From: Salinisphaera sp. LB1
GTDB lineage: Bacteria; Pseudomonadota; Gammaproteobacteria; Nevskiales; Salinisphaeraceae
Direction: 5' to 3'
DNA: 64,000 bases
NCBI RefSeq assembly: GCF_003177035.1
Contig: NZ_CP029488.1
Coordinates: forward strand, 248,001-312,000
Shown here: in pieces, positions 1 to 64,000 of the stretch
How the letters are laid out: each line of letters begins with the position of its first letter
Position numbering within the stretch: position 1 is the stretch's first letter
Made by a program: the position numbers and the translations under genes
The notes under the pieces: model-generated
The model's database searches: none
Seen by the model: only the letters and a program-made list of their open reading frames with translations
Told to the model about the DNA's origin: nothing

Positions 1-502
1 GTACCAGCAGGCCGAGGATCTGGCTCATCGCTTCGTGCCGGACCGAGAGCATCAGAAAGCCGATCAGCTTCATCGACAGCATGACCGTCAGGGCAAGCAG
101 AACGACCGTGTCCGGATGCGCCAGACTGGCGCCGATATGCTCGGCCACCGCCAGCGCCAGCAGCACCAGCGCCGCGCCAATCACGAGCGCCGAGGACGGC
201 TTGATGATCTCGTGCAGTTCGCGGTCCACGCCCATGCGCCCGGTAATTCGCCAGAGCAGATACGGCAGCGCCAGACCCCGGAACAACGCGGTCAGCGCCG
301 CCACCAGGTACAACTCGGGATAGCCGCCGTAATAGCCGACCGCTGCGGACAACAACGCGATCAGCCAGCACTGCCCGGTATAAGCCAGCAGATAGTTCTG
401 CAGCCAGCGCGAGCCGAGCATGACGAACACCAGGATCAAGCTGGCGATTGCCAGCAGGCTGAACAATGAGGTGGCCAGCGGGGTGAATTGAAGAGAGTTC
501 AT
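1..502 (-). CDS. hyfE: Hydrogenase-4 component E-like membrane protein (partial, 3' end outside window)
   Basis: The N-terminal 167 codons of a polytopic membrane protein; the stop codon lies beyond the left edge. The visible part has about five hydrophobic segments and resembles HyfE of hydrogenase-4/formate hydrogenlyase-type complexes, a small membrane-arm subunit related to NuoK. The start is ATG at 502, behind an AGGGGTGG ribosome site, only 10 bases after the stop of the hyfC-like gene, so the two are co-transcribed. No hydrogenase large or small subunit is in the window, so whether the complex makes hydrogen, oxidises formate or only moves ions cannot be told. The family call is inferred from the hydrophobic pattern and the neighbour. 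Confidence 0.72.
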   Translation of the reverse strand, partial: MNSLQFTPLATSLFSLLAIASLILVFVMLGSRWLQNYLLAYTGQCWLIALLSAAVGYYGGYPELYLVAALTALFRGLALPYLLWRITGRMGVDRELHEIIKPSSALVIGAALVLLALAVAEHIGASLAHPDTVVLLALTVMLSMKLIGFLMLSVRHEAMSQILGLLV

Positions 503-512
503 GGACCCACCC

Positions 513-1457
513 CTAAAACTGCTGCGCCACGATGCCAAGCACCGCCAGTAAAAAGGACGCCGCCAGCGGTTCCTGGTAACGGAAGAAACGCAACCGGGCC
601 TGCGCCGTCTCGACCACGATGACCGCCAAGGCCACGACACCGAACTTGATCGCGATCGCGCCGACCGCCCCGGCCTCGCCGACGAGCGTGCCGACATGCG
701 ACAACCCCCAGGGCAGCGTGAGCACGTTGCAGAAAATGGTGTAGAGGATGAATTGCTTCATCATCGAAGCCCAGCGCGCGAAGGCCATCAGCGGGCCCGA
801 GTATTCGAGCGTGCGCGCCGCGCCGATCATGTAGATCTCGATATCGGTGCTGGAGTGGATCGGCAGCCGATCAGTCTCAACCAGCAGCAGCACGAAGAAC
901 GCACAGACAATGAAGATATGCGCCGGGCTGAAGAACACCGGCCAATGGCCGGCCAGCAGATGATTAACCGGAAACGGCAACATCGTGTGCGCCAGCAGCG
1001 CGACGCCGGCCAACACCAGGATCAGCGTGGGTTCCGACAGGATGCCGAGCATGGCCGAGCGGCTCGAGCCGATGCCGCCATAGGCGCTGCCGGTATCCAG
1101 GCCGGACATCATCAGCATGAACGAGCCGATCGACAGCACCATGCCGCCGCCCAGAATATCGCCCATGTCGGACTGCGGCAGCGGGAAATCGGTGAGCACC
1201 GGAATCAGTATCGGCACGATGCACATGGCCGCGAACGCGACCACCGGCGTGATCAGATAGACGAACGACGCCGACTCTGGAATCACCAGTTCCTTATGGA
1301 ACAGCTTCCACAGGTCGCGATAGGGCTGGATCAGCGACGGACCGGTCGCGCGCTGGACGCGCTCCTTGCCGCGGAGAATGAACCCCTCAAGCAAAGGCGA
1401 AAGCAACAACGCCGCCAGCACCTGTCCAATTTGCGAGACCACATCAGGCAGACTCAC
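513..1457 (-). CDS. hyfC: HyfC/HycD-type membrane subunit (respiratory complex I subunit 1 family)
   Basis: A 314-residue integral membrane protein of the NuoH/HycD/HyfC family, which anchors the hydrophilic arm of group 4 hydrogenases and complex I. Visible signs are about eight hydrophobic segments, the loop GSSRSAMLGILSEP near residues 126-139, and the conserved acidic stretch VETDRLPIHSSTDIE near 195-209. The usual SSRE loop glutamate is replaced by serine here. The start is GTG at 1457, chosen because AAGGAG lies 7 bases upstream and because it overlaps (GTGA) the stop of a short leader ORF. It is the first large gene downstream of a fluoride riboswitch. NuoH itself is less likely because hyfE follows directly instead of nuoI. 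Confidence 0.8.
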   Translation of the reverse strand: MSLPDVVSQIGQVLAALLLSPLLEGFILRGKERVQRATGPSLIQPYRDLWKLFHKELVIPESASFVYLITPVVAFAAMCIVPILIPVLTDFPLPQSDMGDILGGGMVLSIGSFMLMMSGLDTGSAYGGIGSSRSAMLGILSEPTLILVLAGVALLAHTMLPFPVNHLLAGHWPVFFSPAHIFIVCAFFVLLLVETDRLPIHSSTDIEIYMIGAARTLEYSGPLMAFARWASMMKQFILYTIFCNVLTLPWGLSHVGTLVGEAGAVGAIAIKFGVVALAVIVVETAQARLRFFRYQEPLAASFLLAVLGIVAQQF

Positions 1458-1522
1458 CCAGCGCTCCTTGCGCTGCTATGAGCTACGATGATCTCGTCGA
1501 TTGACGAAGCATATTCCAGCAT
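1454..1522 (-). CDS. 22-codon leader ORF coupled to hyfC
   Basis: A short ORF beginning MLEYASSIDE, ATG at 1522, whose TGA stop overlaps the GTG start of hyfC as GTGA. The SD-like AGATAGG (1537-1531) sits 8 bases before its ATG and is complementary to CCTATCT at the 3' edge of the fluoride aptamer. The arrangement suggests that the riboswitch controls translation of this leader, and hyfC follows by coupling. No homologue is recognised; the peptide sequence may be unimportant. Confidence 0.45.
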   Translation of the reverse strand: MLEYASSIDEIIVAHSSARSAG

Positions 1523-1530
1523 CGGATGCA

Positions 1531-1596
1531 CCTATCTTGCGATCAGATAGGAGTCATTAGCCGATGTCGGCGGTTCGAGGCGAACTCCATCGCCTG
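1531..1596 (-). promoter_or_regulatory. Fluoride riboswitch (crcB motif) I, with expression platform
   Basis: Read on the minus strand, 1594-1548 matches the fluoride aptamer: GGCGATGGAGTTCGCC, then AACCGCC, a GCCGA/TCGGC hairpin and TAATGACTCCTA. GGCGA pairs with TCGCC, and GGAGT pairs with ACTCC. Directly 3', CCTATCT (1551-1545) can instead pair with AGATAGG (1537-1531), the ribosome site of the leader ORF. This is a mutually exclusive, translation-type platform. It precedes hyfC/hyfE-like genes rather than a fluoride exporter. Confidence 0.85.
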
Positions 1597-1946
1597 TGAT
1601 CGTCTGGCCGCATCAACTATTCGCTATTCGCACGGCGCTGTCAATCGCCGATAAACGCCGACGCTTGCTTTGCAGCATCAGAACAATAAGCCTCGTTATC
1701 ATTCGCTTTCGTCTCACGATCGGCAAATATGCGCGCATGGAGCTGGCACCCATACGGGGGACGCGACGGCCGTTCCGGCTGTATTCGATGGGTGCTGACA
1801 CCAGCCTCGAACACCCGTGCCAGGTCGTAGAAACTCGGGATCGTTGGTCTCCGGCCGGGCGATCGAGCGCCTGTGATGCCCCGGGGGTCACGCTATCGCG
1901 CGGACAATGACATCGCGAACCGAGCCAACGGCCCACGCTCGATCGC
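1597..1946. other. Intergenic region between DUF190 gene and fluoride riboswitch I
   Basis: About 350 bases with no convincing coding sequence. It must hold the promoter of the riboswitch I transcript (minus strand). A short imperfect GTGATGCCCC/GGGGGTCAC dyad at about 1874-1892 could end the crcB-DUF190 transcript, but it lacks a T-run. Confidence 0.4.
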
Positions 1947-2261
1947 TCAGTGGCCAAATTCCCAGTACTCGATGGTTCGGCGTATACAGAACACGTGTAG
2001 CTTCTCCTCCTCCACGGCGCGAAGGAGTTCGTCGGCCTTGTCACCGTCGAGCACGAACATCAGCTCCTCTGGCTCATCGGCCAGCTCAAAGAAGTGTGCG
2101 GAATGGGTATGCCCACTGGCCCCCGTACCTTCCGCATCCACCCGGCGCGTATGGCGCTTGATGTCATGCGATTTGGCGATGCCGGCGACCGTGTCGAGCA
2201 CCGGCTTACCGTGATGCCGGCGTGATCGCGGCGCCATGAAGATCACTTCGAATCCTTTCAT
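1947..2261 (-). CDS. DUF190 family protein (PII-like fold), coupled to crcB
   Basis: A 104-residue soluble protein of the DUF190 family, small PII-like proteins often encoded beside crcB; their role in fluoride export is not established. Typical traits are the N-terminal MKGFEVIFM strand, a histidine-rich loop near residue 55 (SGHTHSAHFF), and the acidic helix DEPEELMFVLDGDKADELL. The start is ATG at 2261, overlapping the crcB TGA as ATGA, with GGGAGGTGGG inside the end of crcB as ribosome site. Longer upstream starts would run back through crcB and are rejected. Translation is therefore coupled to crcB, and expression should follow riboswitch II. Confidence 0.82.
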   Translation of the reverse strand: MKGFEVIFMAPRSRRHHGKPVLDTVAGIAKSHDIKRHTRRVDAEGTGASGHTHSAHFFELADEPEELMFVLDGDKADELLRAVEEEKLHVFCIRRTIEYWEFGH

Positions 2262-2662
2262 TGCCCACCTCCCAGAAGTTGGCGCAAGAGCACAAACGAG
2301 GCCATTCCAAGCCCCACCATGCACAACGAGCCAACGACGTGCACGACGATGCCGACAAAGCCCCAGATGAAGCGACCGGCCTGTAGCTCGCTGAATATTT
2401 CAGCCGAAAACGTCGAGAAAGTCGTAAGCGCACCGAGAAAGCCGGTGACCACGAACAAGCGCCAGAACGACGACAGCTCGGGGATGGCCGTGAAGGTCGC
2501 GATCGCCAAACCGATCAGAAAGGCACCGAGCAGATTCGCCGCCAATGTACCGGGCGGCAGATCGGGCAGGTAAGCGTTCAGGGCGATGCCCAGCAACCAG
2601 CGTATATTCGCGCCAATAGCCGCACCGGCAGCGATCGCGAGAATCGAATAAATGATCGGCAT
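2258..2662 (-). CDS. crcB: Fluoride exporter CrcB/Fluc
   Basis: A 134-residue dual-topology fluoride channel of the CrcB/Fluc family, which lets F- leave the cytoplasm. It has four hydrophobic helices and the family signatures GANIRWLLG (near residue 16), GTLAANLLGAFLIG (near 38-51, including the pore asparagine) and GFLGALTTFSTFSAE (near 73-87, with the central phenylalanines). The start is ATG at 2662, after GAGCAGGA; an in-frame extension upstream is rejected as non-conserved. It overlaps the DUF190 gene by 4 bases. A fluoride riboswitch lies about 400 bases upstream on the same strand. Confidence 0.93.
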   Translation of the reverse strand: MPIIYSILAIAAGAAIGANIRWLLGIALNAYLPDLPPGTLAANLLGAFLIGLAIATFTAIPELSSFWRLFVVTGFLGALTTFSTFSAEIFSELQAGRFIWGFVGIVVHVVGSLCMVGLGMASFVLLRQLLGGGQ

Positions 2663-2786
2663 TGTTTTGTCCTGCTCGTATTCCGCGCCATCCTCAGACT
2701 CGACGGTCTGGCCTTGAGCGTGATGTGTTTCGGGTTCGTATGCCGAATGAGCGAAATCGTACGATTCCGGCGGGCTCATCGCGCGA

Positions 2787-3035
2787 TCACTCCGCAGCGC
2801 TCAGGAACGACCGGCATCGCGGGAATACATGGTCGGCGGCCCATCGGGCGCTTGCCCCCGAGGCGCCCGGCCGCAAGCGGTTCGGCGACGGCGATAGACG
2901 GGCCAGCGCAATACCGGGATAGGCCCTTGCCAGTCGATCGAACAGCCGCGGAGCCGGATCGATCCTGGCCGGGAACAGGCGTAGCACAAAAGCGAGGGGC
3001 GCCAATACGCAAGCGCCTGGCAGCGACGACAACAC
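2787..3035 (-). CDS. Small hydrophobic-headed ORF under fluoride riboswitch II
   Basis: An 82-codon ORF starting GTG at 3035 (or TTG at 3032) behind a strong GGAGG site (3045-3041). One hydrophobic segment (PGACVLAPLAFVLRLF) is followed by an Arg/Pro/Ala-rich tail. I recognise no family. The case for it is positional: the TAGGAGT around its start is the sequence that the 3' strand of fluoride aptamer II can sequester. It could be a fluoride-induced small membrane protein, or only a translated leader for crcB 125 bases downstream. Base composition does not decide. Confidence 0.35.
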   Translation of the reverse strand: MLSSLPGACVLAPLAFVLRLFPARIDPAPRLFDRLARAYPGIALARLSPSPNRLRPGASGASARWAADHVFPRCRSFLSAAE

Positions 3036-3114
3036 TCCTACCTCCAACACGTGGATTAAATAGGAGTCATCAGCCTCGGATAGGAGGCAATTCAAGGCAA
3101 ACTCCATCGCCTTC
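3034..3114 (-). promoter_or_regulatory. Fluoride riboswitch (crcB motif) II, upstream of crcB
   Basis: On the minus strand, 3111-3061 reads GGCGATGGAGTTTGCC, a linker, a GCCTC/GAGGC hairpin (3089-3072 area), then TGATGACTCCTA. This is the fluoride aptamer layout with a different P3 sequence from riboswitch I. The terminal ACTCCTA (3067-3061) is complementary to TAGGAGT (3040-3034), which overlaps the ribosome site and start of the small ORF at 3035. That again suggests translational control by alternative pairing. The next large genes are crcB and its DUF190 partner, the expected targets. Confidence 0.87.
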
Positions 3115-3292
3115 GTTGTACGACCGAAATATCTCGCCGAAGGCAGAGCATGTCAAGAAACGCCCCCAATGCAGGGTGGCGACCCGTATCAATGGCGAAT
3201 GAATATAGCGTTGGATCAGGCTGAGCCCGGCGCCGGCCGCCCCCCCCCATGGGTGGCGACTACCCACCACATCGCATGTTGATTCCGGGCGA

Positions 3293-3895
3293 TCAGTTCG
3301 GCTGCCGGCGATACGCGACGATCGAGTCGGCGATGTCGTCGGCCAGTTGTTGGACGGCGGAACTCGCGACTGCACGCTGGGCATAGGAACGCAAGCCCAT
3401 GACCTCGGCCTGCAGGCGTCGCCCGAGCCGCGTCGGATCCTGCTCCGGCCCCAGTTCGCCGCGCGCCCGGGCGTTGCGAAACGCTTCGACAAACTGCTGT
3501 TCCATGGCCGCCAGCAGATGATCGGCCTTGTTCCCGGCGAGCGACGCCCGGTCGCCGAGTTCGAGCAGGCTCTTGACCAGTAGACAGGCCCGGCTGGGTA
3601 CCGCCGGCTCACGCAACGCCCCGAGCGCGCGTACATAGGCGGCCAGCCCGTCGATCGGCGAGGCGTAGCGCGCCCGCTGTTTTTCCAGATCCTCGAGTCC
3701 GAGGGCCGCATAGCGGTCCAGAGCCGCTTCGAAAAGCGCCTGCTTGCTTCCGAACGCCGCGTAAATACTGCCGGGCCGCATATCGAGGGCATGCTCCAGA
3801 TCCTTGAGCGACGTGGCGTGAAAGCCCTGTTGCCAGAACAGGTTTACCGCCTTATCGAGACTCTGCTCGCGGTCATACAGCCGTTGTCTTGGCAT
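3293..3895 (-). CDS. TetR/AcrR family transcriptional repressor
   Basis: A 200-residue regulator with an N-terminal TetR helix-turn-helix: helices near residues 10-25 (DKAVNLFWQQGFHATSLKDL) and the recognition part RPGSIYAAFGSKQALFEAAL near 40-59. The C-terminal ligand domain ends in a helical AVQQLADDIADSIVAYRR. I place the start at ATG 3895, where TetR homology begins; a TTG 13 codons upstream is possible. It is divergent from the AhpD-like gene, and a perfect 16-bp palindrome lies between them, the usual arrangement for a TetR protein repressing itself and its neighbour. The ligand is unknown; electrophiles or peroxides would suit an AhpD-type target. Confidence 0.88.
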   Translation of the reverse strand: MPRQRLYDREQSLDKAVNLFWQQGFHATSLKDLEHALDMRPGSIYAAFGSKQALFEAALDRYAALGLEDLEKQRARYASPIDGLAAYVRALGALREPAVPSRACLLVKSLLELGDRASLAGNKADHLLAAMEQQFVEAFRNARARGELGPEQDPTRLGRRLQAEVMGLRSYAQRAVASSAVQQLADDIADSIVAYRRQPN

Positions 3896-3956
3896 GGCGT
3901 CATTCCGGGCTCGGGCAGGGAGCCCACGTGGCAAGAAATATGGCGCAAATCTTAAC

Positions 3957-3972
3957 TTGAGTGATCACTCAA
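3957..3972. promoter_or_regulatory. Perfect 16-bp palindrome, probable TetR operator
   Basis: TTGAGTGATCACTCAA is perfectly self-complementary. It lies 62 bases from the tetR start and 83 bases before the AhpD-like start, in the divergent promoter region. Length and symmetry fit a TetR-family operator. Binding is inferred. Confidence 0.7.
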
Positions 3973-4054
3973 TTACGAGTATGGTTTCAACCACTGATTG
4001 GCCTCGAAAGAACAAGACGAGGCCGGGAACGCATTAACCCGAAAAGGATGGGCC

Positions 4055-4609
4055 ATGAGCGAATTCACACTGCACGACAAGACCACTGCCCCCGAGGCCA
4101 GCCAACCCCTGCTCCAGAACTCGCTGGATGGATTCGGGATGATTCCGAATCTGCATGCGGTGATGGCCGAAGCGCCCGGTCTGCTGGCGGGATATCAGCA
4201 GCTGCATCAGCTATTCACCGAAACCAGCTTCGATGCCGACGAACAGACAGTCGTCTGGCAGAGCATCAACGTCGAACACGCGTGTCACTACTGTGTGCCG
4301 GCGCATACGGGCATTGCCAAGCAGATGAAGGTGGACGACGACATCACCGAGGCGCTACGCAACGAAACCGCCCTGCCCACGGCCAAACTGGAAGCGCTGC
4401 GCGACTTCACGCTCAGCGTGGTGCGTGAGCGCGGTCACGTCAGCGAGGATGCGGTGCAACGTTTCCTCGATGCCGGCTATACCAAGCGCCAGGTTCTGGA
4501 GGTGGTGCTCGGTGTCGCGCAGAAGACCATGAGCAACTACGTGAACCACCTAGCCGAAACGCCGGTCGACAAGCCGTTTCAGAAATTCGAATGGCACAAG
4601 GCCGCGTAA
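4055..4609 (+). CDS. AhpD/carboxymuconolactone decarboxylase-like protein
   Basis: A 184-residue protein of the AhpD/CMD superfamily, typically small alpha-helical enzymes of peroxide or electrophile defence. The signature EHACHYCVPAHTGIA (near residues 72-86) has the CxxC pair plus the downstream histidine that form the redox/proton-relay centre, and the helix preceding it carries the conserved glutamate. The start is ATG at 4055 after AAAAGGATG. It is divergently transcribed from a TetR gene with a palindromic operator between them, so induction by the TetR ligand is likely. The actual substrate is not visible; no ahpC lies nearby. Confidence 0.85.
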   Translation: MSEFTLHDKTTAPEASQPLLQNSLDGFGMIPNLHAVMAEAPGLLAGYQQLHQLFTETSFDADEQTVVWQSINVEHACHYCVPAHTGIAKQMKVDDDITEALRNETALPTAKLEALRDFTLSVVRERGHVSEDAVQRFLDAGYTKRQVLEVVLGVAQKTMSNYVNHLAETPVDKPFQKFEWHKAA

Positions 4610-4631
4610 GGCGAACGGCCACAGCCCGGAT

Positions 4632-4677
4632 CGCGACGCGGCCCGGGCCATCGGCATCCGCTCCGGGCCGCGTTGCG
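4632..4677. terminator. Strong GC hairpin between convergent genes
   Basis: CGCGACGCGGCCCGG (4632-4646) pairs with CCGGGCCGCGTTGCG (4663-4677), 14 of 15 matches with a 16-base loop. It sits between the convergent AhpD-like and symporter genes. There is no long T-run, so it may only protect 3' ends. Confidence 0.55.
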
Positions 4678-4722
4678 GGGACCGTCCAGGACGGAACGGT
4701 ACCCTGCCGTGGCCTGGATTCG

Positions 4723-6183
4723 CTACCGGCCCGCGGCCATCATCGCGGCCGGCCGGGCCGCCACGCTGCGGCGGCTTTCCAATACCGTGCCGCACAGGAA
4801 ACCGACGGTGCATATCGCCAGGCCCCAGACGTTGATGCCGAGATCCTCGGCGTAGGTGCCCGTGCCGATATCGACAAACGACGGGAATACCGTGATGCCG
4901 CTGAAGACGTCCACGGCCTTGAGCACGCCGATCGCCAGGCCAGGCCAGATCGCGAAGTAGAAACTCCAGGGCCCGACCCGCGGCAGCCAGGCCAGCAGAA
5001 AGATTGGCGCCAAGCCCATGATGGCCGTGCCGCTGATCGTGGTCGCCGCAATCACGGCGGGCCCGACGCCTTTAATGTAGAGGCTCAGAAGCGGCAGATT
5101 GCCGAGGATCGCGATGAGGGCCATGGCCCAGCGACCGCGACGCACCTGGGCCTCGGTGCATTCACCCGTACGGTGCGGCCAGTCGCGGGAGACGAACTTC
5201 GCGCTCGAGCTGAACGTCGAATCCAGGGTCGATCCAGCGCTGGTGAGCATCACGGCGTTGAACAACAGCGCCATCCAGAGGCCGATCGCGGCCGGCACGG
5301 CCACGGCCACCGGCGCATCACCCGGCACGCCGGCCGCCAGCGCATAGACCCCGGCCAGGCTGAACAAGGCGATCAGCAGGCCGCCCAGGATCGCGGCAAT
5401 GACAAAGGCGCGCATCATGCTGGCCGGCCGGCTGAGAAAGGCGCGATCCGTGAGCACCGGATCATGAAAGCCGTAGCTCAGGCACTGCACCAGCGCGAGC
5501 GCCAGAAAAGTCAGGCCGCCAGCCTGCATGGTCGGCGTGACACCGCCGTTGCTCACGGTCGGGAAACCGTGTTCGGCAAATCCGGGGATGAGCACGGCCA
5601 GTGTCGCGACCAACAATACCGCGAGCAGAAACGTCTGCATGGCATCGGTGAGAATGCTCGATCGCAAACCGCCGCGCAGACTGTAGTAGGCGGTAAACGC
5701 AGTCATCACGATCGCTGCCGTCCAGTACGATGCACTGCCTTCCGGGCCGAAGAATTGGGACGTGACCTTGGTGTTCGACCACACCTCGTTGAACAGGCGA
5801 ATGGCGATCACGACCATGAATATCTTGGCAGCGGCGGTGCCATATCTGGCGCGCAGAAACTGCGGCAGCGAGGTATACCCGCCGCGGGTGCGCATGAAAT
5901 AGACCGCGGCGCCGACGACGATGAAGCTCAGCCAGTACGACCCGTAGGCGATGCCGCCGATCACGCCGTAGCTGGCCGACAGGCCCATGGCGTTGTACAC
6001 GCTTTTGGCCATGACCCAGCTCATCGCCGCGCTCACGCCGAGAAGCCAGGCGCCGGGTGGCACACCGCGCGCCGAGCCGCCACCGAAAAATTGTGCCGCG
6101 CTGGTCGCGCGTGGTGTCATGATCCAGATCAGTACCGCATAAGCGGCCAATACCAGCCAGGGGGCCCACAGGGTCGTGCTCAC
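4723..6183 (-). CDS. Sodium:solute symporter (SSS family)
   Basis: A 486-residue secondary transporter with about 13 hydrophobic segments. Family features include MSWVMAKSVYNAMG near residue 52, YTSLPQFLRARYG near 103, the sodium-site helix region YSLRGGLRSSILTDAMQ near 168-184, and STLDSTFSSSAKF near 320. The start is GTG at 6183, chosen because CGGAGAA precedes it and hydrophobicity begins there; the ATG-initiated extension upstream is rejected. It is divergent from the ECF sigma gene. Substrate cannot be inferred; it shares no obvious pathway with the arsenosugar-like cluster apart from the common intergenic region. Confidence 0.85.
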   Translation of the reverse strand: MSTTLWAPWLVLAAYAVLIWIMTPRATSAAQFFGGGSARGVPPGAWLLGVSAAMSWVMAKSVYNAMGLSASYGVIGGIAYGSYWLSFIVVGAAVYFMRTRGGYTSLPQFLRARYGTAAAKIFMVVIAIRLFNEVWSNTKVTSQFFGPEGSASYWTAAIVMTAFTAYYSLRGGLRSSILTDAMQTFLLAVLLVATLAVLIPGFAEHGFPTVSNGGVTPTMQAGGLTFLALALVQCLSYGFHDPVLTDRAFLSRPASMMRAFVIAAILGGLLIALFSLAGVYALAAGVPGDAPVAVAVPAAIGLWMALLFNAVMLTSAGSTLDSTFSSSAKFVSRDWPHRTGECTEAQVRRGRWAMALIAILGNLPLLSLYIKGVGPAVIAATTISGTAIMGLAPIFLLAWLPRVGPWSFYFAIWPGLAIGVLKAVDVFSGITVFPSFVDIGTGTYAEDLGINVWGLAICTVGFLCGTVLESRRSVAARPAAMMAAGR

Positions 6184-6307
6184 ATCGATTCTCCGGAAAG
6201 ATCTGCGTCGTGCTTCGCGCAAGCAATGAGTCGTCAACGGCCGAACGAATCTTACGCACGGCGGTTGCAACAGCCCCGGGCGAACCCCATTCCGCCGGCA
6301 TCCGTTG

Positions 6308-6904
6308 ATGAGTGACGCCATGCGCCCGAGCAGCGATTCCACGCCGTCCGCCGCGGAGTACTGGCTGCAACGCCACGGCGATGCACTCTATGCCTTCGCC
6401 CTGGCCCGGGTATTCGATCGCGCGAGCGCCGAGGATCTGGTCCAGGACACCCTGCTCGCGGCACTACGCCAACAAGACAGCTTTCGGGCCGATTCCAGCG
6501 AGCGCAGCTGGCTGATCGGCATCCTCAAGCACAAGTGCATCGACGAGATACGCCGGCGCGCGCGGTCGGCGCGTGCCCGGGAGCCGCATGCCGACGACGT
6601 GGAAGCACAGCTGTTCCGGCCCGATGGTCGCTGGCGCGAACCGCCGGCGGCCTGGGCGGACGAACCGCTACAGCAACTCCAGCGCGACGCCTTCATCACC
6701 GCGCTGGGGCGTTGTCTGGACGGGGTGCCCGAGGCGCAGCGCGACTCCTTCGTCATGCGCGAACTGCACGGCCTCGATATCGACGCGGCCAGCACGCAGA
6801 TGGGGGTGACGCCGAACAATCTTTATGTATTGTTGCATCGGGCCCGGCTGCGGTTGCGGCGGTGCCTGGAAAAGAGTGGTTTCATGGCGGAGCGCGTTCG
6901 ATGA
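6308..6904 (+). CDS. ECF-type RNA polymerase sigma factor
   Basis: A 198-residue extracytoplasmic-function sigma factor. Region 2 covers about residues 18-85 (LYAFALARVFDRASAEDLV, then SWLIGILKHKCIDEIRRR, the -10 recognition helix). After a variable linker, region 4 spans about 130-190 (LDGVPEAQRDSFVMRELHG, then GVTPNNLYVLLHRARLRLR). The ATG at 6308 is used; ATG 6320 is also possible and neither has a strong ribosome site. It overlaps the anti-sigma gene by ATGA, so stoichiometric synthesis is expected. The pair heads the ArsS cluster, as seen in many arsenosugar-type loci. Confidence 0.9.
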   Translation: MSDAMRPSSDSTPSAAEYWLQRHGDALYAFALARVFDRASAEDLVQDTLLAALRQQDSFRADSSERSWLIGILKHKCIDEIRRRARSARAREPHADDVEAQLFRPDGRWREPPAAWADEPLQQLQRDAFITALGRCLDGVPEAQRDSFVMRELHGLDIDAASTQMGVTPNNLYVLLHRARLRLRRCLEKSGFMAERVR

Positions 6905-7167
6905 TGGGGCTTCCAACATGCCGCGAAGTGGCGGTCGAGCTGTCGCGGGAACACGACGTACCCGGGTTTCATCCCCGGTCGCGCCCGATGAAACTGCATT
7001 TGCTGATGTGCCGCGACTGTCGTCGTTATGCCCGGCAACTGGCCTGGATGCAGCAAGCACTCACCCTGGCCCGAAGCGCCGATGTTGCCACGCCCGGGCT
7101 CCCGGCGGCCGCCCGCGCCCGGATCCGGAACCGGCTGCGCAACGAGCGCCCGCGCCCGCCGGTGTAA
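6901..7167 (+). CDS. Zinc-finger anti-sigma factor (ZAS type)
   Basis: An 88-residue protein starting with ATG at 6901 inside the sigma stop (ATGA). It has the ZAS signature H-x3-C-x2-C as HLLMCRDC near residues 33-40, with an additional N-terminal CREV that could supply a ligand. Small ZAS proteins hold their ECF sigma inactive and release it when thiols are oxidised or metals bind. There is no transmembrane segment, so the sensing is cytoplasmic. The overlap and position make it the partner of the upstream sigma factor. Confidence 0.82.
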   Translation: MMGLPTCREVAVELSREHDVPGFHPRSRPMKLHLLMCRDCRRYARQLAWMQQALTLARSADVATPGLPAAARARIRNRLRNERPRPPV

Positions 7168-7286
7168 GTTTCGTCGCGCCGGAACGACTCATCCCAAAGA
7201 TCGGCTATCGGGCGAAATCGTAGCAAGCGCCGGGCCCGGCCCGGTAAGCGATCCGCCTGTCGAACAACTGCAAGGATGAACCCAGC

Positions 7287-8258
7287 ATGCACGAGACCAA
7301 ACCGCAGCTCACCGCGACCGACTTTCCGCGTATCCGGCGCCGATCGTTGCAGACGCTGCAGATGAATCTCGGCTATTTGTGCAATATCGCCTGCACCCAC
7401 TGCCATGTGGCGGCCGGCCCGAAGCGGACCGAATTGATGGACCGCGACACGATCGAGCTCGCGATCGCGTTTCTACGCGCCCACCACATCCAGACGCTGG
7501 ACGTGACCGGCGGCTCGCCGGAAATGAACCCGCATTTTCGCGACCTGGTGCGCAGCGCGCGCGCCATGGGCGTGCATGTCATGGACCGCTGCAACCCCAC
7601 GATTCTCAATGAACCGGGTTACGAGTGGGTGGCCAACTTCTTGGCGGCGCAGCAGGTCGAGGTGATCGCCTCCCTGCCCTGCTATACCGAGGAAACGGTC
7701 GACCGTCAGCGCGGCAAATCCGTGTTCCAGCGCAGCATCGCCGCCCTCAAGACGCTCAACGGGCTGGGCTACGGCCGACCCGGCAGCGGCCTGGCGCTCA
7801 ATCTGGTCTACAACCCCGCCGGCCCGCAGCTACCGCCGGCCCAGCAAGCACTGGAGGCGGACTACCGGCAGCACCTGCGTGACGAACACGGCATCGAGTT
7901 CAACCGCCTGTTCACGCTCGCCAACATGCCGATCAAGCGCTTCGGCAGCATTCTGTTGTCGAAACATCAGTTCGGCGACTACATGACGCTGCTCAAGAAC
8001 GCCTATCGCCCGGATAATCTGGCCGACGTCATGTGCCGGGATCTCGTGAGCGTGGACTGGCGCGGCCATGTCTACGACTGCGATTTCAACCAGATGCTGG
8101 AGATGCCGCTGGGCGCGGCGGGCGAAGGCGCCACCCACCTGCGCGACCTGCTCGATGCCGACCTGGCCAACACGCCGATCCGGGTCGCCGATCACTGCTA
8201 CGGCTGCACCGCCGGCCAGGGCAGCAGTTGCGGCGGCGCCCTGAGCGGTGCGGCCTGA
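7287..8258 (+). CDS. arsS: ArsS-like radical SAM/Cys-rich protein (arsenosugar biosynthesis family)
   Basis: A 323-residue radical SAM enzyme. The [4Fe-4S] motif CNIACTHCH (CxxxCxxC) is near residues 32-40, and the GGSPEMNPHF SAM-binding element near 75. The C-terminal Cys-rich domain ends in HCYGCTAGQGSSCGGAL, typical of the ArsS (radical SAM/Cys-rich) family. In the known pathway ArsS acts on methylated arsenic to build arsenosugar precursors. Here it follows the ECF sigma pair and precedes two arsenosugar-type glycosyltransferases, which supports the assignment. No arsM methyltransferase is in the window, so the substrate could differ. Confidence 0.88.
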   Translation: MHETKPQLTATDFPRIRRRSLQTLQMNLGYLCNIACTHCHVAAGPKRTELMDRDTIELAIAFLRAHHIQTLDVTGGSPEMNPHFRDLVRSARAMGVHVMDRCNPTILNEPGYEWVANFLAAQQVEVIASLPCYTEETVDRQRGKSVFQRSIAALKTLNGLGYGRPGSGLALNLVYNPAGPQLPPAQQALEADYRQHLRDEHGIEFNRLFTLANMPIKRFGSILLSKHQFGDYMTLLKNAYRPDNLADVMCRDLVSVDWRGHVYDCDFNQMLEMPLGAAGEGATHLRDLLDADLANTPIRVADHCYGCTAGQGSSCGGALSGAA

Positions 8259-8375
8259 CCCGGCTGCAGGCCCGGATCGCCCGCGCCTCTGGCGGCGGAG
8301 TCGCCGCACCCGCTGTTTGCAACGACTGCGGACGTCGCCACGTAATCCGAGCATCACCACTTTGGGAGGCACGCC

Positions 8376-8839
8376 ATGAAACCAGCAGTCAAACTGGAAT
8401 CGACCCTCATATGTCCGGAATGCGGTCATCGCGAGACTTGGGCCTGTTGATGTTTCATACGAGCCCGCGCCAAGCGCTGTTTTGCGGCAAGACGAGGCGT
8501 AGCGAACGTGGCGTAGTCGTTCTACGCGAGAGAGCTACAACGCTGGATTGCCGCAAAACAGCGCTTGTCCCGAAGGGTTGGGCCGCAAATCGCGCCCGGC
8601 GGCGTTGCAAGTCTGGATCGTGGCACGCCACGACGCGGCGACTTGCGCCTTGCCGGACACGATTTGCGGACGCCAACGCGGCGCTCGTACGAAACATCAA
8701 CAGGCCCTAAACCATGCCCACCGACAGCTGCCAGTTTTTTTACCAGTGCCCCGCCTGCGGTCACATGCTCAAGCCGAAGCCGGGCGACTGCTGTGTTTTC
8801 TGTTCGTTCGGCACCGTCCCCTGCCCGTCCCGGCAGTAA
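8376..8839 (+). pseudogene. GDCCVxC zinc-ribbon small protein gene, split by a MITE-like insertion
   Basis: The 5' part (ATG 8376) encodes MKPAVKLESTLICPECGHRET and then runs into the insertion and stops at 8448-8450. The 3' part resumes at 8711-8839 with MPTDSCQFFYQCPACGHML and ends KPGDCCVFCSFGTVPCPSRQ. Joined, they give a protein of about 62 residues with two CxxC knuckles plus the GDCCVxC signature of a family that sometimes carries selenocysteine. The downstream ATG at 8714 could still produce a 41-residue C-terminal half. The gene lies between arsS and the glutaredoxin-like gene, so a thiol/metal role is plausible but unproven. Confidence 0.8.
8440..8707. mobile_element. MITE-like element, 268 bp, with 25-bp terminal inverted repeats
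   Basis: The ends 8440-8464 and 8683-8707 are inverted repeats with 24 of 25 matches, beginning GGGCCTGTTGATGTTTC. Inside are two further inverted repeats: a perfect 20-bp pair (8471-8490 and 8548-8567) and a 10-bp pair (8583-8592 and 8660-8669), so each arm can fold into its own hairpin. There is no transposase ORF. It interrupts the GDCCVxC gene; flanking AC dinucleotides may be the target duplication. I cannot name the parent IS. Confidence 0.82.
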
Positions 8840-8869
8840 CCGCCGCCCACGCCATTGCGGAGAATCCTC

Positions 8870-9238
8870 ATGCACGTCTGGTTTCAGAAAGCCCTCGACC
8901 TGGTCCATCCCGCCCGCAGCGTGACGCAGGTTCGGCGATCCGCCGAAGAACAGCGTGCGGCAGATCAGGCGGCCGGGCCGCTGACGCTGTATCACTTCCG
9001 CTCCTGCCCCCATTGCCTGCGGGTGCGGCGAGCCGTGCATCGCCTTAATATTCCCATCGCCTTGCGTGATATCCACATCGACCCGGCCGCCCACCGGGCG
9101 CTGCTCGCCGGTGGCGGCCGCCAGACCGTGCCCTGTCTCTACATCGACGATCCGGCCGAGGGCACTTGGCTCTATGAGTCCGCCGACATCATCGACTATC
9201 TGAATCGACGCTTTGCCCCGGCGCGGGGCAGTCGATGA
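8870..9238 (+). CDS. Glutaredoxin-like protein (GST N-terminal fold)
   Basis: A 122-residue protein. After a 38-residue N-terminal extension comes a thioredoxin fold: LTLYHFRSCPHCLRVRRA with a CPHC active site near residues 47-50, the cis-proline segment TVPCLYID near 86, and ESADIIDYL near 105. The start is ATG at 8870 behind GCGGAGAA. It overlaps the DUF3047 gene by ATGA. In this cluster a dithiol glutaredoxin could reduce an arsenical or maintain cysteines of ArsS; that is inference. Confidence 0.85.
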   Translation: MHVWFQKALDLVHPARSVTQVRRSAEEQRAADQAAGPLTLYHFRSCPHCLRVRRAVHRLNIPIALRDIHIDPAAHRALLAGGGRQTVPCLYIDDPAEGTWLYESADIIDYLNRRFAPARGSR

Positions 9239-9990
9239 CCGCGGGCGGGGCGGCTCGGCCGCAGGCCGGTTTGCCGACCGGCGCATGGCGAGGCAACGCG
9301 CCCGTCACGCGTGCCTGGCATCAGACCGCTCAACACCTTCGGACAGTTCTCGGCGTGCTTGGATCGGTGCTGGCACTGCTCCTCGCAACGCCGGCCGCTG
9401 CGGCGCCCACCGTCATGATCGGGCGCTTCGCCCCCGGCAGCCTCGCGGCCTGGGAACATAAATCCTTCAAGGGTGAAACGCGTTATCGCCTCGTCGGACA
9501 CGGCAACGCGCGTACGCTCGAGGCGACCTGCGACGCCAGTGCTTCGGCGATCGCGTTGCGCCGCAAGGTGGATCTGCGACGGACTCCCGTACTGCGCTGG
9601 GAATGGCGCGTGGACCACATCTACCCAGGGCTGGACGGGACCACGCGCGCCGGCGACGACTACCCGGCCCGGGTTTACGTGATCCACGACGGCGGGGTCA
9701 TGCTCTGGCGTACGCGTGCGGTCAACTATGTCTGGGCCAACAGCGAGCCGCGCGGCGCGCACTGGCCGAACGCCTTCACCGACAAGGCGATGATGGTAGC
9801 CGTCCAGTCCGGGCCGCCGGCCGATCCGGACACCTGGGTGGCCGAATCGCGCAATGTCCGCGCCGATTTCAAGCGCTTCTACGGTCTGGATCTGCATCAG
9901 ATTGACGGCGTAGCCCTGATGACCGACTGCGACAACAGCGGCCGTTCGGGGCGGGCCGAGTATCGCAACATCCGTTTCACGGCCCACTAG
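9235..9990 (+). CDS. Exported DUF3047 protein
   Basis: A 251-residue protein whose start overlaps the glutaredoxin stop by ATGA. A hydrophobic stretch near residues 38-56 ending in ATPAAAAP looks like a late signal peptide. The mature part matches DUF3047 by its beta-rich pattern: LRWEWRVDHIYPG near 121, DDYPARVYVIHDGG near 140, VNYVWANSEPRGAHWPNAF near 162 and DCDNSGRSGRAEYRNI near the end. The family has no established activity; it recurs in arsenosugar-type gene neighbourhoods and in lipid-linked loci. A periplasmic carbohydrate-binding role would be guesswork. Confidence 0.78.
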   Translation: MTAGGAARPQAGLPTGAWRGNAPVTRAWHQTAQHLRTVLGVLGSVLALLLATPAAAAPTVMIGRFAPGSLAAWEHKSFKGETRYRLVGHGNARTLEATCDASASAIALRRKVDLRRTPVLRWEWRVDHIYPGLDGTTRAGDDYPARVYVIHDGGVMLWRTRAVNYVWANSEPRGAHWPNAFTDKAMMVAVQSGPPADPDTWVAESRNVRADFKRFYGLDLHQIDGVALMTDCDNSGRSGRAEYRNIRFTAH

Positions 9991-10014
9991 CCGCATACCG
10001 CGAAGACGTCCGCC

Positions 10015-12195
10015 ATGAACAAATCGAGAATCGTGCTGCTTGTCCTGGTTTGTGCGGCTGTGGCCGCGTTCTTCGTGTTCGATCTCGGCCAGTATCTCGA
10101 TCTGGCCTATTTCAAGGCGCAACAGGACCGCCTTCAATCGGTCGTGGATGCACGCCCGATGCCATCGGCTGCCGTGTTCTTTTTGATCTATGTGGCGGTC
10201 ACCGCATTGTCGCTGCCGGGTGCGGCGGTCATGACGCTGATCGCTGGCGCCTTGTTCGGCATGCTCTGGGGCACGCTGCTGGTGTCTTTCGCTTCCTCGA
10301 TCGGCGCCACCCTGGCGTTTCTTACCGCCCGGTTCATCCTGCGCGACTGGGTCCAGAACAAGTACGGGCAACGCCTGGAGGCGATCAACCGCGGCATCGC
10401 CAGGGACGGGGCGTTCTATCTGTTCACACTACGCCTGGTGCCGGTGTTCCCGTTCTTCGTGATCAATCTGGTTATGGGCCTGACGCCGATACGGCTGGCG
10501 ACCTTCTATGTCATCAGCCAGCTCGGCATGCTCGCCGGCACGCTGGTCTTCGTCTATGCCGGCACGCGGATCGCCGCGATCAACACCCTATCGGACGTGC
10601 TCTCGCCCGGACTGCTGGTCGCCTTCGTGCTGCTCGGCGTATTCCCGCTCGTGGCGCGCAAGCTGGTCGAGCGCGTGCAATCAGGCAAGGCCCTGCGGGG
10701 CTACGCCAAGCCGCGCCATTTCGATCGCAATCTGGTTGTCATCGGGGCCGGTTCGGCCGGGCTGGTGACCGCCTATATCGCCGCCACCGTGCGCGCCAAG
10801 GTCACCCTGATCGAAAAGCACCGCATGGGCGGCGATTGCCTGAACTACGGCTGCGTGCCCTCGAAGGCCATGATCCGCTCGGCGCGCGTCGCCGCCCTGA
10901 TGCGGCGCGGCGCCGACTTCGGCATCCACGCCGACAACGTACGCATCGATTTCGCCGAGGTCATGGCACGCATCCAGCGCGTGATCGCCGAGATCGCCCC
11001 GCACGATTCCGTCGAGCGCTATCGCGGCCTCGGCGTGGACACGATCGAGGGCGAAGCCCGTATCACCTCGCCCTATACGGTTGCGGTGAACGGCCGGGAG
11101 CTGACCACACGCAGTATCGTCATCGCTACCGGTGCACGCCCGCTGGTGCCGCCCATTCCGGGCCTCGATACCATCGACTACCTCACCTCGGACACGGTCT
11201 GGGACCTGCGCGAACTGCCCGGGCGCCTGCTCGTGCTCGGCGGCGGCAATATCGGCTGCGAACTCAGCCAGGCCTTCGCCCGTTTCGGCAGCCGGGTCAC
11301 CCAGGTCGAAATGGCGCCGCGGCTGCTGGCCCGCGAAGACCCGGAGGTGTCGGCGCATCTGCTCGAACGCTTCACCGCCGAAGGCATCGACGTGCGAACC
11401 GGATACATCGCCAAGACCGTCGAACAGCGCGACGGACAACAGGTGCTGGTCTGCGAACACCAGGGCCGCGAGGTGGCATTCGCGTTCGACCGCATCCTGG
11501 TCGCGGTGGGCCGCACACCCAATATCAAGGGCTTCGGCCTGGAAGAACTGGGCATCGAGACTTCGCCCACCCGCACGCTCGCGGTGAACGAGTTCCTGCA
11601 GACCCGCTACCCCAATATCCTCGCCTGCGGCGATGTAGCCGGCCCGTACCAGTTCACCCATACCGCGGCCCATCAAGCCTGGTATGCCTCGGTGAATGCA
11701 CTGTTCCTCGGCATCCGCCGGTTCAAGGCCGATTATTCGGTCATCCCCTGGGTGACCTTCACCGATCCCGAGATCGCCCATGTCGGAAGCAACGAAAGCC
11801 AGGCCGAAGAAGACGGCATCGCCTTCGAAGTCAGCCGCTACGACCTCGGCGAACTCGATCGCGCCCTCACCGAAGGCGAAGCGCGGGGCTTCGTCAAGGT
11901 CCTGACCGTCCCCGGCAAGGACAAAATCCTGGGCGCGACGATCGTCGGCGAGAACGCGGGCGAACTGATCGGCGAATTCGTCACTGCCATGCGTCACGGC
12001 CTGGGCCTGAATAAAATACTCGGCACCATCCACGCCTACCCCACCCTGATCGAGGCCAACAAGTACGCCGCCGGCGAATGGAAACGGGCCCACGCGCCCG
12101 AGCGCGTCCTCGCCTGGCTGGAACGTTTTCATGGCTGGCGCCGCGGCGGGCGCGGCCGGGTCGATAGCGAACGCGCCGACGATGCCGAGCGATGA
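10015..12195 (+). CDS. TVP38/TMEM64 membrane domain fused to FAD-dependent disulfide oxidoreductase
   Basis: A 726-residue two-domain protein. Residues 1 to about 225 form a TVP38/VTT (DedA-like) membrane domain with the signature FASSIGATLAFLTARF and LRLVPVFPFFVINLVMG. Residues about 240-710 form a pyridine-nucleotide disulfide oxidoreductase: VIGAGSAGLV near 241, the redox-active GGDCLNYGCVPSK near 271-283, the NAD motif VLGGGNIGCEL near 406, and the C-terminal HAYPTLIE near 672, which supplies the catalytic His-Glu. The family includes lipoamide dehydrogenase and mercuric reductase. No HMA domain, C-terminal CC pair or merR is present, so MerA is rejected. It overlaps the next glycosyltransferase by 4 bases. 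Confidence 0.88.
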   Translation: MNKSRIVLLVLVCAAVAAFFVFDLGQYLDLAYFKAQQDRLQSVVDARPMPSAAVFFLIYVAVTALSLPGAAVMTLIAGALFGMLWGTLLVSFASSIGATLAFLTARFILRDWVQNKYGQRLEAINRGIARDGAFYLFTLRLVPVFPFFVINLVMGLTPIRLATFYVISQLGMLAGTLVFVYAGTRIAAINTLSDVLSPGLLVAFVLLGVFPLVARKLVERVQSGKALRGYAKPRHFDRNLVVIGAGSAGLVTAYIAATVRAKVTLIEKHRMGGDCLNYGCVPSKAMIRSARVAALMRRGADFGIHADNVRIDFAEVMARIQRVIAEIAPHDSVERYRGLGVDTIEGEARITSPYTVAVNGRELTTRSIVIATGARPLVPPIPGLDTIDYLTSDTVWDLRELPGRLLVLGGGNIGCELSQAFARFGSRVTQVEMAPRLLAREDPEVSAHLLERFTAEGIDVRTGYIAKTVEQRDGQQVLVCEHQGREVAFAFDRILVAVGRTPNIKGFGLEELGIETSPTRTLAVNEFLQTRYPNILACGDVAGPYQFTHTAAHQAWYASVNALFLGIRRFKADYSVIPWVTFTDPEIAHVGSNESQAEEDGIAFEVSRYDLGELDRALTEGEARGFVKVLTVPGKDKILGATIVGENAGELIGEFVTAMRHGLGLNKILGTIHAYPTLIEANKYAAGEWKRAHAPERVLAWLERFHGWRRGGRGRVDSERADDAER

Positions 12196-12899
12196 GCGAG
12201 CCCCCGAGTCTGTCCATCATCGTGCCGGCTCTCGACGAGGCAGCCGACATCGCGGCTGCCTTGCAAGCGCTCGCCGGGCTACGCCGGCGGGGCGCCGAAG
12301 TGATCGTGGTCGACGGCGGCAGTGCCGACGACACGCTCGCGCGAGCCGCCCCAATGGCCGACCAGACGCTGTCGTCCGCGCGTGGTCGCGCCGCGCAAAT
12401 GAATGCCGGTGGCCGGGCGGCCGGTGCAGACGTGCTGTTGTTCCTGCATGCCGATACCCGGCTGCCCGACGACGCCGACACCTGCATTCATGACGGCCTG
12501 GCCGACGGCAGCCATGTCTGGGGGCGATTCGACGTTCGCATCGAGGGCCGCGCCGCCCTGCTGCCGGTCATCGCCTGGGCGATGAATCGGCGCTCGTGTC
12601 TGACCGGCATCGCCACCGGCGATCAGGCGATTTTCGTCACGCGACGCGCCTTCGATCGCGTCGGCGGCTTCCCGCCGCAAGCGTTGATGGAAGACATCAC
12701 GCTCTCCCGCCGCCTCAAGACCCTCTCGCGCCCGGCCTGCCTGCACCAGCGCGTGACGACCGCCGGCCGCCGCTGGGACGACAACGGCGCGCTACGCACC
12801 ATCATTCTCATGTGGTCGCTACGACTGGCCTACGTCTGCGGCGTATCGCCCGCCCGACTCGCCCGTTGGTATGGCCACGGGTATGACAAGACCCGCTGA
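12192..12899 (+). CDS. Arsenosugar-type glycosyltransferase (TIGR04283 family, GT2)
   Basis: A 235-residue GT-A fold glycosyltransferase beginning LSIIVPALDEAADI near residue 7, followed by VIVVDGGSADDT near 38, the metal-binding region LLFLHADTRLP near 81 and the acceptor part MEDITLSRRLK near 164. It matches the short glycosyltransferase family placed beside ArsS in arsenosugar-type clusters. The start ATG at 12192 overlaps the upstream oxidoreductase stop, so the genes are one operon. The sugar donor is unknown. A second glycosyltransferase of the other cluster-specific family follows within 22 bases. Confidence 0.88.
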   Translation: MSEPPSLSIIVPALDEAADIAAALQALAGLRRRGAEVIVVDGGSADDTLARAAPMADQTLSSARGRAAQMNAGGRAAGADVLLFLHADTRLPDDADTCIHDGLADGSHVWGRFDVRIEGRAALLPVIAWAMNRRSCLTGIATGDQAIFVTRRAFDRVGGFPPQALMEDITLSRRLKTLSRPACLHQRVTTAGRRWDDNGALRTIILMWSLRLAYVCGVSPARLARWYGHGYDKTR

Positions 12900-12920
12900 A
12901 CATCGCCGCACTGGAACCCG

Positions 12921-13598
12921 ATGAAACCCGCCCCCGATCTACACATCGCCGTCTTCGCCAAGCCGCTCATACCGGGCCAGGTGAAAACCCGACTGATCCC
13001 GAGCGTGGGCGCCGAAACAGCTGCGGAACTCCAGCGCGCCATGCTCTGGAAAACGCTCGCCGTGGCCCGGGATGCCGCTGGCGAGCAGGTTTCATTATGG
13101 GTGGCGGGCGACCCGGAGCACCCGACACTGGTCCCGTTTCGTGATGCCTTCGCGCCCACGATGCACGCCCAGCGCGGCGACGATCTGGGGGCAAGAATGC
13201 GCTCGGCCATGTCTACGTTGTTGACGGCACACGACCGGGTGTTGCTGGTCGGTTGCGATTGTCCGGTTCTGTCCGCGGACGACCTACGCGACGCCGCCAC
13301 GGCGCTCGGCGAGGACCGGACGGACACGGTCTTCATCCCGGTCGAAGACGGCGGCTATGTGTTAGTCGGCCTCAAAGCCCGGTCCGGGCCCGAGCTCCAG
13401 AAAGCCGTCCTCGATGCCGTCTTCGGCGACATCCCCTGGAGTACCGACCAGGTGATGACACAAACCCGCGCCCGGCTCGCAGCGGCCGGGCTGTGCTGGG
13501 TAGAGCAACCCGCGCTGTGGGATATGGACCGGCCCGAGGATCTTCGGCGCGCCGAAGCAATGGACGTGTTGGACCGGCGGATACGGGGTCACGAATGA
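12921..13598 (+). CDS. Arsenosugar-type glycosyltransferase (TIGR04282/DUF2064 family)
   Basis: A 225-residue protein of the DUF2064 nucleotidyl/glycosyl-transferase-like family. Visible markers are the N-terminal VFAKPLIPGQVKTRLIP near residue 10, the central VLLVGCDCPVLSADDL near 108, VEDGGYVLVGL near 141 and the terminal DMDRPEDL near 206. The ATG at 12921 follows the previous gene closely. Paired with the TIGR04283-type protein and ArsS it completes the usual trio apart from ArsM. It is the last gene of the cluster; no obvious terminator follows. Confidence 0.87.
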   Translation: MKPAPDLHIAVFAKPLIPGQVKTRLIPSVGAETAAELQRAMLWKTLAVARDAAGEQVSLWVAGDPEHPTLVPFRDAFAPTMHAQRGDDLGARMRSAMSTLLTAHDRVLLVGCDCPVLSADDLRDAATALGEDRTDTVFIPVEDGGYVLVGLKARSGPELQKAVLDAVFGDIPWSTDQVMTQTRARLAAAGLCWVEQPALWDMDRPEDLRRAEAMDVLDRRIRGHE

Positions 13599-14060
13599 AG
13601 ATCGTGCGCCGTGCTGCGACAGGCATCGTGTCCAACCTGCGGCCTGTGCCGAGCCGATCTATACGTCATCGCGTCGGATCGACACGATTTCCGCGTGTAA
13701 CCACGAGATCCGGGTTCGGTTATACGCAACACGGCAAGACCGGAAAATTTTTCTTAACCAGGAATACCTTGAGCGCGCGCAACAGGGCCATTCACTCGGC
13801 ATTCAGATACCGGGGTTCGGGCGTGACCGCGCGAACCATGCAATGCGTTCAGCCCGAATAGGCATCATAAGCGACCTAATGTTTGAGCGTATCGCCCATC
13901 GGCGACCCCGTCACCCAGCGCACCACCCAATCGCCGGCCTGAAAAATTGATGCTGTATTCGCCCTGGGCCATAAAGGCGATCGTCGGCAACGCGTTGTTA
14001 TCTTGGCCCAAATGGCGGTGCCAGTACGGCGCATGGAGATAACCGCAATCACTTGCAATA
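13599..14060. other. Intergenic region between arsenosugar-type cluster and membrane protein gene
   Basis: No full gene is seen. On the minus strand, about 14055-13870 keeps a protein-like reading without a start: GYLHAPYWHRHLG, then NNALPTIAFMAQGEYSINF. The first part loosely recalls an L,D-transpeptidase segment. It may be the 3' remnant of a decayed gene. The rest shows nothing. Confidence 0.35.
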
Positions 14061-14777
14061 TCAGCGCTCGACCTGCCCTGTCGATAGCCTGCTTATGAAA
14101 TCCATCAGATAGGTAAACAAAGTGGCGCGCGCCACATGGGAACGGCTGACTGTGACACCCAGCACCGTGCCAAAGGTGATATGGGCAATATACACGGTCA
14201 GCGGAAAGGCGATCGGCGCGTATTGCTGTCCGAATAATCCGGCCCCCATCGCCGACACGACGGGGCTGAGCATGAAAATCGTGCCAATGCCCAGCGCATA
14301 GAGCGTGCCGATCCACCATGCTCGGCGTCCGAGGATGAGAATATAGATCATGGCGAAGCTGACACCGTTCCAGAAATGGTCGCCCCACCCCGCCAGATTC
14401 GACAACGCATCGGGCCCGGACATGAACTGATCGAGCAGCTTGACCCCCATCAACTCCGGCATCGAGCCCGGCATGGCATCAAACAGTCGAAAGCCGATGA
14501 GCCGCACGATTTCGAGACCGACCGTGGCCAGCACACCCGCAACCAGCGCCGTGGGCACGCCACGGGCCAAGCGCAGCCATCCGCGGGTCACTGCCAACAC
14601 CCAGACAATGGACACCGCGATAACCGCAGGTAGCAGCGCATGCAGGCCGAGCCAGTTCATACTCGAGTAACCGGCGGCACTTGCCACGAACATCAAAGGC
14701 GACACCGAAGCGGCCGCGAGCACGATGGCAATGCCGACCAGCTCCCCGACGCTCGATTGTTCCGAGGTGAGAGTCAT
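14061..14777 (-). CDS. Polytopic membrane protein of unknown function
   Basis: A 238-residue protein with six to seven hydrophobic segments and short loops. One loop (MPGSMPELMGVKLLDQFMSGP, about residues 103-123) is polar with several methionines. The start ATG at 14777 is preceded by AGGAGG (GGGCAGGAGGAAAAC). I do not recognise the family. The next gene on the same strand encodes a DUF302 protein, and such pairs occur in stress- or metal-linked neighbourhoods. A transport or redox-membrane role is possible but not supported by a motif. Confidence 0.7.
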   Translation of the reverse strand: MTLTSEQSSVGELVGIAIVLAAASVSPLMFVASAAGYSSMNWLGLHALLPAVIAVSIVWVLAVTRGWLRLARGVPTALVAGVLATVGLEIVRLIGFRLFDAMPGSMPELMGVKLLDQFMSGPDALSNLAGWGDHFWNGVSFAMIYILILGRRAWWIGTLYALGIGTIFMLSPVVSAMGAGLFGQQYAPIAFPLTVYIAHITFGTVLGVTVSRSHVARATLFTYLMDFISRLSTGQVER

Positions 14778-14882
14778 GTTTTCCTCCTGCCCGATGAGGG
14801 ATTGGCCAATGCGTATCTCATGGGTCGCGTGCTGGGCAGCGAGACTGCGGTCCAGCGCAGTCCCGCCCCATCAAACGACGAC

Positions 14883-15350
14883 CTATTGCGTGGCGCCCTT
14901 GAGAATCATGTGGAACTTCTTGTCCATCATCTGTCCGGGTTTACGGAACTGGCTGTCGACAGCCGTCAGCAGATCCGAGGGCTGAAAATAACCCACGTAG
15001 GTCTGGCCGCCCTTCTCCCATACGTACATCCGCAGCGGCAATACCGCGCCGGCCGCGGGCGACATCTTGAACAGTTTCTTGCCGACCTTCGGGTTGCCGA
15101 CCAGAAAACTCTCCGCGCCTTTCAGATGCAGGCCGGTCATCTTCAATACGTTCGCCTGATCGATATGGCCCATGACCATCATGCCGTTGCCGGAGATGGC
15201 GTGCTTGAGCTGGGACACCGTCGAGTTGAAGGAATGGGAAGACTGCGCCTGGACGAAATTCGTCGCCGCAAAGCTCGACGCACTGAATAGAAAGCCCGCA
15301 ACGAGCAAAAGCGCGAATACCCGTTTCAATGCAATGGCGTGATTTGACAT
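14883..15350 (-). CDS. Exported DUF302 domain protein
   Basis: A 155-residue protein with a signal peptide (about residues 1-29: LKRVFALLLVAGFLF then SASSFAA). The DUF302 domain follows, with FNSTVSQLKHAISGNGMMVMGHIDQ and the characteristic GNPKVGKKLF and ILPLRMYVWE-like segments. The start is ATG at 15350, after AGAGG; an upstream in-frame start is rejected because it lacks a ribosome site and would displace the signal peptide. Molecular function of the family is unknown. It probably forms a two-gene unit with the downstream membrane protein. Confidence 0.83.
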   Translation of the reverse strand: MSNHAIALKRVFALLLVAGFLFSASSFAATNFVQAQSSHSFNSTVSQLKHAISGNGMMVMGHIDQANVLKMTGLHLKGAESFLVGNPKVGKKLFKMSPAAGAVLPLRMYVWEKGGQTYVGYFQPSDLLTAVDSQFRKPGQMMDKKFHMILKGATQ

Positions 15351-15619
15351 AGCAACCTCTGCGATATTTAGAAAAGCCATAACGCGCTCAGCGCGCGAGC
15401 GACTCAGCCGCCGCTCTATTTGATTAGTCGCCCCTAGCCACTGAATCTTACGACCCGATTTCTGTAATCGGATCGTCGACCTCGATCACGGCCGGCCTGC
15501 CGGGTCCTATGTTGCTCAGTCTTCCGGTACCAACCGCTCCCGAAGCGGTCTCCGGAATTTGGACAGGCGCGTAAGCGGGAGTAAGCCCGACAAGAGGGCC
15601 CGACGATCTGAGTGAAGGC

Positions 15620-15802
15620 AGGAACTATTCGCCGAAGTCCAAGGCGCGTTCGGCACGCGCCGCGGTCGAGGACATCGCCACGATTGCGGAGTCGTCGCAG
15701 CCGTTCGAGGTGCATCCGAACCGGATTATGCAGCGGAAGCGCAAAGCGCTGGATCGCCTGCCCACCGAGCGTCAGCTCAAGGCCGCTGCGCCTTGCCGAT
15801 GA
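15620..15802 (+). pseudogene. Decayed IS3-family OrfA transposase fragment
   Basis: The frame reads RNYSPKSKARSA near the start and then EDIATIAESSQPFEVHPNRIM, which matches the helix-turn-helix of IS3-type OrfA (normally RNYSPEFKARVAL and IAELAQ...VHPNQI). It lacks a start codon, the rest of OrfA and all of OrfB. The surrounding 15351-15912 has no other gene; its right end must carry the promoter of the protease gene. Confidence 0.6.
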
Positions 15803-15912
15803 CGAGAAACGTGCATCGCCACGTTGAATATGATAGCAATTACAGGGAAATCGGCTCCTGTAGAAACCGCTTCAGCTGTTACAGGATCGCCAAACTTTAG
15901 TCTAGGAGAATC

Positions 15913-17157
15913 ATGAGCATGCAACGTCTCGCGCACTCATTGGCCGGATACCTTCTTCTTCTGTGCGTCGTGGCAACGGCAGCCACCGCGCAAGTGAACA
16001 GCGCTGCAGCCACGAACAACGGCGACTCGAAGCTGCAGCCGGGCGAGCAGAACACCGTCAACATCGTCCAGAAATACAAAAGCAGTGTGGTGGCAATTCG
16101 GGTCACGGTACATGGCAAACAAGTCAACCCGATGCAAAACCTGCCGCCGGAAATGCGTCACTTCCTCAAGCAATTCGGCCAAGGCCAGTTACCTTCGCAC
16201 AAGGAAACAGAACGGGCCGCCGGCAGCGGCTTTGTCGTCGACCAAAAAGGCCAGATCCTGACCAACTATCACGTGGTGGCTGCCGCTCTGCACGGGATGT
16301 CGACCAAACTTGCCGACGGTGCTTCGGTCACCATCAAGTTCCCGGGCAAGAATTCCGGGCCCGCGAAAGTTGTCGGTGTGGATCAGTCTCACGATCTGGC
16401 CTTGTTACAGCTGAAAAATCCGGACCAGCTTCCGTCTGATGCCAAGCCCATCCCGCTTGCCGACTCGGACAATATAAAGGTCGGCGAGACAGCGATCGCG
16501 ATCGGCAATCCCTTCCTGCTCCAGTCGACGGTGACTCAGGGCATCGTATCGGCAGTCAATCGTAAGCAGGCGGCCGCCGTAAGCGGCATACCCATTGAAT
16601 ATATTCAGACCGACGCCGCGATCAATCCGGGCAACTCCGGTGGCCCTCTGCTCAATTCACAGGGCCAGGTCATCGGTATCAACGACGAAATTCTGGCACC
16701 TCATGGAACCTTCATCGGCGTCGGTTTCGCGATCCCCAGTAATCTCGTCAAACAGAACCTTTCCGCGCTCAAAGCCGGCAAATTCATCAAGAAGGCGATG
16801 ATGGGCGTGGCCATCATACCGCTGGACAAATATCCGAAGGATGCGCGTCAGCAATTGAATCTGCCCGATCACGGCGCGATGGTAGCCAAAGTCAAGCCGG
16901 GCAGCCCAGCCGATAAGGCCGGACTCCAGGGTGCGCAATACACGATGAATGTGGCGGGGCATAAACTGCCGGTCGGTGGCGATATCATCATCAAGGCAAA
17001 CGGCCATACGATTGACAATGCACAGACGCTGCAGAAAATTGTGTTGAGCAAATCCGCGGGTGCCCATATCAAGCTCGTGATTCTGCACCACGGCAAGAAG
17101 AAGACAGTCACCGTCACGCTGGCTGTACTCAAATCGAATCCGCAGCAAAGCCAGTAA
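15913..17157 (+). CDS. DegP/HtrA-type periplasmic serine protease
   Basis: A 414-residue trypsin-like protease with a signal peptide (residues 1-25, LLLLCVVATAATAQ). The catalytic triad is visible: His in TNYHVVA near 119, Asp in SHDLALLQL near 160, and Ser in NPGNSGGPLLN near 241. One PDZ domain occupies about 290-405 (KKAMMGVAIIPLDKYP then GDIIIKANGHTI). Length matches single-PDZ DegS/HtrA-like members, but there is a cleavable signal instead of a clear anchor, so DegP-like quality control in the periplasm is more likely than DegS. The start is ATG at 15913 behind TAGGAGAATC. A long hairpin ends the unit. Confidence 0.9.
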   Translation: MSMQRLAHSLAGYLLLLCVVATAATAQVNSAAATNNGDSKLQPGEQNTVNIVQKYKSSVVAIRVTVHGKQVNPMQNLPPEMRHFLKQFGQGQLPSHKETERAAGSGFVVDQKGQILTNYHVVAAALHGMSTKLADGASVTIKFPGKNSGPAKVVGVDQSHDLALLQLKNPDQLPSDAKPIPLADSDNIKVGETAIAIGNPFLLQSTVTQGIVSAVNRKQAAAVSGIPIEYIQTDAAINPGNSGGPLLNSQGQVIGINDEILAPHGTFIGVGFAIPSNLVKQNLSALKAGKFIKKAMMGVAIIPLDKYPKDARQQLNLPDHGAMVAKVKPGSPADKAGLQGAQYTMNVAGHKLPVGGDIIIKANGHTIDNAQTLQKIVLSKSAGAHIKLVILHHGKKKTVTVTLAVLKSNPQQSQ

Positions 17158-17174
17158 AAAAGTGCCTTAGTAAT

Positions 17175-17222
17175 CCCGGATGAGCGACCTGATGTGAATT
17201 TTCATCGGGTCGCTCATTCGGG
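17175..17222 (+). terminator. 20-bp stem hairpin after the protease gene
   Basis: 17175-17194 pairs with 17203-17222 (18 of 20 positions, the remainder G.U) around an 8-base loop TGAATTTT. It begins 17 bases after the protease stop. No T-run follows, so Rho or RNA protection may be involved. The rest of 17223-17665 has only the 18-bp tandem repeat listed separately. Confidence 0.6.
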
Positions 17223-17363
17223 CTCGGGCCCCGGGGCGACTCGATTCAAATCGGTCAGGATCGCGGGTAATGCCAACGGCTATAGATACTTAATCGATAC
17301 AAGCCCAGTCACGAGGGGTGATAGATTGAATACGCCCGGCTGGCCGAATAAGCAAGCGCATTG

Positions 17364-17399
17364 TTTTGTCCGCAAATCCACTTTTGTCCGCAAATCCAC
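17364..17399. repeat. Exact tandem duplication of an 18-bp unit
   Basis: TTTTGTCCGCAAATCCAC occurs twice, head to tail, at 17364-17381 and 17382-17399. It is in non-coding sequence between the protease and ftrA. The origin looks like replication slippage. Confidence 0.8.
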
Positions 17400-17665
17400 G
17401 CGAATGAGCGCAAACAAGAAGGCAGATCAAGGCACTTCTGCTTCAGCTGCGCAAGCAATGGCATCGTCAAGCCTTTGACTGAACTCTGTGTAGAGTCAAG
17501 CACCCGCTTATCGACAAACGTGCCGGAGCGCCAGTAGGAACGTTCACGCGACGATAACGCTGCCGGGTACACCACGCCCGCCGCCGAACGACGCGACGCC
17601 CCGCACCCGGTTTGCAAACAGCCCGCACCCGTCCCGACGCAGGCCGTCGCGTGGCCGCGTTTGGG

Positions 17666-18202
17666 TCAGTACCCGCCTTTCTTGCCCACGCCGACATAGG
17701 TGAACTGCCAGGCGTGCGTGATTGGCGACCACCATTTGGGCACACCGGTATCGCGCGTGGTGTGCCGGAAAAACCCCTGGTATGGCGGCGGCAGGATCTT
17801 GAAATGTGCCGTGTACTTGCCCGGCCCATCGAGTTTCACGTTGGAACCGTAGTGCGGCCCATCGTTGGCCACCATCGGGATCATCGTGCCCATGGTCGAC
17901 CAATCGCTGCCTTTTTTGGTGATCTCGTAACTGACGGTGAGATAGGGAATCCAGGCCCCGGGGTCGAAACCGTGCTTTTCATGTGCGCCCGCATGGATAT
18001 CCGCTTCCAGATGCACATCGGCCTGGCTGCTGTTCAAACCGGGCACCACGGGCGCCATGTCCACGGCTTGGAGATACACCGGATGAATGATCAGCCCGTC
18101 CGTGACCAGAGGCTTGCCGAGCGAATGCTCAGCAGCCAGCGCCGGCATCGATAGCGCCACAAGCGCGCCCGCGGCCGCGAGTGAACCGAGGTGAAGTCGC
18201 AT
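17666..18202 (-). CDS. ftrA: Periplasmic iron-binding protein of P19/FtrA family
   Basis: A 178-residue exported protein (signal peptide about residues 1-23, ending MPALAAE). The mature domain matches the P19/Tp34/FtrA iron-transport family: the metal-ligand region YLQAVDMAP near residue 46, the histidine/acid-rich DVHLEADIHAGAHEKHGF near 63-80, YLTVSYEI near 88 and WWSPITHAWQFTYVG near the end. The ligands commonly used by P19 (Met, His, Glu) are present. The start is ATG at 18202 with AAAAGGAA upstream. It is the last gene of a four-gene minus-strand operon with FTR1-type permease. Homologues bind Cu and Fe and aid acquisition of ferrous iron. Confidence 0.87.
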   Translation of the reverse strand: MRLHLGSLAAAGALVALSMPALAAEHSLGKPLVTDGLIIHPVYLQAVDMAPVVPGLNSSQADVHLEADIHAGAHEKHGFDPGAWIPYLTVSYEITKKGSDWSTMGTMIPMVANDGPHYGSNVKLDGPGKYTAHFKILPPPYQGFFRHTTRDTGVPKWWSPITHAWQFTYVGVGKKGGY

Positions 18203-18279
18203 GTTTTTCCTTTTAGCTAGAGTCATTCGTTTTCAATACCCCTGGGTCTGATTTTTCCTGTCTGCGTATCGACACACGC

Positions 18280-19743
18280 TCAGTAACCGAACAGCGCGGG
18301 GCTCCAGGCGATCCCGACCAGCGCGATGCCGGCCAGCATCGGCGCCAGCGCCACCATGCGGCGCACACCGGCCAGCTTCTGCTGACCCAGCAGGCGAAAG
18401 CCCAACTGCAGGCTCCACAACACGCTAAGCGCGAACAGTGCCGCCTTGATCCCGGCAATCGCCTCGCCCGGCAATCCAGTGAGCGCCAGAGCGTCGAACA
18501 GCTTCCCGCCCAGGCCGATGACCAGCGACAGCATCGCGACCGGCATATACGCATACGCGAGCTCGACCAGCCGTCCGCGCAGGTGAAGATCAGCGCCCAG
18601 CCGCCCCGCGAGCCAGCTCGAGGCGGCCGTAATCAGGGTGAGCGCGATACCAAACCCCGCGGCGCAGCCAAGCATGAAACCCACGATCATGAAGAAATCG
18701 AGCCACGTGAATACTTCATGCGCAGCCGGATGCACGGCCATGAGCCAGGCCGGGCCCGACGTGCCGATCCAGTACCAGCCGTGGTCGATGGCCCAGCTGC
18801 CAACCGCCTGGCGCAGCCATTGATACTGCGGCAGCACCAGCCAGAGGAACCCACCCAGCGAGAGCCCGGTCGCCAGGAACAGGAACCAGATCTCCGCGGC
18901 GTTCGGATTGTATTGGCGAATATTGGAGACTTCGGTCCCGGGCCGCCGGAACAGCAGTTTCAACCCGCCGCGCGCCTTCGGATTCACGCAGCGAAAACAC
19001 TCGATACAGTGGCGCGACTCGGCCTTGCGGTTAATATCGATCATGGTGGGACAAATGCCGCGTTCGGCATAAGCATCGTCCTGCCCGCGCGGCTTCTTGG
19101 GCGCGAACTGGACGGCACCCAGCCGCGAGAACACGCCGAGCATCAGGCCGATCGGGCACATATGCCGACACCAGGCACGCTTGTGCGCGCCCCGGCCATA
19201 GACCAGCCCAAGCAGGATCGCACAGACAAAGGTCAGCCCGAACACCTCGGCAATACCGAGCGCGTAGTCGCGGGCGCCGACCGTCTGAGCCAGCACCGTA
19301 ATGACCACAAAACTGACGATCGGCGTGCCGCGCCAGCGCACCCAAGCCGGGATCGGTCGCTTCAATCCGACCCGGTTGGCCCATTCCGAACTGGCCCCCA
19401 GCGGGCAGAGCACGCCGCACCAGCTGCGACCGGTGAAGATCACGGACACGAACACCAGCGGGAACCAGAGGCCCCAGATCACGAAATTCGCGAACAGGGT
19501 GAAGTTGTTGTAAAAAGTCGCGCCTTCGGCCGGCAGCGGTAGAAACAATGGCACCAGCATCAGCGCCAGAAAGCCGATGAACATGCCCGCATGCACGAAA
19601 TCGAGCAGATTGCGATGACGGCTGACAACCGCTTCCACACGCCGCGCCCAAGGGCCTTGATGGGGCTGGCGACGGCTGCCGCCCGGACCGTCGACGCGGA
19701 TTGCTATCTGCTGTAGACGTCCCTGTGCATTCGTCATGGTCAT
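18280..19743 (-). CDS. ftrD: FtrD-type polyferredoxin membrane protein
   Basis: A 487-residue protein with about ten hydrophobic segments and three cysteine clusters: CGVLCPLG near residue 111, CRHMCPIG near 191 and CIECFRCVNP near 249, typical of NapH/YccM/FtrD polyferredoxins. In Ftr systems FtrD is thought to accept electrons linked to ferrous iron oxidation before uptake by FtrC. The start is ATG at 19743, 15 bases from the end of the permease gene. A TTG one codon earlier gives the same protein. Operon context with ftrB, ftrC and ftrA favours FtrD over NosR or CcoG. Confidence 0.86.
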   Translation of the reverse strand: MTMTNAQGRLQQIAIRVDGPGGSRRQPHQGPWARRVEAVVSRHRNLLDFVHAGMFIGFLALMLVPLFLPLPAEGATFYNNFTLFANFVIWGLWFPLVFVSVIFTGRSWCGVLCPLGASSEWANRVGLKRPIPAWVRWRGTPIVSFVVITVLAQTVGARDYALGIAEVFGLTFVCAILLGLVYGRGAHKRAWCRHMCPIGLMLGVFSRLGAVQFAPKKPRGQDDAYAERGICPTMIDINRKAESRHCIECFRCVNPKARGGLKLLFRRPGTEVSNIRQYNPNAAEIWFLFLATGLSLGGFLWLVLPQYQWLRQAVGSWAIDHGWYWIGTSGPAWLMAVHPAAHEVFTWLDFFMIVGFMLGCAAGFGIALTLITAASSWLAGRLGADLHLRGRLVELAYAYMPVAMLSLVIGLGGKLFDALALTGLPGEAIAGIKAALFALSVLWSLQLGFRLLGQQKLAGVRRMVALAPMLAGIALVGIAWSPALFGY

Positions 19744-19757
19744 CAAACCCGCACGAA

Positions 19758-20597
19758 CTAGGTCGTGGCTTGTTGCTTGGCGGCCCGGGGGCGTCCGCTA
19801 CGCCGGTTGACCCGCCACATCGCGCCGCCGATCAGAACCAGAGCAGCGAGATAGAACAGCAGCTGCATGCCCGAGGGCCGCTGGGTATAGCCGATCAGAA
19901 TATGCAGCACACGGCCGACCAGTGAATGCTCGGTCAGCACCCAAGAGGTATTCCATAGCGAGTTGCCCAGCGCCGGCAGTACGCCAGCCTGGGTCAGGAA
20001 ACCCGCGGCATCGGCCGCCATCCCGGCTGCCAGCAACAAGATCATCCAGCTGGTGACGCTGAACAGATAGCGCGTCGGAATACGCAGCAAGCCGTTATAA
20101 AGCAGACCGCCCGCCACGACCCCGAACAGTACACCCAGGGCACCCCCGGACAACATGGGCAGCGCCTGCACGCCGCTGGCGTAGATTCCGTAGGTGAACA
20201 GCACGGTTTCGGAACCTTCGCGCAGCACCGCCACCATGACCACAATCATAAGCATGTACAGTGGCTTGTGGCCACTGGCCACATCATGGCCAACGGCCTT
20301 CATGTGCTGCGCGAGTTCCCGGCCGTGTTTGGTCATCCAGACGTTGTGCCAGCCCAGCATCGCCACCGCGACGAGCAGAATGCCCGCGTTGAGGAATTCC
20401 TGCCCCCGGCCCTGTACGGCGCCGGCGATTGTACCGGCGAACGCGGCCACCAGACAGGCTCCGCCGATGCCGAGCAACACCCCCAGCGAAACCCAGCGAC
20501 CGCGCCCGGCCACACCCTTGGCCGCGGCGAGCACGATGGACACCACGAGTGCGGCTTCCAACACCTCGCGAAAAACGATAATGGCGGTCGGAAACAT
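19758..20597 (-). CDS. ftrC: FTR1-type high-affinity iron permease
   Basis: A 279-residue inner-membrane permease of the EfeU/FTR1 family with seven hydrophobic segments. Both REXXE iron-binding motifs are visible: REVLE at residues 10-14 and REGSE near 124-128. The start is ATG at 20597, preceded by TCAGGAGCA; the in-frame start six codons upstream is less well placed. Adjacent genes encode a cupredoxin and a polyferredoxin, the FtrB and FtrD partners. The operon should be induced by iron starvation, as a Fur-like box lies upstream of its first gene. Confidence 0.92.
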   Translation of the reverse strand: MFPTAIIVFREVLEAALVVSIVLAAAKGVAGRGRWVSLGVLLGIGGACLVAAFAGTIAGAVQGRGQEFLNAGILLVAVAMLGWHNVWMTKHGRELAQHMKAVGHDVASGHKPLYMLMIVVMVAVLREGSETVLFTYGIYASGVQALPMLSGGALGVLFGVVAGGLLYNGLLRIPTRYLFSVTSWMILLLAAGMAADAAGFLTQAGVLPALGNSLWNTSWVLTEHSLVGRVLHILIGYTQRPSGMQLLFYLAALVLIGGAMWRVNRRSGRPRAAKQQATT

Positions 20598-20617
20598 GGC
20601 TGCTCCTGAAAACACGG

Positions 20618-20968
20618 TCAGCGAACCGTCAGCTTGCCCTGCATGTTCTGGGCGAAGTCGTTGAAAAACTTATAGTGGCCCTTTTTCAGCGGACCGATAT
20701 AAACCGGCACGGTGGTGCCGCCGGGGACAACCTTTTCCACCGTGAAGTCGTAGCTTTCGAACTCGGCCGGCAGCGCCAGCTTGTTGTGCACCATGACCTT
20801 GACCCGTTTACCCGCAGGAATGCTGAGTGCCTGCGGCTGGAAGCCCTGCTTGGTAATCGCCAGTCGATAATCGGCGTCCTTGGCCAGGCCAACAGCCGGC
20901 AGCCCGACCAGCATGATCACGAGGATCGCGAGGATCGCGAAAACAACGCGGTTGTTAAAAGCGTGCAT
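20618..20968 (-). CDS. ftrB: FtrB-type exported cupredoxin
   Basis: A 116-residue protein with an N-terminal hydrophobic segment (VVFAILAILVIMLVGLPAVG, about residues 8-27), probably a signal peptide. The cupredoxin-1 domain has YRLAITKQGFQPQALSIPAG and AEFESYDFTVEKVV. A Met near the C-terminus (NMQGKL) could be an axial ligand; the type 1 copper cysteine is not obvious, as in FtrB/EfeO-like cupredoxins. The start is ATG at 20968; GTG at 21001 is an alternative with no better ribosome site. First gene of the ftrBCDA unit. It probably oxidises Fe(II) or hands it to FtrC. Confidence 0.82.
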   Translation of the reverse strand: MHAFNNRVVFAILAILVIMLVGLPAVGLAKDADYRLAITKQGFQPQALSIPAGKRVKVMVHNKLALPAEFESYDFTVEKVVPGGTTVPVYIGPLKKGHYKFFNDFAQNMQGKLTVR

Positions 20969-21009
20969 GGGGAGCACCAAGTCTCGGCGTGCGGAAAACA
21001 CTCATGAAT

Positions 21010-21028
21010 GGTAATGATTCGCATTAAC
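21010..21028 (-). promoter_or_regulatory. Fur-box-like site before ftrB
   Basis: GGTAATGATTCGCATTAAC matches the classical 19-bp Fur consensus GATAATGATAATCATTATC at 14 of 19 positions. It lies about 42 bases upstream of the ftrB start. The rest of the divergent region to 21291 shows no other feature beyond the presumed promoter of the czcI-like gene. Confidence 0.7.
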
Positions 21029-21291
21029 TAATGCAAATGTGCCGTTGCGTGACCGGAAGATTGCGGGCGGTCAACCCGGGCATCCGGGCACTGGCTTAAT
21101 CGTGCGTCAACGCCGGCGGTTGAGCAACGCGGGTGGGTAAGCGCCATGCCGAATGCGCTGCGAACGAAGCCGTTGCCAATGCCCTTTGGGCTTGGCGCGA
21201 CCGCTGAGCGCGAACCGCGCTGCCCCGTCCGTCGACAACACGCGGGTATTCGCGGTTGCGCTGGGCGAATTCACATGCTCGAATAAAATGC

Positions 21292-21642
21292 ATGTCGCGG
21301 AACCCAGCCAAATTTTCGGCCCTCGTGCAGGGCTTGCTGGCGCTTTGTCTTTTTTGCAATGCGCTGGGTTGGTCGTTTCATGTCCAGGCCGCGAGCTTCA
21401 CGGGGGCCGATCACTCGATCGTGCAAGCTGATGGCGAGACGGTCGATTCGGCGACGCACGCCGCCGATGCCGCTGGCGACGATCTGACCGATCACTGCGG
21501 CCACGGCGAGTTGCATTTCCTCGGCATCATCCCGTCCCTGAATGCGGCCGTTGCGTCGGTTCGCGGCATACTCAATCGTGCCCCGCGCCCGCATTACGCG
21601 GGCCCTCGCCCCGAACCCCTGATCACACCGCCCATAGCCTGA
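21292..21642 (+). CDS. Small exported CzcI-like protein at head of czcCBA
   Basis: A 116-residue protein with a signal peptide (about residues 1-33: LVQGLLALCLFCNALGWSF, HVQAA). It has a metal-ligand-like LTDHCGHGELHF near residue 78 and a proline-rich tail. Length, signal peptide and position directly before czcC match CzcI-type proteins found at the start of Czc/Cnr operons, thought to be periplasmic modulators of metal efflux. Sequence similarity is weak, so the role is inferred from position. The start is ATG at 21292; a GTG/ATG upstream extension would spoil the signal peptide. Confidence 0.62.
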   Translation: MSRNPAKFSALVQGLLALCLFCNALGWSFHVQAASFTGADHSIVQADGETVDSATHAADAAGDDLTDHCGHGELHFLGIIPSLNAAVASVRGILNRAPRPHYAGPRPEPLITPPIA

Positions 21643-21682
21643 ATCCCCTCGCTTTTCTGTTTTTTGCGATGAGGATTCATGC

Positions 21683-22999
21683 ATGTCTGCAATACGCTTG
21701 CGGCTGGGCGCCTGTGCGCTCGGCCTCGGGCTGGGCGGGTTCATGGCCCCGGCGACGGCGGTCACCCAGATCCCCCAACCCCTGACGCTCGACGCCGCCC
21801 TGGACTGGGCTGGCGATTACAACCCAACGCTGCGCGCTGCCAAAATTCGCGTAGAGCAATTGACCGGTCAGGCGATTCACGCCGATGTCGCGGTCCCCTC
21901 CAACCCGCGGCTGGAAGTCGGCGCGGGCCAGCGCTCGACCCCGGCCGGTTCCGGGACCGATCTGAATGTGCAACTCAGCCAGGCGTTCTGGATCGCCGGC
22001 CAGGGCAGGCTGCGCGCCGCGGCGGCCGATCGCGAGCTTGCCGCGGCCCGGGACCAGTACCGCTATCTGGTGTCGGCCACGACGGCGCGCGTGCGTGCCG
22101 CCTTCTTGTCGGTGCTGGTGACCGACAAGGCGGTCGCGACGGCACGCCGGATCGTGCAGGCCAACCGCGAACTCTACGATTATGCGCAGCGGCGGATGGC
22201 GGCCGGGGCCGGGACCCAGCTCGAGCTCAATGCGGCTCAGCTCGGGGTAAGCCGCGCCACGGCCCTGCAGGCCCGGGCAAAGAATCGGCTGCAGCGGGCA
22301 CGTCTGGCCCTGGACGAACTGCTGGGCATCGATCCGCGCCGCCGTCTTCAAGTGAAGGGCAGGCTGGATATCGGCCCGCTGCAGGTGCCGGATCGCGCCG
22401 CCCTGCTCGAGCGTGCCGTACGTCAACGCTCGGATCTGGCCGCCGCGGCCGGACGCGTCGCCGCGGCACGCCAACGCCTGAAACTGGCCGATCGTCAGAT
22501 CATTCCCAACCTCACCGTGTTCGGCTTCTATCGCGAGGAAAACGGCGGCAACGGCCGGGGGCCGAATGGCAACGGCGCGACGATCGCCGGCGGTGGCGTG
22601 TCGTTCGAGCTGCCGATTCTCCATCGCTATGAAGGCGAGCGTAAACAAGCCGCCGCCGAACTCGATCAGGCCCGGCTCGAGCAGGAGAACCTGCGGCGCG
22701 AGGTCCGGCTACAGGTTGTGCGATCACTATCGGACTATCGCTCGGCGCGCCGTCAGGTCAAGGCGCTCGACCGCGCCGTGTTCGATGCCGCCCGGCAATC
22801 GGTCGATCTGACTCGACGCGCGTTCCAGGCCGGTGAAGTGGGTGCGCCCGCCATTACTACGGCCCAGAACAACCTGATCGCCGTGCGCACTGAATACCTG
22901 TCGGCCCTCGATGCTCTGATCGACGCCATTACCGATCTCGAACGCGCGACCGGGGGCCTGATCGCCGTCTCGGCCGGCCACACGCGCGAAGGAAACTAA
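21683..22999 (+). CDS. czcC: CzcC-type outer membrane factor of a tripartite metal efflux pump
   Basis: A 438-residue TolC-family protein with a signal peptide (about 1-26, ending APATAV). Two helical repeats are seen: LTLDAALDWAGDYNPTLRAA near residue 33 and later the coiled helices LDEL...QQ and RREVRLQVVRSLSDYRSARRQ near 340-360. The middle contains the strand IIPNLTVFGFYREENG near 273. It provides the outer-membrane channel for CzcB and CzcA, which follow with 3- and 13-base gaps. No separate regulator is next to it. Confidence 0.88.
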   Translation: MSAIRLRLGACALGLGLGGFMAPATAVTQIPQPLTLDAALDWAGDYNPTLRAAKIRVEQLTGQAIHADVAVPSNPRLEVGAGQRSTPAGSGTDLNVQLSQAFWIAGQGRLRAAAADRELAAARDQYRYLVSATTARVRAAFLSVLVTDKAVATARRIVQANRELYDYAQRRMAAGAGTQLELNAAQLGVSRATALQARAKNRLQRARLALDELLGIDPRRRLQVKGRLDIGPLQVPDRAALLERAVRQRSDLAAAAGRVAAARQRLKLADRQIIPNLTVFGFYREENGGNGRGPNGNGATIAGGGVSFELPILHRYEGERKQAAAELDQARLEQENLRREVRLQVVRSLSDYRSARRQVKALDRAVFDAARQSVDLTRRAFQAGEVGAPAITTAQNNLIAVRTEYLSALDALIDAITDLERATGGLIAVSAGHTREGN

Positions 23000-23002
23000 C
23001 CC

Positions 23003-24265
23003 ATGCCTGGATTCAGTCATTTCCGCGCAACGCTCGGCGTTTTGCTGGCGACCCTATGGGTCGCGAGCGGCTGCGACGCCTCCCAGTCCGCCGGCAAGAC
23101 GACCGACCAACCACAGCAAACCGCGACTTCCGCGTCCACGAGCTTCAGTCGCCATGGAACCGGCCACGACAAAAAACATCAATCGACACCACGCGAAGTC
23201 CACCTGACACCAGCGCAACTCGAGCCGCTGTCCATTCGCGTCACCGCGGTTCCCGGCGGGGCGGCGGCGGATACCGTCAAAGCCCCGGCCAACGTCCGTT
23301 TCGATGCCGACCGGGTGGCCCGGGTCGGGCCGCGGCTGGAGTCGAAGGTCGTCGCGGTCGAAGCCGATCTCGGCGATCGGGTCGAGGTCGGCGACACCCT
23401 GGCGATGCTCGACAGCGTGGCGCTCGGCAAGGCGAAGGCCCGTTATCTGACAGCGACCGCGCATTACAGAAACACGCGGGCGGCCTATCGACGCAAGCGC
23501 GATCTGGCCGGCGACCGGATTATCAGCCAGGCAGCACTGGACGAGTCCCGCGCCAGGTATCAGTCCGCGCGCGCCTCGCGACGCGCGGCGCGCGCTGAAT
23601 TGAAGCTCTATGGGCTGACCGCGGCCCAGATCGAAGCCATCGATCCCGGCGACGACGACACGCCACTCTCACGGTTCGCGCTCACCGCGCCGATTGCGGG
23701 CACGGTTCAGCGTCGTGATGTGGTCACCGGCCAGACCGTCGCGTCCAGCGAGACCCCGTTTCAGATCGTCGATTCGTCGCGAATGTGGGTCATGCTGCAC
23801 GTCGCCGAAAATAACGCCGCGCGCATGCGCCCGGGGCTGCCGGTCTCGGTCCGCGTGCGGTCGTTACCCAATCGCCGGTTCGCGGGCAAGACCGATTGGG
23901 TCTCCCGGGCGCTCGATCAAGACGCCCGCACGCTGACGGTGCGCGCCGTCGTGAGCAACGCGGACGGGCGGCTCAGTGACGGCATGTTCGGCACCGCGAC
24001 CGTGCAGACCGCGGGCAAAAAAGACTACGCACTGGTGCCCGCCGACGCGGTGCAGACCCTCGACAAGGATCAGCCGGTCGTTTTTGTTCCCGGCGACGAG
24101 TCCGGTCATTTTCGGGCCGTGGCCGTGACCACCGGCGACGAAAACAACGGCCGGGTGGAGATTCGTCAGGGAATCGATCCGGGCGATCCGGCGGTCACCG
24201 CCGGTGCCTTCGATCTGATGTCGGTGCTGACCAGCGGCTCGCGCAGCGCCGCCCACGGCCACTGA
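23003..24265 (+). CDS. czcB: CzcB-type periplasmic adaptor (membrane fusion) lipoprotein
   Basis: A 420-residue membrane-fusion protein. The N-terminus has a lipobox (VASGCDAS, Cys at about 24), so it should be lipid-anchored. A His-rich linker (SRHGTGHDKKHQ near 48) precedes the barrel-sandwich domain (VARVGPRLESKVVAVEADLGDRV as two parts near 103-125), an alpha-hairpin at about 140-210 and a second barrel half (APIAGTVQRRDVVTG near 228). A C-terminal HGH could bind metal. It bridges CzcC and CzcA in the same operon. Confidence 0.88.
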   Translation: MPGFSHFRATLGVLLATLWVASGCDASQSAGKTTDQPQQTATSASTSFSRHGTGHDKKHQSTPREVHLTPAQLEPLSIRVTAVPGGAAADTVKAPANVRFDADRVARVGPRLESKVVAVEADLGDRVEVGDTLAMLDSVALGKAKARYLTATAHYRNTRAAYRRKRDLAGDRIISQAALDESRARYQSARASRRAARAELKLYGLTAAQIEAIDPGDDDTPLSRFALTAPIAGTVQRRDVVTGQTVASSETPFQIVDSSRMWVMLHVAENNAARMRPGLPVSVRVRSLPNRRFAGKTDWVSRALDQDARTLTVRAVVSNADGRLSDGMFGTATVQTAGKKDYALVPADAVQTLDKDQPVVFVPGDESGHFRAVAVTTGDENNGRVEIRQGIDPGDPAVTAGAFDLMSVLTSGSRSAAHGH

Positions 24266-24278
24266 TCGGGAGATCGAC

Positions 24279-27200
24279 ATGATTGCTCGATTCGTAAGAC
24301 TGGCGCTGGCCAACCGGGTGCTCACCCTGGTGGCGATCGCAGCCCTGGCCCTGGCCGGTGTCTATTCATTTCAGAATGTCCCGATCGATTCCTACCCCGA
24401 CGTCACACCCCCGATGGTGCAGATCTATACGTCGAGCCCGGGGCTGTCGCCGGTCGATGTCGAGACCCAGGTGTCGTATCCGGTCTCGATCTCGATGTAC
24501 GGCCTGCCCAGGCTGGAACGGGTACAGAGCACATCGATCTTCGGACTGTCCCGGGTCAACGTCTACTTCGAGGACGGCACCGATATCTATTTCGCCCGGC
24601 GGCTGGTCATGGAACGTCTGGCCAAGGCACGACAGCAGATTCCGAAGGGCCTCGGCGAGCCCCAACTCGGCCCCATCACCAGCGGGCTGGGCCGGGTGAT
24701 GATGTATACCGTCGAAAACACCGACCGCAGCCAGCACTCGCCGAGCGCCCTGCGCACCGCCCAGGATTGGATCGTGAAGCCCCAGCTGCGCACGGTGCCC
24801 GGCGTGACCGGCGTGCTGTCGATCGGCGGTTATGAAAAGCAGTATCAGGTCGCCCTCGACCCCAACGCCCTGTCGGCTCGCAATATCACCGTGGCCGACG
24901 TGCGTCGCGCCATCGCCGAGAACAACCGCAACGTCGGCGGCTCGTTCATCAACCGCGGCGGCGAGGAATACATCATCCGCGGCTATGGCTGGGTCGATCC
25001 CGGCGAAAAGGGGCTTGCGGATCTGCGCGAGATTCAGGTGACCGAAAACAACGGGACACCGGTGTATCTCGATGACATCGCCGAGATAGGCTTCGGCCCG
25101 GCCATCCGGCGCGGCACCCTGATCGCCGACGGCGAGGAAGCGGTCGGCGGTTTCGTTCTCAAGCTGATCGGTCGCAACACGCAGGCCCTGCTCGACAACG
25201 TCGAGGCGAAGATCGACACGGTCAACGAGGCCTTGCCGGAAGGCATGCGGGCCAAGCCCTACTATTCCCAGGCCAGCCTGATCGACAAGGCCTCGGCAAC
25301 GGTCGAGGACGCCTTGCTGGAAGGCTCGCTTCTGGTGTTGGTGCTGCTTTACCTGTTCCTCGGCAATCTGCGCTCGACCCTGATCGTGATCGCGAGCCTG
25401 CCCTTGTCGGCCCTGATCGCGTTCATCGCCATGGATTATGTCGGTCTCTCGGCCAACCTGATGAGCCTCGGGGGCCTGGCGATCGGTATCGGCATGATGG
25501 TCGACGGCTCGGTCGTCATGATCGAAAACATCTTTCGGCACATGGAGGAACGGGCGGAAGAAGACGTATCGCACATGCGCCTGGTCGGCGAAGCCGCCGC
25601 CGAAGTCGCCCAGCCCATCACCTTCGCCATCGCGATTATCGTGCTGGTCTTCACCCCGCTGTTCACCTTGCAGGGGACCGAAGGCAAGCTGTTCTCGCCA
25701 ATGGCCTACACCATCTCGTTCGCGCTGGCCGGCGCGCTGGTCATGGCGCTGACCTTCGTTCCGGTGATGGCGTCATTGTTGTTCAGGAGACGCAGCGCAC
25801 ACGGCGAACCCCGGCTCGTGGGCTGGCTCAAAGCCGGCTACCGACCGATTCGCGATGCGGCGATCAAGGCGCCGGTCGCCGTGCTGGGGGCGGCAATCGT
25901 GCTGTTCCTGTCCAGCCTGGCGATCTTCCCGACGCTGGGCACCGAGTTCATCCCGACGCTGCGCGAGGGCACGTTCATGGTGCGCTCGACCCTCCCGCCG
26001 GGCGCCAGTCTGGACAAAGCCAGGGAATACGCCAAACGCGTGCAAACCGTGATGCGCGAGTTCCCGGAAGTCCGGGGTGTGTATTCACGGGTGGGGCGTG
26101 CCGAAGTCGGCGGCGACCCGGAGCCGGTCAACGTCATTGCCTCGCTGGTCAATCTCAAACCCCTAGATGCCTGGGCGAGCGACCGCGACTACGAACAGCT
26201 TCAGACGGCGATGGCCGAGCGCGTGGGCGAGTCGTTGCCGGGTCTGGCTAACAACTTCTCGCAGCCGATCCAACTGCGCACCGACGAGTTGCTCTCCGGC
26301 GTACTCGCCCAGGTCGTGGTGAGCATCTACGGTGACGATCTGACCAAGCTGGCCGACACCGGCCGAAAGATCGCGGCGATTGCGCGCGCGGTACCCGGGG
26401 CAGCCGACGTACGGGTTCAGCAACAAGGTGGCAAGCCACAGATCGTGGTCCGCCCCGATCGCGCCGCGCTGGCACGCCATGGCATTCCGCTCGACGAGGT
26501 CCTGGGTGTGGTCGAGACCGGCATCGGCGGTGCCGCCGTCGGCCAGGTGTTCGAAAACATCCGACGGTTCGACATCTTTCTGCGCTTCGATGAGACGGCT
26601 CGGAACCGGGTCGACGCCATCCGCGACCTGACCTTCCGCACCTCGCAGGGCGCCTTGATCCCGCTATCCCGCGTGGCCGACGTCGAGGTCTACCGCGGGC
26701 CGAAGAAGATCTCGCGGGCCAAGGCCAGCCGGCGCCTGTTCGTGCAACTCAACGTGCGCGGACGCGACATGGGCGGTGTGGTGCGCGATATCCAGAAGCG
26801 CGTGGCCAGCGACGTCGAACTGCCGCCCGGTTATTTCGTGGAATACGGCGGCCAGTTCGAGAATCAGCGGCGGGCGATGGCCCGACTATATGTCGTGGTG
26901 CCGATCACCATGGCGCTGATCTTCCTGTTGCTGTTCATCGCCTTTTCCAGCCTGCGCTATGCCGCACTGATCTATCTCAACGTGCCGTTCGCGATTACCG
27001 GCGGAATATTCGCGCTCTGGGTCTCCGGACTGTATCTGTCGGTGGCCGGCGCCGTCGGCTTCATCGCCGTATTCGGCGTCGCCGTGCTCAACGGGGTGGT
27101 GCTGGTTTCGTATATCAACCAGTTACGCGAGCAGGGGATGTCGATCGACGAAGCCGTGCGTGTGGGCGCCGAGCATCGGCTCAGGCCGGTTCTGATGACG

Positions 27201-27383
27201 GCGACCGTCGCCATTCTCGGCCTCGTTCCGCTGCTGCTGGCCAACGGCATCGGCGCCAACGTGCAGCGCCCGTTGGCGGCGGTCGTCGTCGGCGGGTTGA
27301 TCACGTCGACCTTGTTGACGTTGCTCGTGCTTCCGGCGGTGTATCGCTGGTTCGCCGAGCCGCGCCGGGACATCGACGTCTAA
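24279..27383 (+). CDS. czcA: Heavy-metal efflux RND pump CzcA
   Basis: A 1034-residue RND transporter with the typical layout of 12 transmembrane helices and two large periplasmic loops. The proton-relay/TM4 motif GIGMMVDGSVVMIEN near residues 400-414 fits the divalent-cation branch of heavy-metal RND pumps (VDG, not the VDA of CusA). The loop segment GLSPVDVETQVSYPV near 51 and the ending LVLPAVYRWFAEP are characteristic. Substrates are most likely Zn, Co, Cd or Ni; the motif does not settle which. Third gene of czcCBA, followed by a structured leader before a PII-like remnant. Confidence 0.92.
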   Translation: MIARFVRLALANRVLTLVAIAALALAGVYSFQNVPIDSYPDVTPPMVQIYTSSPGLSPVDVETQVSYPVSISMYGLPRLERVQSTSIFGLSRVNVYFEDGTDIYFARRLVMERLAKARQQIPKGLGEPQLGPITSGLGRVMMYTVENTDRSQHSPSALRTAQDWIVKPQLRTVPGVTGVLSIGGYEKQYQVALDPNALSARNITVADVRRAIAENNRNVGGSFINRGGEEYIIRGYGWVDPGEKGLADLREIQVTENNGTPVYLDDIAEIGFGPAIRRGTLIADGEEAVGGFVLKLIGRNTQALLDNVEAKIDTVNEALPEGMRAKPYYSQASLIDKASATVEDALLEGSLLVLVLLYLFLGNLRSTLIVIASLPLSALIAFIAMDYVGLSANLMSLGGLAIGIGMMVDGSVVMIENIFRHMEERAEEDVSHMRLVGEAAAEVAQPITFAIAIIVLVFTPLFTLQGTEGKLFSPMAYTISFALAGALVMALTFVPVMASLLFRRRSAHGEPRLVGWLKAGYRPIRDAAIKAPVAVLGAAIVLFLSSLAIFPTLGTEFIPTLREGTFMVRSTLPPGASLDKAREYAKRVQTVMREFPEVRGVYSRVGRAEVGGDPEPVNVIASLVNLKPLDAWASDRDYEQLQTAMAERVGESLPGLANNFSQPIQLRTDELLSGVLAQVVVSIYGDDLTKLADTGRKIAAIARAVPGAADVRVQQQGGKPQIVVRPDRAALARHGIPLDEVLGVVETGIGGAAVGQVFENIRRFDIFLRFDETARNRVDAIRDLTFRTSQGALIPLSRVADVEVYRGPKKISRAKASRRLFVQLNVRGRDMGGVVRDIQKRVASDVELPPGYFVEYGGQFENQRRAMARLYVVVPITMALIFLLLFIAFSSLRYAALIYLNVPFAITGGIFALWVSGLYLSVAGAVGFIAVFGVAVLNGVVLVSYINQLREQGMSIDEAVRVGAEHRLRPVLMTATVAILGLVPLLLANGIGANVQRPLAAVVVGGLITSTLLTLLVLPAVYRWFAEPRRDIDV

Positions 27384-27389
27384 CCCTGT

Positions 27390-27566
27390 GGCCTGTAACG
27401 CAAATGCACCGCCCTGTTCCGGCAGGCGTTCAGGCCAGACGCCTTGGTAGCGCCCCTTCTATCAAGGTGTCACCGGCGGCGCCGTTCGCACCGGCGCCGT
27501 CGCCATTCGACCCGCGGGCATCCGGCTCTGTTACCCCCTCAGGCGATGCCCGTGGGTCGTCTTTTC
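27390..27566 (+). promoter_or_regulatory. Structured leader A with intrinsic terminator
   Basis: The region after czcA contains, in order, GGCCTGTAACG (27390); hairpin CCTTGGTAG/CTATCAAGG (27442-27450, 27459-27467) with a C-rich loop; GGTGTCACCGGCGGCG; a GGCGGCG/GCCGTCGCC stem; ATTC; and a terminator (27508-27522 pairing with 27545-27559, 14 of 15) followed by TCTTTTC. The terminator loop holds TTACCCCC, able to pair with GGTAG of the first hairpin. The same order and compensating changes occur at 33602-33767. Next is the remnant ORF at 27593. Confidence 0.6.
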
Positions 27567-27592
27567 ATGCGATAGACAAAGGAGAGACCACC

Positions 27593-27670
27593 ATGAAAGA
27601 AATCAAGGCCTACATTCGTGCGCACTGCAGTCGTAGCGCATCATCACGTGGAAGAGACCGGCGAAGATAA
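27593..27670 (+). pseudogene. Truncated PII-like protein gene (N-terminal fragment)
   Basis: ATG at 27593 behind AAAGGAGAG opens with MKEIKAYIRAH, matching the N-terminal strand of PII-like proteins found behind heavy-metal RND operons. Homology then ends abruptly and a stop comes after 25 residues. The break coincides with a convergent remnant of another metal gene (27603-27692, minus strand), so a deletion probably joined the two. Leader A would have controlled the intact gene. Confidence 0.6.
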
Positions 27671-27692
27671 TGAACCAGAGCAGGCTTCCCAT
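27603..27692 (-). pseudogene. Truncated small membrane metal protein (YHS-type N-terminus)
   Basis: ATG at 27692 with TTGGAGAA upstream encodes MGSLLWFIIFAGLFHVMMRY then DCSAHECRP and stop, 29 residues. The hydrophobic head resembles the N-terminus of small membrane proteins with a GCGAH-like cysteine/histidine knuckle that usually continue into His-rich and YHS domains. The rest is lost at the junction with the PII-like remnant. The 267 bases between it and the DUF4396 gene contain nothing I can assign. Confidence 0.45.
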
Positions 27693-27959
27693 CTTGTTCT
27701 CCAAGAGACTGAGACGTTTGGTTCGCTACCCGAAGTAGAGAGCCTTACCACAGTCTGCGATGGCACCTGAGATCGGTCTTGGCCAGGATCAATCGACGCT
27801 TGGATCGAGGCTGGCCAGATTTCTGTGAGATCTCCGAAAGCAAGGCGACATCGGAAATCTGGCGAACCGGCCCAGCCAGTCTGGGCCATGCCCATCGTCC
27901 AGAGGTCGGTAACGCGCCGTTCCACCTGACCGGGCGTCTCGACGCGCGATGAACGCAGG

Positions 27960-28817
27960 TTACAGACCGCCAAGAAACATGGCGAGAACCAACCCTAGAG
28001 CGAATATGCCGACGGAAAGAACGGTCATTCCGGCAAGCGCGGCGGTCGTCACCGATCTTCCGTCGGGATGGGGCGCAGACACGTTGTCATGATCGAGACG
28101 ATCCCCAGACATGTGATGGTGCCCTGTTCCGGAGGCGTGTGCAGAGGCCCCATCGGCGCGCTCAACGGATGCGCGCACGGTCATCATCCCATGCTTGAGG
28201 TGGCGGGCGACCAGCCACCAGTTCATCGGATAGGCGGTCACGAAGCCGATCAATAAGGCCATCGACATCACGAACCAGAATGCCGGGTGGGACGGGTCCC
28301 GGCCGCCGGGTACATGGGCCATTGCCACTGTCATCACCGGCACCATGCCGGCCATGAGGCAGTTCATGGAAAGCAGTTCGGAAAAGAACGTGCCGGCAAG
28401 GGCACGCGTGTACGAGCCACCGGCCATGCCGCGCATGAACAGCGACTGGAAGATGCTCCAGCCGAACGCAAAGCCCAGCACGTACTCCAGTGCGACATCG
28501 CCATACCCGGACAACTCGACCGACGCGGCAATGACGGCTCCAGCCAGAATGCCGATGCCGTCGCCGGCGACACAATGCATGGTCGATCCGAGGACCTGAC
28601 GCCAACGCGCCGCGGTATAACGCTCGTGCAGACCCGGCAGCGGCTCACGGCAACCGAGCACATATAGGAAGGCTCCAATTGGCCCGGTATAGGCGGTCAG
28701 CAGAACAAATCCCCATTTGAGCACCGGAGACTCCGGCGTCGAACGGATATCGAGACCTACGTACAGCACCGATAGCGCGGTCAGGACAAACCAGAGCAGC
28801 ATCACGCCATCGAGCAT
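27960..28817 (-). CDS. DUF4396 membrane protein (first copy), His-rich loop
   Basis: A 285-residue protein with about six hydrophobic segments. DUF4396 hallmarks: MHCVAGDGIGILAGAVIA near residue 91, FGWSIFQSLFMRGM near 126 and TAYPMNWWLVARHLKHGMM near 205. After these comes a His/Asp-rich loop (ASGTGHHHMSGDRLDHDN near 229-246) and a last helix. The start is ATG at 28817 behind GGGAGGAATT. Function of the family is unknown; it is common in copper/metal islands. The loop suggests metal binding. It overlaps the stop of the upstream small ORF by one base. Confidence 0.83.
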   Translation of the reverse strand: MLDGVMLLWFVLTALSVLYVGLDIRSTPESPVLKWGFVLLTAYTGPIGAFLYVLGCREPLPGLHERYTAARWRQVLGSTMHCVAGDGIGILAGAVIAASVELSGYGDVALEYVLGFAFGWSIFQSLFMRGMAGGSYTRALAGTFFSELLSMNCLMAGMVPVMTVAMAHVPGGRDPSHPAFWFVMSMALLIGFVTAYPMNWWLVARHLKHGMMTVRASVERADGASAHASGTGHHHMSGDRLDHDNVSAPHPDGRSVTTAALAGMTVLSVGIFALGLVLAMFLGGL

Positions 28818-29071
28818 CAGCAATTCCTCCCTGCCACCGCGCCGGGCCAGCGAGCCCCGCGGTAGCATCGCCGGGCGGCCAGCCACCTACCGGCTGGCCC
28901 CGGCGCGCGCCACACGCGGATGGCGTTCAGGACTTTGACCACCGGATTTACTTGAGCATGACGTAACTCGCCGGGCGCTACGCCAGTCGGTAGCTGATCT
29001 TGTGGTCTCTGATGGGCAAACGCGATGCTGGGCAGAGCGACCACCGTCAGGGCAAGCGCGGCGGCTGCCAT
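28817..29071 (-). CDS. Small exported ORF with possible N-terminal frameshift
   Basis: An 84-codon frame starting MAAAALALTVVALPSIAFAHQ, a clean signal peptide. The TGA stop overlaps the DUF4396 start as TGATG, which suggests coupling. The tail is Arg/Trp-rich and resembles no family. Upstream, ATG at 29100 runs through seven A's; adding one A there would join MKKNQPLQRT to the signal peptide in frame. So the gene may have lost one base in a homopolymer, or may start internally. The tail may be out of frame too. Confidence 0.35.
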   Translation of the reverse strand: MAAAALALTVVALPSIAFAHQRPQDQLPTGVAPGELRHAQVNPVVKVLNAIRVWRAPGPAGRWLAARRCYRGARWPGAVAGRNC

Positions 29072-29249
29072 CGTACGTTGTAATGGCTGGTTTTTTTCAT
29101 GGTTAAGCGCTTGGAGAACCTGATTCCTACCGACTCGAACCGGCCGGTCGCCCGATATCGCAAAGAGTGCCGACGATTCTTGCTTGAAAAAAATCGTTTA
29201 CAAGCTTAAATGCCTGTGATCATTCTCAATATCCGAGGCGACTCGCGTA

Positions 29250-29263
29250 TTGATCCACATCAA
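29250..29263. promoter_or_regulatory. FNR/ANR-type box
   Basis: TTGATCCACATCAA matches TTGAT-N4-ATCAA exactly. It lies about 170 bases upstream of the SHOCT-CopA transcription unit. The 28818-29433 interval otherwise holds only the small exported ORF and a second box. Confidence 0.6.
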
Positions 29264-29354
29264 CACAACAGAGCTTTTTCTCGACATCTCCCGAAGGCAC
29301 GACGACGTGCCCCACGCCACGACAGATCGGCACACCAATAGCCGCGATCCTTCC

Positions 29355-29368
29355 TTGACGCAGATCAA
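29355..29368. promoter_or_regulatory. Second FNR/ANR-like box
   Basis: TTGACGCAGATCAA differs from TTGAT-N4-ATCAA at one position. It is 105 bases, about ten helical turns, from the first box and 66 bases before the SHOCT protein start. Oxygen-linked control of the downstream copper ATPase is implied. Confidence 0.5.
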
Positions 29369-29433
29369 GATCGCCTCCTCGTAGCCATGATTCAATCAAT
29401 CCATATCAACCAGGAAGCTTTTGGGGCGGAACC

Positions 29434-29784
29434 ATGACCGGGATCAAGAAACTGCAGGCGACCGCGCTGGCGGTTGCTACGAGCGTGGTTACACCGGCCT
29501 GGGCTCAGACTGGGGATGGTTACTACTATGGCCACGGCATGATGTGGAATGGAGGCTGGAGCGGAATGTTTTTCGGTGGACTGATGATGCTTGTCTTCTT
29601 CGGCGCCGTGATCATATTGGTGGCATTCAGTGTCCGGTGGCTGACGGGAATGGCCAGTCATCAGAGTCACTCGGACACGGGCCCCAAGCCCGACAAGGCG
29701 CTCGATATTCTCAAGGAGCGCTACGCGCGCGGGGAAATAGGCGAGGAGGAATTCCAGGACAAGAAAAAGCATTTGTCCGATTGA
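29434..29784 (+). CDS. SHOCT-domain membrane protein
   Basis: A 116-residue protein with a signal peptide (residues 1-25, VATSVVTPAWAQ), a Tyr/Gly/Met-rich segment (YYYGHGMMWNGGWSGMFFGG), one transmembrane helix (LMMLVFFGAVIILVAFSV) and a C-terminal SHOCT motif (DILKERYARGEIGEEEFQ). SHOCT proteins are short modules of unclear function common in metal islands. The N-terminal HGMMW could bind copper. It starts the unit leading to the NfeD-like protein and the copper ATPase. Confidence 0.8.
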   Translation: MTGIKKLQATALAVATSVVTPAWAQTGDGYYYGHGMMWNGGWSGMFFGGLMMLVFFGAVIILVAFSVRWLTGMASHQSHSDTGPKPDKALDILKERYARGEIGEEEFQDKKKHLSD

Positions 29785-29838
29785 AACGCGCCCATCGCGA
29801 TGGCTTTGATATCGCCCCAGCGCCGCCGGTGATGACCC

Positions 29839-30219
29839 ATGTGTCACATCATCCTGTTTCTGCCATTGCTCGCCTTGCCGGTGTTCTGGCTACTTCCGCT
29901 GGTCTGGGCCATACCGCTTTATCTGACCGCATTGGCCGTGTCGGCGTGGCTGTATTGGATCATGCTTCGCGGCATGCAGCGGCCCGTCATGGCCGGGCCG
30001 GAATCGCTCCTAAACCGTCATGGCCAGGTCACCCAATGTGACGGCGGGTTCCTGATGGTGCAAATCCACAACGAATTGTGGAAAGCCACTTCGGACGACG
30101 ATTCATTACACAATGGCGACAAAATCATCGTCATTGGACGTCACGGCCTGGTCGTGCATGTGAGTCGCGATCGCCTTGATCAACCTGCATCCATAGCATG
30201 CCGAGGACACATGGGATGA
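29839..30219 (+). CDS. Small membrane protein with NfeD-like C-terminal domain
   Basis: A 126-residue protein with two hydrophobic helices (residues 5-42) and a soluble OB-like C-terminus: [19 protein letters not shown] near 66 and [17 protein letters not shown] near 94, which resembles the NfeD C-terminal beta barrel. Its stop overlaps the copper ATPase start as ATGA, so it belongs to that operon. No metal motif is seen. The NfeD likeness is from pattern only. Confidence 0.65.
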
Positions 30220-32495
30220 CCAGCCTTCAAGTCCGGAATCGATCCGATCCGCTGCGACAGCCGGCGCCATCTCGCCCAACGGCGCTCTACATCTGTCCCA
30301 TGCATCCGGAGGTCAAGCAGGGCCAGCCCGGTGAGTGCCCCAAATGTGGCATGACGTTGGAGGCCACGACCCCACCCAAACGCCGCACGCAGTACACCTG
30401 CCCCATGCACCCCGAGATTATCCAGGACACGCCCGGCGATTGTCCCAAATGCGGGATGACCCTGGAACCCATGACCGTTGCCAGTGATACAGACGACGGC
30501 GAGTTCAAGGCCATGAGCCGACGCTTCTGGTTGAGCGTGCCGCTCTCGGCCACGGTGCTGCTGCTGGCCATGGGCGAGATGGTGCCGGGCCTGGGCATTC
30601 GCGATTTCCTGGGGGCCGCCTTCGGCTGGATCCAGTTCGCGCTGGCTACACCGGTCGTGCTCTGGTGCGGTGGCTTCGCCTTCCAGCGCGGCTGGAAATC
30701 CGTCGTCAATGTCAGTCCGAACATGTGGACGCTCATTGCACTTGGCGTCGGGGCCGCCTACGGCTTTTCCGTCTTTGACCTCCTTCTCCCCGATCTTTTG
30801 CCGGCGGCCTTCAAGAGCGCCGGCGGCCACGCTCCGCTGTATTTCGAGGCGGCAGCGGTGATTATTACGCTGATACTTCTCGGACAGGTCCTGGAGACGC
30901 GCGCTCGTGGGCAGACGTCAAAAGCATTGAAATCCTTACTGGACCTGGCGCCACCCACAGCCCGCCGGATCGGTCGTGGCGACGACGAAGAGGAAGTTTC
31001 CGTGGACGCGCTACAAGCCGACGACCGACTGCGCGTGCGGCCCGGGGAAAAAGTCCCGGTGGACGGCGAAATCATCGAGGGCCACTCGACGCTGGACGAA
31101 TCCATGATCACCGGCGAGCCCCTCCCACAGGAGAAGGGCGTTGGCGATACGGTCACGGGTGGAACTGTCAATCAGACCGGTAGTTTCGTGATGCGCGCGG
31201 CCCGCGTCGGCGAGAATACAGTGCTGGCGCGTATCGTGGACATGGTCGCCCGGGCGCAACGCTCGCGCGCGCCGATCCAGGGCCTAGCAGACAAGGTCGC
31301 CGGCCTCTTCGTGCCGGCTGTCGTGGTCGCTGCCATCATTGCCTTTGTGGTCTGGGCGTTGATCGGCCCCGCGCCGGCGCTGGCTTATGCGTTGGTGGCA
31401 GCGATCTCCGTGCTGATTATCGCTTGTCCTTGCGCGCTCGGCCTGGCCACGCCCATGTCCGTCATGGTCGGCGTGGGCCGCGGCGCCCGCGAAGGCGTAT
31501 TGATCCGCGATGCCGAAGCCCTGGAATTGATGGAGCAGGTCGACGTGCTGCTGGTCGACAAGACCGGCACGCTCACCGAAGGCAAACCGAAGCTGGTGGC
31601 GATAGAAACCACGTCAGGCTTTCAGGAATCCGACGTACTGCAATGGGTCGCCTCGCTGGAAAACGCCAGCGAACATCCACTGGCCCGCTCGATCGTGGCC
31701 GGCGCAGCCGAGCGCGGCATCAAGCCGGGGCGTGTCACAGATTTCGATTCCATCACTGGTAAAGGGGTCCGCGGCACCGTGGACGGACACGCGGTGTTCA
31801 TCGGCAACGCCCGCTTGATGGAGGACAACGGTATCGACGCCGCGGCGCTGTCCGATGTCGTCGACAAGCGCCGTGCCCGGGGTGAAACCGTGATGCTGGC
31901 TGCCGTGGACGGCGCTCTCATAGGCGCGGTCGCCGTCGCCGACCCGATCAAGGAATCCACCCACGAGGCCGTGCGCATTCTGCATGATGCAGGCTTGCGC
32001 CTCATCATGCTCACCGGCGACAACGAAAAGACCGCCCAGGCGGTGGCTGAACGATTGAACATTGATGAGGTCCATGCCGGCGCCTTGCCGGAAGACAAGC
32101 ATGCGCTGGTGGAAAAACTCCAGAGCGAAGGACGCAAGGTGGCCATGGCCGGCGACGGCGTGAACGATGCGCCGGCGCTGGCCAAAGCCGACGTGGGCAT
32201 CGCCATGGGCACCGGCACCGACGTGGCCATGGAGTCCGCCCGCATCACGCTGGTAAAAGGCGACCTGCGCGGCATCGCCAAGGCGCGCCGGTTGTCCGAA
32301 CAGAGCATGCGCAATATTCGACAGAATCTGTTCTTTGCATTTATCTACAATGGCGCCGGCGTGCCGGTCGCCGCCGGCGTCCTATATCCACTGATCGGCA
32401 CCTTGCTGTCGCCGATGCTCGCGGCAGCAGCCATGAGTTTCTCGTCGGTGTCGGTAATCAGCAATGCGCTACGACTGAGCCGAACGAACCTTTGA
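30216..32495 (+). CDS. copA: Copper-translocating P1B-type ATPase with two heavy-metal-binding domains
   Basis: A 759-residue P1B-1 ATPase. Instead of HMA domains it has two short His/Cys modules: [20 protein letters not shown] near residue 27 and [20 protein letters not shown] near 66. The transporter core shows CPC in IIACPCALG near 404, DKTGTLTEG near 447, the SEHPLA histidine near 485 and [10 protein letters not shown] near 645. The start is ATG at 30216, overlapping the NfeD-like stop; ATG 30198 is an alternative. It should export Cu(I)/Ag(I). Upstream FNR-like boxes recall ATPases serving cytochrome oxidase assembly, but fixI-type partners are absent. Confidence 0.92.
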
Positions 32496-32893
32496 CACCC
32501 GGACCCGACCAGCCAGAAACCGCGTTCCTGCTCCAGCACTGTGATGACAGGACGTAAATGTTCATGAGCCCGCTCGAGTCAGTTGATCTGCAGATGGATC
32601 CGTGCTCACTCATCGCATATAAAGTCAAGCAACAAGAAACCATTCATAACCAAAGAATGGAAACGACGCCGACGCTCGGCTTCGAGCGATGCGAAGCGCT
32701 ATCGCACTACTCAAGTTTAACCATCCTCTGTTCCGCGGCAGCCGGCCGGCAAAACCCGGCCGCCGCCGCGGGACCGGCACGAGGTAGGTCCCGGACTCAT
32801 CGGAACGCCTAACGCATGCCCGCAGCCCGAGCCACCATCTCGGGTATGGACTGGATATTGTCTTTCCAGCCCGGCTTAAGCTATTCTTCGCCG
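32496..32893. other. Intergenic region between copper ATPase and CopL-like gene
   Basis: About 400 bases, less GC-rich in the first half, without a convincing gene. A CGGCCGG/CCGGCCG hairpin with loop CAAAAC lies at 32743-32762 without a T-run. The promoter of the CopL-like gene must lie to its right. Confidence 0.4.
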
Positions 32894-33232
32894 ATGTTGC
32901 GCTTAATCGCGATAACCCTTTTAGTCATGCAGGCACTGGTCGCTCAGGCCGGCGTCCACGGGATATCGTGTCTACATAGCCCGTCAGGCGAGTCGCCGCA
33001 ACCTGCCTCGATTACAGCGCATGGCCGCGCCTCGCAACCGGACCAGCCGCCTCGGCATGAGATGGGCTGTTGTGCCACGATCGGCAGCTGTTCGCCCAGC
33101 GCTTTGGCAAGCAATGCGCTTGCGTCCGTCGCACCCAACCCGAGACCGACCTATCCGCTCGCGACGACGATGTCGCGAGCGCAGCTTGGCTTCGTCCGAC
33201 TCCCCTATCGCCCCCCGTCTTTCGCCATTTAA
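32894..33232 (+). CDS. Small exported Cys/His-containing protein, CopL-like
   Basis: A 112-residue protein with a signal peptide (MLRLIAITLLVMQALVAQAG). The mature part has scattered metal-ligand residues: HGISCLHSPSGES near 22, PPRHEMGCCATIGSC near 58-72. Secreted, Cys-containing leaders of this size precede copAB in several proteobacteria (CopL) and modulate copper induction. Here copA/copB follow, but 850 bases away. The ATG at 32894 is chosen because the signal peptide begins there; it has no strong ribosome site. Family membership is uncertain. Confidence 0.55.
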   Translation: MLRLIAITLLVMQALVAQAGVHGISCLHSPSGESPQPASITAHGRASQPDQPPRHEMGCCATIGSCSPSALASNALASVAPNPRPTYPLATTMSRAQLGFVRLPYRPPSFAI

Positions 33233-33601
33233 CTGACGCTCAGCGACGTCTGTGATGTCGCAATCCAGTTAACCCAGGTGCCTCGTGATTGTTGCTGCCA
33301 CGAATCGGTTGTCCATACCGGTTTTCGGGATCGTCTGGCCTTAAGGCCATGGCGAATAGCAATTGCGAGTCGCCATGCGAAAGGCGATCTCCATGACACT
33401 TTGTTCTTCCTTGGCTCAGCAGCCTATTGACGGCGGCATCATCCGAACCAATCGGACCGCCGCGTCCCCTCTCAGCTGCGATCGCACTCGGCCGCGGGTC
33501 CCTGGCCTGATCCTGCCTCTTTGCAGGTGCCGCCAGTAGCGTTTCGGCATCGGGTTGATCACTCAGGCCTGTTTTACCTCACGGTATATCGCTGGTCCGC
33601 C
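33233..33601. other. Non-coding stretch before structured leader B
   Basis: No gene, repeat or clear terminator is seen in about 370 bases. It should contain the promoter for leader B and copAB. Confidence 0.35.
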
Positions 33602-33767
33602 GGGCTGTAACGACATATCGATCTCCGGCGCTGGCGCCCGGTCATCTCGGTAGTCCCCCTGCTACCGGGGTGCCAGCGGCGAGGCCAAATCAACGGTATC
33701 GCCGCTATTCGGCCTTCGGGTACCCCGCCCTGCTACCCCCTGACCGGGTACCCGAGGCCGTCTTTTT
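33602..33767 (+). promoter_or_regulatory. Structured leader B with intrinsic terminator, upstream of copAB
   Basis: Same order as leader A: GGGCTGTAACG (33602); hairpin CTCGGTAG/CTACCGGG (33646-33653, 33662-33669) around TCCCCCTG; GGTGCCAGCGGCG; a GCGGCG/CGCCGC stem; ATTC; and terminator CGGCCTTCGGGTACCC/GGGTACCCGAGGCCG (33710-33725, 33746-33760) with T5 after it. The terminator loop contains CTACCCCC, which is complementary to GGTAG of the first hairpin. Primary sequence differs from A within stems but pairing is kept. Confidence 0.65.
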
Positions 33768-33789
33768 GAATGTGAATACGGAGAAGGGT

Positions 33790-34086
33790 GTGAAAGAAAT
33801 AAAAACACGGATCAGAACAAGCCACCGATCGAGAAAAGCCCCGGCCACGGGCTGTCCACCTCATTCAAGCAGAACATGTCTCGTAAAGCGGGACCCCGTC
33901 TATTCCAATTTTTGTAAGGCCATTCCCGATATGACAGACGCCATCGATCAAAAATTTATCACCCAAGCCCGGGGCGATGAAGAAAACCGTGGGCACGCCA
34001 TAAATATGTACCGCCATAGCCACCCGGCCGCTACCGATTGCCATGATCCGCAAGCAGCCCAGCATAGCGAAAAGGATCACGCATGA
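33790..34086 (+). pseudogene. KEIK-starting ORF, probable decayed PII-like gene coupled to copA
   Basis: GTG at 33790 behind GAGAAGG opens VKEIKTRIRTSH, like the PII-like N-terminus at 27593. The frame stays open for 98 residues, but after the first dozen it no longer resembles the family; it ends in a His-rich tail (MYRHSHPAATDCHDPQAAQH). Its TGA overlaps the copA ATG (ATGA), so it may still serve as a coupling leader. It could be a frameshifted gene or a new His-rich protein. Confidence 0.4.
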
Positions 34087-36014
34087 ACGATCGCACACTC
34101 AATTCCGAGCGCCGGCGCCTCCTACAGGCCATGGCCGCCGGCGGCATGCTGGCCGGCCTCGACATGTTCTTGCCGGGTGTATCCCGCGCCGCAGCCGTGC
34201 GTACTGCCGGCCAGGCCGCACGTGTCAAGGGCGGCATGCCACGCTCGGTCACGCGTGACTTCCATATCCGATCGGAACGCATTGAGATTGCGGGTGGCCA
34301 AGCTACGGCAAACACCGTTGACCACGGTGTACCGGGGCCGCTGCTGGAACTCTGGCAAGGCCACAATGCGCGACTGCGCGTGCACAATCATCTGAGTAGT
34401 TCGATAACGTCGCTTCACTGGCACGGCCTCCTGCTGCCGTTCGAACTCGATGGCGTGCCCGGGGTGTCATTCCCCGGCGTGGCGGCAGGCGATACGTTCG
34501 AAGCCTATTTTCCGGTGCGCCAGTCAGGTACGTACTGGTACCACAGTCATGCCGGTTTTCAGGAGCAAATTGGCCAGCTCGGGCCCATCGTGATCCATCC
34601 GGCCGAACCCGAGGCCAACCCGGCGGATCGCGAGTATGTCGTTGTACTCACGGACTGGACCTTCGAGAACCCGGCGCGTCTGTTTGCCAAGCTCAAAGAG
34701 TCCAGCGACTACTACAACTTCCACCAACGCACGCTGATCGATCTTATCGACGAAGTGGAAAGACAGGGCCTAACCGAGACACTCAAGACCCGACTGGCCT
34801 GGAACAAGATGCGCATGAGCCCGCGTGATATCGCCGATGTCACCGGGCATACCTATACCTACCTGATGAACGGCCAGCACCCGGCGGCGAACTGGACCGG
34901 CCTGTTCACGGCCGGCGAGCGCATCAAACTGCGGGTGATCAACGCCTCGTCGATGACCTACTTCAATTTCCGTATCCCCGGTCTGCCGATGACTGTCGTC
35001 GCCGCCGACGGCCAGAAAATCGATCCGGTCGACACCGACGAGTTTCAGATTGCCGTGGCCGAAACCTATGACGTCATTGTAAAACCGCATGCCGACACCG
35101 CCTATACGATCATGGCCGAATCGATGGACCGCTCGGGCTATACCCGCGGCACGCTCGCGCCGCGTCCTGGAATGACCGCGGCTGTGCCGGCGCTGCGCCC
35201 GCCGCCGACCCGCACCATGGTCGATATGGGCATGCCCATGAAGAACATGGCCATGGACAAGAATATGTCCGACCAGAGCATGGCAATGGCTGGCGGCCAT
35301 TCGTCTTCAGCCGGCGGCGAGAAAACCACGACGGTGATGGGCGCCGAGCCTGCTATGGGCGACATGCACGGCGCTCACGGCAGCGCCCGCGGCATGTCCG
35401 ACTCAGGCAAAGCTGCGGGTGGCTCGAGCCCGGCAATGGCTGATATGGGCATGGATAATTCCGGCCCGGTCATCGCCCAGCACGGCCCCAGCACTCACGG
35501 CGTCGGCAACGTCAACGTCGCCGAGGCCGAACGGTACCGGCTGGCCGACCGCCCGACCGGGCTGGCCGACGTCGCACATCGCGTGCTGACCTACAGTCAG
35601 CTGCGCAACATCGTGGTGCCGCCGGATACGCGCGAGCCGTCGAAGACGATCGAGGTCCATCTTACCGGCAACATGGATCGTTACATGTGGTCGTTCGACG
35701 GCCGCGAGTATTCGCAGGCCAAACCGATTGAGTTCCCTTACCGCGACCGCATCCGGTTGATCCTGGTCAACGACACCATGATGGAGCATCCGATCCATCT
35801 CCACGGCATGTTCATGGAGCTGGAAAACCATCAGGGCGAACATCGGCCATACAAGCATACGATCAGCGTCCTGCCAGGGTCGCGCGTATCGCTACTGGTG
35901 ACGGCAAATGAACCCGGCCGCTGGGCCTTTCATTGCCATCTGCTATACCACATGGAGGCCGGCATGTTTCGCGTCGTGCGCGTGGCTCCGGCCTCGGAGA
36001 TGACTCATGCCTAA
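34083..36014 (+). CDS. copA: CopA-type periplasmic multicopper oxidase
   Basis: A 643-residue multicopper oxidase with a Tat signal (RRRLLQAMAAGGMLAGLD). Copper ligands: HWHG near residue 112, WYHSHAGFQ near 151, HPIHLHGMF near 569 and HCHLLYHMEAGMF near 617, giving the T1/T2/T3 sites. A Met-rich insert (about residues 375-460, with repeats such as MGMPMKNMAMDKNMS and MGDMHGAHG) should bind Cu(I), as in PcoA/CopA. It oxidises Cu(I) and sequesters copper in the periplasm. The end overlaps copB by 8 bases. Confidence 0.94.
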   Translation: MNDRTLNSERRRLLQAMAAGGMLAGLDMFLPGVSRAAAVRTAGQAARVKGGMPRSVTRDFHIRSERIEIAGGQATANTVDHGVPGPLLELWQGHNARLRVHNHLSSSITSLHWHGLLLPFELDGVPGVSFPGVAAGDTFEAYFPVRQSGTYWYHSHAGFQEQIGQLGPIVIHPAEPEANPADREYVVVLTDWTFENPARLFAKLKESSDYYNFHQRTLIDLIDEVERQGLTETLKTRLAWNKMRMSPRDIADVTGHTYTYLMNGQHPAANWTGLFTAGERIKLRVINASSMTYFNFRIPGLPMTVVAADGQKIDPVDTDEFQIAVAETYDVIVKPHADTAYTIMAESMDRSGYTRGTLAPRPGMTAAVPALRPPPTRTMVDMGMPMKNMAMDKNMSDQSMAMAGGHSSSAGGEKTTTVMGAEPAMGDMHGAHGSARGMSDSGKAAGGSSPAMADMGMDNSGPVIAQHGPSTHGVGNVNVAEAERYRLADRPTGLADVAHRVLTYSQLRNIVVPPDTREPSKTIEVHLTGNMDRYMWSFDGREYSQAKPIEFPYRDRIRLILVNDTMMEHPIHLHGMFMELENHQGEHRPYKHTISVLPGSRVSLLVTANEPGRWAFHCHLLYHMEAGMFRVVRVAPASEMTHA

Positions 36015-36816
36015 GTTTATGCAAGGGACAATGACCGCTTTGGCACTCGCGCTGACCAGCGCTGGCTCTCTCGCTCTGGCCGCCGAGCCGCCCGGCAAAG
36101 CGAATCCGAACAGCGTTGTGCCCCACGGCGCCGAAAATGCATCGAGCGGCGCACCAGCAAGCTGGAATCCACCGATCCACGACGACGCGATCCATCAATA
36201 CAGCGCTATCAATCGCCTGGAGTACGGCACCGGCAACGCGCCCGACAGTTATCAATGGGAGGGCAGTGGCTGGGTTGGCGGCGATATCAATCGCTTCTGG
36301 TGGAAAACCGAGGGCGAAGGCGCGACCGCCGGTGGCTCGCCCGATTCGACGTCGTTCGAGGCCGACTACGGACGCGCGATCACGCCATTCTGGAACGCGC
36401 TGATCGGCGCGCGCTACGACCTGTATCCCGGAAAGGATCGTGCGTTCGGCATGCTCAAGCTGCAGGGATTGACCCCGCTGTATCTTGATACCGAACTTTC
36501 GTTCTACGTCAGTCAGGACGGCGTGCCCAGCTTCCGGGGCGAGTTTCAGTACGAGCCGTTGATTACGCAGCGCTTGCGTCTGGCCCCGCGCGTGGAAATC
36601 AATATCGGGGCTCGCGATGCCCGTTACGGCTTGGGCGGCGGCCTGCAGAACACCCAACTGGGCCTGCGGCTGAAATACCAGGTCCGGCGCGAGTTCGTAC
36701 CCTATATCGGCGTGCGCTGGAACAAGACATACGGCGATACCCGGCGTATCACCGAGGCCGAAGGTCAGCGCAGTTCCTCGACCGCGTTCGTGGTCGGGCT
36801 GAGCGCCTGGTACTAA
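36007..36816 (+). CDS. copB: CopB-type copper resistance outer membrane protein
   Basis: A 269-residue beta-barrel protein with a signal peptide (1-25, ending LALAAE). CopB/PcoB family motifs: WEGSGWVGGDINRFWWKTEGE near residue 80-100, YGRAITPFWNALIGARYD near 119, YEPLITQRLRLAPRVEIN near 182, and the C-terminal RREFVPYIGVRWNKTYGDT near 227 with a final aromatic (WY). It lacks the long Met-rich N-terminal region of PcoB. It starts inside the end of copA, so translation is coupled. It probably helps hold or export copper at the outer membrane. Confidence 0.92.
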   Translation: MPKFMQGTMTALALALTSAGSLALAAEPPGKANPNSVVPHGAENASSGAPASWNPPIHDDAIHQYSAINRLEYGTGNAPDSYQWEGSGWVGGDINRFWWKTEGEGATAGGSPDSTSFEADYGRAITPFWNALIGARYDLYPGKDRAFGMLKLQGLTPLYLDTELSFYVSQDGVPSFRGEFQYEPLITQRLRLAPRVEINIGARDARYGLGGGLQNTQLGLRLKYQVRREFVPYIGVRWNKTYGDTRRITEAEGQRSSSTAFVVGLSAWY

Positions 36817-36846
36817 TCGGTCGCCCTCGTTTTCAAGCACATTATT

Positions 36847-37254
36847 ATGGATATCATTTTACTGCTCGACGACACGCTCTATACGATCGCCGGCATGTTC
36901 TGGAAAATTCTGTGGGCGCTGATTCTCGGCTTCGCGATTTCGGGGGCCGTACAAGCCTTCGTGCCCAAGCGCCGCATGGTGCAGGTCATGGGGGACGACA
37001 GTGCCGCATCGCTGTCCCGAGCCCGCTTTTTCGCCGCTATTTCCTCGTCCTGCTCATACGCTGCGACCGCTATGAGCCGCAGCGCGTTCATGTACGGTGC
37101 CCATATCACGGCCTCAATCAATGCGCACGGACATCACGTTAGGTATCGGGTCAAGATCGGAACCAAAGCACGGCATGCAATCGAAACGTCATGGGTCGAG
37201 CGCGGCTCGAATGTCAGCTTGACGACTGATTGCAGCCGAGGATCGACTGGTTAG
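36847..37254 (+). pseudogene. Truncated permease (DUF318/ArsP-like) gene
   Basis: The first 90 residues match the permease family: WKILWALILGFAISGAVQAF near residue 18, KRRMVQVMGDDS near 42, and AAISSSCSYAATAMSRSAF near 59. After GAHITASIN the homology stops and an unrelated frame (GHHVRYRVKIG) runs to the stop. Full-length members have over 300 residues. A deletion near 37120 probably joined it to foreign sequence. The region to the next gene at 37321 has no other feature. Confidence 0.72.
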
Positions 37255-37320
37255 TGCAGCAATCACTTATAGCTCCGCATCAGATTTGCGTTACACCAAG
37301 CTGAAAATCAAGGTTTTACC

Positions 37321-38271
37321 ATGTCAAAAGTAACTCAAACAGTTTATCGCTGGCTGGACTTTGATCTCCGGCCACCGCGCGATATTCCGGCAAACATCAC
37401 AGCGCCGCAGGAACTCGCTTTCCACGCTCTACGTATTTCTTTCGGGCTGATCTGGCTCTTCAACAGCTGGACTGCGTCGGCCAGTGCGAACAAACACGCC
37501 ATAGCGCAGTTCATCGGCGTGCCCTTTGGGGCGTGGCCGGTACGAGTGATCGGCAACGGGGTTCTGCTACTCGATCTAATTCTTGCGGTCGCCTTGCTCT
37601 CCGGGCGCGGCATGCGCATCGCGCTCTGGCTTGGCGTGGCCTATCTGCTCGTCATGTGGGTGGGCATCTCACATACCGGCGGCTTCAATACGGCGGCCGG
37701 GCAAACCGATCCGGGAATAGCTCCACCCTACCTGATCATGCTTATCATCACCTTTGCCTGTTGGCGTCTTACCCAACCCGCGACAGCCGGTCACACCGCA
37801 ACGGACGAGCATGCACGGCTTGCGATCTATGCGATGCGACTATTATTTGGAGGTTTGTGGGCTTGGGATGCGCTGTTCAAATGGCACCCCTACTATCTCA
37901 CTCATCTCGTGGGTTATCTGACGGCATCCCAACAAGGTGAGCCGGCTTGGCTGGCGGCTTATACCCAAGCCTGGATTGACTTCATAACCTTGGTGAATCC
38001 GGTCTTTTTCGCTGTACTGGCCGCCTTGCTGGAGGGCATCCTGGCCTGGGCTTTGATCACGGGGCGCTTTCTACGTGTACTCATGCCTGCCGGATTCGTC
38101 TACTCCCTGGTTATCTGGTCGACCGCCGAAGGTTTTGGCGGCCCATATAGCGCGTTGGGTCAGACTGGCATGACCGGCAACATGCTCGGCAATGCGGTGC
38201 TTTACGCTTTGATATTTTTAACTTTCATGGTCGTTTATCGCTGGCCCCAACCAGTCGAAAAACGAGCCTGA
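37321..38271 (+). CDS. DoxX-like membrane protein, two-repeat
   Basis: A 316-residue protein of about eight hydrophobic segments, which reads as two DoxX-like halves. Each begins with a similar segment: LRISFGLIWLFNSWTAS near residue 37 and MRLLFGGLWAWDALFKW near 177; each has a glycine-rich loop (GGFNTAAGQTDPG, and EGFGGPYSALGQTG). DoxX/DoxD relatives interact with quinone or thiosulfate oxidation. The next gene encodes cytochrome b561, a plausible electron partner. Base composition is slightly lower in GC than its neighbours. No substrate is evident. Confidence 0.75.
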   Translation: MSKVTQTVYRWLDFDLRPPRDIPANITAPQELAFHALRISFGLIWLFNSWTASASANKHAIAQFIGVPFGAWPVRVIGNGVLLLDLILAVALLSGRGMRIALWLGVAYLLVMWVGISHTGGFNTAAGQTDPGIAPPYLIMLIITFACWRLTQPATAGHTATDEHARLAIYAMRLLFGGLWAWDALFKWHPYYLTHLVGYLTASQQGEPAWLAAYTQAWIDFITLVNPVFFAVLAALLEGILAWALITGRFLRVLMPAGFVYSLVIWSTAEGFGGPYSALGQTGMTGNMLGNAVLYALIFLTFMVVYRWPQPVEKRA

Positions 38272-38341
38272 GGCAACTCGCTGATGGCGGCACCGGCCGC
38301 CATCGGCCCGACCGCAGCAATCCCTACATATGAGATAAACC

Positions 38342-38929
38342 ATGAGAGACTCAAACACGCATTACGGAGTCGTCAGCCGGTCTCTGCACTGGCTGCTGGC
38401 ACTGCTGATCCTCACGCAGTTCTCGCTTGTCTTTGTGTTTACCTGGGTCGCGCCGGAGCATGGCGGCGATCATCATCATGAACATCAGGCCGCCAGTCTT
38501 CATGAGACGGTGATGATGCTTCACAATTCCATTGGTGTTCTGATCCTGCTGTTTGGCTTGGTTCTTTTGGCTTGGCGGCTAACGCAGCCCAAGCCGTCAC
38601 TGCGAGCCGATCCTGCTTGGCAGCGTCTGTTGGCACGCTTCGTCCATCTCGTGATTTATGCCATCGTTATCGCCCAGCCAATTTTCGGGATACTGATGGT
38701 GGCGTCTCACGGCCAACCGATCCCGTTTTTCGGCCTGTTCTCGATTCCGGCTTTCATCACGCTCGGCGAGCAAGCCGGTGCAACGCTCGGCGCGCTACAT
38801 GCGTTCACAGGCTGGTGGATCGTCTTGCTCGCACTTGGCGTCCACATCGCCGGCTCGCTATACCATCATTTCGTTCGCCGAGATGATGTCTTGAAACGCA
38901 TTTGGCGAGGTCGGCCCAACATGCAATAG
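38342..38929 (+). CDS. Cytochrome b561-type membrane protein
   Basis: A 195-residue b-type cytochrome of the b561/CybB family with four helices. Haem-ligand histidines appear in RSLHWLLALL near 17, LHNSIGVLI near 61, FVHLVIYAIVI near 100 and ALHAFTGWW near 148. A His-rich periplasmic loop (EHGGDHHHEHQ near 39-49) is unusual for the family and may bind metal. It passes electrons between quinone and a partner; the DoxX-like protein 70 bases upstream is a candidate. A bidirectional hairpin follows. Confidence 0.88.
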   Translation: MRDSNTHYGVVSRSLHWLLALLILTQFSLVFVFTWVAPEHGGDHHHEHQAASLHETVMMLHNSIGVLILLFGLVLLAWRLTQPKPSLRADPAWQRLLARFVHLVIYAIVIAQPIFGILMVASHGQPIPFFGLFSIPAFITLGEQAGATLGALHAFTGWWIVLLALGVHIAGSLYHHFVRRDDVLKRIWRGRPNMQ

Positions 38930-38952
38930 ATCGGTCGATTGGGCATGAAAGC

Positions 38953-39009
38953 AGCCCGGCCAGAGACTCGGGGCCGACAAACGTCACACCAGGTCTCCCG
39001 AGCCGGGCT
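38953..39009. terminator. Hairpin between convergent cytochrome b561 and copper ATPase genes
   Basis: AGCCCGGC (38953-38960) pairs with GCCGGGCT (39002-39009), and CTCGGG with CCCGAG inside it. Position between convergent genes supports termination in both directions. No strong T-run is present. Confidence 0.5.
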
Positions 39010-39050
39010 CGCATGAACACGTTTCCCGGGGCAAAGCCCTGGGAAACTGA

Positions 39051-41582
39051 TCAAGCCGCTTGATTGTATTGTGCTGCGTCGACGGGCGTTTCAGTCTTGG
39101 CAGCCTCGGGTCGCGCTTCTGGGCTTGGCTTCAATGCGGCCTCAAAACGCTTGAGCCGGAGCGAATTCGTGAGCACGAAGATGCTCGAAACACTCATGGC
39201 GCCCGCCGCGATCATGGGGTTGAGCAACCACCCCGTGAATGGGAACAGGGCGCCGGCCGCCAGCGGGATCAGCAGCACGTTGTAGCCGTAGGCCCAGCCG
39301 AAGTTCATCCGGATCGTGCGCATAGTGCGCCGCGACAGGGCGATCGCGTTGACCACACCCGACAGATCCGCCCGCATCAGCACGACGTCGCCGGACTCGA
39401 TGGCGATATCCGTGCCGCTGCCGACGGCAATGCCGACATCGGCCTGGGTGAGCGCCGGGGCATCGTTGATGCCGTCGCCGACGAACGCGACCGACTGGTT
39501 TTCGCCCTGGAGCCGCTTGATCTCGTCGGATTTGCCATCCGGCATGACGCCGGCCAAGACGTTGTCGATGCCGAGCTCATCGGCAATGGCCCGGGCTGTT
39601 GCTTCGTTGTCGCCGGTCAGCATGGCGACCGACAGATCCATGGCGTGCAGCGCTTCGACCATGGACCTGGCCTCGGCGCGCGCCGGATCGGCGACCGCGA
39701 TCAAAGCGGCCAACTGCCCATCGATGGCCGCGAACAGCGGCGTCTTGGCCGCTCGGGCCAGCTCATCCGCTTGCTCGGCCAGCGAGGACGTGTCGATGCC
39801 CAGGCTGTCCATATAGCGCGCCGCACCGATCTGAACGAGGTGGCCATCGACCGAGGCCTCCACACCATAGCCGGTATGCGCCTGGAACTGACGAGCCTCG
39901 GGCAACGAGATGCCCCCATCGCGGGCCGCCTTGACGATCGCCGTCGCGACCGGGTGTTCGCTGGTCGCTTCGACGGCGGCGACTTTGGCGAGCACGTCGG
40001 CGCGTTCGAACCCGTTCGTGGTTTCCAGCTCGGTGAGCGCCGGGGCGCCTTCCGTCAAGGTGCCGGTCTTGTCCAGCACGACGGTATCGATACTCGCCAA
40101 CTGCTCCAGCGCGGTACCACGACGGAACAGCACGCCCATTGAAGCGCCCTTGCCGGTGCCCACCATGATCGCGGTCGGCGTGGCCAGGCCCATGGCGCAG
40201 GGGCAAGCAATCAACAACACCGACACCGCGGCGACGAACGCCAGGGCCAGGGCGGGCGACGGGCCGAGAATAAGCCAGCCCACGAACGTCGCGGCCGAGA
40301 CTGCCATCACGATGGGCACGAACACGCCGGCGATCTTGTCCGCCATCGCCTGGATCGCCGGCTTCTCGGCCTGGGCTTCCTCGACCATGCGGATGATCTG
40401 CGCCAGCACGGTATCGCCGCCGACGCTGGTCGCCTCGAGTTCGAGCGTCCCGTTCTGGTTCACGGTGCCGCCCACGACCTCGGCGTCCGCCTGCTTGGCG
40501 ACCGGCACCGGCTCGCCGGAGATCATGGACTCGTCGATGTAGCTCTCGCCTGAGCGTACCGTGCCATCGACCGGGATGCGTTCGCCGGGCCGCACGGACA
40601 CAATATCGCCCTTGGCGACCTGGTCGAGATCGATCTCGGTCCATTCGCCGTCGCGTTTGACGCGCGCGGTCTTGGACTGCAGCTGCATCAGGCCCTGGAC
40701 CGCCTGCGAGGTCCGACCCTTGGCCACCGCTTCGAGATAGCGACCCAGCAGGATAAGCGTGACGATCATGCCGGCGGCATCGAAATAGGTATGCGCGGTT
40801 CCGCTGGGGAAAACCTGGGGTATGACCAAGGCCACCAACGAATAAAAGAACGCCGCATTCGAGCCAAGCATCACCAGGCTGTTCATACCCGGGGCGAGAT
40901 GCTTCATTTCGCGCCAGCCGAGTGTATAGAAACGCCAGCCGGCGTAGAACTGAACCGGCAGCACCAGTACCAGTTCGATGACGGTCCAGATGCGCGGCGG
41001 CAACAACCGGTCCATGGCGCCGGCGACCGCCGGTACGCTATGCAGCATGGCGATCACGAACAGCGGGATGGTGAACGCGGCGGCCAGGGACAGTGCTTTC
41101 TTGAGCCGATCGGCTTCGCTGGGCGAGTCGTCATCCGCTGCGGCCTCATCGTCGAGCGCGACCGCGGTGTAGCCGGCTTTTTCGACGGTCTCAAACAATC
41201 GCGCCGGGTCCACGAGCCCTGGCACATACGCCACATGGGCCCGTTCGGTCGTCAGGTTGACGGTGGCCTCGAGCACGCCTTCGAGCTTGCTCAGTTTTTT
41301 CTCGACGCGCGACACGCAGGCGCCGCAGGTCATGCCATCGACCTTGAATTCGAGCGTTTCGGTATGGGCCTCGTAGCCGGCCGAGGCGACCGAATCGAAC
41401 AGCGCCGACACATCGTTGACGCGGGTATCGAGCGAAACTTTAGCCCGCTCGGTTGCAAGATTGACGGACGCGTCCTCGACGCCCTCGACCTTGTTCAGTT
41501 TCTTTTCGACACGGGCCACGCAGGCGCCGCACATCATGCCGTCGATGCCGAAATCGATGACCCGGATACTATCCTGGCTCAT
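39051..41582 (-). CDS. copA: Copper-translocating P1B-type ATPase with two HMA domains
   Basis: An 843-residue Cu(I) ATPase. Two N-terminal HMA domains carry [14 protein letters not shown] near residue 16 and [14 protein letters not shown] near 83. The core has CPC in [11 protein letters not shown] near 457, DKTGTLTEG near 499, SEHPVA near 540 and [11 protein letters not shown] near 716, plus an Ala/Glu-rich tail. Start ATG 41582. It lies downstream of copZ and csoR on the same strand with a 16-base gap, so the three are one copper-homeostasis operon. It differs from the ATPase at 30216 in metal-binding architecture, so the two are not recent duplicates. Confidence 0.95.
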
Positions 41583-41598
41583 ATCGGCCTCCTCCGCA

Positions 41599-41898
41599 TC
41601 AGCGGTATTTCAGAATATCCATGAGCTCGGCCACGATCGCGTCGTCATCGCCGCGTTCATGGGCGGTCACCACGTGATGTTTCAGGTGGCAACGCAGAAT
41701 CATGTCGCCCGTCTTGGCCAACGCGCCGTTCACGGCCTTGATCTGCTTGAGCGCATCGACGCAATACACATCGTCGCGTTCGAGCATGCGCAGGATGCCC
41801 TCAACGTGTCCCCGGATGGACCGAAGCCGGCTGCGCGCATCTTCACGCACAGCCGGGTCCAGAGCCAGTTGCGTATTCTCTGGATTGAGCTCAGCCAT
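41599..41898 (-). CDS. csoR: CsoR/RcnR-family metal-sensing repressor
   Basis: A 99-residue all-helical repressor. The family core is seen as [18 protein letters not shown] (near residue 24) and [20 protein letters not shown] (near 47). Sensor positions are Cys in VYC, His 25 residues later (RCHLKHH) and His again at +29, so the set is C-H-H, where copper CsoR proteins usually have C-H-C; an extra Cys lies at +24. The start is ATG at 41898, overlapping the copZ stop as TAATG. It should repress its own operon from the palindrome at 42119. Copper sensing is inferred from neighbours, not from the ligand set. Confidence 0.87.
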
Positions 41899-42098
41899 TA
41901 TGCAGCGCGGGCGTCGTAGCCTTCTTCCTCGACCGCCGCAATCAACGCGTTCACGTCGGCCGAACCTTCGACCTCGGCTTCGCCTTCGTCTAGACGCACG
42001 GCGACCACCCGGTCGACCCCGGGCACTTCGGAAAGCGCCGCATCGACACTTTTCACACAATGCTGGCAGCTCATGCCGTCGATCTTCAGCTTAGTCAT
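41898..42098 (-). CDS. copZ: CopZ-like copper chaperone
   Basis: A 66-residue HMA-domain protein with the metal site IDGMSCQHCVKSVDAAL (CxxC near residues 11-14) and a ferredoxin-like ending (VNALIAAVEEEGYDA). It delivers Cu(I) to the HMA domains of the neighbouring ATPase or to CsoR. The start is ATG at 42098, with GGAGACC upstream; an earlier in-frame start is rejected. The stop TAA shares one base with the csoR start. First gene of copZ-csoR-copA. Confidence 0.92.
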   Translation of the reverse strand: MTKLKIDGMSCQHCVKSVDAALSEVPGVDRVVAVRLDEGEAEVEGSADVNALIAAVEEEGYDARAA

Positions 42099-42118
42099 CA
42101 GGGTCTCCACTGATTGCG

Positions 42119-42136
42119 CCACCCCACTAGGGGTGG
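42119..42136. promoter_or_regulatory. CsoR-type operator before copZ
   Basis: CCACCCCACTAGGGGTGG is a palindrome of seven-base arms with a central ACTA. It matches the G/C-tract dyads bound by CsoR proteins and lies 21 bases before the copZ start. The divergent DUF4396 gene begins 91 bases to the right, so it may be co-regulated. Confidence 0.75.
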
Positions 42137-42226
42137 GTTAGGATGTGTTCGAAAATCTACGCTTCGGTCGAGGCGCTGTCAATGATCGGCAGCGGCGCCG
42201 GCCGATTCTCAACCAAGGAGAAAGCT

Positions 42227-42883
42227 ATGGGAGTCCTTGAAATCGTCGCTTGGATCGTCGTCCTATTAGGCGTGGCGACGGGGCTGGCAATACTGCGCGA
42301 CGTCATTCGTCATCCGCAGCCCATGCAGATCATGAACGTGACATGGCCGGTCAACGGCTTGTTCACGCCGGTGTTCGGCTGGTGGGTCTACAAGAAACTC
42401 GGGCGGCCCGACGCCGACGCGGGTGGCCATACGCATAAACCGTTTCCGCAGAGTGTGCTCGTCGGCGTCACCCACTGTGCGGGCGGTTGCGTGCTCGGCG
42501 ATTCAATCGCGGCACCCATCGTGTCGATCGTTGGTTTAACCGTGGCCGGCTCGCTGTTGCTCGGTCATTTTGCGGGCGAGTTCGTGGCCGCTTATCTATT
42601 CGGCATCGCGTTCCAGATGCTGCCGATGATGAGCATGGGCGAGTCCAACCCGTTCAAGGCGTTCATCAATGCCATCAAGGCTGATACGCTGTCGCTGGTA
42701 TCGTTCGAGATCGGCATGTTCGGCTTTATCGCGCTATCGTTTCTGGTGCTCTTACCGCACGAGCCGGAAGTCACCTCACCCGTTTTCTGGTTCATGATGC
42801 AGATCGCGATGATCATCGGCTTCGCCACGGCATATCCGGCGAACTGGTGGCTTATCAAGCGCGGCATCAAGCACGGTATGTGA
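42227..42883 (+). CDS. DUF4396 membrane protein (second copy)
   Basis: A 218-residue membrane protein with about six hydrophobic segments and the DUF4396 pattern: VTHCAGGCVLGDSIAAPIV near residue 82, FGIAFQMLPMMSMGESNPF near 125, and TAYPANWWLIKRGIKHGM at the end. It lacks the His-rich C-terminal loop and last helix of the copy at 27960. The start is ATG at 42227 behind a textbook AAGGAGAAAGCT. It is divergent from copZ-csoR-copA around the CsoR-type operator, so copper induction is likely. Conserved THC/MHC and Met residues are candidate ligands. Confidence 0.86.
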   Translation: MGVLEIVAWIVVLLGVATGLAILRDVIRHPQPMQIMNVTWPVNGLFTPVFGWWVYKKLGRPDADAGGHTHKPFPQSVLVGVTHCAGGCVLGDSIAAPIVSIVGLTVAGSLLLGHFAGEFVAAYLFGIAFQMLPMMSMGESNPFKAFINAIKADTLSLVSFEIGMFGFIALSFLVLLPHEPEVTSPVFWFMMQIAMIIGFATAYPANWWLIKRGIKHGM

Positions 42884-42989
42884 GCACTCTGCTGACCAGC
42901 GAGATGCACGACTGGCATAACCTCAGCGCGCGCCTCGATGGCTAACGCCAGTCAATCCGAGGTCGACCGAAAAAAGCACCAGATCACCC

Positions 42990-44183
42990 TTACCGATCGC
43001 GCAATAACATCAGCAACAGTCCGAATGCGGCCAGCTGGGTGGCGACGACGAACGCGATTACCGCCACCCACGACAGGCCGTAGAGCGCGCCGATGATGGT
43101 CGAGCCGCCGAGCCACGCAATACCGTAGGCCGCCGTGAACAGGCCATAGGCCGTGCCCCGCCGCGCGCTCGGCGCCAGATCGGCCACCGCGGCGCGCAAG
43201 GTCGATTCGTGGATGCCCATGGCCGCGCCCCAGAGCGCCGCCCCGATCCATATGGCCGGGGCGGAGTCGGTGAATGCGAAGATCGGCACCAGGCCGGCCA
43301 GGGGCAGCGCAACCATCAGTGCACGCAGACCCACGCGATCGTAAAGCCAGCCGGAGCCCAGGGCAGCCAGCGCCGCGGCGGCCATGGCAATGGCATAGGT
43401 CACCGGAATCAGCGCCGGTGCGATCACCCCATCGACCTGGTCGTGATAGGCAAGCACGGCGAAGGTCGAAAAACCCAGCATCGCCACCGCCGTGAAGGCG
43501 GTATACAGCCAGAACGCACGCGACAGACCGCTCGCATTCGCCGCCGGGGCGGGCGACGCGCTGGCGTTTTGGCCGGCATCGTAATCCACGGGGGTCGGCA
43601 CACGGCGGCGCAGCCAGATCAGCGTGAGCAGTGCGAGCACCCCCGGCACGGCGAGAACGGCAAAGCCCGCGCGATACCCCGACAATACGATCATCCCGGC
43701 CACCAGCAGCGGCCCGATGAACGCGCCCGACTGGTCCATGGCTTCATGCACGGCAAACGCCAGGCCGCGGCCGAACGAGGCATGGCTCGCGGCCGCCAGC
43801 ATGGTATCGCGCGCCGGCGTACGCACGGCCTTGCCGAACCGCTCGCCGACGACCAGTGCGCCGGCCTGGGCGAGCGTGGACGCGATCGCGAGCACCGGCA
43901 CCGCGACGAGCGTGATGGCATAACCGGCGATCGAGAGCGTCCAGTAGCGCTGCGTACGATCCGATAGCGGGCCGCTGGCCAGCCGCAACACCAGCGCGAC
44001 CGCCTCGCCCAGCCCGGTGATCAGGCCCACCGTCATCGCCGAGGCACCGAACGTGGCCAGATACGGCCCGGTCACGCTGCGCGCACCTTCGTAGACCATG
44101 TCCGCGAGCATGCTGACCAGGCCGAAGGCGATCACGAACTGGCGTGCACTCAAGCGGTTACGATGCGTGCTCGCTGTATTCAT
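42990..44183 (-). CDS. Major facilitator superfamily transporter
   Basis: A 397-residue MFS protein with 12 hydrophobic segments. Visible motif elements: ASGPLSDRTQRYW (loop 2-3, motif A type, near residue 70), GERFGKAVRTPARDTML near 112 and SGWLYDRVGLRALM (loop 8-9) near 275. The start is ATG at 44183; a GTG one codon earlier is equivalent. It shares the strand with dmeF, whose stop lies 55 bases upstream. Substrate is unknown. The motif VRTPARDTML is common in MFS proteins found in metal-resistance loci. Confidence 0.85.
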   Translation of the reverse strand: MNTASTHRNRLSARQFVIAFGLVSMLADMVYEGARSVTGPYLATFGASAMTVGLITGLGEAVALVLRLASGPLSDRTQRYWTLSIAGYAITLVAVPVLAIASTLAQAGALVVGERFGKAVRTPARDTMLAAASHASFGRGLAFAVHEAMDQSGAFIGPLLVAGMIVLSGYRAGFAVLAVPGVLALLTLIWLRRRVPTPVDYDAGQNASASPAPAANASGLSRAFWLYTAFTAVAMLGFSTFAVLAYHDQVDGVIAPALIPVTYAIAMAAAALAALGSGWLYDRVGLRALMVALPLAGLVPIFAFTDSAPAIWIGAALWGAAMGIHESTLRAAVADLAPSARRGTAYGLFTAAYGIAWLGGSTIIGALYGLSWVAVIAFVVATQLAAFGLLLMLLRDR

Positions 44184-44238
44184 CACGGTCTATTCCCAAG
44201 TCAACAAACGCGGCGTGCCAGATCCGCAGCGCCAATAC

Positions 44239-45237
44239 TCACGAGCCGATTTCGATGCGCGTCGAATGCAGGGTCGGCAGATGATCGGCCAGCGCGCGCC
44301 GCACCGCCTCCACAATGCGATCCGTCTCGGCCACCGGCAGCGCGCCATCGAGCCGGATCGTCAGCTCGACTGCCAGTTCGTGGCCCAGCCAGCGCGCGCG
44401 TACATCCGTCACGCCCTGTACCTCTTCGACATGCTCGGCCGCATGGTGGATTTCGTCGATCAGCTGCGGCTCGACGCCGTCCAGCAAACGTGTGAACACG
44501 GCACGCGCGGATTGCCAGACGATGCCGAAGATGGCGATCGTGATCAGCAGGCCGATGACGGGATCGGCCAGCGGGAAACCCAGCCATACACCCAAGGCCC
44601 CGACCACGACCGCCAGGCTGGTCAGCCCGTCGGTACGCGCGTGATAGCCGTCGGCAATCAGGGCCGCGCTGTTCATCTGCCGCCCCACGCGAATACGGAA
44701 CACCGCCACGATCTCGTTGCCGGCAAAGCCAAGCAGGCCGGCCAGCGCCACCCAGCCGAGCTGCGCGATCGGCTGCGGGTGCACAAAACGGTTGACGGCC
44801 TCGTACCCGGCGACCAGCGCGCTGAACAGAATAATCAGCACTACCACGACACCGGCCAGGTCCTCGACCCGGCCATAGCCGTAGCTGAAGCGCCGCGTGG
44901 TCGGCCAGCGCGCCAGGCGGAAGGCGACCCACAACGGAATCGCGGTGGCCGCATCGCCGACGTTGTGAATGGTGTCGGCCAATAGCGCCACACTGCCGGA
45001 CCACAGTGCGATCACCAACTGACCCAGCGCTGTCACGGCCAGAATGACGAACGACCACTTGATCGCCCAGATCCCGCGCTCGGTCGCGGCCAGGCTCGGA
45101 TCGACCACGCCGTGCATGTGACCATGGCCGGCGCCGTCATGCGCATGATGCCCGTGTTCGTGATGGTGATGGGCCCCGTCATCGCTCGCGCCGAAGCCGA
45201 GCCAATCCCGTACGGCCTTGATCGAGGGCTTGCTCAT
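44239..45237 (-). CDS. dmeF: DmeF-type cation diffusion facilitator (Co/Ni efflux)
   Basis: A 332-residue CDF exporter. A His-rich N-terminus (GAHHHHEHGHHAHDGAGHGH, about residues 21-40) precedes six helices. Metal sites are HNVGD after LLADTI near 88 and YHARTDGLTS near 193, i.e. the H/D and D/D pairs typical of CDF site A. A soluble C-terminal domain ends ADHLPTLHSTRIEIG. The start ATG overlaps the repressor stop as ATGA. The pairing with a CsoR/RcnR-type repressor matches DmeRF loci of Co/Ni resistance. Confidence 0.87.
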   Translation of the reverse strand: MSKPSIKAVRDWLGFGASDDGAHHHHEHGHHAHDGAGHGHMHGVVDPSLAATERGIWAIKWSFVILAVTALGQLVIALWSGSVALLADTIHNVGDAATAIPLWVAFRLARWPTTRRFSYGYGRVEDLAGVVVVLIILFSALVAGYEAVNRFVHPQPIAQLGWVALAGLLGFAGNEIVAVFRIRVGRQMNSAALIADGYHARTDGLTSLAVVVGALGVWLGFPLADPVIGLLITIAIFGIVWQSARAVFTRLLDGVEPQLIDEIHHAAEHVEEVQGVTDVRARWLGHELAVELTIRLDGALPVAETDRIVEAVRRALADHLPTLHSTRIEIGS

Positions 45238-45506
45238 AGATATTTCGTGATCGACTTGAATTCGTCCATGAGCACACGTGCCTGCTCGCGGTCCTTTTCG
45301 AACAGATCGATGTCGAAGCAATGATCGACATGATCGTGTACCAGCGTGCGCTTGGCATTCGTGATCGCGTTCTCCACGGCGCTCAATTGCTGGGCGATCT
45401 CCAGACAGCCCTGCTCTTCCTCGAGCATTTTGACCACACGGCCCAGATGGCCCTGGGCGCGCTTCAGGCGATTGATGATCTGCGGATGGGATTCGTGCTT
45501 GCTCAT
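45234..45506 (-). CDS. dmeR: DmeR/RcnR-type metal-sensing repressor
   Basis: A 90-residue protein of the CsoR/RcnR family: IINRLKRAQGHLGRVVKML near residue 10, GCLEIAQQLSAVENAITNAK near 33, LVHDHVDHC near 55-63. Possible ligands are the Cys in GCL, the His 25 residues on, Cys at +29 and N-terminal His4/His7, suited to Ni or Co. Start ATG 45506. Its stop overlaps dmeF. It should bind the dyad at 45513-45534, releasing it with metal. Confidence 0.85.
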   Translation of the reverse strand: MSKHESHPQIINRLKRAQGHLGRVVKMLEEEQGCLEIAQQLSAVENAITNAKRTLVHDHVDHCFDIDLFEKDREQARVLMDEFKSITKYL

Positions 45507-45512
45507 GCCAAT

Positions 45513-45534
45513 ATCCTATCCCCCTGGATAGGAT
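45513..45534. promoter_or_regulatory. RcnR/DmeR-type operator
   Basis: ATCCTATCC and GGATAGGAT form an inverted repeat around CCCT, an AT-containing dyad flanking a C-tract as in RcnR/DmeR sites. It starts 7 bases upstream of the dmeR start and covers its ribosome site, implying autorepression. The 45535-45686 remainder is empty. Confidence 0.72.
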
Positions 45535-45686
45535 TGTGACAACAAACGAGAACCCGGTTGGTTGCAGCCGATGGCCGGCCGTTTTAAAGAGCACGAGTAC
45601 CCTCGGCCCCGGGCAACGCCTGCACAAGCGGCCTGCATCGACAGCCCACACGACCCGATTCGGCATGTCGTTGGGTGTGAACGCCC

Positions 45687-46289
45687 CTAACTTCGACTCG
45701 CGGGACGCTTAAAGCGCCAATACAGATAGCCCGCAGCCCCGAGGACCCCAACCCCGGCCACGACATAGAGGTCGATCGGCCCCGCGGCATCGATGAAATG
45801 CCGAAACTGCTTGCCGAACCAGTACACGCCGAAGCCCCAGACGCCAACCCATAACGCGGCGCCGATGGCGTTATAGAGGGTGAACATCGGCGCCGCCATC
45901 GAGCCCACGCCCGCGACAACGCCATTGAGCTGCCGCAGGCCGAACACGAATCGCGCGAATACCACGATCACCCGCCCGTAACGCGCAAAGAAACGCTCGA
46001 CACGCGCCAACCGTTGCTCGGTGATCCCGACCCGCGCGCCATGCCGTAGCACGAGCCGTCGGCCACCGAAGCGACCGACCGCATATCCGATATTGTCGCC
46101 CAGAACCGCGCCGGCCCAGGCCGCGACCAGCAACCCGACGATCGACAGTTTGCCCTGCGAGGCCAGCAACGCCGCCGAGACCAGCGCGGTTTCGCCGGGC
46201 GCGAGCAGAATGCCGAAATCCTCGACCAGCACGATCACGAACACAGCCCACGGTCCGTACTGGCTGATCATCGACGTGATATGCGACAT
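45687..46289 (-). CDS. DedA family membrane protein
   Basis: A 200-residue DedA/VTT protein with the core VLVEDFGILLAPGETALVSAA (as VLVEDFGILLAPGE near residue 20 and TALVSAALLAS), GDNIGYAVGRFGG near 64 and the membrane-embedded ARFVFGLRQLNGVVAG near 112-127 with its conserved arginine. DedA proteins are linked to lipid scrambling and proton-motive-force homeostasis. The start is ATG at 46289. It stands alone between dmeR and the RND operon; no motif ties it to metals. Confidence 0.88.
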   Translation of the reverse strand: MSHITSMISQYGPWAVFVIVLVEDFGILLAPGETALVSAALLASQGKLSIVGLLVAAWAGAVLGDNIGYAVGRFGGRRLVLRHGARVGITEQRLARVERFFARYGRVIVVFARFVFGLRQLNGVVAGVGSMAAPMFTLYNAIGAALWVGVWGFGVYWFGKQFRHFIDAAGPIDLYVVAGVGVLGAAGYLYWRFKRPASRS

Positions 46290-46505
46290 GCGGTCCCTGT
46301 GATTTCGGCGGTTTACGCCACCCCGAAGCCTATCGGCACGGCAACGCCTCGACGCGTCTGTCTACGGCGCTATCTGACGGCTACACCGGTCAACAAAAAC
46401 ACCGGCCTCATGGTCGTTTCAATAGATTGGACCCGGCAGGTCGGGGTGAACGGCCTCACCCCCGGCGAACGAAAGTCATTTTGCCGTGCCCCGGACATCC
46501 CTGCT

Positions 46506-49500
46506 TCAGTCCGCCTGCTTTTGCCGTCGAGACAGATACAGCGCCGGAATGAGATTGGTCGTCAGCAGCGCGCTCCAGATCATGCCGCCGAGAATCACGA
46601 TGGCCAGGCCTTGCTCGGGTGCGGCGCCCTGCCCCCAGCCGAGTGCGGTTGGCAACATGCCGAGCACGGCGGTCAGCGTCGTCAGCACGATCGGCCGAAA
46701 ACGCACCCGCACCGCTTCACGCACGGCCTCCGCCACCGGCTGCCCGGCCGCTTCGTTCCGTCGCACTCGAAACAGCAAGACGATGCCGTGATTCAGGCTC
46801 AAACCGAGCAGGGCCAGAAACGCCACCAGCCCGGTCGCGTTCAGGCCGACGCCGCTGAGCACCAGCGCCAGTACGCCGCCTGTGAATGCCAGTGGGATTT
46901 GCAGTAACAGCAATCCGGGCGCCAGCAGCCCGTCGAACTGGATGATCAGAATACCTACCATGAGCACGAATGCGGCGATCGCTGCGATGCCGATACCGAT
47001 CGCCGCGTGCATAAGTTTGGGATACAGTCCGCCGAAGCCGATGCGATAACCCGGCGGTAGATGCAGGCCTTGGATCGCTTTTTTGGCGCCCGAGACCGCG
47101 CTGCCGAGCGACCCGGTCGGCGTGGCGAGAATATCCAGCGCCCGGGCGCCGTCGACATGGCGCAGTTGGTTGGGCGCATTGACTAGCTTGAGTTGGGCGA
47201 GCTGGCCGAGCTGTGTCCAGCCCTTGTGGGTATGGATCGGCAACTGCCGCATCCCTGCCAACGACAGATCGGGGGCCTGGGCCAGACGAACGTAGAGGTC
47301 CAACGGCACATTGCCGTCGGGAATCTGAGCGACCGTGTCGCCGGTCAGCAGCGGATCGATCTGGGCATAAAGGGTGCTAGGAGTCAGGCCATAGGCGGTC
47401 ATCGCGCCGGGTTTGGGCTTGAGGTGGAGCTGCGGGATGGGGTAGCTGTCGTTATTGAAAATGGAAGTCAGGCTCGGTACGTGGCGCAGTCGTGCCCCGA
47501 TTTTATTCGACAGCGAGCGCAGCTTGCTGATGTCGTGGCCGAACACGCGCAGAACAAACGGTTGCGGCAAACCCGACAGGCTTTCGCCGAGGCGCTCGAT
47601 GGTGGGCGTGTCGATCGCCATCTCGACGCCGGGGATCTGGCCCTCCTTGAGCAGACGCTGACCGAGTTGGTTGAGGCTGTTCACGCCGATGCCCGGCTTG
47701 AGTACCGTTTGGATTTCCCCGGCGTATCCCGGTTCGGTATAGGCCGTGGTCGACGCCGATCCGATTCGCGCATAGGTATGTGCCACTGCCGGATCGGCGC
47801 GCAGACGCTGGGTAATGGTGTCCACCGCGGCCTCGGTCTGGTGCAGGCTGGTGCCCGGCGGTAAGGAAAAACCGATGAGCATGTCCCCTTCGTTGGGCAA
47901 CGGCAGGAAATTGACCGACACCAGTACCAGGCCGGCAGCGCTGATGAGCAACAGGGCAACACAGCCCGCCAGGCTCGCGCGCGGGAAGCGGGTGACCCGA
48001 TCGAACAGCCGTTCGTTGAGGCCTTGCAGGCGGTCGAGTGCACGGGCCGCCGCGGTCGGCCGCGTCCGTGGGCGGGCCCCTATGAAGCCCAACCCGAGCG
48101 GAATCACGGTCAGAGAAATGAACATCGAGGCGCCAATCGCCAGCGCCATAGCCAGCGCAAACGGAATGAAGAACAAGCCCGCCAGACCGCCGACGAACAA
48201 CAGCGGCACGAACACGGAGACCGTGGTCAGGCTGCCGCTGACATCGGGACTGGCGATATCGGCCAGCCCCTGGCGTATGCCCGCCCAGTGGGCATCACCG
48301 GCTTCCCAGCGATGATAGATCGCCTCCAGGACGATAATCCCGTCATCGGCCAACAGACCCACAGCCACTGACAGCGCGCCCAGTGTCAACAGGTTCAGGC
48401 TTTCGCCGAACGCATAGAGCCCCGCGATGCCCAGCAGCAGCGACAGCGGGATACTCAGCGCCAGCGCCCAGATGCCGCGCCCGGCACCCAGGATCCAGAA
48501 CAGCACCGCGATTGCCAGCGCGGCGCCAATCACCAGGTTGCGGCCCAGGTCCGAACCGATCAGACCCACCAGATAGCCCTGGTTGTAGATCTGCACCCAG
48601 TGTACGCCGTGCGGGAGTTGCCCGAGCGTCTGTTTCAACTTGGCTTTTACAGCCTGGTCGACGGGCTGGGTGGAGGCCCCGGGTTGTTTGAACACAGTGA
48701 GTGCGATACTCGCCCGGCCATCCAGCTTGATCGCGCTCCGGGTCGGCTCTGGAGCACGCTCGACGTGTGCCAGATTGTGCAGGGCCACCGGCCCGTGCCG
48801 GGTCTGGACCGGTATCTTCGCCAGCGCCGACGCGTGGTGCGTCAGGTTGCGGGCCTGGATCAGCACGTGCTGATGGCCGGCGTGGATATACCCGCCCGAG
48901 CGCAGCAGGACGTGCTGTTTCAAGGCTTTGGTCAGGGCTGTAACCGAGACCCCGTAATGATGCAATGCCTGGAGATCGGGCTGGACCCACAGCGCGTCGT
49001 GGCCAGTCCCGTAGACTTCCACGCGCTGGACGCCGGATAGTGCCTGCAGGGCCGGCTTGATGGTCGCCCGTACGGCGCGTTGTACGGCCACCGGCGCCAC
49101 GCCGTTCGGGATCTGTGCCGTATAGTCGGCAACTTCGTTGATAGCGTTGCCCATGAGTTCCGCGTACGGATGCGCAGCGGCGGGCAGGTTGCCGCGGGCG
49201 CGGTCAATCGCGCTGTTCACGGCTTGCAGATCCTGTTGGGGATTGGTGTTGCTGGTAAAGCGCACGGTGGTCTGAACTTGCCCGTGGCCCATGGTCGAGC
49301 GCACGCTCGCTACATGCTGCAGGGCCTGGATCCGGCCTTCGATCGGCCGCGTGATCTCGGCCTCCAACTGTTGCGCGGTGGCGCCGGGATCGCGGGTGAT
49401 GATGTTGATCTGCGGATAGTCGAAATGGGGCAACACCTCGACCGGGATATGCAGCCAGGCATAGACGCCGTAGACGATCAGCGCGCCGAACAACAATACC

Positions 49501-49553
49501 CACGGCAAGGGGCGCGCGAGCACGCGCCGGAGTGACGACATCAGCGGACTCAT
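46506..49553 (-). CDS. RND efflux pump (CusRS-box operon 1)
   Basis: A 1015-residue RND transporter. The TM4 segment ALSVAVGLLADDGIIVLEA near residues 390-408 has the adjacent aspartates used as proton relay in many RND pumps, unlike the single VDG/VDA of classical CzcA/CusA. Two long periplasmic loops and the IPLAFTGGVLALVLSG helix near 888 support the family. The ATG at 49553 abuts the adaptor stop without a gap. No outer membrane factor belongs to this unit, so it probably borrows the OMF at 55168. Copper or silver is a reasonable substrate because of the promoter boxes, but it is not proven. Confidence 0.88.
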   Translation of the reverse strand: MSPLMSSLRRVLARPLPWVLLFGALIVYGVYAWLHIPVEVLPHFDYPQINIITRDPGATAQQLEAEITRPIEGRIQALQHVASVRSTMGHGQVQTTVRFTSNTNPQQDLQAVNSAIDRARGNLPAAAHPYAELMGNAINEVADYTAQIPNGVAPVAVQRAVRATIKPALQALSGVQRVEVYGTGHDALWVQPDLQALHHYGVSVTALTKALKQHVLLRSGGYIHAGHQHVLIQARNLTHHASALAKIPVQTRHGPVALHNLAHVERAPEPTRSAIKLDGRASIALTVFKQPGASTQPVDQAVKAKLKQTLGQLPHGVHWVQIYNQGYLVGLIGSDLGRNLVIGAALAIAVLFWILGAGRGIWALALSIPLSLLLGIAGLYAFGESLNLLTLGALSVAVGLLADDGIIVLEAIYHRWEAGDAHWAGIRQGLADIASPDVSGSLTTVSVFVPLLFVGGLAGLFFIPFALAMALAIGASMFISLTVIPLGLGFIGARPRTRPTAAARALDRLQGLNERLFDRVTRFPRASLAGCVALLLISAAGLVLVSVNFLPLPNEGDMLIGFSLPPGTSLHQTEAAVDTITQRLRADPAVAHTYARIGSASTTAYTEPGYAGEIQTVLKPGIGVNSLNQLGQRLLKEGQIPGVEMAIDTPTIERLGESLSGLPQPFVLRVFGHDISKLRSLSNKIGARLRHVPSLTSIFNNDSYPIPQLHLKPKPGAMTAYGLTPSTLYAQIDPLLTGDTVAQIPDGNVPLDLYVRLAQAPDLSLAGMRQLPIHTHKGWTQLGQLAQLKLVNAPNQLRHVDGARALDILATPTGSLGSAVSGAKKAIQGLHLPPGYRIGFGGLYPKLMHAAIGIGIAAIAAFVLMVGILIIQFDGLLAPGLLLLQIPLAFTGGVLALVLSGVGLNATGLVAFLALLGLSLNHGIVLLFRVRRNEAAGQPVAEAVREAVRVRFRPIVLTTLTAVLGMLPTALGWGQGAAPEQGLAIVILGGMIWSALLTTNLIPALYLSRRQKQAD

Positions 49554-50606
49554 TCAGCCGGGCTTCTGATAGTGCTGTGAGAAATGACGATGGAACGTCA
49601 GATAGGCGTGATCCACGACCACCGACGTCCCGGCGGATAAGCCGTGGGATATCAAGGTATCGTTGCCGCGGCTGGACCCGCGGGTCACGCGTTGTCGCTT
49701 CGTGCCTTTCGCGGTCTTGACCAAAACCCACCAATGGCCCTGATACAGGATCAGGGCCCGGGTCGGCACCATCACCCCAGTTTGCCGCGCACCTTGCAAC
49801 ACGACCGTGCCGGCTTCGCCGCTGATCCAGCGGTTGTTTTTCGCGCGCGAACGCAAACCGACCGGACGGCCGCCGCCCGAACCGGCCACCGCGAGGACAC
49901 GCGCCACCCGAACGGGGATCGGCTTGCCGCCGTCGGCCGGCATGAACTGCCCATGCATACCGACGTGAACGGCCGCGGCGCGCGCGCCGTAATACGTGGC
50001 CTTCAGCCACAGGCCATGGGTCGGCTGGACCGTCAACACCGTCTGCCCGGTGGCGACACGTTGGCCGTTGGCGACCGCGACCGCCGTCACCGTTCCGGTT
50101 GCTGGCGCCCGCAGCACCGCATTTTTCTTAACGGCCTGCAACGCCGACTTGGCGGCGGACAGCTGTGCCTTGGCCTGCGCGACGGCAGCCTGTGCGTTAT
50201 ACAGGTCTTGGCGGGTGCTCAGGTGGGCCGCGCGTTTTTTCTGCGTGATTGCCAGGGTGTGCCGGGCCGCCCCCAGTTTTGCCCTGGCCGCCGCGACGGC
50301 CGTGCGACGCTGTTCCCGCAGCGCCCGGATTTCGGGGCCCTGCAGTGTACCGAGCGACGCGCCGGCGGTGACGTGCTGGCCGGGATCGATGTTCAAACCG
50401 GCGATCCGCCCGGTCTGCGCGGACTGCAGCCGGGCCTGTGCAATCGGCACGACCTCGGCATAGGCCGTCAGATCACGCGTTACCGTACGCGACTGTGCGG
50501 TGACCGTCCCCGGCGCGCTCCAGGCCGGCGCACAACACAGCAATGCCACGAGGCCCAGAAGACAAGCCGCGCGGGACCAAACAATGGGGCGAGCGAGCGT
50601 AGACAT
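49554..50606 (-). CDS. RND periplasmic adaptor (CusRS-box operon 1)
   Basis: A 350-residue membrane-fusion protein with a signal peptide (WSRAACLLGLVALLCCAPAWS). The barrel-sandwich halves are LQSAQTGRIAGLNIDPGQHV near 58 and VLRAPATGTVTAVAVANGQ near 145; the alpha-hairpin lies between (Ala/Gln-rich, about 85-140). No Met-rich or His-rich metal-binding tail is visible. The ATG at 50606 is used over one ten codons earlier because the signal peptide fits it better. Regulatory boxes begin 20 bases upstream. Confidence 0.85.
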   Translation of the reverse strand: MSTLARPIVWSRAACLLGLVALLCCAPAWSAPGTVTAQSRTVTRDLTAYAEVVPIAQARLQSAQTGRIAGLNIDPGQHVTAGASLGTLQGPEIRALREQRRTAVAAARAKLGAARHTLAITQKKRAAHLSTRQDLYNAQAAVAQAKAQLSAAKSALQAVKKNAVLRAPATGTVTAVAVANGQRVATGQTVLTVQPTHGLWLKATYYGARAAAVHVGMHGQFMPADGGKPIPVRVARVLAVAGSGGGRPVGLRSRAKNNRWISGEAGTVVLQGARQTGVMVPTRALILYQGHWWVLVKTAKGTKRQRVTRGSSRGNDTLISHGLSAGTSVVVDHAYLTFHRHFSQHYQKPG

Positions 50607-50625
50607 GGCGGCCAGTCTGACAAGC

Positions 50626-50667
50626 CGACCTGTCATTCACCTGACATTCCAATGACATTTCTGTCAG
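50626..50667. promoter_or_regulatory. 42-bp TGACA/TGTCA box array, operon 1
   Basis: Half-sites CTGTCA, CTGACAT, ATGACA and TGTCAG occur in order within 42 bases. The last two form ATGACA-N4-TGTCA, like CusR/CopR boxes. The array at 56714-56755 has the same half-sites at identical spacing (32 of 42 bases the same). Confidence 0.72.
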
Positions 50668-50727
50668 GCTCGCAACGTCGGCCCACCGTAAGCATCCTGC
50701 CCTCACCCGTTGACGCGCGTTCGGGCG

Positions 50728-50988
50728 TCAATGGGTGATGCCTGAGAGCGTGTCCTTGACGCTCCAGGGCAGGAACTCACCAATGCGGCTGATCGGCAGA
50801 TCAGCGATACGCTCCAGCACAAGCTTCAGCCAGGCTTCGGGATTCACCCCATTGAGTAACGCGGTGCCGATCAGCGTGTAAACGCTGGCAGCCCGTTCGC
50901 CACCGGCGAACAGATAGTTTTTTCGACCGAGGGCCACGCAGCGCAACGTGTTCTCCGCCAATGTGTCGGCGACAGATTGGCATATCAT
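50728..50988 (-). pseudogene. IS66-family transposase C-terminal fragment
   Basis: The frame encodes DTLAENTLRCVALGRKNYLF and then GTALLNGVNPEAWL and ERIADLPISRIGEFLPW, which is the extreme C-terminus of IS66 TnpC. The usual AGxxxGGERAA spacing is shortened to AGGERAA. Nothing of the rest of TnpC, TnpA/TnpB or the terminal repeats is found. It is wedged between two RND operons, suggesting they were brought together or split by this element. Confidence 0.78.
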
Positions 50989-51014
50989 TCAGATCGCGCT
51001 CGACCCGTTGACAC

Positions 51015-54000
51015 TCACGCCTTGACGGACTGCGGATCACTAAACCGCCCGTATCGCAAGGCCAACGCTGGCATCACCAGCAGATTAAGCAACGTCGAGG
51101 TTATCAAACCGCCCAAGATGACGATGGCCATGGGACCTTCGATCGCATTGCCCGGCGCTTCGCTGGTCAAAGCCAGCGGCAGCAGGCCCAAGGCGGTCAC
51201 CAGTGCAGTCATCAGGATTGGGGCCAGCCGCTCTTGGGCGCCGCGCATCGCTGCTTCGGCCGACCAAGAAACGCCTTCGACGCGGACCAAGTGTTCATAA
51301 TGGGCGATGAGCATGATGGAATTGCGTAGCGTGATACCGAATACGGTCACAAATCCCACCATGCCGCCCATGGACAGCGTTGCCCCCATCAATGCCAACA
51401 CGGCCAGGACACCACCGACCAGCGCGAACGGCAGGTTGACCAGGATCAGCAGCAGATTGCGCGGCCAGGCCAGCACCACAGACAGCAGCAGAACGATAAA
51501 TACCCCGGCGATCGCGGCACTGACGAGCAACTGTTGCGTGGATTGACTCTGGGTTTGCGCGGTGCCGGCATATTCGACGTAACTCCCGGCCGGCAAGTGA
51601 ATGCTCTGGGCAATCCGCTGCTTGGCCTGGGCCACGAATGACGCGACATTGCCCCCGACCACGTTCGCGGTGACGGTCGCAACGCGCCGGCCGCCCTCAT
51701 GCAAGATGGTGGCGCGTCCAGTGGTCACCGCGACGCGTGCCACGGTCTTGAGCGGCACATCGACGCCGCTGGCGCTCTTGATCAGCAGGCTACCGACATC
51801 GGCAACGCTGGACCGATCTTTGGGCGGGAGAATGACCGAAACATCGAAGATGCGGTCGCCATCGTAGACTTGACCCACGACATCGCCGCCGTAGACCGTG
51901 TGCAGCGTATCCAGCACGTCGAGTGGATGAAAACCCCAGCGTTTCAGTGCGGCGGGTATCAGGGTCACCAGGAGCTTCGGGCTATTGGGCTGGGCCTGTA
52001 GACGAACGCCACTGGCGCCGGGTATTTGACGCACAATCCCGGCGATGGCTTCGGCCTTCTGGTTGATCGTATCGAGGTCTTTGCCGAACACGTGGATGAC
52101 CACGGGCGCGGTCTGGCCGGAAATCGTCTCCTCGATCCGTTCGGACAGAAATGTCTTGACCGCAAAATTAGCGCCCGGAATGCTGGCGAGCACTTTTTGT
52201 ATCGCGCGGCGCGCGGCTTCGGATTGGGCGCCGGTCAGTGGCTTGAGATCGACATCGAATTCGCTCGAGTTGGTGCCCAGGATATCCTCGGCTTGGGGTG
52301 CCCGCCCGGCTTTTTGCGCGACCGAGCGCACGGAAGGCAGTTGCAATAGTTTGCGCGTCACTGTTTTCCCAAGCGCCACCGTTTGCGGCAGCGATGTCCC
52401 CGCGGCCTCAACCATATGCACGATGTAGTGGCCTTCCTTGAGCTCCGGGATAAACCGGGCGCCGAGGAAAGGGACTGCGACCAGACCCGCCACAGTGGCC
52501 AGCAGGACGGTCGCGATCACCCAGCGATAATGGCGCTCGACCCGTTCCAGTAGTCGGCCATAGCGGGGCTTGAGCCAGCCGGTCACCGGCGGTTCCTGTG
52601 ATTTGAGGCGGCGATGGGCCAGCAGCCAGAAGCTCAACGCGGGGGTGACCGTTAGCGCCACCGCGAGCGATGCCAACGTCGCTATAATATAGGCATAGGC
52701 CAAGGGTCCAAACAGACGCCCTGACACGCCGGGCAGCGTGACGATCGGAATAAACACCATGGCGATCGCCAGCGTGGCGTAGACCACCGCGCTGCGTACT
52801 TCCAGGGTGGCGTCGCGGACCACGCGCAACGTCGTTCGCGGTTGCGCCTCGGCCTGGTTCTCGCGCAATCGCCGATAGATATTCTCGACGGTAATCACCG
52901 CATCATCGACAAGCAGCCCGATGGCGATCGCCAGCCCCCCGAGCGTCATGGTGTTGAGCGTATAGCCCAGGAGTTCCAGAACCAGGGTCGCGGTCAACAA
53001 CGACAATGGGATGGCGACCAGCGAGATAAGCGCCGTACGCCAGTTGAACAAAAACAGGAACAACACCACGGCCACGAGCACACCGCCGATAGCGAGCGCT
53101 GTCTGTAGATTGCCGACCGCCCGATGCACGAAGGCCGCCGGCCGGAACAGATCGGGTGCCATCTGGATATGGGCCGCCTTGAGGGTGGGCCGCAGGCCTT
53201 TCAAGGCGGCATCCAGACGCTGGGTCACTTGCAGCGTGTTGGCACCGTATTGCGTCGAGACGATGAGCTCGACGCCGGGCTGGCCGTTGATGAGCGCCGC
53301 GCCGACCGGCGGTGCCGGGGCCGCCTTGACGGTGGCGACATCACCCAGCGTGATGGGCACGCTATGCTTTGTGGTGAGCGTGACATCGGCCAGCGCTTTC
53401 GGGGTGATCGACTGGCCCCGGGTCTGGAGTTCGATGCGTTGATTGTGCGTCTCGATAAAGCCCGTGCCGCGTACGCCGGTCGCGCGCCGGGCAGCAGAGG
53501 CCAAATCGGCCACGGACAAACCGTACTGAATCAGCTTTTGCGGGTTCGGCTGGATTTGCAGCTGTCGTACGCGGCCACCGAAAACGGTGACCTTGGACAC
53601 CCCATGCACGGCCAACAGCCGGCGCCGTACGGTCCATTGCGCCACGGTATGCAACGCCATGAGCGAGCGGCTCTTGGAACTGAGCCCGACGACCAGCACC
53701 GTCCCTGTCGCCGAGGTTAGCGGCGTCATCACCGGCGCTTGCGCGGCCGCCGGTAACTGTCCGGCGATCGAGGCTAGCCGTTCGGCGACCACCTGACGGT
53801 CACGATAGATGTCGGTGTTTGGATCAAAGGTGGCGGTAATGACCGACAAGCCCAGAATCGAGCCTGAGCGCAGCGACTGCAACCCCGGTACGCCGTTGAC
53901 CGCGCTCTCGACCGGCGTCGTCACGAGTTGTTCGACCTGACGGGGCGCCAGCCCCGGCGCTTCGGTCTGGATCACGACCTGGGGCGGGGCGAACTGCGGG

Positions 54001-54116
54001 AATACGCCGTAGTGCGCGCCCACGAAACGGTAGCCGCCGTAGACAACCAACAGGACGGCAAGCGCGAGCACAACCCAGCGATGCCGCAACGACGCGGTGA
54101 CAAGACGCTTTAACAT
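51015..54116 (-). CDS. RND efflux pump (CusRS-box operon 2)
   Basis: A 1033-residue RND transporter, third gene of an OMF-adaptor-pump operon. TM4 reads GLAIAIGLLVDDAVITVEN near 393-411; the VDD pair again differs from the single-Asp CusA/CzcA pattern. The periplasmic region has ETISGQTAPVVIHVFGKDLD near 693 and VYGGDVVGQVYDGDRIFDV near 770, closer to CusA/CzcA-type pumps than to multidrug AcrB. The start ATG 54116 is 2 bases after the adaptor stop. Copper/silver is suggested by the promoter boxes and the adjacent CusRS-like system. Confidence 0.9.
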   Translation of the reverse strand: MLKRLVTASLRHRWVVLALAVLLVVYGGYRFVGAHYGVFPQFAPPQVVIQTEAPGLAPRQVEQLVTTPVESAVNGVPGLQSLRSGSILGLSVITATFDPNTDIYRDRQVVAERLASIAGQLPAAAQAPVMTPLTSATGTVLVVGLSSKSRSLMALHTVAQWTVRRRLLAVHGVSKVTVFGGRVRQLQIQPNPQKLIQYGLSVADLASAARRATGVRGTGFIETHNQRIELQTRGQSITPKALADVTLTTKHSVPITLGDVATVKAAPAPPVGAALINGQPGVELIVSTQYGANTLQVTQRLDAALKGLRPTLKAAHIQMAPDLFRPAAFVHRAVGNLQTALAIGGVLVAVVLFLFLFNWRTALISLVAIPLSLLTATLVLELLGYTLNTMTLGGLAIAIGLLVDDAVITVENIYRRLRENQAEAQPRTTLRVVRDATLEVRSAVVYATLAIAMVFIPIVTLPGVSGRLFGPLAYAYIIATLASLAVALTVTPALSFWLLAHRRLKSQEPPVTGWLKPRYGRLLERVERHYRWVIATVLLATVAGLVAVPFLGARFIPELKEGHYIVHMVEAAGTSLPQTVALGKTVTRKLLQLPSVRSVAQKAGRAPQAEDILGTNSSEFDVDLKPLTGAQSEAARRAIQKVLASIPGANFAVKTFLSERIEETISGQTAPVVIHVFGKDLDTINQKAEAIAGIVRQIPGASGVRLQAQPNSPKLLVTLIPAALKRWGFHPLDVLDTLHTVYGGDVVGQVYDGDRIFDVSVILPPKDRSSVADVGSLLIKSASGVDVPLKTVARVAVTTGRATILHEGGRRVATVTANVVGGNVASFVAQAKQRIAQSIHLPAGSYVEYAGTAQTQSQSTQQLLVSAAIAGVFIVLLLSVVLAWPRNLLLILVNLPFALVGGVLAVLALMGATLSMGGMVGFVTVFGITLRNSIMLIAHYEHLVRVEGVSWSAEAAMRGAQERLAPILMTALVTALGLLPLALTSEAPGNAIEGPMAIVILGGLITSTLLNLLVMPALALRYGRFSDPQSVKA

Positions 54117-54118
54117 AG

Positions 54119-55171
54119 TCAGTCCGTATCGCCTTCGTCACCGCCGGCGCTGCCTTTGGGCGCGTTGGCGAGCGCCTGTACGGAAAATAAAATGCTCGCG
54201 CCCCGCGTGACCAGACGGCTGCCGGGATCCAGACCGCTGGCCTGGAACCAGCCGCCCGGCACCGGCGTGTCGGTACGCACCGGTTGGCGTACGAACCGCC
54301 CGCCGCCCTTGGCGACATAGGCCCAGGCGCTGCCCTGCGACCAGACCACGGCCGCGTCCGGTACCACGACGCCGTTGTGTTGCGGCCCATAGGGCATCAG
54401 TGCCGTGACGTGCAGCCCATAGCTCAACAGCTCACTCTGTGAGGATGCCCGAAAATAATAGCTTCGGCCTTGCAGGTCGGGGTCGGTAGCGGGCGCGGGC
54501 GAGATCAGCGACGCCGCCACTGCCTTGCCGCCGGCGAGCACTTGCGCGCTTGCGGGCGGATTGGCCGGGGCTTCGCCCAGAGGCAAGGTCAGTTTGAGTA
54601 GCCGATGTTGATGCTGGGGGTGTATCAGCTGTTCAAACGCGGGGCTGTCCTTGCGCATCCACTGCGCGATCTTCACGCCCCACTGGGCCTGGATCGCAGT
54701 CAGCGTAGACGATCGTTTGGCTTGGGCCGCGTGGGCGGCTGCCTGATCGGATAGCCAGGCCGCCCGGGCGTTCTGGACTTCTTTTTTCGAGACGTTGTGC
54801 TGGTGTCGATACAACCCCTTGAGCCGTCGATACTCGGGCTGCGACGCGGCAAGTTGGGCTTTGGCGCGGGCCGCGTCGGCTTGTGCGCTGGCCAGCCGTT
54901 GGTAGGCGTCGGTCAAGGTCCCAGGCTCGACCACGCTGCCGTAAGCTCGTCTATGTGCCCGGTACGTGCTTGATTTTAGCGTCTGGGTTTGCAGGCCGAT
55001 GGCTTTGCGTGTGTTGGCGTCGAGCTGCACATAGGTCACGCCGTCGCGCGTGAACACTCGTTGTGGCGCCGCGATGGGAGGACCTTCGTCTTCATCGGCC
55101 CAGGCGGGCCCGGCGGTCACAACCACGCCGCTAACCAGCACGAGTACCGCGAGATGAATCCATCGTTTCAT
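54119..55171 (-). CDS. RND periplasmic adaptor (CusRS-box operon 2)
   Basis: A 350-residue adaptor with a signal peptide (LAVLVLVSGVVVTAGPAWA). Near residue 43 is RDGVTYVQLDANTRKAIGLQ, typical for metal-type adaptors. The hairpin domain (about 85-165) is Ala/Lys/Gln-rich, and HPQHQHRLLKL near 186-196 is a His cluster that could hold metal. It ends in an acidic tail GGDEGDTD. The start overlaps the outer-membrane-factor stop as ATGA; the stop is 2 bases before the pump gene. Confidence 0.87.
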   Translation of the reverse strand: MKRWIHLAVLVLVSGVVVTAGPAWADEDEGPPIAAPQRVFTRDGVTYVQLDANTRKAIGLQTQTLKSSTYRAHRRAYGSVVEPGTLTDAYQRLASAQADAARAKAQLAASQPEYRRLKGLYRHQHNVSKKEVQNARAAWLSDQAAAHAAQAKRSSTLTAIQAQWGVKIAQWMRKDSPAFEQLIHPQHQHRLLKLTLPLGEAPANPPASAQVLAGGKAVAASLISPAPATDPDLQGRSYYFRASSQSELLSYGLHVTALMPYGPQHNGVVVPDAAVVWSQGSAWAYVAKGGGRFVRQPVRTDTPVPGGWFQASGLDPGSRLVTRGASILFSVQALANAPKGSAGGDEGDTD

Positions 55172-56637
55172 GAGGCCGATGCCTTTGAAGAGCGCGCATG
55201 GGAGGAGTTCTGTGGCGGCGCCACATTCTGGATCGCACGGGCCGTTGGCGTGCCCCGCGCCAACGGGTACTCCACGGTATCGGCCAGCGCACCCAGCGCT
55301 TTTTCAGCCTGCACCCGCGCCTTCAACAGTGCGAGGCGATCAGTTTGCGTTTCCAGTTGGATGCGCAGCAGATCCAGGCGATTCGTTTCCCCGGCCCGAT
55401 ACGAGGCGCGTGCCGAGCCGAGCCGGCTCTGGCTTGATTTAAGTAAATGCTGCGCGAGCTGCAACTTGTGTGCGCTGGCCTGATAGGCTGCCAGAGCGCG
55501 GTTGAAATCGGTCGTAATACGCGCTTGCAGCACGCGAAACCGAGCAGCGCGCTGTTGGCGTTGGGCGCGAGCCTCGGCGATCGGCCCCTGGTTCTGGTTG
55601 AACACCGGCAGGTCGAGCGACAAGCCGATCGACCATTTATGCGCCCCTTGGTCCCAGGTATAGCCCGGACCGATGTTCAGGTTGGGATACTGGCGTGCAA
55701 TTTCGAGCCTGACGGCCTGCTCGCTGGCCGTATAGCGCATCAGCGCGGCGCGAATATCGGGGCGCCGGGTCAACGCATAGGTCTTGAATCGTGCCCTCGG
55801 TATCTTTTGAAATGCCGGCAGCTTCCGCAACGCGTTGAAGTCATAATGCAGTCCGCGCAATGCGTCCAATGGCACACCCAGCGCACCCGCCAGCGAGGCG
55901 CGGGCTTGGTTTTCGGCCGCTCGCGCGTCGGCTCGGCTGAGTTGGGCATTCGACCGCTGGAGGCGCGCCTGGACCACTTGATATTGCGACGTTTGTCCCG
56001 CTTTGAACCGCTGTTCGAGCGCGGCGAGCAATGCCGCGGCATCTTGAACCTGGGTATCCAAAAGCTGAACCCGCCGCCGCGCGGCATACAGTTTGATCCA
56101 GGGCTGACGGACATTGGCTCTGATCTGCCACGCGGTTTGGACGACATTGAGCCGGGCGGCCTCGGCCTGATCGAGCGCCTCGGCGACCCGATGCGAGCGC
56201 TTGCCGGCGGTCAGTATTGGCATATCAACCGCTAAGCCGACCGTCCAAGGCGACAGGCCAGCGGCTGCATTGGTCGCATACTGCACGGGGTTAAGGTTGA
56301 GCGTGGGGTTGGGGTAGGCGCCCGCAGTAATGGCCTTGGCCCGCGCACTCGCCCACTGGGCACGGGCCAGCGCCAGCTTGGGGTGATAATGCAACGCGGC
56401 CACAGTCAGTTGGTCCAGCGTCCAGGCTTTCGGTGGCCACGGGCTCATGGCATGGCCAAGCTGGGCTTGCATGAAGGCGCGCAGATCCGCGTTATCCAGC
56501 GATCGGTGTGAAAATTGGGTGGCGTTTGCCGGCGCCGACAGCGGGCGCGGGTGATAGGTCGCGCAGCCCGTCAGCACCATCAAGACCACGACGATCGACG
56601 CGCTCGCCAGACGTCTCGCATGCGTGCTGTGCCTCAT
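55168..56637 (-). CDS. TolC-family outer membrane factor, lipoprotein (CusRS-box operon 2)
   Basis: A 489-residue outer membrane factor. The N-terminus RLASASIVVVLMVLTGCATYHP has a lipobox with Cys near 23. TolC repeats begin LTVAALHYHPKLALARAQWA near 75 and PALRGL-like helices later; RARLQRSNAQLSRADARAAE near 226 is typical coiled helix. The ATG at 56637 puts the lipobox at the expected place; longer starts at 56694 or 56703 are possible. First gene of the operon, with a 42-bp box array about 80 bases upstream. It may also serve the OMF-less pump of operon 1 and the orphan pump at 59417. Confidence 0.86.
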   Translation of the reverse strand: MRHSTHARRLASASIVVVLMVLTGCATYHPRPLSAPANATQFSHRSLDNADLRAFMQAQLGHAMSPWPPKAWTLDQLTVAALHYHPKLALARAQWASARAKAITAGAYPNPTLNLNPVQYATNAAAGLSPWTVGLAVDMPILTAGKRSHRVAEALDQAEAARLNVVQTAWQIRANVRQPWIKLYAARRRVQLLDTQVQDAAALLAALEQRFKAGQTSQYQVVQARLQRSNAQLSRADARAAENQARASLAGALGVPLDALRGLHYDFNALRKLPAFQKIPRARFKTYALTRRPDIRAALMRYTASEQAVRLEIARQYPNLNIGPGYTWDQGAHKWSIGLSLDLPVFNQNQGPIAEARAQRQQRAARFRVLQARITTDFNRALAAYQASAHKLQLAQHLLKSSQSRLGSARASYRAGETNRLDLLRIQLETQTDRLALLKARVQAEKALGALADTVEYPLARGTPTARAIQNVAPPQNSSHARSSKASAS

Positions 56638-56713
56638 GCGCCAGCCGAGCCTTTGTCGCCGCGAAAGCAACGGATATGGATTAACCCCCTTCATGATCCA
56701 CACGCTAGCAAAC

Positions 56714-56755
56714 CGACCTGTCAGGAACCTGACATCAAAATGACAGAGTTGTCAG
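56714..56755. promoter_or_regulatory. 42-bp TGACA/TGTCA box array, operon 2
   Basis: CGACCTGTCA, CTGACAT, AATGACA and TGTCAG occur with the same spacing as at 50626-50667; only the spacers differ. The final dyad is ATGACA-GAGT-TGTCA. The site is the expected target of the response regulator encoded at 58263. Confidence 0.74.
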
Positions 56756-56854
56756 TTTTCGGTCGTTGCCGTCGAGACCACCAGATACGAAGCGGGACCG
56801 GGAGCCACGCCATCACCCGGGGACGGCCTGTAGCCCCTGCGGCGCCCCCTATCA

Positions 56855-58261
56855 TCAAGCCGCCGGCCAGGTCAGCGACACGGTCGTGCCCTCGGCCCGA
56901 TGGCTCTCGATCGATACGCGGCCGTTGTGCAGTTTCATGATCGAATCGACGATGGCCAGACCGAGACCGCTGCCCTGAACCGAATCCGTGCGCGACTCAT
57001 CCGCGCGATAGAACCGATCGAACACACGATGCAGGTGCTCCGGCGCGATACCGCTGCCGTTGTCGGTCACCCGAATGGTGGCGGTCTCACCCGGCACGAC
57101 CTCCACGACGATCTGGCCGCCGGCCGGCGTATGCCGGATCGCATTGGCCACCAGATTAGCCACGGCGCGGCGCAGCAAGTCGTCATCGCCATGCGCCCGC
57201 GCCGCACCTCGTGAATGCAAGGCTACACCCTGTTGTTCGGCCAGTGGCGCATAATACTCAACCACCGATGCCGCGATTTCATCGAGCGCGATCGCCTTAT
57301 GCGGGTGCGACGTCCGATCCTGCTCCGCGCGGGCCAGAAACAGCAGACTATCCACGATACGTTCGAGGCGCAGCGTTTCCTCGAGCATGGATTCGACGGT
57401 GCGACGGTAATCCTGCTCATCTCGGGTACGCGATAAGGCGATTTCGGCCTCGTTGCGCAAATTGCCAAGCGGGGTGCGCAGCTCATGGGCCACATCGGCC
57501 GAAAACTGGCGCAGCCGCTCGAACGAACGGGCCAGGCGATCGAGCACACGATCCAGCGTGTCGGCCAACCCGCTGATTTCGCGTGGCCACGATTGCTGTC
57601 TGAGCGCGTCCCGGTCGGGCCGCTCCAGGGAAAGATTCGACACGACACGGCTCAGCGCCCGCATGGGGGCCAGCCCCTTTCGCGCCGCGGCAATGCTCAA
57701 TGAAACCGCCAATAACGTGCCGATCGCCAATACGACGATCAGCATATTCCGATAATCCGCCAAGACCGCCCGATCATGGGCGACGTTCAGGGCGAGCTGG
57801 AGTATCACCGGCTGGCCGGTTGTCGCGTCCGCCCCGAGATCGATGGCGGCCAGCAAGTAATGCCCCCGCCGGTTGACCCGGGCCATTCGCGGCCCGTTGG
57901 TGAACTGGCGATACGGCTGTGCCGCGGGGAAGTCTTTCCCGGGCAGACGATCCGCCATGCCGGGCGTTTCCCCAAGCACCTTGTTTTGCGCGAGTGACAG
58001 ACGAGCTTCGTAATCTCGAAAACGCGTGGACTCGGTCTCGGTATGGATCTCCTTGACCAGCCTCCGGGTCCGGTGGCCATCGTCGGCCAGGTCGGCGTGC
58101 AGCTCATGCACCTTGGCGATCAGGAACTGACTATCTTCGTAATTGAAGCTGTGAACAAGATAGTAATACAGTGCCACGCCGCAGACCGACAATACGGCCA
58201 GGGTCGAGGCCGCATACAGCACGCTCAGTCGTAGTGTTATGGATCGCGGCAGCAACACCAT
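56855..58261 (-). CDS. cusS: CusS-like sensor histidine kinase
   Basis: A 468-residue membrane kinase. TM1 is near residues 9-33 and TM2 near 172-195, bounding a periplasmic sensor of about 140 residues. Then come HAMP, the H-box FSADVAHELRTPLGNLRNE (His near 257), N-box NLVANAIRHTPAGG near 370, DNGSGIAPEHL near 395 and GSGLGLAIVDSIM near 424. It resembles heavy-metal sensor kinases (CusS/CopS). The periplasmic part contains His and Met residues but no obvious cluster. The ATG at 58261 lies one base after the regulator stop. Metal specificity is inferred from the boxes and neighbours. Confidence 0.85.
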   Translation of the reverse strand: MVLLPRSITLRLSVLYAASTLAVLSVCGVALYYYLVHSFNYEDSQFLIAKVHELHADLADDGHRTRRLVKEIHTETESTRFRDYEARLSLAQNKVLGETPGMADRLPGKDFPAAQPYRQFTNGPRMARVNRRGHYLLAAIDLGADATTGQPVILQLALNVAHDRAVLADYRNMLIVVLAIGTLLAVSLSIAAARKGLAPMRALSRVVSNLSLERPDRDALRQQSWPREISGLADTLDRVLDRLARSFERLRQFSADVAHELRTPLGNLRNEAEIALSRTRDEQDYRRTVESMLEETLRLERIVDSLLFLARAEQDRTSHPHKAIALDEIAASVVEYYAPLAEQQGVALHSRGAARAHGDDDLLRRAVANLVANAIRHTPAGGQIVVEVVPGETATIRVTDNGSGIAPEHLHRVFDRFYRADESRTDSVQGSGLGLAIVDSIMKLHNGRVSIESHRAEGTTVSLTWPAA

Positions 58262-58262
58262 T

Positions 58263-58943
58263 TTAGTGCCGCAACTCGAGCAGATACCCCACGCCGCGCA
58301 CGGTATGGATCAAACGGTCCGTGAACGGGACATCCACTTTGGAACGAAGACGCGCCACCGCCACGTCGATCACATTCATGTCGAGATCACTGCCGAAATT
58401 CATTTCCCAGATCTTTTCGGCGATCACGGTCCGGCTGACTACCTGACCGGACCGCCCTGCGAGCAGAGTGAGCAGGGAAAACTCCTTCGGCGTCAAACGC
58501 AACGTCTGGTCGGCACGGGCCGCGTGCCGGCGTATCGGGTCAACCACCAGATCGCCGATGACGAAACGCTCCGGCTTGATCTGGTCGCCGCGCCGCGCAA
58601 TGGCACGCAGCCGTGCCACGAGTTCGCTAAAGGCAAAGGGTTTGACCAGATAGTCGTCGGCGCCCAGATCCAGGCCGCGGACCCGATCCGATACCTCGTC
58701 GCGCGCGGTCAGCAACAACACCGGCAGATGGTCATTCGCATCGCGCAACGCCGAGAGCACGGACCAGCCATCGCGACGCGGCAGCATCAAATCCAGAATG
58801 GCCGCGTCGTATTCCTCACTGAACAGCCATTCCAGGGCTTGCTCGCCGTCCGCGGCGAGATCCACCACATGCCCGGCTTCGGACAGCCCCGTCCGCAGGA
58901 GGTGCCCCGTCTTGGCATCGTCTTCAGCGATAAGTATGCGCAT
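58263..58943 (-). CDS. cusR: CusR/CopR-like response regulator (OmpR family)
   Basis: A 226-residue regulator: receiver with EDD at 7-9, phospho-acceptor in AILDLMLPRRDG (Asp near 51), LLLTARDEVSDRV near 77 and the conserved Lys in YLVKPFAF near 101; then a winged-helix DNA-binding domain (LTPKEFSLLTLLAGRSGQVV near 149, ending VRGVGYLLE). It is closest in pattern to CusR/CopR/IrlR proteins. It probably binds the TGACA/TGTCA arrays ahead of the two RND operons. The kinase gene follows directly. Confidence 0.9.
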   Translation of the reverse strand: MRILIAEDDAKTGHLLRTGLSEAGHVVDLAADGEQALEWLFSEEYDAAILDLMLPRRDGWSVLSALRDANDHLPVLLLTARDEVSDRVRGLDLGADDYLVKPFAFSELVARLRAIARRGDQIKPERFVIGDLVVDPIRRHAARADQTLRLTPKEFSLLTLLAGRSGQVVSRTVIAEKIWEMNFGSDLDMNVIDVAVARLRSKVDVPFTDRLIHTVRGVGYLLELRH

Positions 58944-59416
58944 GCGTCATTGACTGCCATCGATCATCCATATCACCCGCGACGCGGAACCAGGCCTGTC
59001 ACTGGGCAGGATGGCCGTCCGGACAGGCCGTTACCCCATCCCCCGCAGGATACCTGCGTTTTCGCGCCGTGCGGCATTGCGGCCATGCGCCGCATTCGAT
59101 GCCGGCACGCACACGCGCCACACGGCGATGCGGCTACCATACCCGGATCGCGGTGAGCCGTCGGACGCCGCTCATGCTGTGCCCGGTCGTCCGCCGCGAT
59201 ATTAACCCGGTATGAAGGTATTTTCATGCCGGATTAGTAACATCGGCGATCATGCGTTCGTGTCCGGCCAAGGGGGTGGGTCGGGCGGATTCATGTTCGG
59301 ACCGGGATCGGGAACAAGCGCCTGGCGCGCGTCGAACGCCATCTGACTGGGGGAGCCGCGGTGGTTATCCAAGGCAACCACGAGCTCTCGGATGGTATGA
59401 AGATGGGGAACTCTTC
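58944..59416. other. Divergent intergenic region between cusR-like and orphan RND genes
   Basis: About 470 bases without a convincing gene. The only structural element seen is the inverted repeat at 59207-59232. Promoters for both directions must be here. TGACA/TGTCA arrays like those at 50626 and 56714 are not found, so the orphan pump is probably under other control. Confidence 0.5.
59207..59232. promoter_or_regulatory. 26-bp inverted repeat upstream of orphan RND pump
   Basis: CCGGTATGAA and TTCATGCCGG form nine of ten pairs around GGTATT. It lies 185 bases before the pump start. It could be an operator or a hairpin in a leader RNA; no regulator is adjacent except cusR-like. Confidence 0.5.
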
Positions 59417-62400
59417 ATGAATTTTGCCACGTGGGTCCAGAGCCACCGCCGCTCGGTTCTTTTTCTGCTGGCGTTGTTGGCGCTGGGCGGGGCCGCCAGC
59501 CTTTTCCAGTTGCCGGCGGCGCTGTTTCCACAGGTGGCGTTCCCGCGGGTCCGCGTATCGCTGGATGCCGGTGCGCGTCCGGCGCAGGAGATGATGCTGC
59601 GGGTCACGCGCCCGGTCGAACGCGCGGTTCGCACCGTGCCCGGAGTACGCGCCGTGCGCTCGACGACCAGCCGCGGCAGCACCGATATCTCGATCGATTT
59701 CGATTGGGGCCACGACATGGTGAATGCGCTGTTGCAGGTGGAATCGGCGATCAACCAGATCAAGTCCGGCCTGCCGGCGGGCACGCACTTCACCGCGAAA
59801 CGCATGTACCCGTCCAACTATACCGGCGTGATCGCTTATAGCCTGACTTCGGCCGATGTCAGCCAGATCAAACTGCGCGATCTGGCGAAGTATCAGATGG
59901 CGCCTTTTCTATCCAGCGTGCCCGGGGTCGCCAAGGTCACCGTACAGGGCGGCGATGTGGCGGAATACCGGGTGAACGTGGAGCCGGCGCGGCTCAATGC
60001 GCTCGGCCTTTCCATCGGCGATGTGGCCCGGGCGCTATCGGCATCCAACGTGCTCACGGCGGTCGGCCGCGTACAGGATCACTACAAACTGTATCTCGAG
60101 GTCTCCGACACCCGGTTCCAGAGCCTGGAACAGATCCGCCACACGGTGCTCAGGAGCGGCAGTGACGGCCTGGTACAGCTCGAGGACGTCGCGCGGGTGC
60201 ATCGGGCGACCGCGCCCAGATACACCCGTTTTACCGCCGACGGCAAACAGGCCGTGCTGGTGAATGTCTACCAGCAGCCCGGCGCGAGCGTGATCAAACT
60301 CTCACGCGACCTCGCGGCGCGATTGAAACAGTTTCAGCCGCAGATACCCCCTGGGGTGAAACTGCACCAGTGGTACGACCAGAGCCAGCTGGTCAGCGTT
60401 TCCCGAAGCAGCGTCGTCGAGGCGATTGTCATTGGCATCATCCTGGCCGCCGTCGTGCTGCTGGTGTTCCTGCGCAGCTGGAAGATCACGCTGGTCGCGA
60501 TCATTGCAGTGCCGGCCGTGCTGGCGGCGACCATGCTGGCGCTGTACACGCTCGGCATGACGCTCAATATCATGACGCTGGGCGGCATGGCGGCTGCGGT
60601 TGGCCTGATCATTGACGACGTGATCGTGATGATCGAGCAGGTGGTGCGTCGGGTGCAGGAAACAGGCGAACACGGCATCGAGCGCGTGCTTGCCGCCGCC
60701 CGCGAGTTCACCCATCCGCAGATCGGCTCCTCGGCCTCCACCATCATAATCTTCCTGCCACTGGCGTTTCTAAGTGGTGTGACCGGCGCATTCTTCAAGG
60801 CGCTGTCGCTGACGATGGCGGTCGCCCTGTTCATCTCGTTTCTGGTGGCGTGGCTGGTGGTGCCGCTGCTCGCCGACTTCATGCTGGGCCCCAGGGATAC
60901 CGAGCACGAGAAGCTCGGCTGGATCACGCGCCGGGTCAACCGCGGCTATACCAGGCTCATGGTACGGCTGTTACGACGCCCCGCCTGGGTACTGGCCGGC
61001 CTGGTACCGCTGCTGGTACTCGCCTATGTCGCGTTTTCCAATGTGGGGTCGGGCTTCATGCCCACCATGGACGAAGGCGGGTTCACGCTCGATTACCGCT
61101 CGGCGCCCGGTACATCGCTGGCCGAAACCAACCGTCTGATGATGCAGGTGGCCGAGATATTGAAGAAAAACCCGTATGTGCAAACCTGGTCGCGGCGCCA
61201 GGGGGCGCAGTTGGGCGGCGCCATGACCACGACCAATTCCGGCGACCTGTTCGCACGGCTCACGCCGTTGCCACGCCCCTCGACGGAAGCGGTGATGGCC
61301 CAGGTCCGCCAGGCGATCCAGCAACAGGTGCCGGGCCTGGACATCGATTTGTATCAGCTCATCGAGGACGAAATCGGTGATCTCACCTCGGTGCCCGAAC
61401 CCATCGATATCCGGCTATTCGGCAACGATGAGAGCCAGCTGCGCCAGGTCGCCGGCCGAGTGGCGCAGGCCATAGGTAAGGTCAACGGCGTCGTGGGTGT
61501 CAAGGACGGGGTCGTGATCGCCGGTGCGGCGTTGACGATTCACGTCGACCGGATCAAGGCCGCCGTCGAGGGATTGTCACCCCAGGCCGTCACCCAGCAG
61601 TTGCAAGCCTATCTGGGCGGCGTCGTCACGACGCAGGTGCGCAAGGGCATCAAGTTCGTCGGCGTGCGGGTCTGGATACCGAAAAACCAGCGCGACCAAG
61701 TGGACACAATCGGCAAGATGCTGCTGCGGGCACCGGACGGCCACCTCGTCCCCTTGGCACGGGTGGCCAACGTGCGGATCGTTTCCGGCCAACCACAACT
61801 GACCCGCTACAACCTCAAGAGCGACGTGGCGGTGACCGCCCGCATCAGCGGACGCTCCCTCGGCTCGACCGTGGCCGATGTCAAGCAGGCGCTGCAGAAA
61901 CCGGGCCTTATTCCCGACGGCGTTTACTATCAGCTTGGTGGGCTGTACAAACAGCAGCAACAGGCCTTCAAGGGCCTGATCACGGTCTTTGTGGCCGCGG
62001 TGGCATTGATATTCCTGCTGCTGCTGTTCCTCTATGAGCGTTTCCGCGTGGCGCTGGCGATTCTGATCCAGCCGCTACTGGCCGCCAGCGCGGTCTTCAT
62101 CGGGCTGTGGGCCACCGGCGTCGAACTCAATATCACCGCGATGATGGGCATGACCATGGTCATCGGCATCGTGACCGAAATCGCGATCTTCTATTTCTCG
62201 GAGCTACGCCTGATCAGGAATGATCTACCCCTGGCCTGGAACCTGATCCGCGCCGGGCGCAACCGGATGCGGCCGATCGTGATGAGCGCGCTGGCCTTCG
62301 CACTGGCGCTGATGCCGCTGGCATTCGGGCTGGGCCAGGGGTCGGGCATGCAGCGCCCGTTGGCCATCGCCATCATCTCCGGTCTGCTGGTGCAGATTCC

Positions 62401-62461
62401 GCTGGTGCTGCTATTCCTGCCCGTGCTCTACAAACTGCTTGCCGGGCGTTCGTCGCGTTGA
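59417..62461 (+). CDS. Orphan RND efflux pump
   Basis: A 1014-residue RND transporter without adaptor or outer membrane factor beside it. TM4 is GMAAAVGLIIDDVIVMIEQ near 391-409, with an IDD pair and Gln in place of the usual VDx...EN asparagine. The C-terminal half has MMGMTMVIGIVTEIAIFYFSE near 905. Pairs of periplasmic loops are intact and full length. The start is ATG at 59417 after GGGGAACTC; upstream in-frame codons are not homologous in character. It may use one of the neighbouring adaptors. Substrate is unknown; metal or organic compounds are both possible. Confidence 0.87.
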   Translation: MNFATWVQSHRRSVLFLLALLALGGAASLFQLPAALFPQVAFPRVRVSLDAGARPAQEMMLRVTRPVERAVRTVPGVRAVRSTTSRGSTDISIDFDWGHDMVNALLQVESAINQIKSGLPAGTHFTAKRMYPSNYTGVIAYSLTSADVSQIKLRDLAKYQMAPFLSSVPGVAKVTVQGGDVAEYRVNVEPARLNALGLSIGDVARALSASNVLTAVGRVQDHYKLYLEVSDTRFQSLEQIRHTVLRSGSDGLVQLEDVARVHRATAPRYTRFTADGKQAVLVNVYQQPGASVIKLSRDLAARLKQFQPQIPPGVKLHQWYDQSQLVSVSRSSVVEAIVIGIILAAVVLLVFLRSWKITLVAIIAVPAVLAATMLALYTLGMTLNIMTLGGMAAAVGLIIDDVIVMIEQVVRRVQETGEHGIERVLAAAREFTHPQIGSSASTIIIFLPLAFLSGVTGAFFKALSLTMAVALFISFLVAWLVVPLLADFMLGPRDTEHEKLGWITRRVNRGYTRLMVRLLRRPAWVLAGLVPLLVLAYVAFSNVGSGFMPTMDEGGFTLDYRSAPGTSLAETNRLMMQVAEILKKNPYVQTWSRRQGAQLGGAMTTTNSGDLFARLTPLPRPSTEAVMAQVRQAIQQQVPGLDIDLYQLIEDEIGDLTSVPEPIDIRLFGNDESQLRQVAGRVAQAIGKVNGVVGVKDGVVIAGAALTIHVDRIKAAVEGLSPQAVTQQLQAYLGGVVTTQVRKGIKFVGVRVWIPKNQRDQVDTIGKMLLRAPDGHLVPLARVANVRIVSGQPQLTRYNLKSDVAVTARISGRSLGSTVADVKQALQKPGLIPDGVYYQLGGLYKQQQQAFKGLITVFVAAVALIFLLLLFLYERFRVALAILIQPLLAASAVFIGLWATGVELNITAMMGMTMVIGIVTEIAIFYFSELRLIRNDLPLAWNLIRAGRNRMRPIVMSALAFALALMPLAFGLGQGSGMQRPLAIAIISGLLVQIPLVLLFLPVLYKLLAGRSSR

Positions 62462-62607
62462 TGGGCCGGCATCGCCCGACAGGCACCACGCTTTCGCGAG
62501 TCCGGGGCGCGACGAACGCGGCGTCGCCCTGCCCTTCGGTTGACACGCGCCTGGGCGCGGCGGCGCCGCGCGTGAAGCGCCTGCAACCCCGGCAGGCGTG
62601 TGGCGGG

Positions 62608-63234
62608 CTATGCGTTCGTCGCTGATTGCAGCTCGGTCCATGCCTCGCGCAGCATCCCGATGGCCGTGTAGGCAAACAACAGCACGACCAGCGCGCCCAC
62701 GATCCAATCAGGCCACGGCACACCCACCGCGAGCACCAGAACGCCCGCGCCGATCGTCGCGGCATTGCCGATGGCGTCGTTGCGCGTGCACAGCCACATC
62801 GCCCGCATGTTGATATCTTCATGGCGATAGCGCAGCAACAGACCGGCGGCGGCCAGATTTGCCACCAGGGCCACAGCGCCCATACCGATCATGAACGCGG
62901 CGACCGGCAATGCGCCGATCACGATCTGGTGAATCAACTGGGCACCGATGCCGGCCGCCAGTACCAGTTCGATGAAGGCGTTCGTGAACCCGGCGCGGGC
63001 GCGGGCGCGAAGCGTGCGGTTGAGCGCGAACAGCCCGATTCCCAGGCCCACGGCGTCGATCAGCATATCGACGGAATCGGCCTGTAGCGCGCTCGAATGC
63101 CCCCAGAGCCCAACACTCATCTCGGCGACGAACATGAACGCATTGATGATCAGCGCCACAACCAGGGCGCGTCGTTGGGCGCCAGACGCCTGGCTCAGAT
63201 CGCCAGTATTACAGCCACAGCAGCTATCGGTCAT
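62608..63234 (-). CDS. CDF-like cation transporter with N-terminal Cys cluster
   Basis: A 208-residue membrane protein with five to six helices and the CDF-type sites ALQADSVDMLIDA near residue 50 (D..D) and TRNDAIGNAATIG near 152 (ND..N), without the cytoplasmic C-terminal domain of classical CDF exporters. The N-terminus MTDSCCGCNTGD has three cysteines that could bind soft metals. The start is ATG at 63234, because the cysteine motif begins there; upstream residues are low-complexity. The substrate may be Zn, Cd, Hg or Co; not resolved. Confidence 0.83.
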   Translation of the reverse strand: MTDSCCGCNTGDLSQASGAQRRALVVALIINAFMFVAEMSVGLWGHSSALQADSVDMLIDAVGLGIGLFALNRTLRARARAGFTNAFIELVLAAGIGAQLIHQIVIGALPVAAFMIGMGAVALVANLAAAGLLLRYRHEDINMRAMWLCTRNDAIGNAATIGAGVLVLAVGVPWPDWIVGALVVLLFAYTAIGMLREAWTELQSATNA

Positions 63235-63291
63235 TGTTGCCTGTCTCGCTCGTTGAGGCGGGAGCCGTGAACACGATAATCGCCAACACGA

Positions 63292-63676
63292 ATGACAACA
63301 ACAGCAGCGCCACGCGCCGCGCCGCATCGTCGTCGATGACGATGCCGGCCTCTGTGCCTCCCTGGAAATGCTTCTGGCGGCCGCAGGCTACGTATGTGCC
63401 AGCTACGGATCGGCCGAGACCTACCTCAGGCGAGCAGCCGCTGGCCGGCCCGGTTGTATTCTGCTCGACATCGAGCTGCCGGGCATGAGCGGCCTCGAAC
63501 TCCAGCGCATGATGCACGCGCAGGCATCGGATCCACCGATTGTCTTCCTGACGGCCAGTGGCCGCGCAGATGACGCGCGTCAGGCCTGGGCGGGCGGGGC
63601 CGCCGCATTCCTGCACAAACCGGTCGACCCCGATCAGCTGCTCGATCAAATCGCGCGCGTGACCGCCGGGTACTAA
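63292..63676 (+). pseudogene. Single-domain FixJ-type receiver with N-terminal frameshift
   Basis: From about 63326 one frame reads IVVDDDAGLCASLEMLLAAAG and continues with ILLDIELPGMSGLEL (phospho-Asp), IVFLTASGRADDARQAW and AAFLHKPVDPDQLL (conserved Lys), a complete receiver. That frame has no ATG/GTG/TTG upstream before a TGA at 63293. An ATG at 63292 opens MTTTAAPRAAP in the next frame, which would join if one base were deleted near 63320. So a frameshift probably inactivates it; starting at ATG 63368 would lose the acidic pocket. No output domain follows. Confidence 0.65.
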
Positions 63677-64000
63677 GAGCCTATTCCAATAAGCTCTAAA
63701 GGCCTGCCAGACGCCCGGCAGGCCGCGCATCATGTGCCAACGTCCGGGCCCGTTGGCGTTTCACGCGGCGCGGCCTTGCGGCCCGAGCCCGTGTCAGTCC
63801 GAGCGCCACGCCCAGGCCGTCGGCGGGCCGCGGGCCCGGAATCAATGACCCCGTCATGAGCGGATTTGTAACGGCGGTTGGGCGACCGGCTACGCGGCTG
63901 GATCAGCACGGGCTCAAGGTTTGCCCCGCCTCCGACGAGGTCCGCGCGAACTCCGCAGACTTGCGGAACCGGCCAGTGGCTGGCCAGCCGTCTCCTTGAC
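63677..64000. other. Right-end non-coding region with hairpins
   Basis: Two hairpins follow the receiver: AGAGC/GCTCT (63676-63680, 63693-63697), and GGCCTGCC/GGCAGGCC (63701-63708, 63717-63724), neither with a T-run. The remaining 275 bases show no supported gene. Confidence 0.45.

Follow-up and report, generated by a model that had tools for sequence, protein, structure and literature searches.

The 64,000-nucleotide stretch of Salinisphaera sp. LB1 DNA analysed here (the window) carries, in front of the copper-resistance genes copAB, a leader that a preliminary description had read as the second copy of one RNA layout. The question raised by this locus is whether the two leaders are copies of a conserved regulatory RNA that controls metal genes and, if so, whether such an RNA chooses between terminator and antiterminator through GGTAG-CTACC pairing. 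Direct reading, blastn, folds and covariation confirmed the shared layout. Using region 33601-34085 as query, blastn against the window returned, apart from the query itself, copy A at 65.7% in an alignment of 166 columns (E 4e-12); the next-best match had an E of 0.24. Copies A and B are homologous, each consisting of three successive hairpins (P1, P2 and P3) in the same order and spacing, the third of which is terminator-like. The structured part of copy B is 33639-33769, and the remainder of the interval originally described is mainly a small ORF at 33790-34086.

33639-33769, plus strand: RNA element copy B, P1-P2-P3 terminator form (blastn against copy A, fold, six-copy covariation, and 139.1 bits with model R2, copy B being one of that model's own training sequences)
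33640-33674, plus strand: P1 hairpin of copy B, loop CCCCCU (fold; both-sided change in 5 of 12 helix-1 pairs)
33675-33706, plus strand: P2 hairpin of copy B, loop without C-richness (fold; both-sided change in 4 of 9 helix-2 pairs)
33710-33767, plus strand: P3 hairpin of copy B (33710-33760) with a 20-nt C-rich loop (ACCCCCU), then U5, an intrinsic-terminator form (fold; both-sided change in 7 of 15 helix-3 pairs)
27436-27568, plus strand: RNA element copy A, starting 52 nt 3' of the czcA stop (blastn, fold, pair changes between A and B, R2)

Read directly, the arms of P1 in copy B are CTCGGTAG and CTACCGGG, GGTGCCAGCGGCG lies at 33669-33681, an ATT-containing linker joins P2 to P3, T5 is found at 33763-33767 and GTGAAAGAAATAAAA follows at 33790. 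In copy A, P1 (27438-27471), P2 (27474-27502) and P3 (from 27508) are followed by T4 at 27562-27565 and by ATGAAAGAAATCAAG at 27593. Taken alone, GGTGCCAGCGGCG is not special, with 11 matches at up to two mismatches against 8.0 expected.

A covariance model built from A and B (R1), run against 100 genomes, matched five of them at E<=0.01, the window's own included, at nine places: six strong ones, namely A, B, one in genome G010 and three in G006, and three weak ones behind czcA in G009, G010 and G013 (26-35 bits with R1). The weak copies keep a strong P2 hairpin and have neither the U-run nor the C-rich P3 loop. A second model built from the six strong copies (R2) returned the same six places in three of the 14 genus genomes and nothing else at E <1e-4, and it did not recover the weak czcA-linked copies at E up to 1. 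In wider samples, R2 matched 2 of 41 genomes in the order sample (at most 82 candidates scored per genome) and 1 of 369 in the class sample (at most nine per genome), counts that include the window's own genome and that distant copies may escape. At A and B, Rfam gave nothing at gathering level and sub-threshold matches only at E up to 10. Plasmids gave no DNA match to copy B at E 0.01 and no tblastn match to the CutF-like ORF upstream of it at E 0.001, viral contigs gave no pattern match, and a pattern search of genome contigs, with a pattern outside which copy B itself falls, gave four stretches, three in S. hydrothermalis C41B8 and one in MAG SP48. On this evidence the RNA is clade-level, its clear copies coming from three genomes of a single genus (Salinisphaera).

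Single folds gave z-scores of -5.8 for copy B and -7.2 for copy A, none of 200 shuffles being equally stable. The preliminary description had stated that stem bases changed in pairs, and this was borne out: a comparison of A with B shows 7 of 36 pairs altered on both sides, and over the six strong copies 16 of 36 are so altered, compared with a shuffle mean of 5.9 and none of 500 shuffles reaching 16. In the alignment used (A5), which holds the six strong copies fitted to the model structure and leaves out the weak G009, G010 and G013 matches as well as the reverse-strand and spurious rows of alignment A3, 96.3% of pair cells are standard pairs, compared with 33.8-47.4% paired and 1-4 both-sided pairs in slid-partner controls on the six copies. 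A MAFFT alignment of the same copies (A6) gave the same three helices, with both-sided changes in 16 of 37 predicted pairs. The changes are spread over all three helices, as listed above, and in several copies G-U pairs occur in the P1 arms. What stays unpaired is confined to apical loops, short linkers and single mismatches or bulges; no ligand-binding domain with a conserved unpaired core was seen in the folds and the six-copy alignment, and the folds consist of three independent hairpins with no multi-helix or aptamer-like junction. An extra 5' stem (P0), spotted by eye in A and B, is formed by the longer minimum-free-energy fold in A and not in B, and is not claimed as part of the element. 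Among the open-licence papers listed, none describes this RNA, which is a real, clade-specific and apparently undescribed structured RNA of terminator form in metal operons.

The third hairpin agrees with the usual description of an intrinsic terminator, a GC-rich hairpin directly followed by a U-run: P3 with UCUUUU is present in six of the six strong copies and missing from the three weak ones. The P3 of copy B, with its 20-nt loop, is not listed by a consensus terminator scan that allows loops of 3-8 only. Forbidding P3 cost 26.4-34.6 kcal/mol in all six copies under an energy model of single strands without proteins or ribosomes. P1 and P2 then remained unchanged and the rest was unpaired, apart from two copies in which a small hairpin formed within what had been the loop, and within this single-strand model no competing fold or mutually exclusive antiterminator appeared in the six copies. 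As modelled, the RNA alone looks like a fixed terminator, and the cause of any regulation is most likely external, that is, a ribosome, a protein, Rho or another RNA. Inspection by eye found no consistent pairing by which the C-rich loops would mask the downstream SD in cis.

The surroundings of copy B, which bear on what such a terminator could act upon, are as follows.

32894-33232, plus strand: CutF/CruR-like ORF with a signal-like N-terminus, CCxxxGSC, and PYRPP near the C-terminus (homologues in 13 of 14 genus genomes)
33229-33272, plus strand: possible two-tier stem around the stop codon of that ORF, TTAACTG...CAGTTAA with an inner hairpin (single-sequence folds)
33790-34086, plus strand: small ORF of 98 aa starting VKEIK, with GGAG at 33780-33783; its stop overlaps the copA start at 34083 (sequence)
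34083-36014, plus strand: copA, copper-resistance multicopper oxidase (TIGR01480)
36007-36816, plus strand: copB, copper resistance protein B (Pfam CopB, 1.1e-65)

The upstream ORF and its relatives combine the cysteine motif CC(C)xxxG(S/H)C with a C-terminal PYRPP ahead of a metal operon, as CutF/CruR-type ORFs do. Three of the proteins scored 13.8-16.2 bits with DUF2946 (PF11162) against a cut-off of 23.7 (E 0.1 for the window ORF, 0.018 and 0.02 for two sister proteins), and because the family was matched below its cut-off only, we term the ORF CutF/CruR-like. In each of the 13 genomes (of 14) that have homologues, one lies at most 1 kb upstream of a copA match. CutF-like places numbered 19, of which 17 were opened and 15 were readable, L103 and L104 not being readable in frame to the stop. 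Of these 15 loci, ten continue with an ORF whose start is MKTLK, MRTWK or similar, one with copA directly and four with the RNA (the window, G010, and G006 twice). By motif only, the ORFs that follow the CutF-like ORF may be cytochrome c-like; by eye, the proteins of G010 and G007 have CxxCH and that of G002 does not. The copA of G002, with 88% identity over the first 206 residues, stands without the RNA. In G010 a distance of 8.4 kb separates the RNA and its CutF-like ORF from the copA match, which has a CutF-like ORF of its own without the RNA. The stop codon of the CutF-like ORF may lie inside a two-tier stem that single-sequence folds form at the three other RNA-bearing loci as well; an alignment fold of 14 rows, of which L102, L107 and L114 represent a different PYRPP site, gave no structure. 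The 98-codon ORF before copA has no Pfam match and a tail that by eye looks similar to that of the G002 ORF in front of copA; it is apparently a decayed gene kept open, and the open frame perhaps serves translational coupling to copA.

Copy A lies in a different setting.

24279-27383, plus strand: czcA, CusA/CzcA-type RND efflux pump gene upstream of copy A (TIGR00914, 1127 bits)
27593-27670, plus strand: truncated P-II-like ORF of 25 aa, MKEIKAYIRAH..., 3' of copy A (intact P-II-like gene at the same place in G004 and G006)

In G006 the RNA sits between czcA and an intact P-II-like gene, and in G004 and G008 the P-II-like gene, with the start MKEIKAYVRE, follows the czcA stop at a distance of at most about 25 nt without the RNA (Pfam E 3.2e-11 and 2.4e-7 for the G004 and G006 proteins). 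The preliminary description had remarked that the next ORF again starts KEIK. The start is indeed present after both copies; a sensor peptide does not follow from it, since the ORF after copy A is a truncated P-II-like one. Because sister species have an intact P-II-like gene with that start at the same place, KEIK after copy A would most simply be the remnant start of such a gene, and KEIK after copy B either a copied P-II-like start or merely a similar lysine-rich one. In G009, G010 and G013 a short ORF takes the P-II position, and the gene behind it belongs to the cation-efflux family (by Pfam in G010 and G013). Between copy A and 29421 the plus strand has, besides the truncated ORF, a single ORF in a listing with a 90-codon minimum, and it runs antisense to a DUF4396 gene. 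Upstream of the czc genes, a small ORF at 21292-21642 combines a signal-like start with a Cys/His stretch and ends in a Pro-rich segment (RPEPLITPPIA); Pfam matched it to DUF3761 only, at 0.033 and below cut-off, and from its place we take it to be CzcI-like. CzcI is mentioned in the available text of PMC9973294.

Among the promoter types scanned, no promoter-like site was found on the plus strand of 33230-34100 and 27300-28000, so that a free RNA would have to arise from an upstream transcript by termination or processing, unless a promoter of another type serves it. The loops of the element recall those of the sRNA sX13. CCCC occurs in the P1 loop in five of six copies, in the P3 loop in five of six and in the P2 loop in none; the P1 loop of copy G006c has CCC at most and no uninterrupted C-tract, and the P3 loop of G006a has no CCCC as aligned. 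The available text of PMC3771888 describes sX13 as encoded at the polA locus, with three stable hairpins and the C-rich loops CCCC, CCCC and CCCCC, through which it acts, and reports that GGGG is over-represented around the starts of the mRNAs that sX13 represses. An array of C-loop units came to light through two weak matches of R2 within the genus, one in G003 (E 9e-4) and one in G006 (0.0086). Three to six such units are present in 13 of the 14 genus genomes, the exception being a MAG of 81% completeness, and in those 13 the arrays adjoin the same DNA polymerase I end (tblastn; Pfam DNA_pol_A for G006), for example at G000:C1:1485713-1486613 (L094 about 1214-2114). In the five genomes scanned the units scored up to 39.0 bits with sX13 and 39.6 with anti-hemB, below the gathering cut-offs of 50 and 49.5. 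The multiplication of polA-linked sRNA-like units, three- to sixfold per genome, is unusual in its own right. Since the C-rich loops of A and B resemble those of sX13 and the same genus carries polA-linked sX13-like units, an sRNA reading of A and B is plausible by design, not by membership. No target was apparent among the window's 52 ORFs: GGGG before or at the start was found in 5 of 52, compared with 5.1% of all 28-nt windows, in a count where one ORF starts inside the RNA and some ORFs are probably not real genes.

We tentatively favour, short of an even chance, a terminator-ended RNA unit that would limit read-through into copA and possibly release a C-loop sRNA. The unit is self-contained, three successive hairpins placed in joints of metal-resistance transcription units, and homology, covariation, position and the absence of a competing fold that opens the terminator hairpin are its observed parts. 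According to the mechanism that we propose, most upstream transcripts would stop at P3, copA depending on read-through or on an undetected promoter; the stopped transcript would give rise to a stable RNA, the P1 CCCCU and P3 CCCCCU loops of which could pair with G-rich translation starts, as in sX13; and the amount of RNA would follow metal through the upstream unit, that is, the CutF-like leader for B and the czc promoter for A, with no metal binding by the RNA. Such a unit is supported by copy A, which ends the czc genes and is followed on the same strand by nothing more than a truncated ORF, and by the distance of the G010 copy from the copA match. The reading is opposed by the weak czcA-linked copies, with their missing U-run and C-rich P3 loop, and by P2, which is not C-rich. 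Activity of the released RNA would make metal operons sources of sRNA as well.

Somewhat doubtful, yet the strongest of the alternatives, is a gate that works purely in cis and has no trans activity: the terminator would stand between the CutF-like leader and copA, or between czcA and its next gene, and would be opened by the position of the leader ribosome, by the state of Rho/NusG or by an RNA-binding protein. Copy B lies where the published systems, as far as the available text of PMC9426467 and PMC9973294 describes them, place a stem-loop or a Rho termination zone. Just 3' of the terminator, GAATACGGAG and a start codon are common to three B-type copies, and this conservation speaks for a cis role; the small ORF whose stop overlaps the copA start and the short ORF after the weak copy in G013, which overlaps the cation-efflux gene, point the same way. 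However, 406 nt separate the CutF-like stop from copy B, which is far for direct ribosome action, copy A has no such adjacent ORF and almost nothing to gate, and the RNA is missing from 11 of the 15 readable CutF-like loci. Unlikely, in our estimate, is a two-output metal-stress unit, in which the terminator would set read-through from a copper-sensing leader into copA, termination would release an sX13-like sRNA that represses G-rich mRNAs, and the copy at the czc end would feed the same regulon; if this held, two metal operons would report into one sRNA regulon.

It is decidedly improbable that the element is a passive terminator which also protects the 3' ends of the czc and cutF-like mRNAs, its structure being kept for stability only. 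Such a role would agree with the very stable hairpins, with copy A following shortly after a stop codon and with the strong P2 hairpin that the three weak czcA copies keep without a U-run, but it calls for neither the duplicated P1-P2-P3 order nor C-rich loops in two of three hairpins, and copy B stands before copA, not at the end of an operon.

There is very little chance that the element is a metal-responsive riboswitch or attenuator based on GGTAG-CTACC exchange. The proposal of a conserved regulatory RNA holds in so far as the element is structured, has conserved terminator form and occurs in two copies at metal genes, and fails in the terminator/antiterminator choice. The GGTAG-CTACC pairing sits within P1, and the sole other CTACC of copy B (33733-33737) belongs to the terminator hairpin's 20-nt loop, and pairing with it would therefore keep the terminator stem intact; the GGTAG arm is missing in copy G006c. 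Three extra conserved 6-column helices outside P1-P3, against a mean of 0.33 from 200 column shuffles, count in favour of a switch, but they are built from mutually similar P1-P3 arms and are selected by no fold. We rejected the exchange on the lack of a competing fold in the six copies and on the cost of forbidding P3, to which the lack of an aptamer-like junction is added. Hardly credible at all is P1 as the DNA operator of a CsoR/RcnR-family repressor, an operator type in which an inverted repeat encloses a C-tract. Two repressors of this family are encoded in the window (45234-45506 and within 41599-42060), and immediately ahead of the start of the first lies an inverted repeat enclosing GGGGG; but the G-U pairs in P1 arms of several copies have meaning in RNA only, G006c has no uninterrupted C-tract, and P2 and P3 covary too.

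Other features of the window deserve mention. The inverted repeat CCACCCC-ACTA-GGGGTGG at 42119-42136, beside the CsoR-family gene (within 41599-42060, minus strand) and a membrane gene (42143-42883, plus strand), is presumably a CsoR operator. At 44239-45536 on the minus strand the CsoR/RcnR-family repressor (45234-45506), before which AGGGGG sits in the operator-like inverted repeat, is followed by a cation-efflux family gene, a layout that we take to be DmeR-DmeF-like. Two fluoride riboswitches lie on the minus strand at 1541-1603 and 3054-3120, about 1.5 kb apart (62.4 and 50.8 bits).

Among known systems, NiCo (czcD) and other metal riboswitches are structured RNAs at metal-efflux genes, and the element resembles them in this respect; it differs in that no such Rfam family was matched at A and B and that the folds have no multi-helix junction. 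Zinc and Ccn sRNAs in Streptococcus pneumoniae are reportedly the subject of one study. The alphaproteobacterial C-loop sRNAs ar7 and CcsR1 gave sub-threshold matches to copy B of 16.8 and 18.5 bits, and with gathering cut-offs of 60 and 65.3 membership was rejected; the available text of PMC3771888 gives ar7 sRNAs three stem-loops with C-rich motifs. To the sX13 of Xanthomonas (RF02232), as described there, the element is similar in its three stable hairpins and in the C-rich loops of P1 and P3, whereas A and B are not beside polA, have a P2 loop that is not C-rich and are placed in metal operons; the sX13 model (gathering 50 bits) was absent among the matches to A and B at E up to 10. According to the available text of PMC9426467 and PMC9973294, copper controls the next gene in Rhodobacter capsulatus CutF/CutO through a stem-loop that hides the cutO SD, and in Bordetella pertussis CruR through Rho. 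Like these leaders, so far as that text covers them, the copy B locus has a small ORF that carries a Cys motif and, at its C-terminus, a Pro motif, and it has an RNA element between this ORF and the metal gene; unlike them, the RNA here has terminator form, lies 406 nt further on and occurs in 3 of 14 genomes. The element offers a compact testable case of a structured RNA common to copper and czc-type efflux operons. In addition, a CutF/CruR-type leader here contains an intrinsic-terminator form, at a place for which the available text of the same two papers describes an SD-masking stem-loop and Rho termination.
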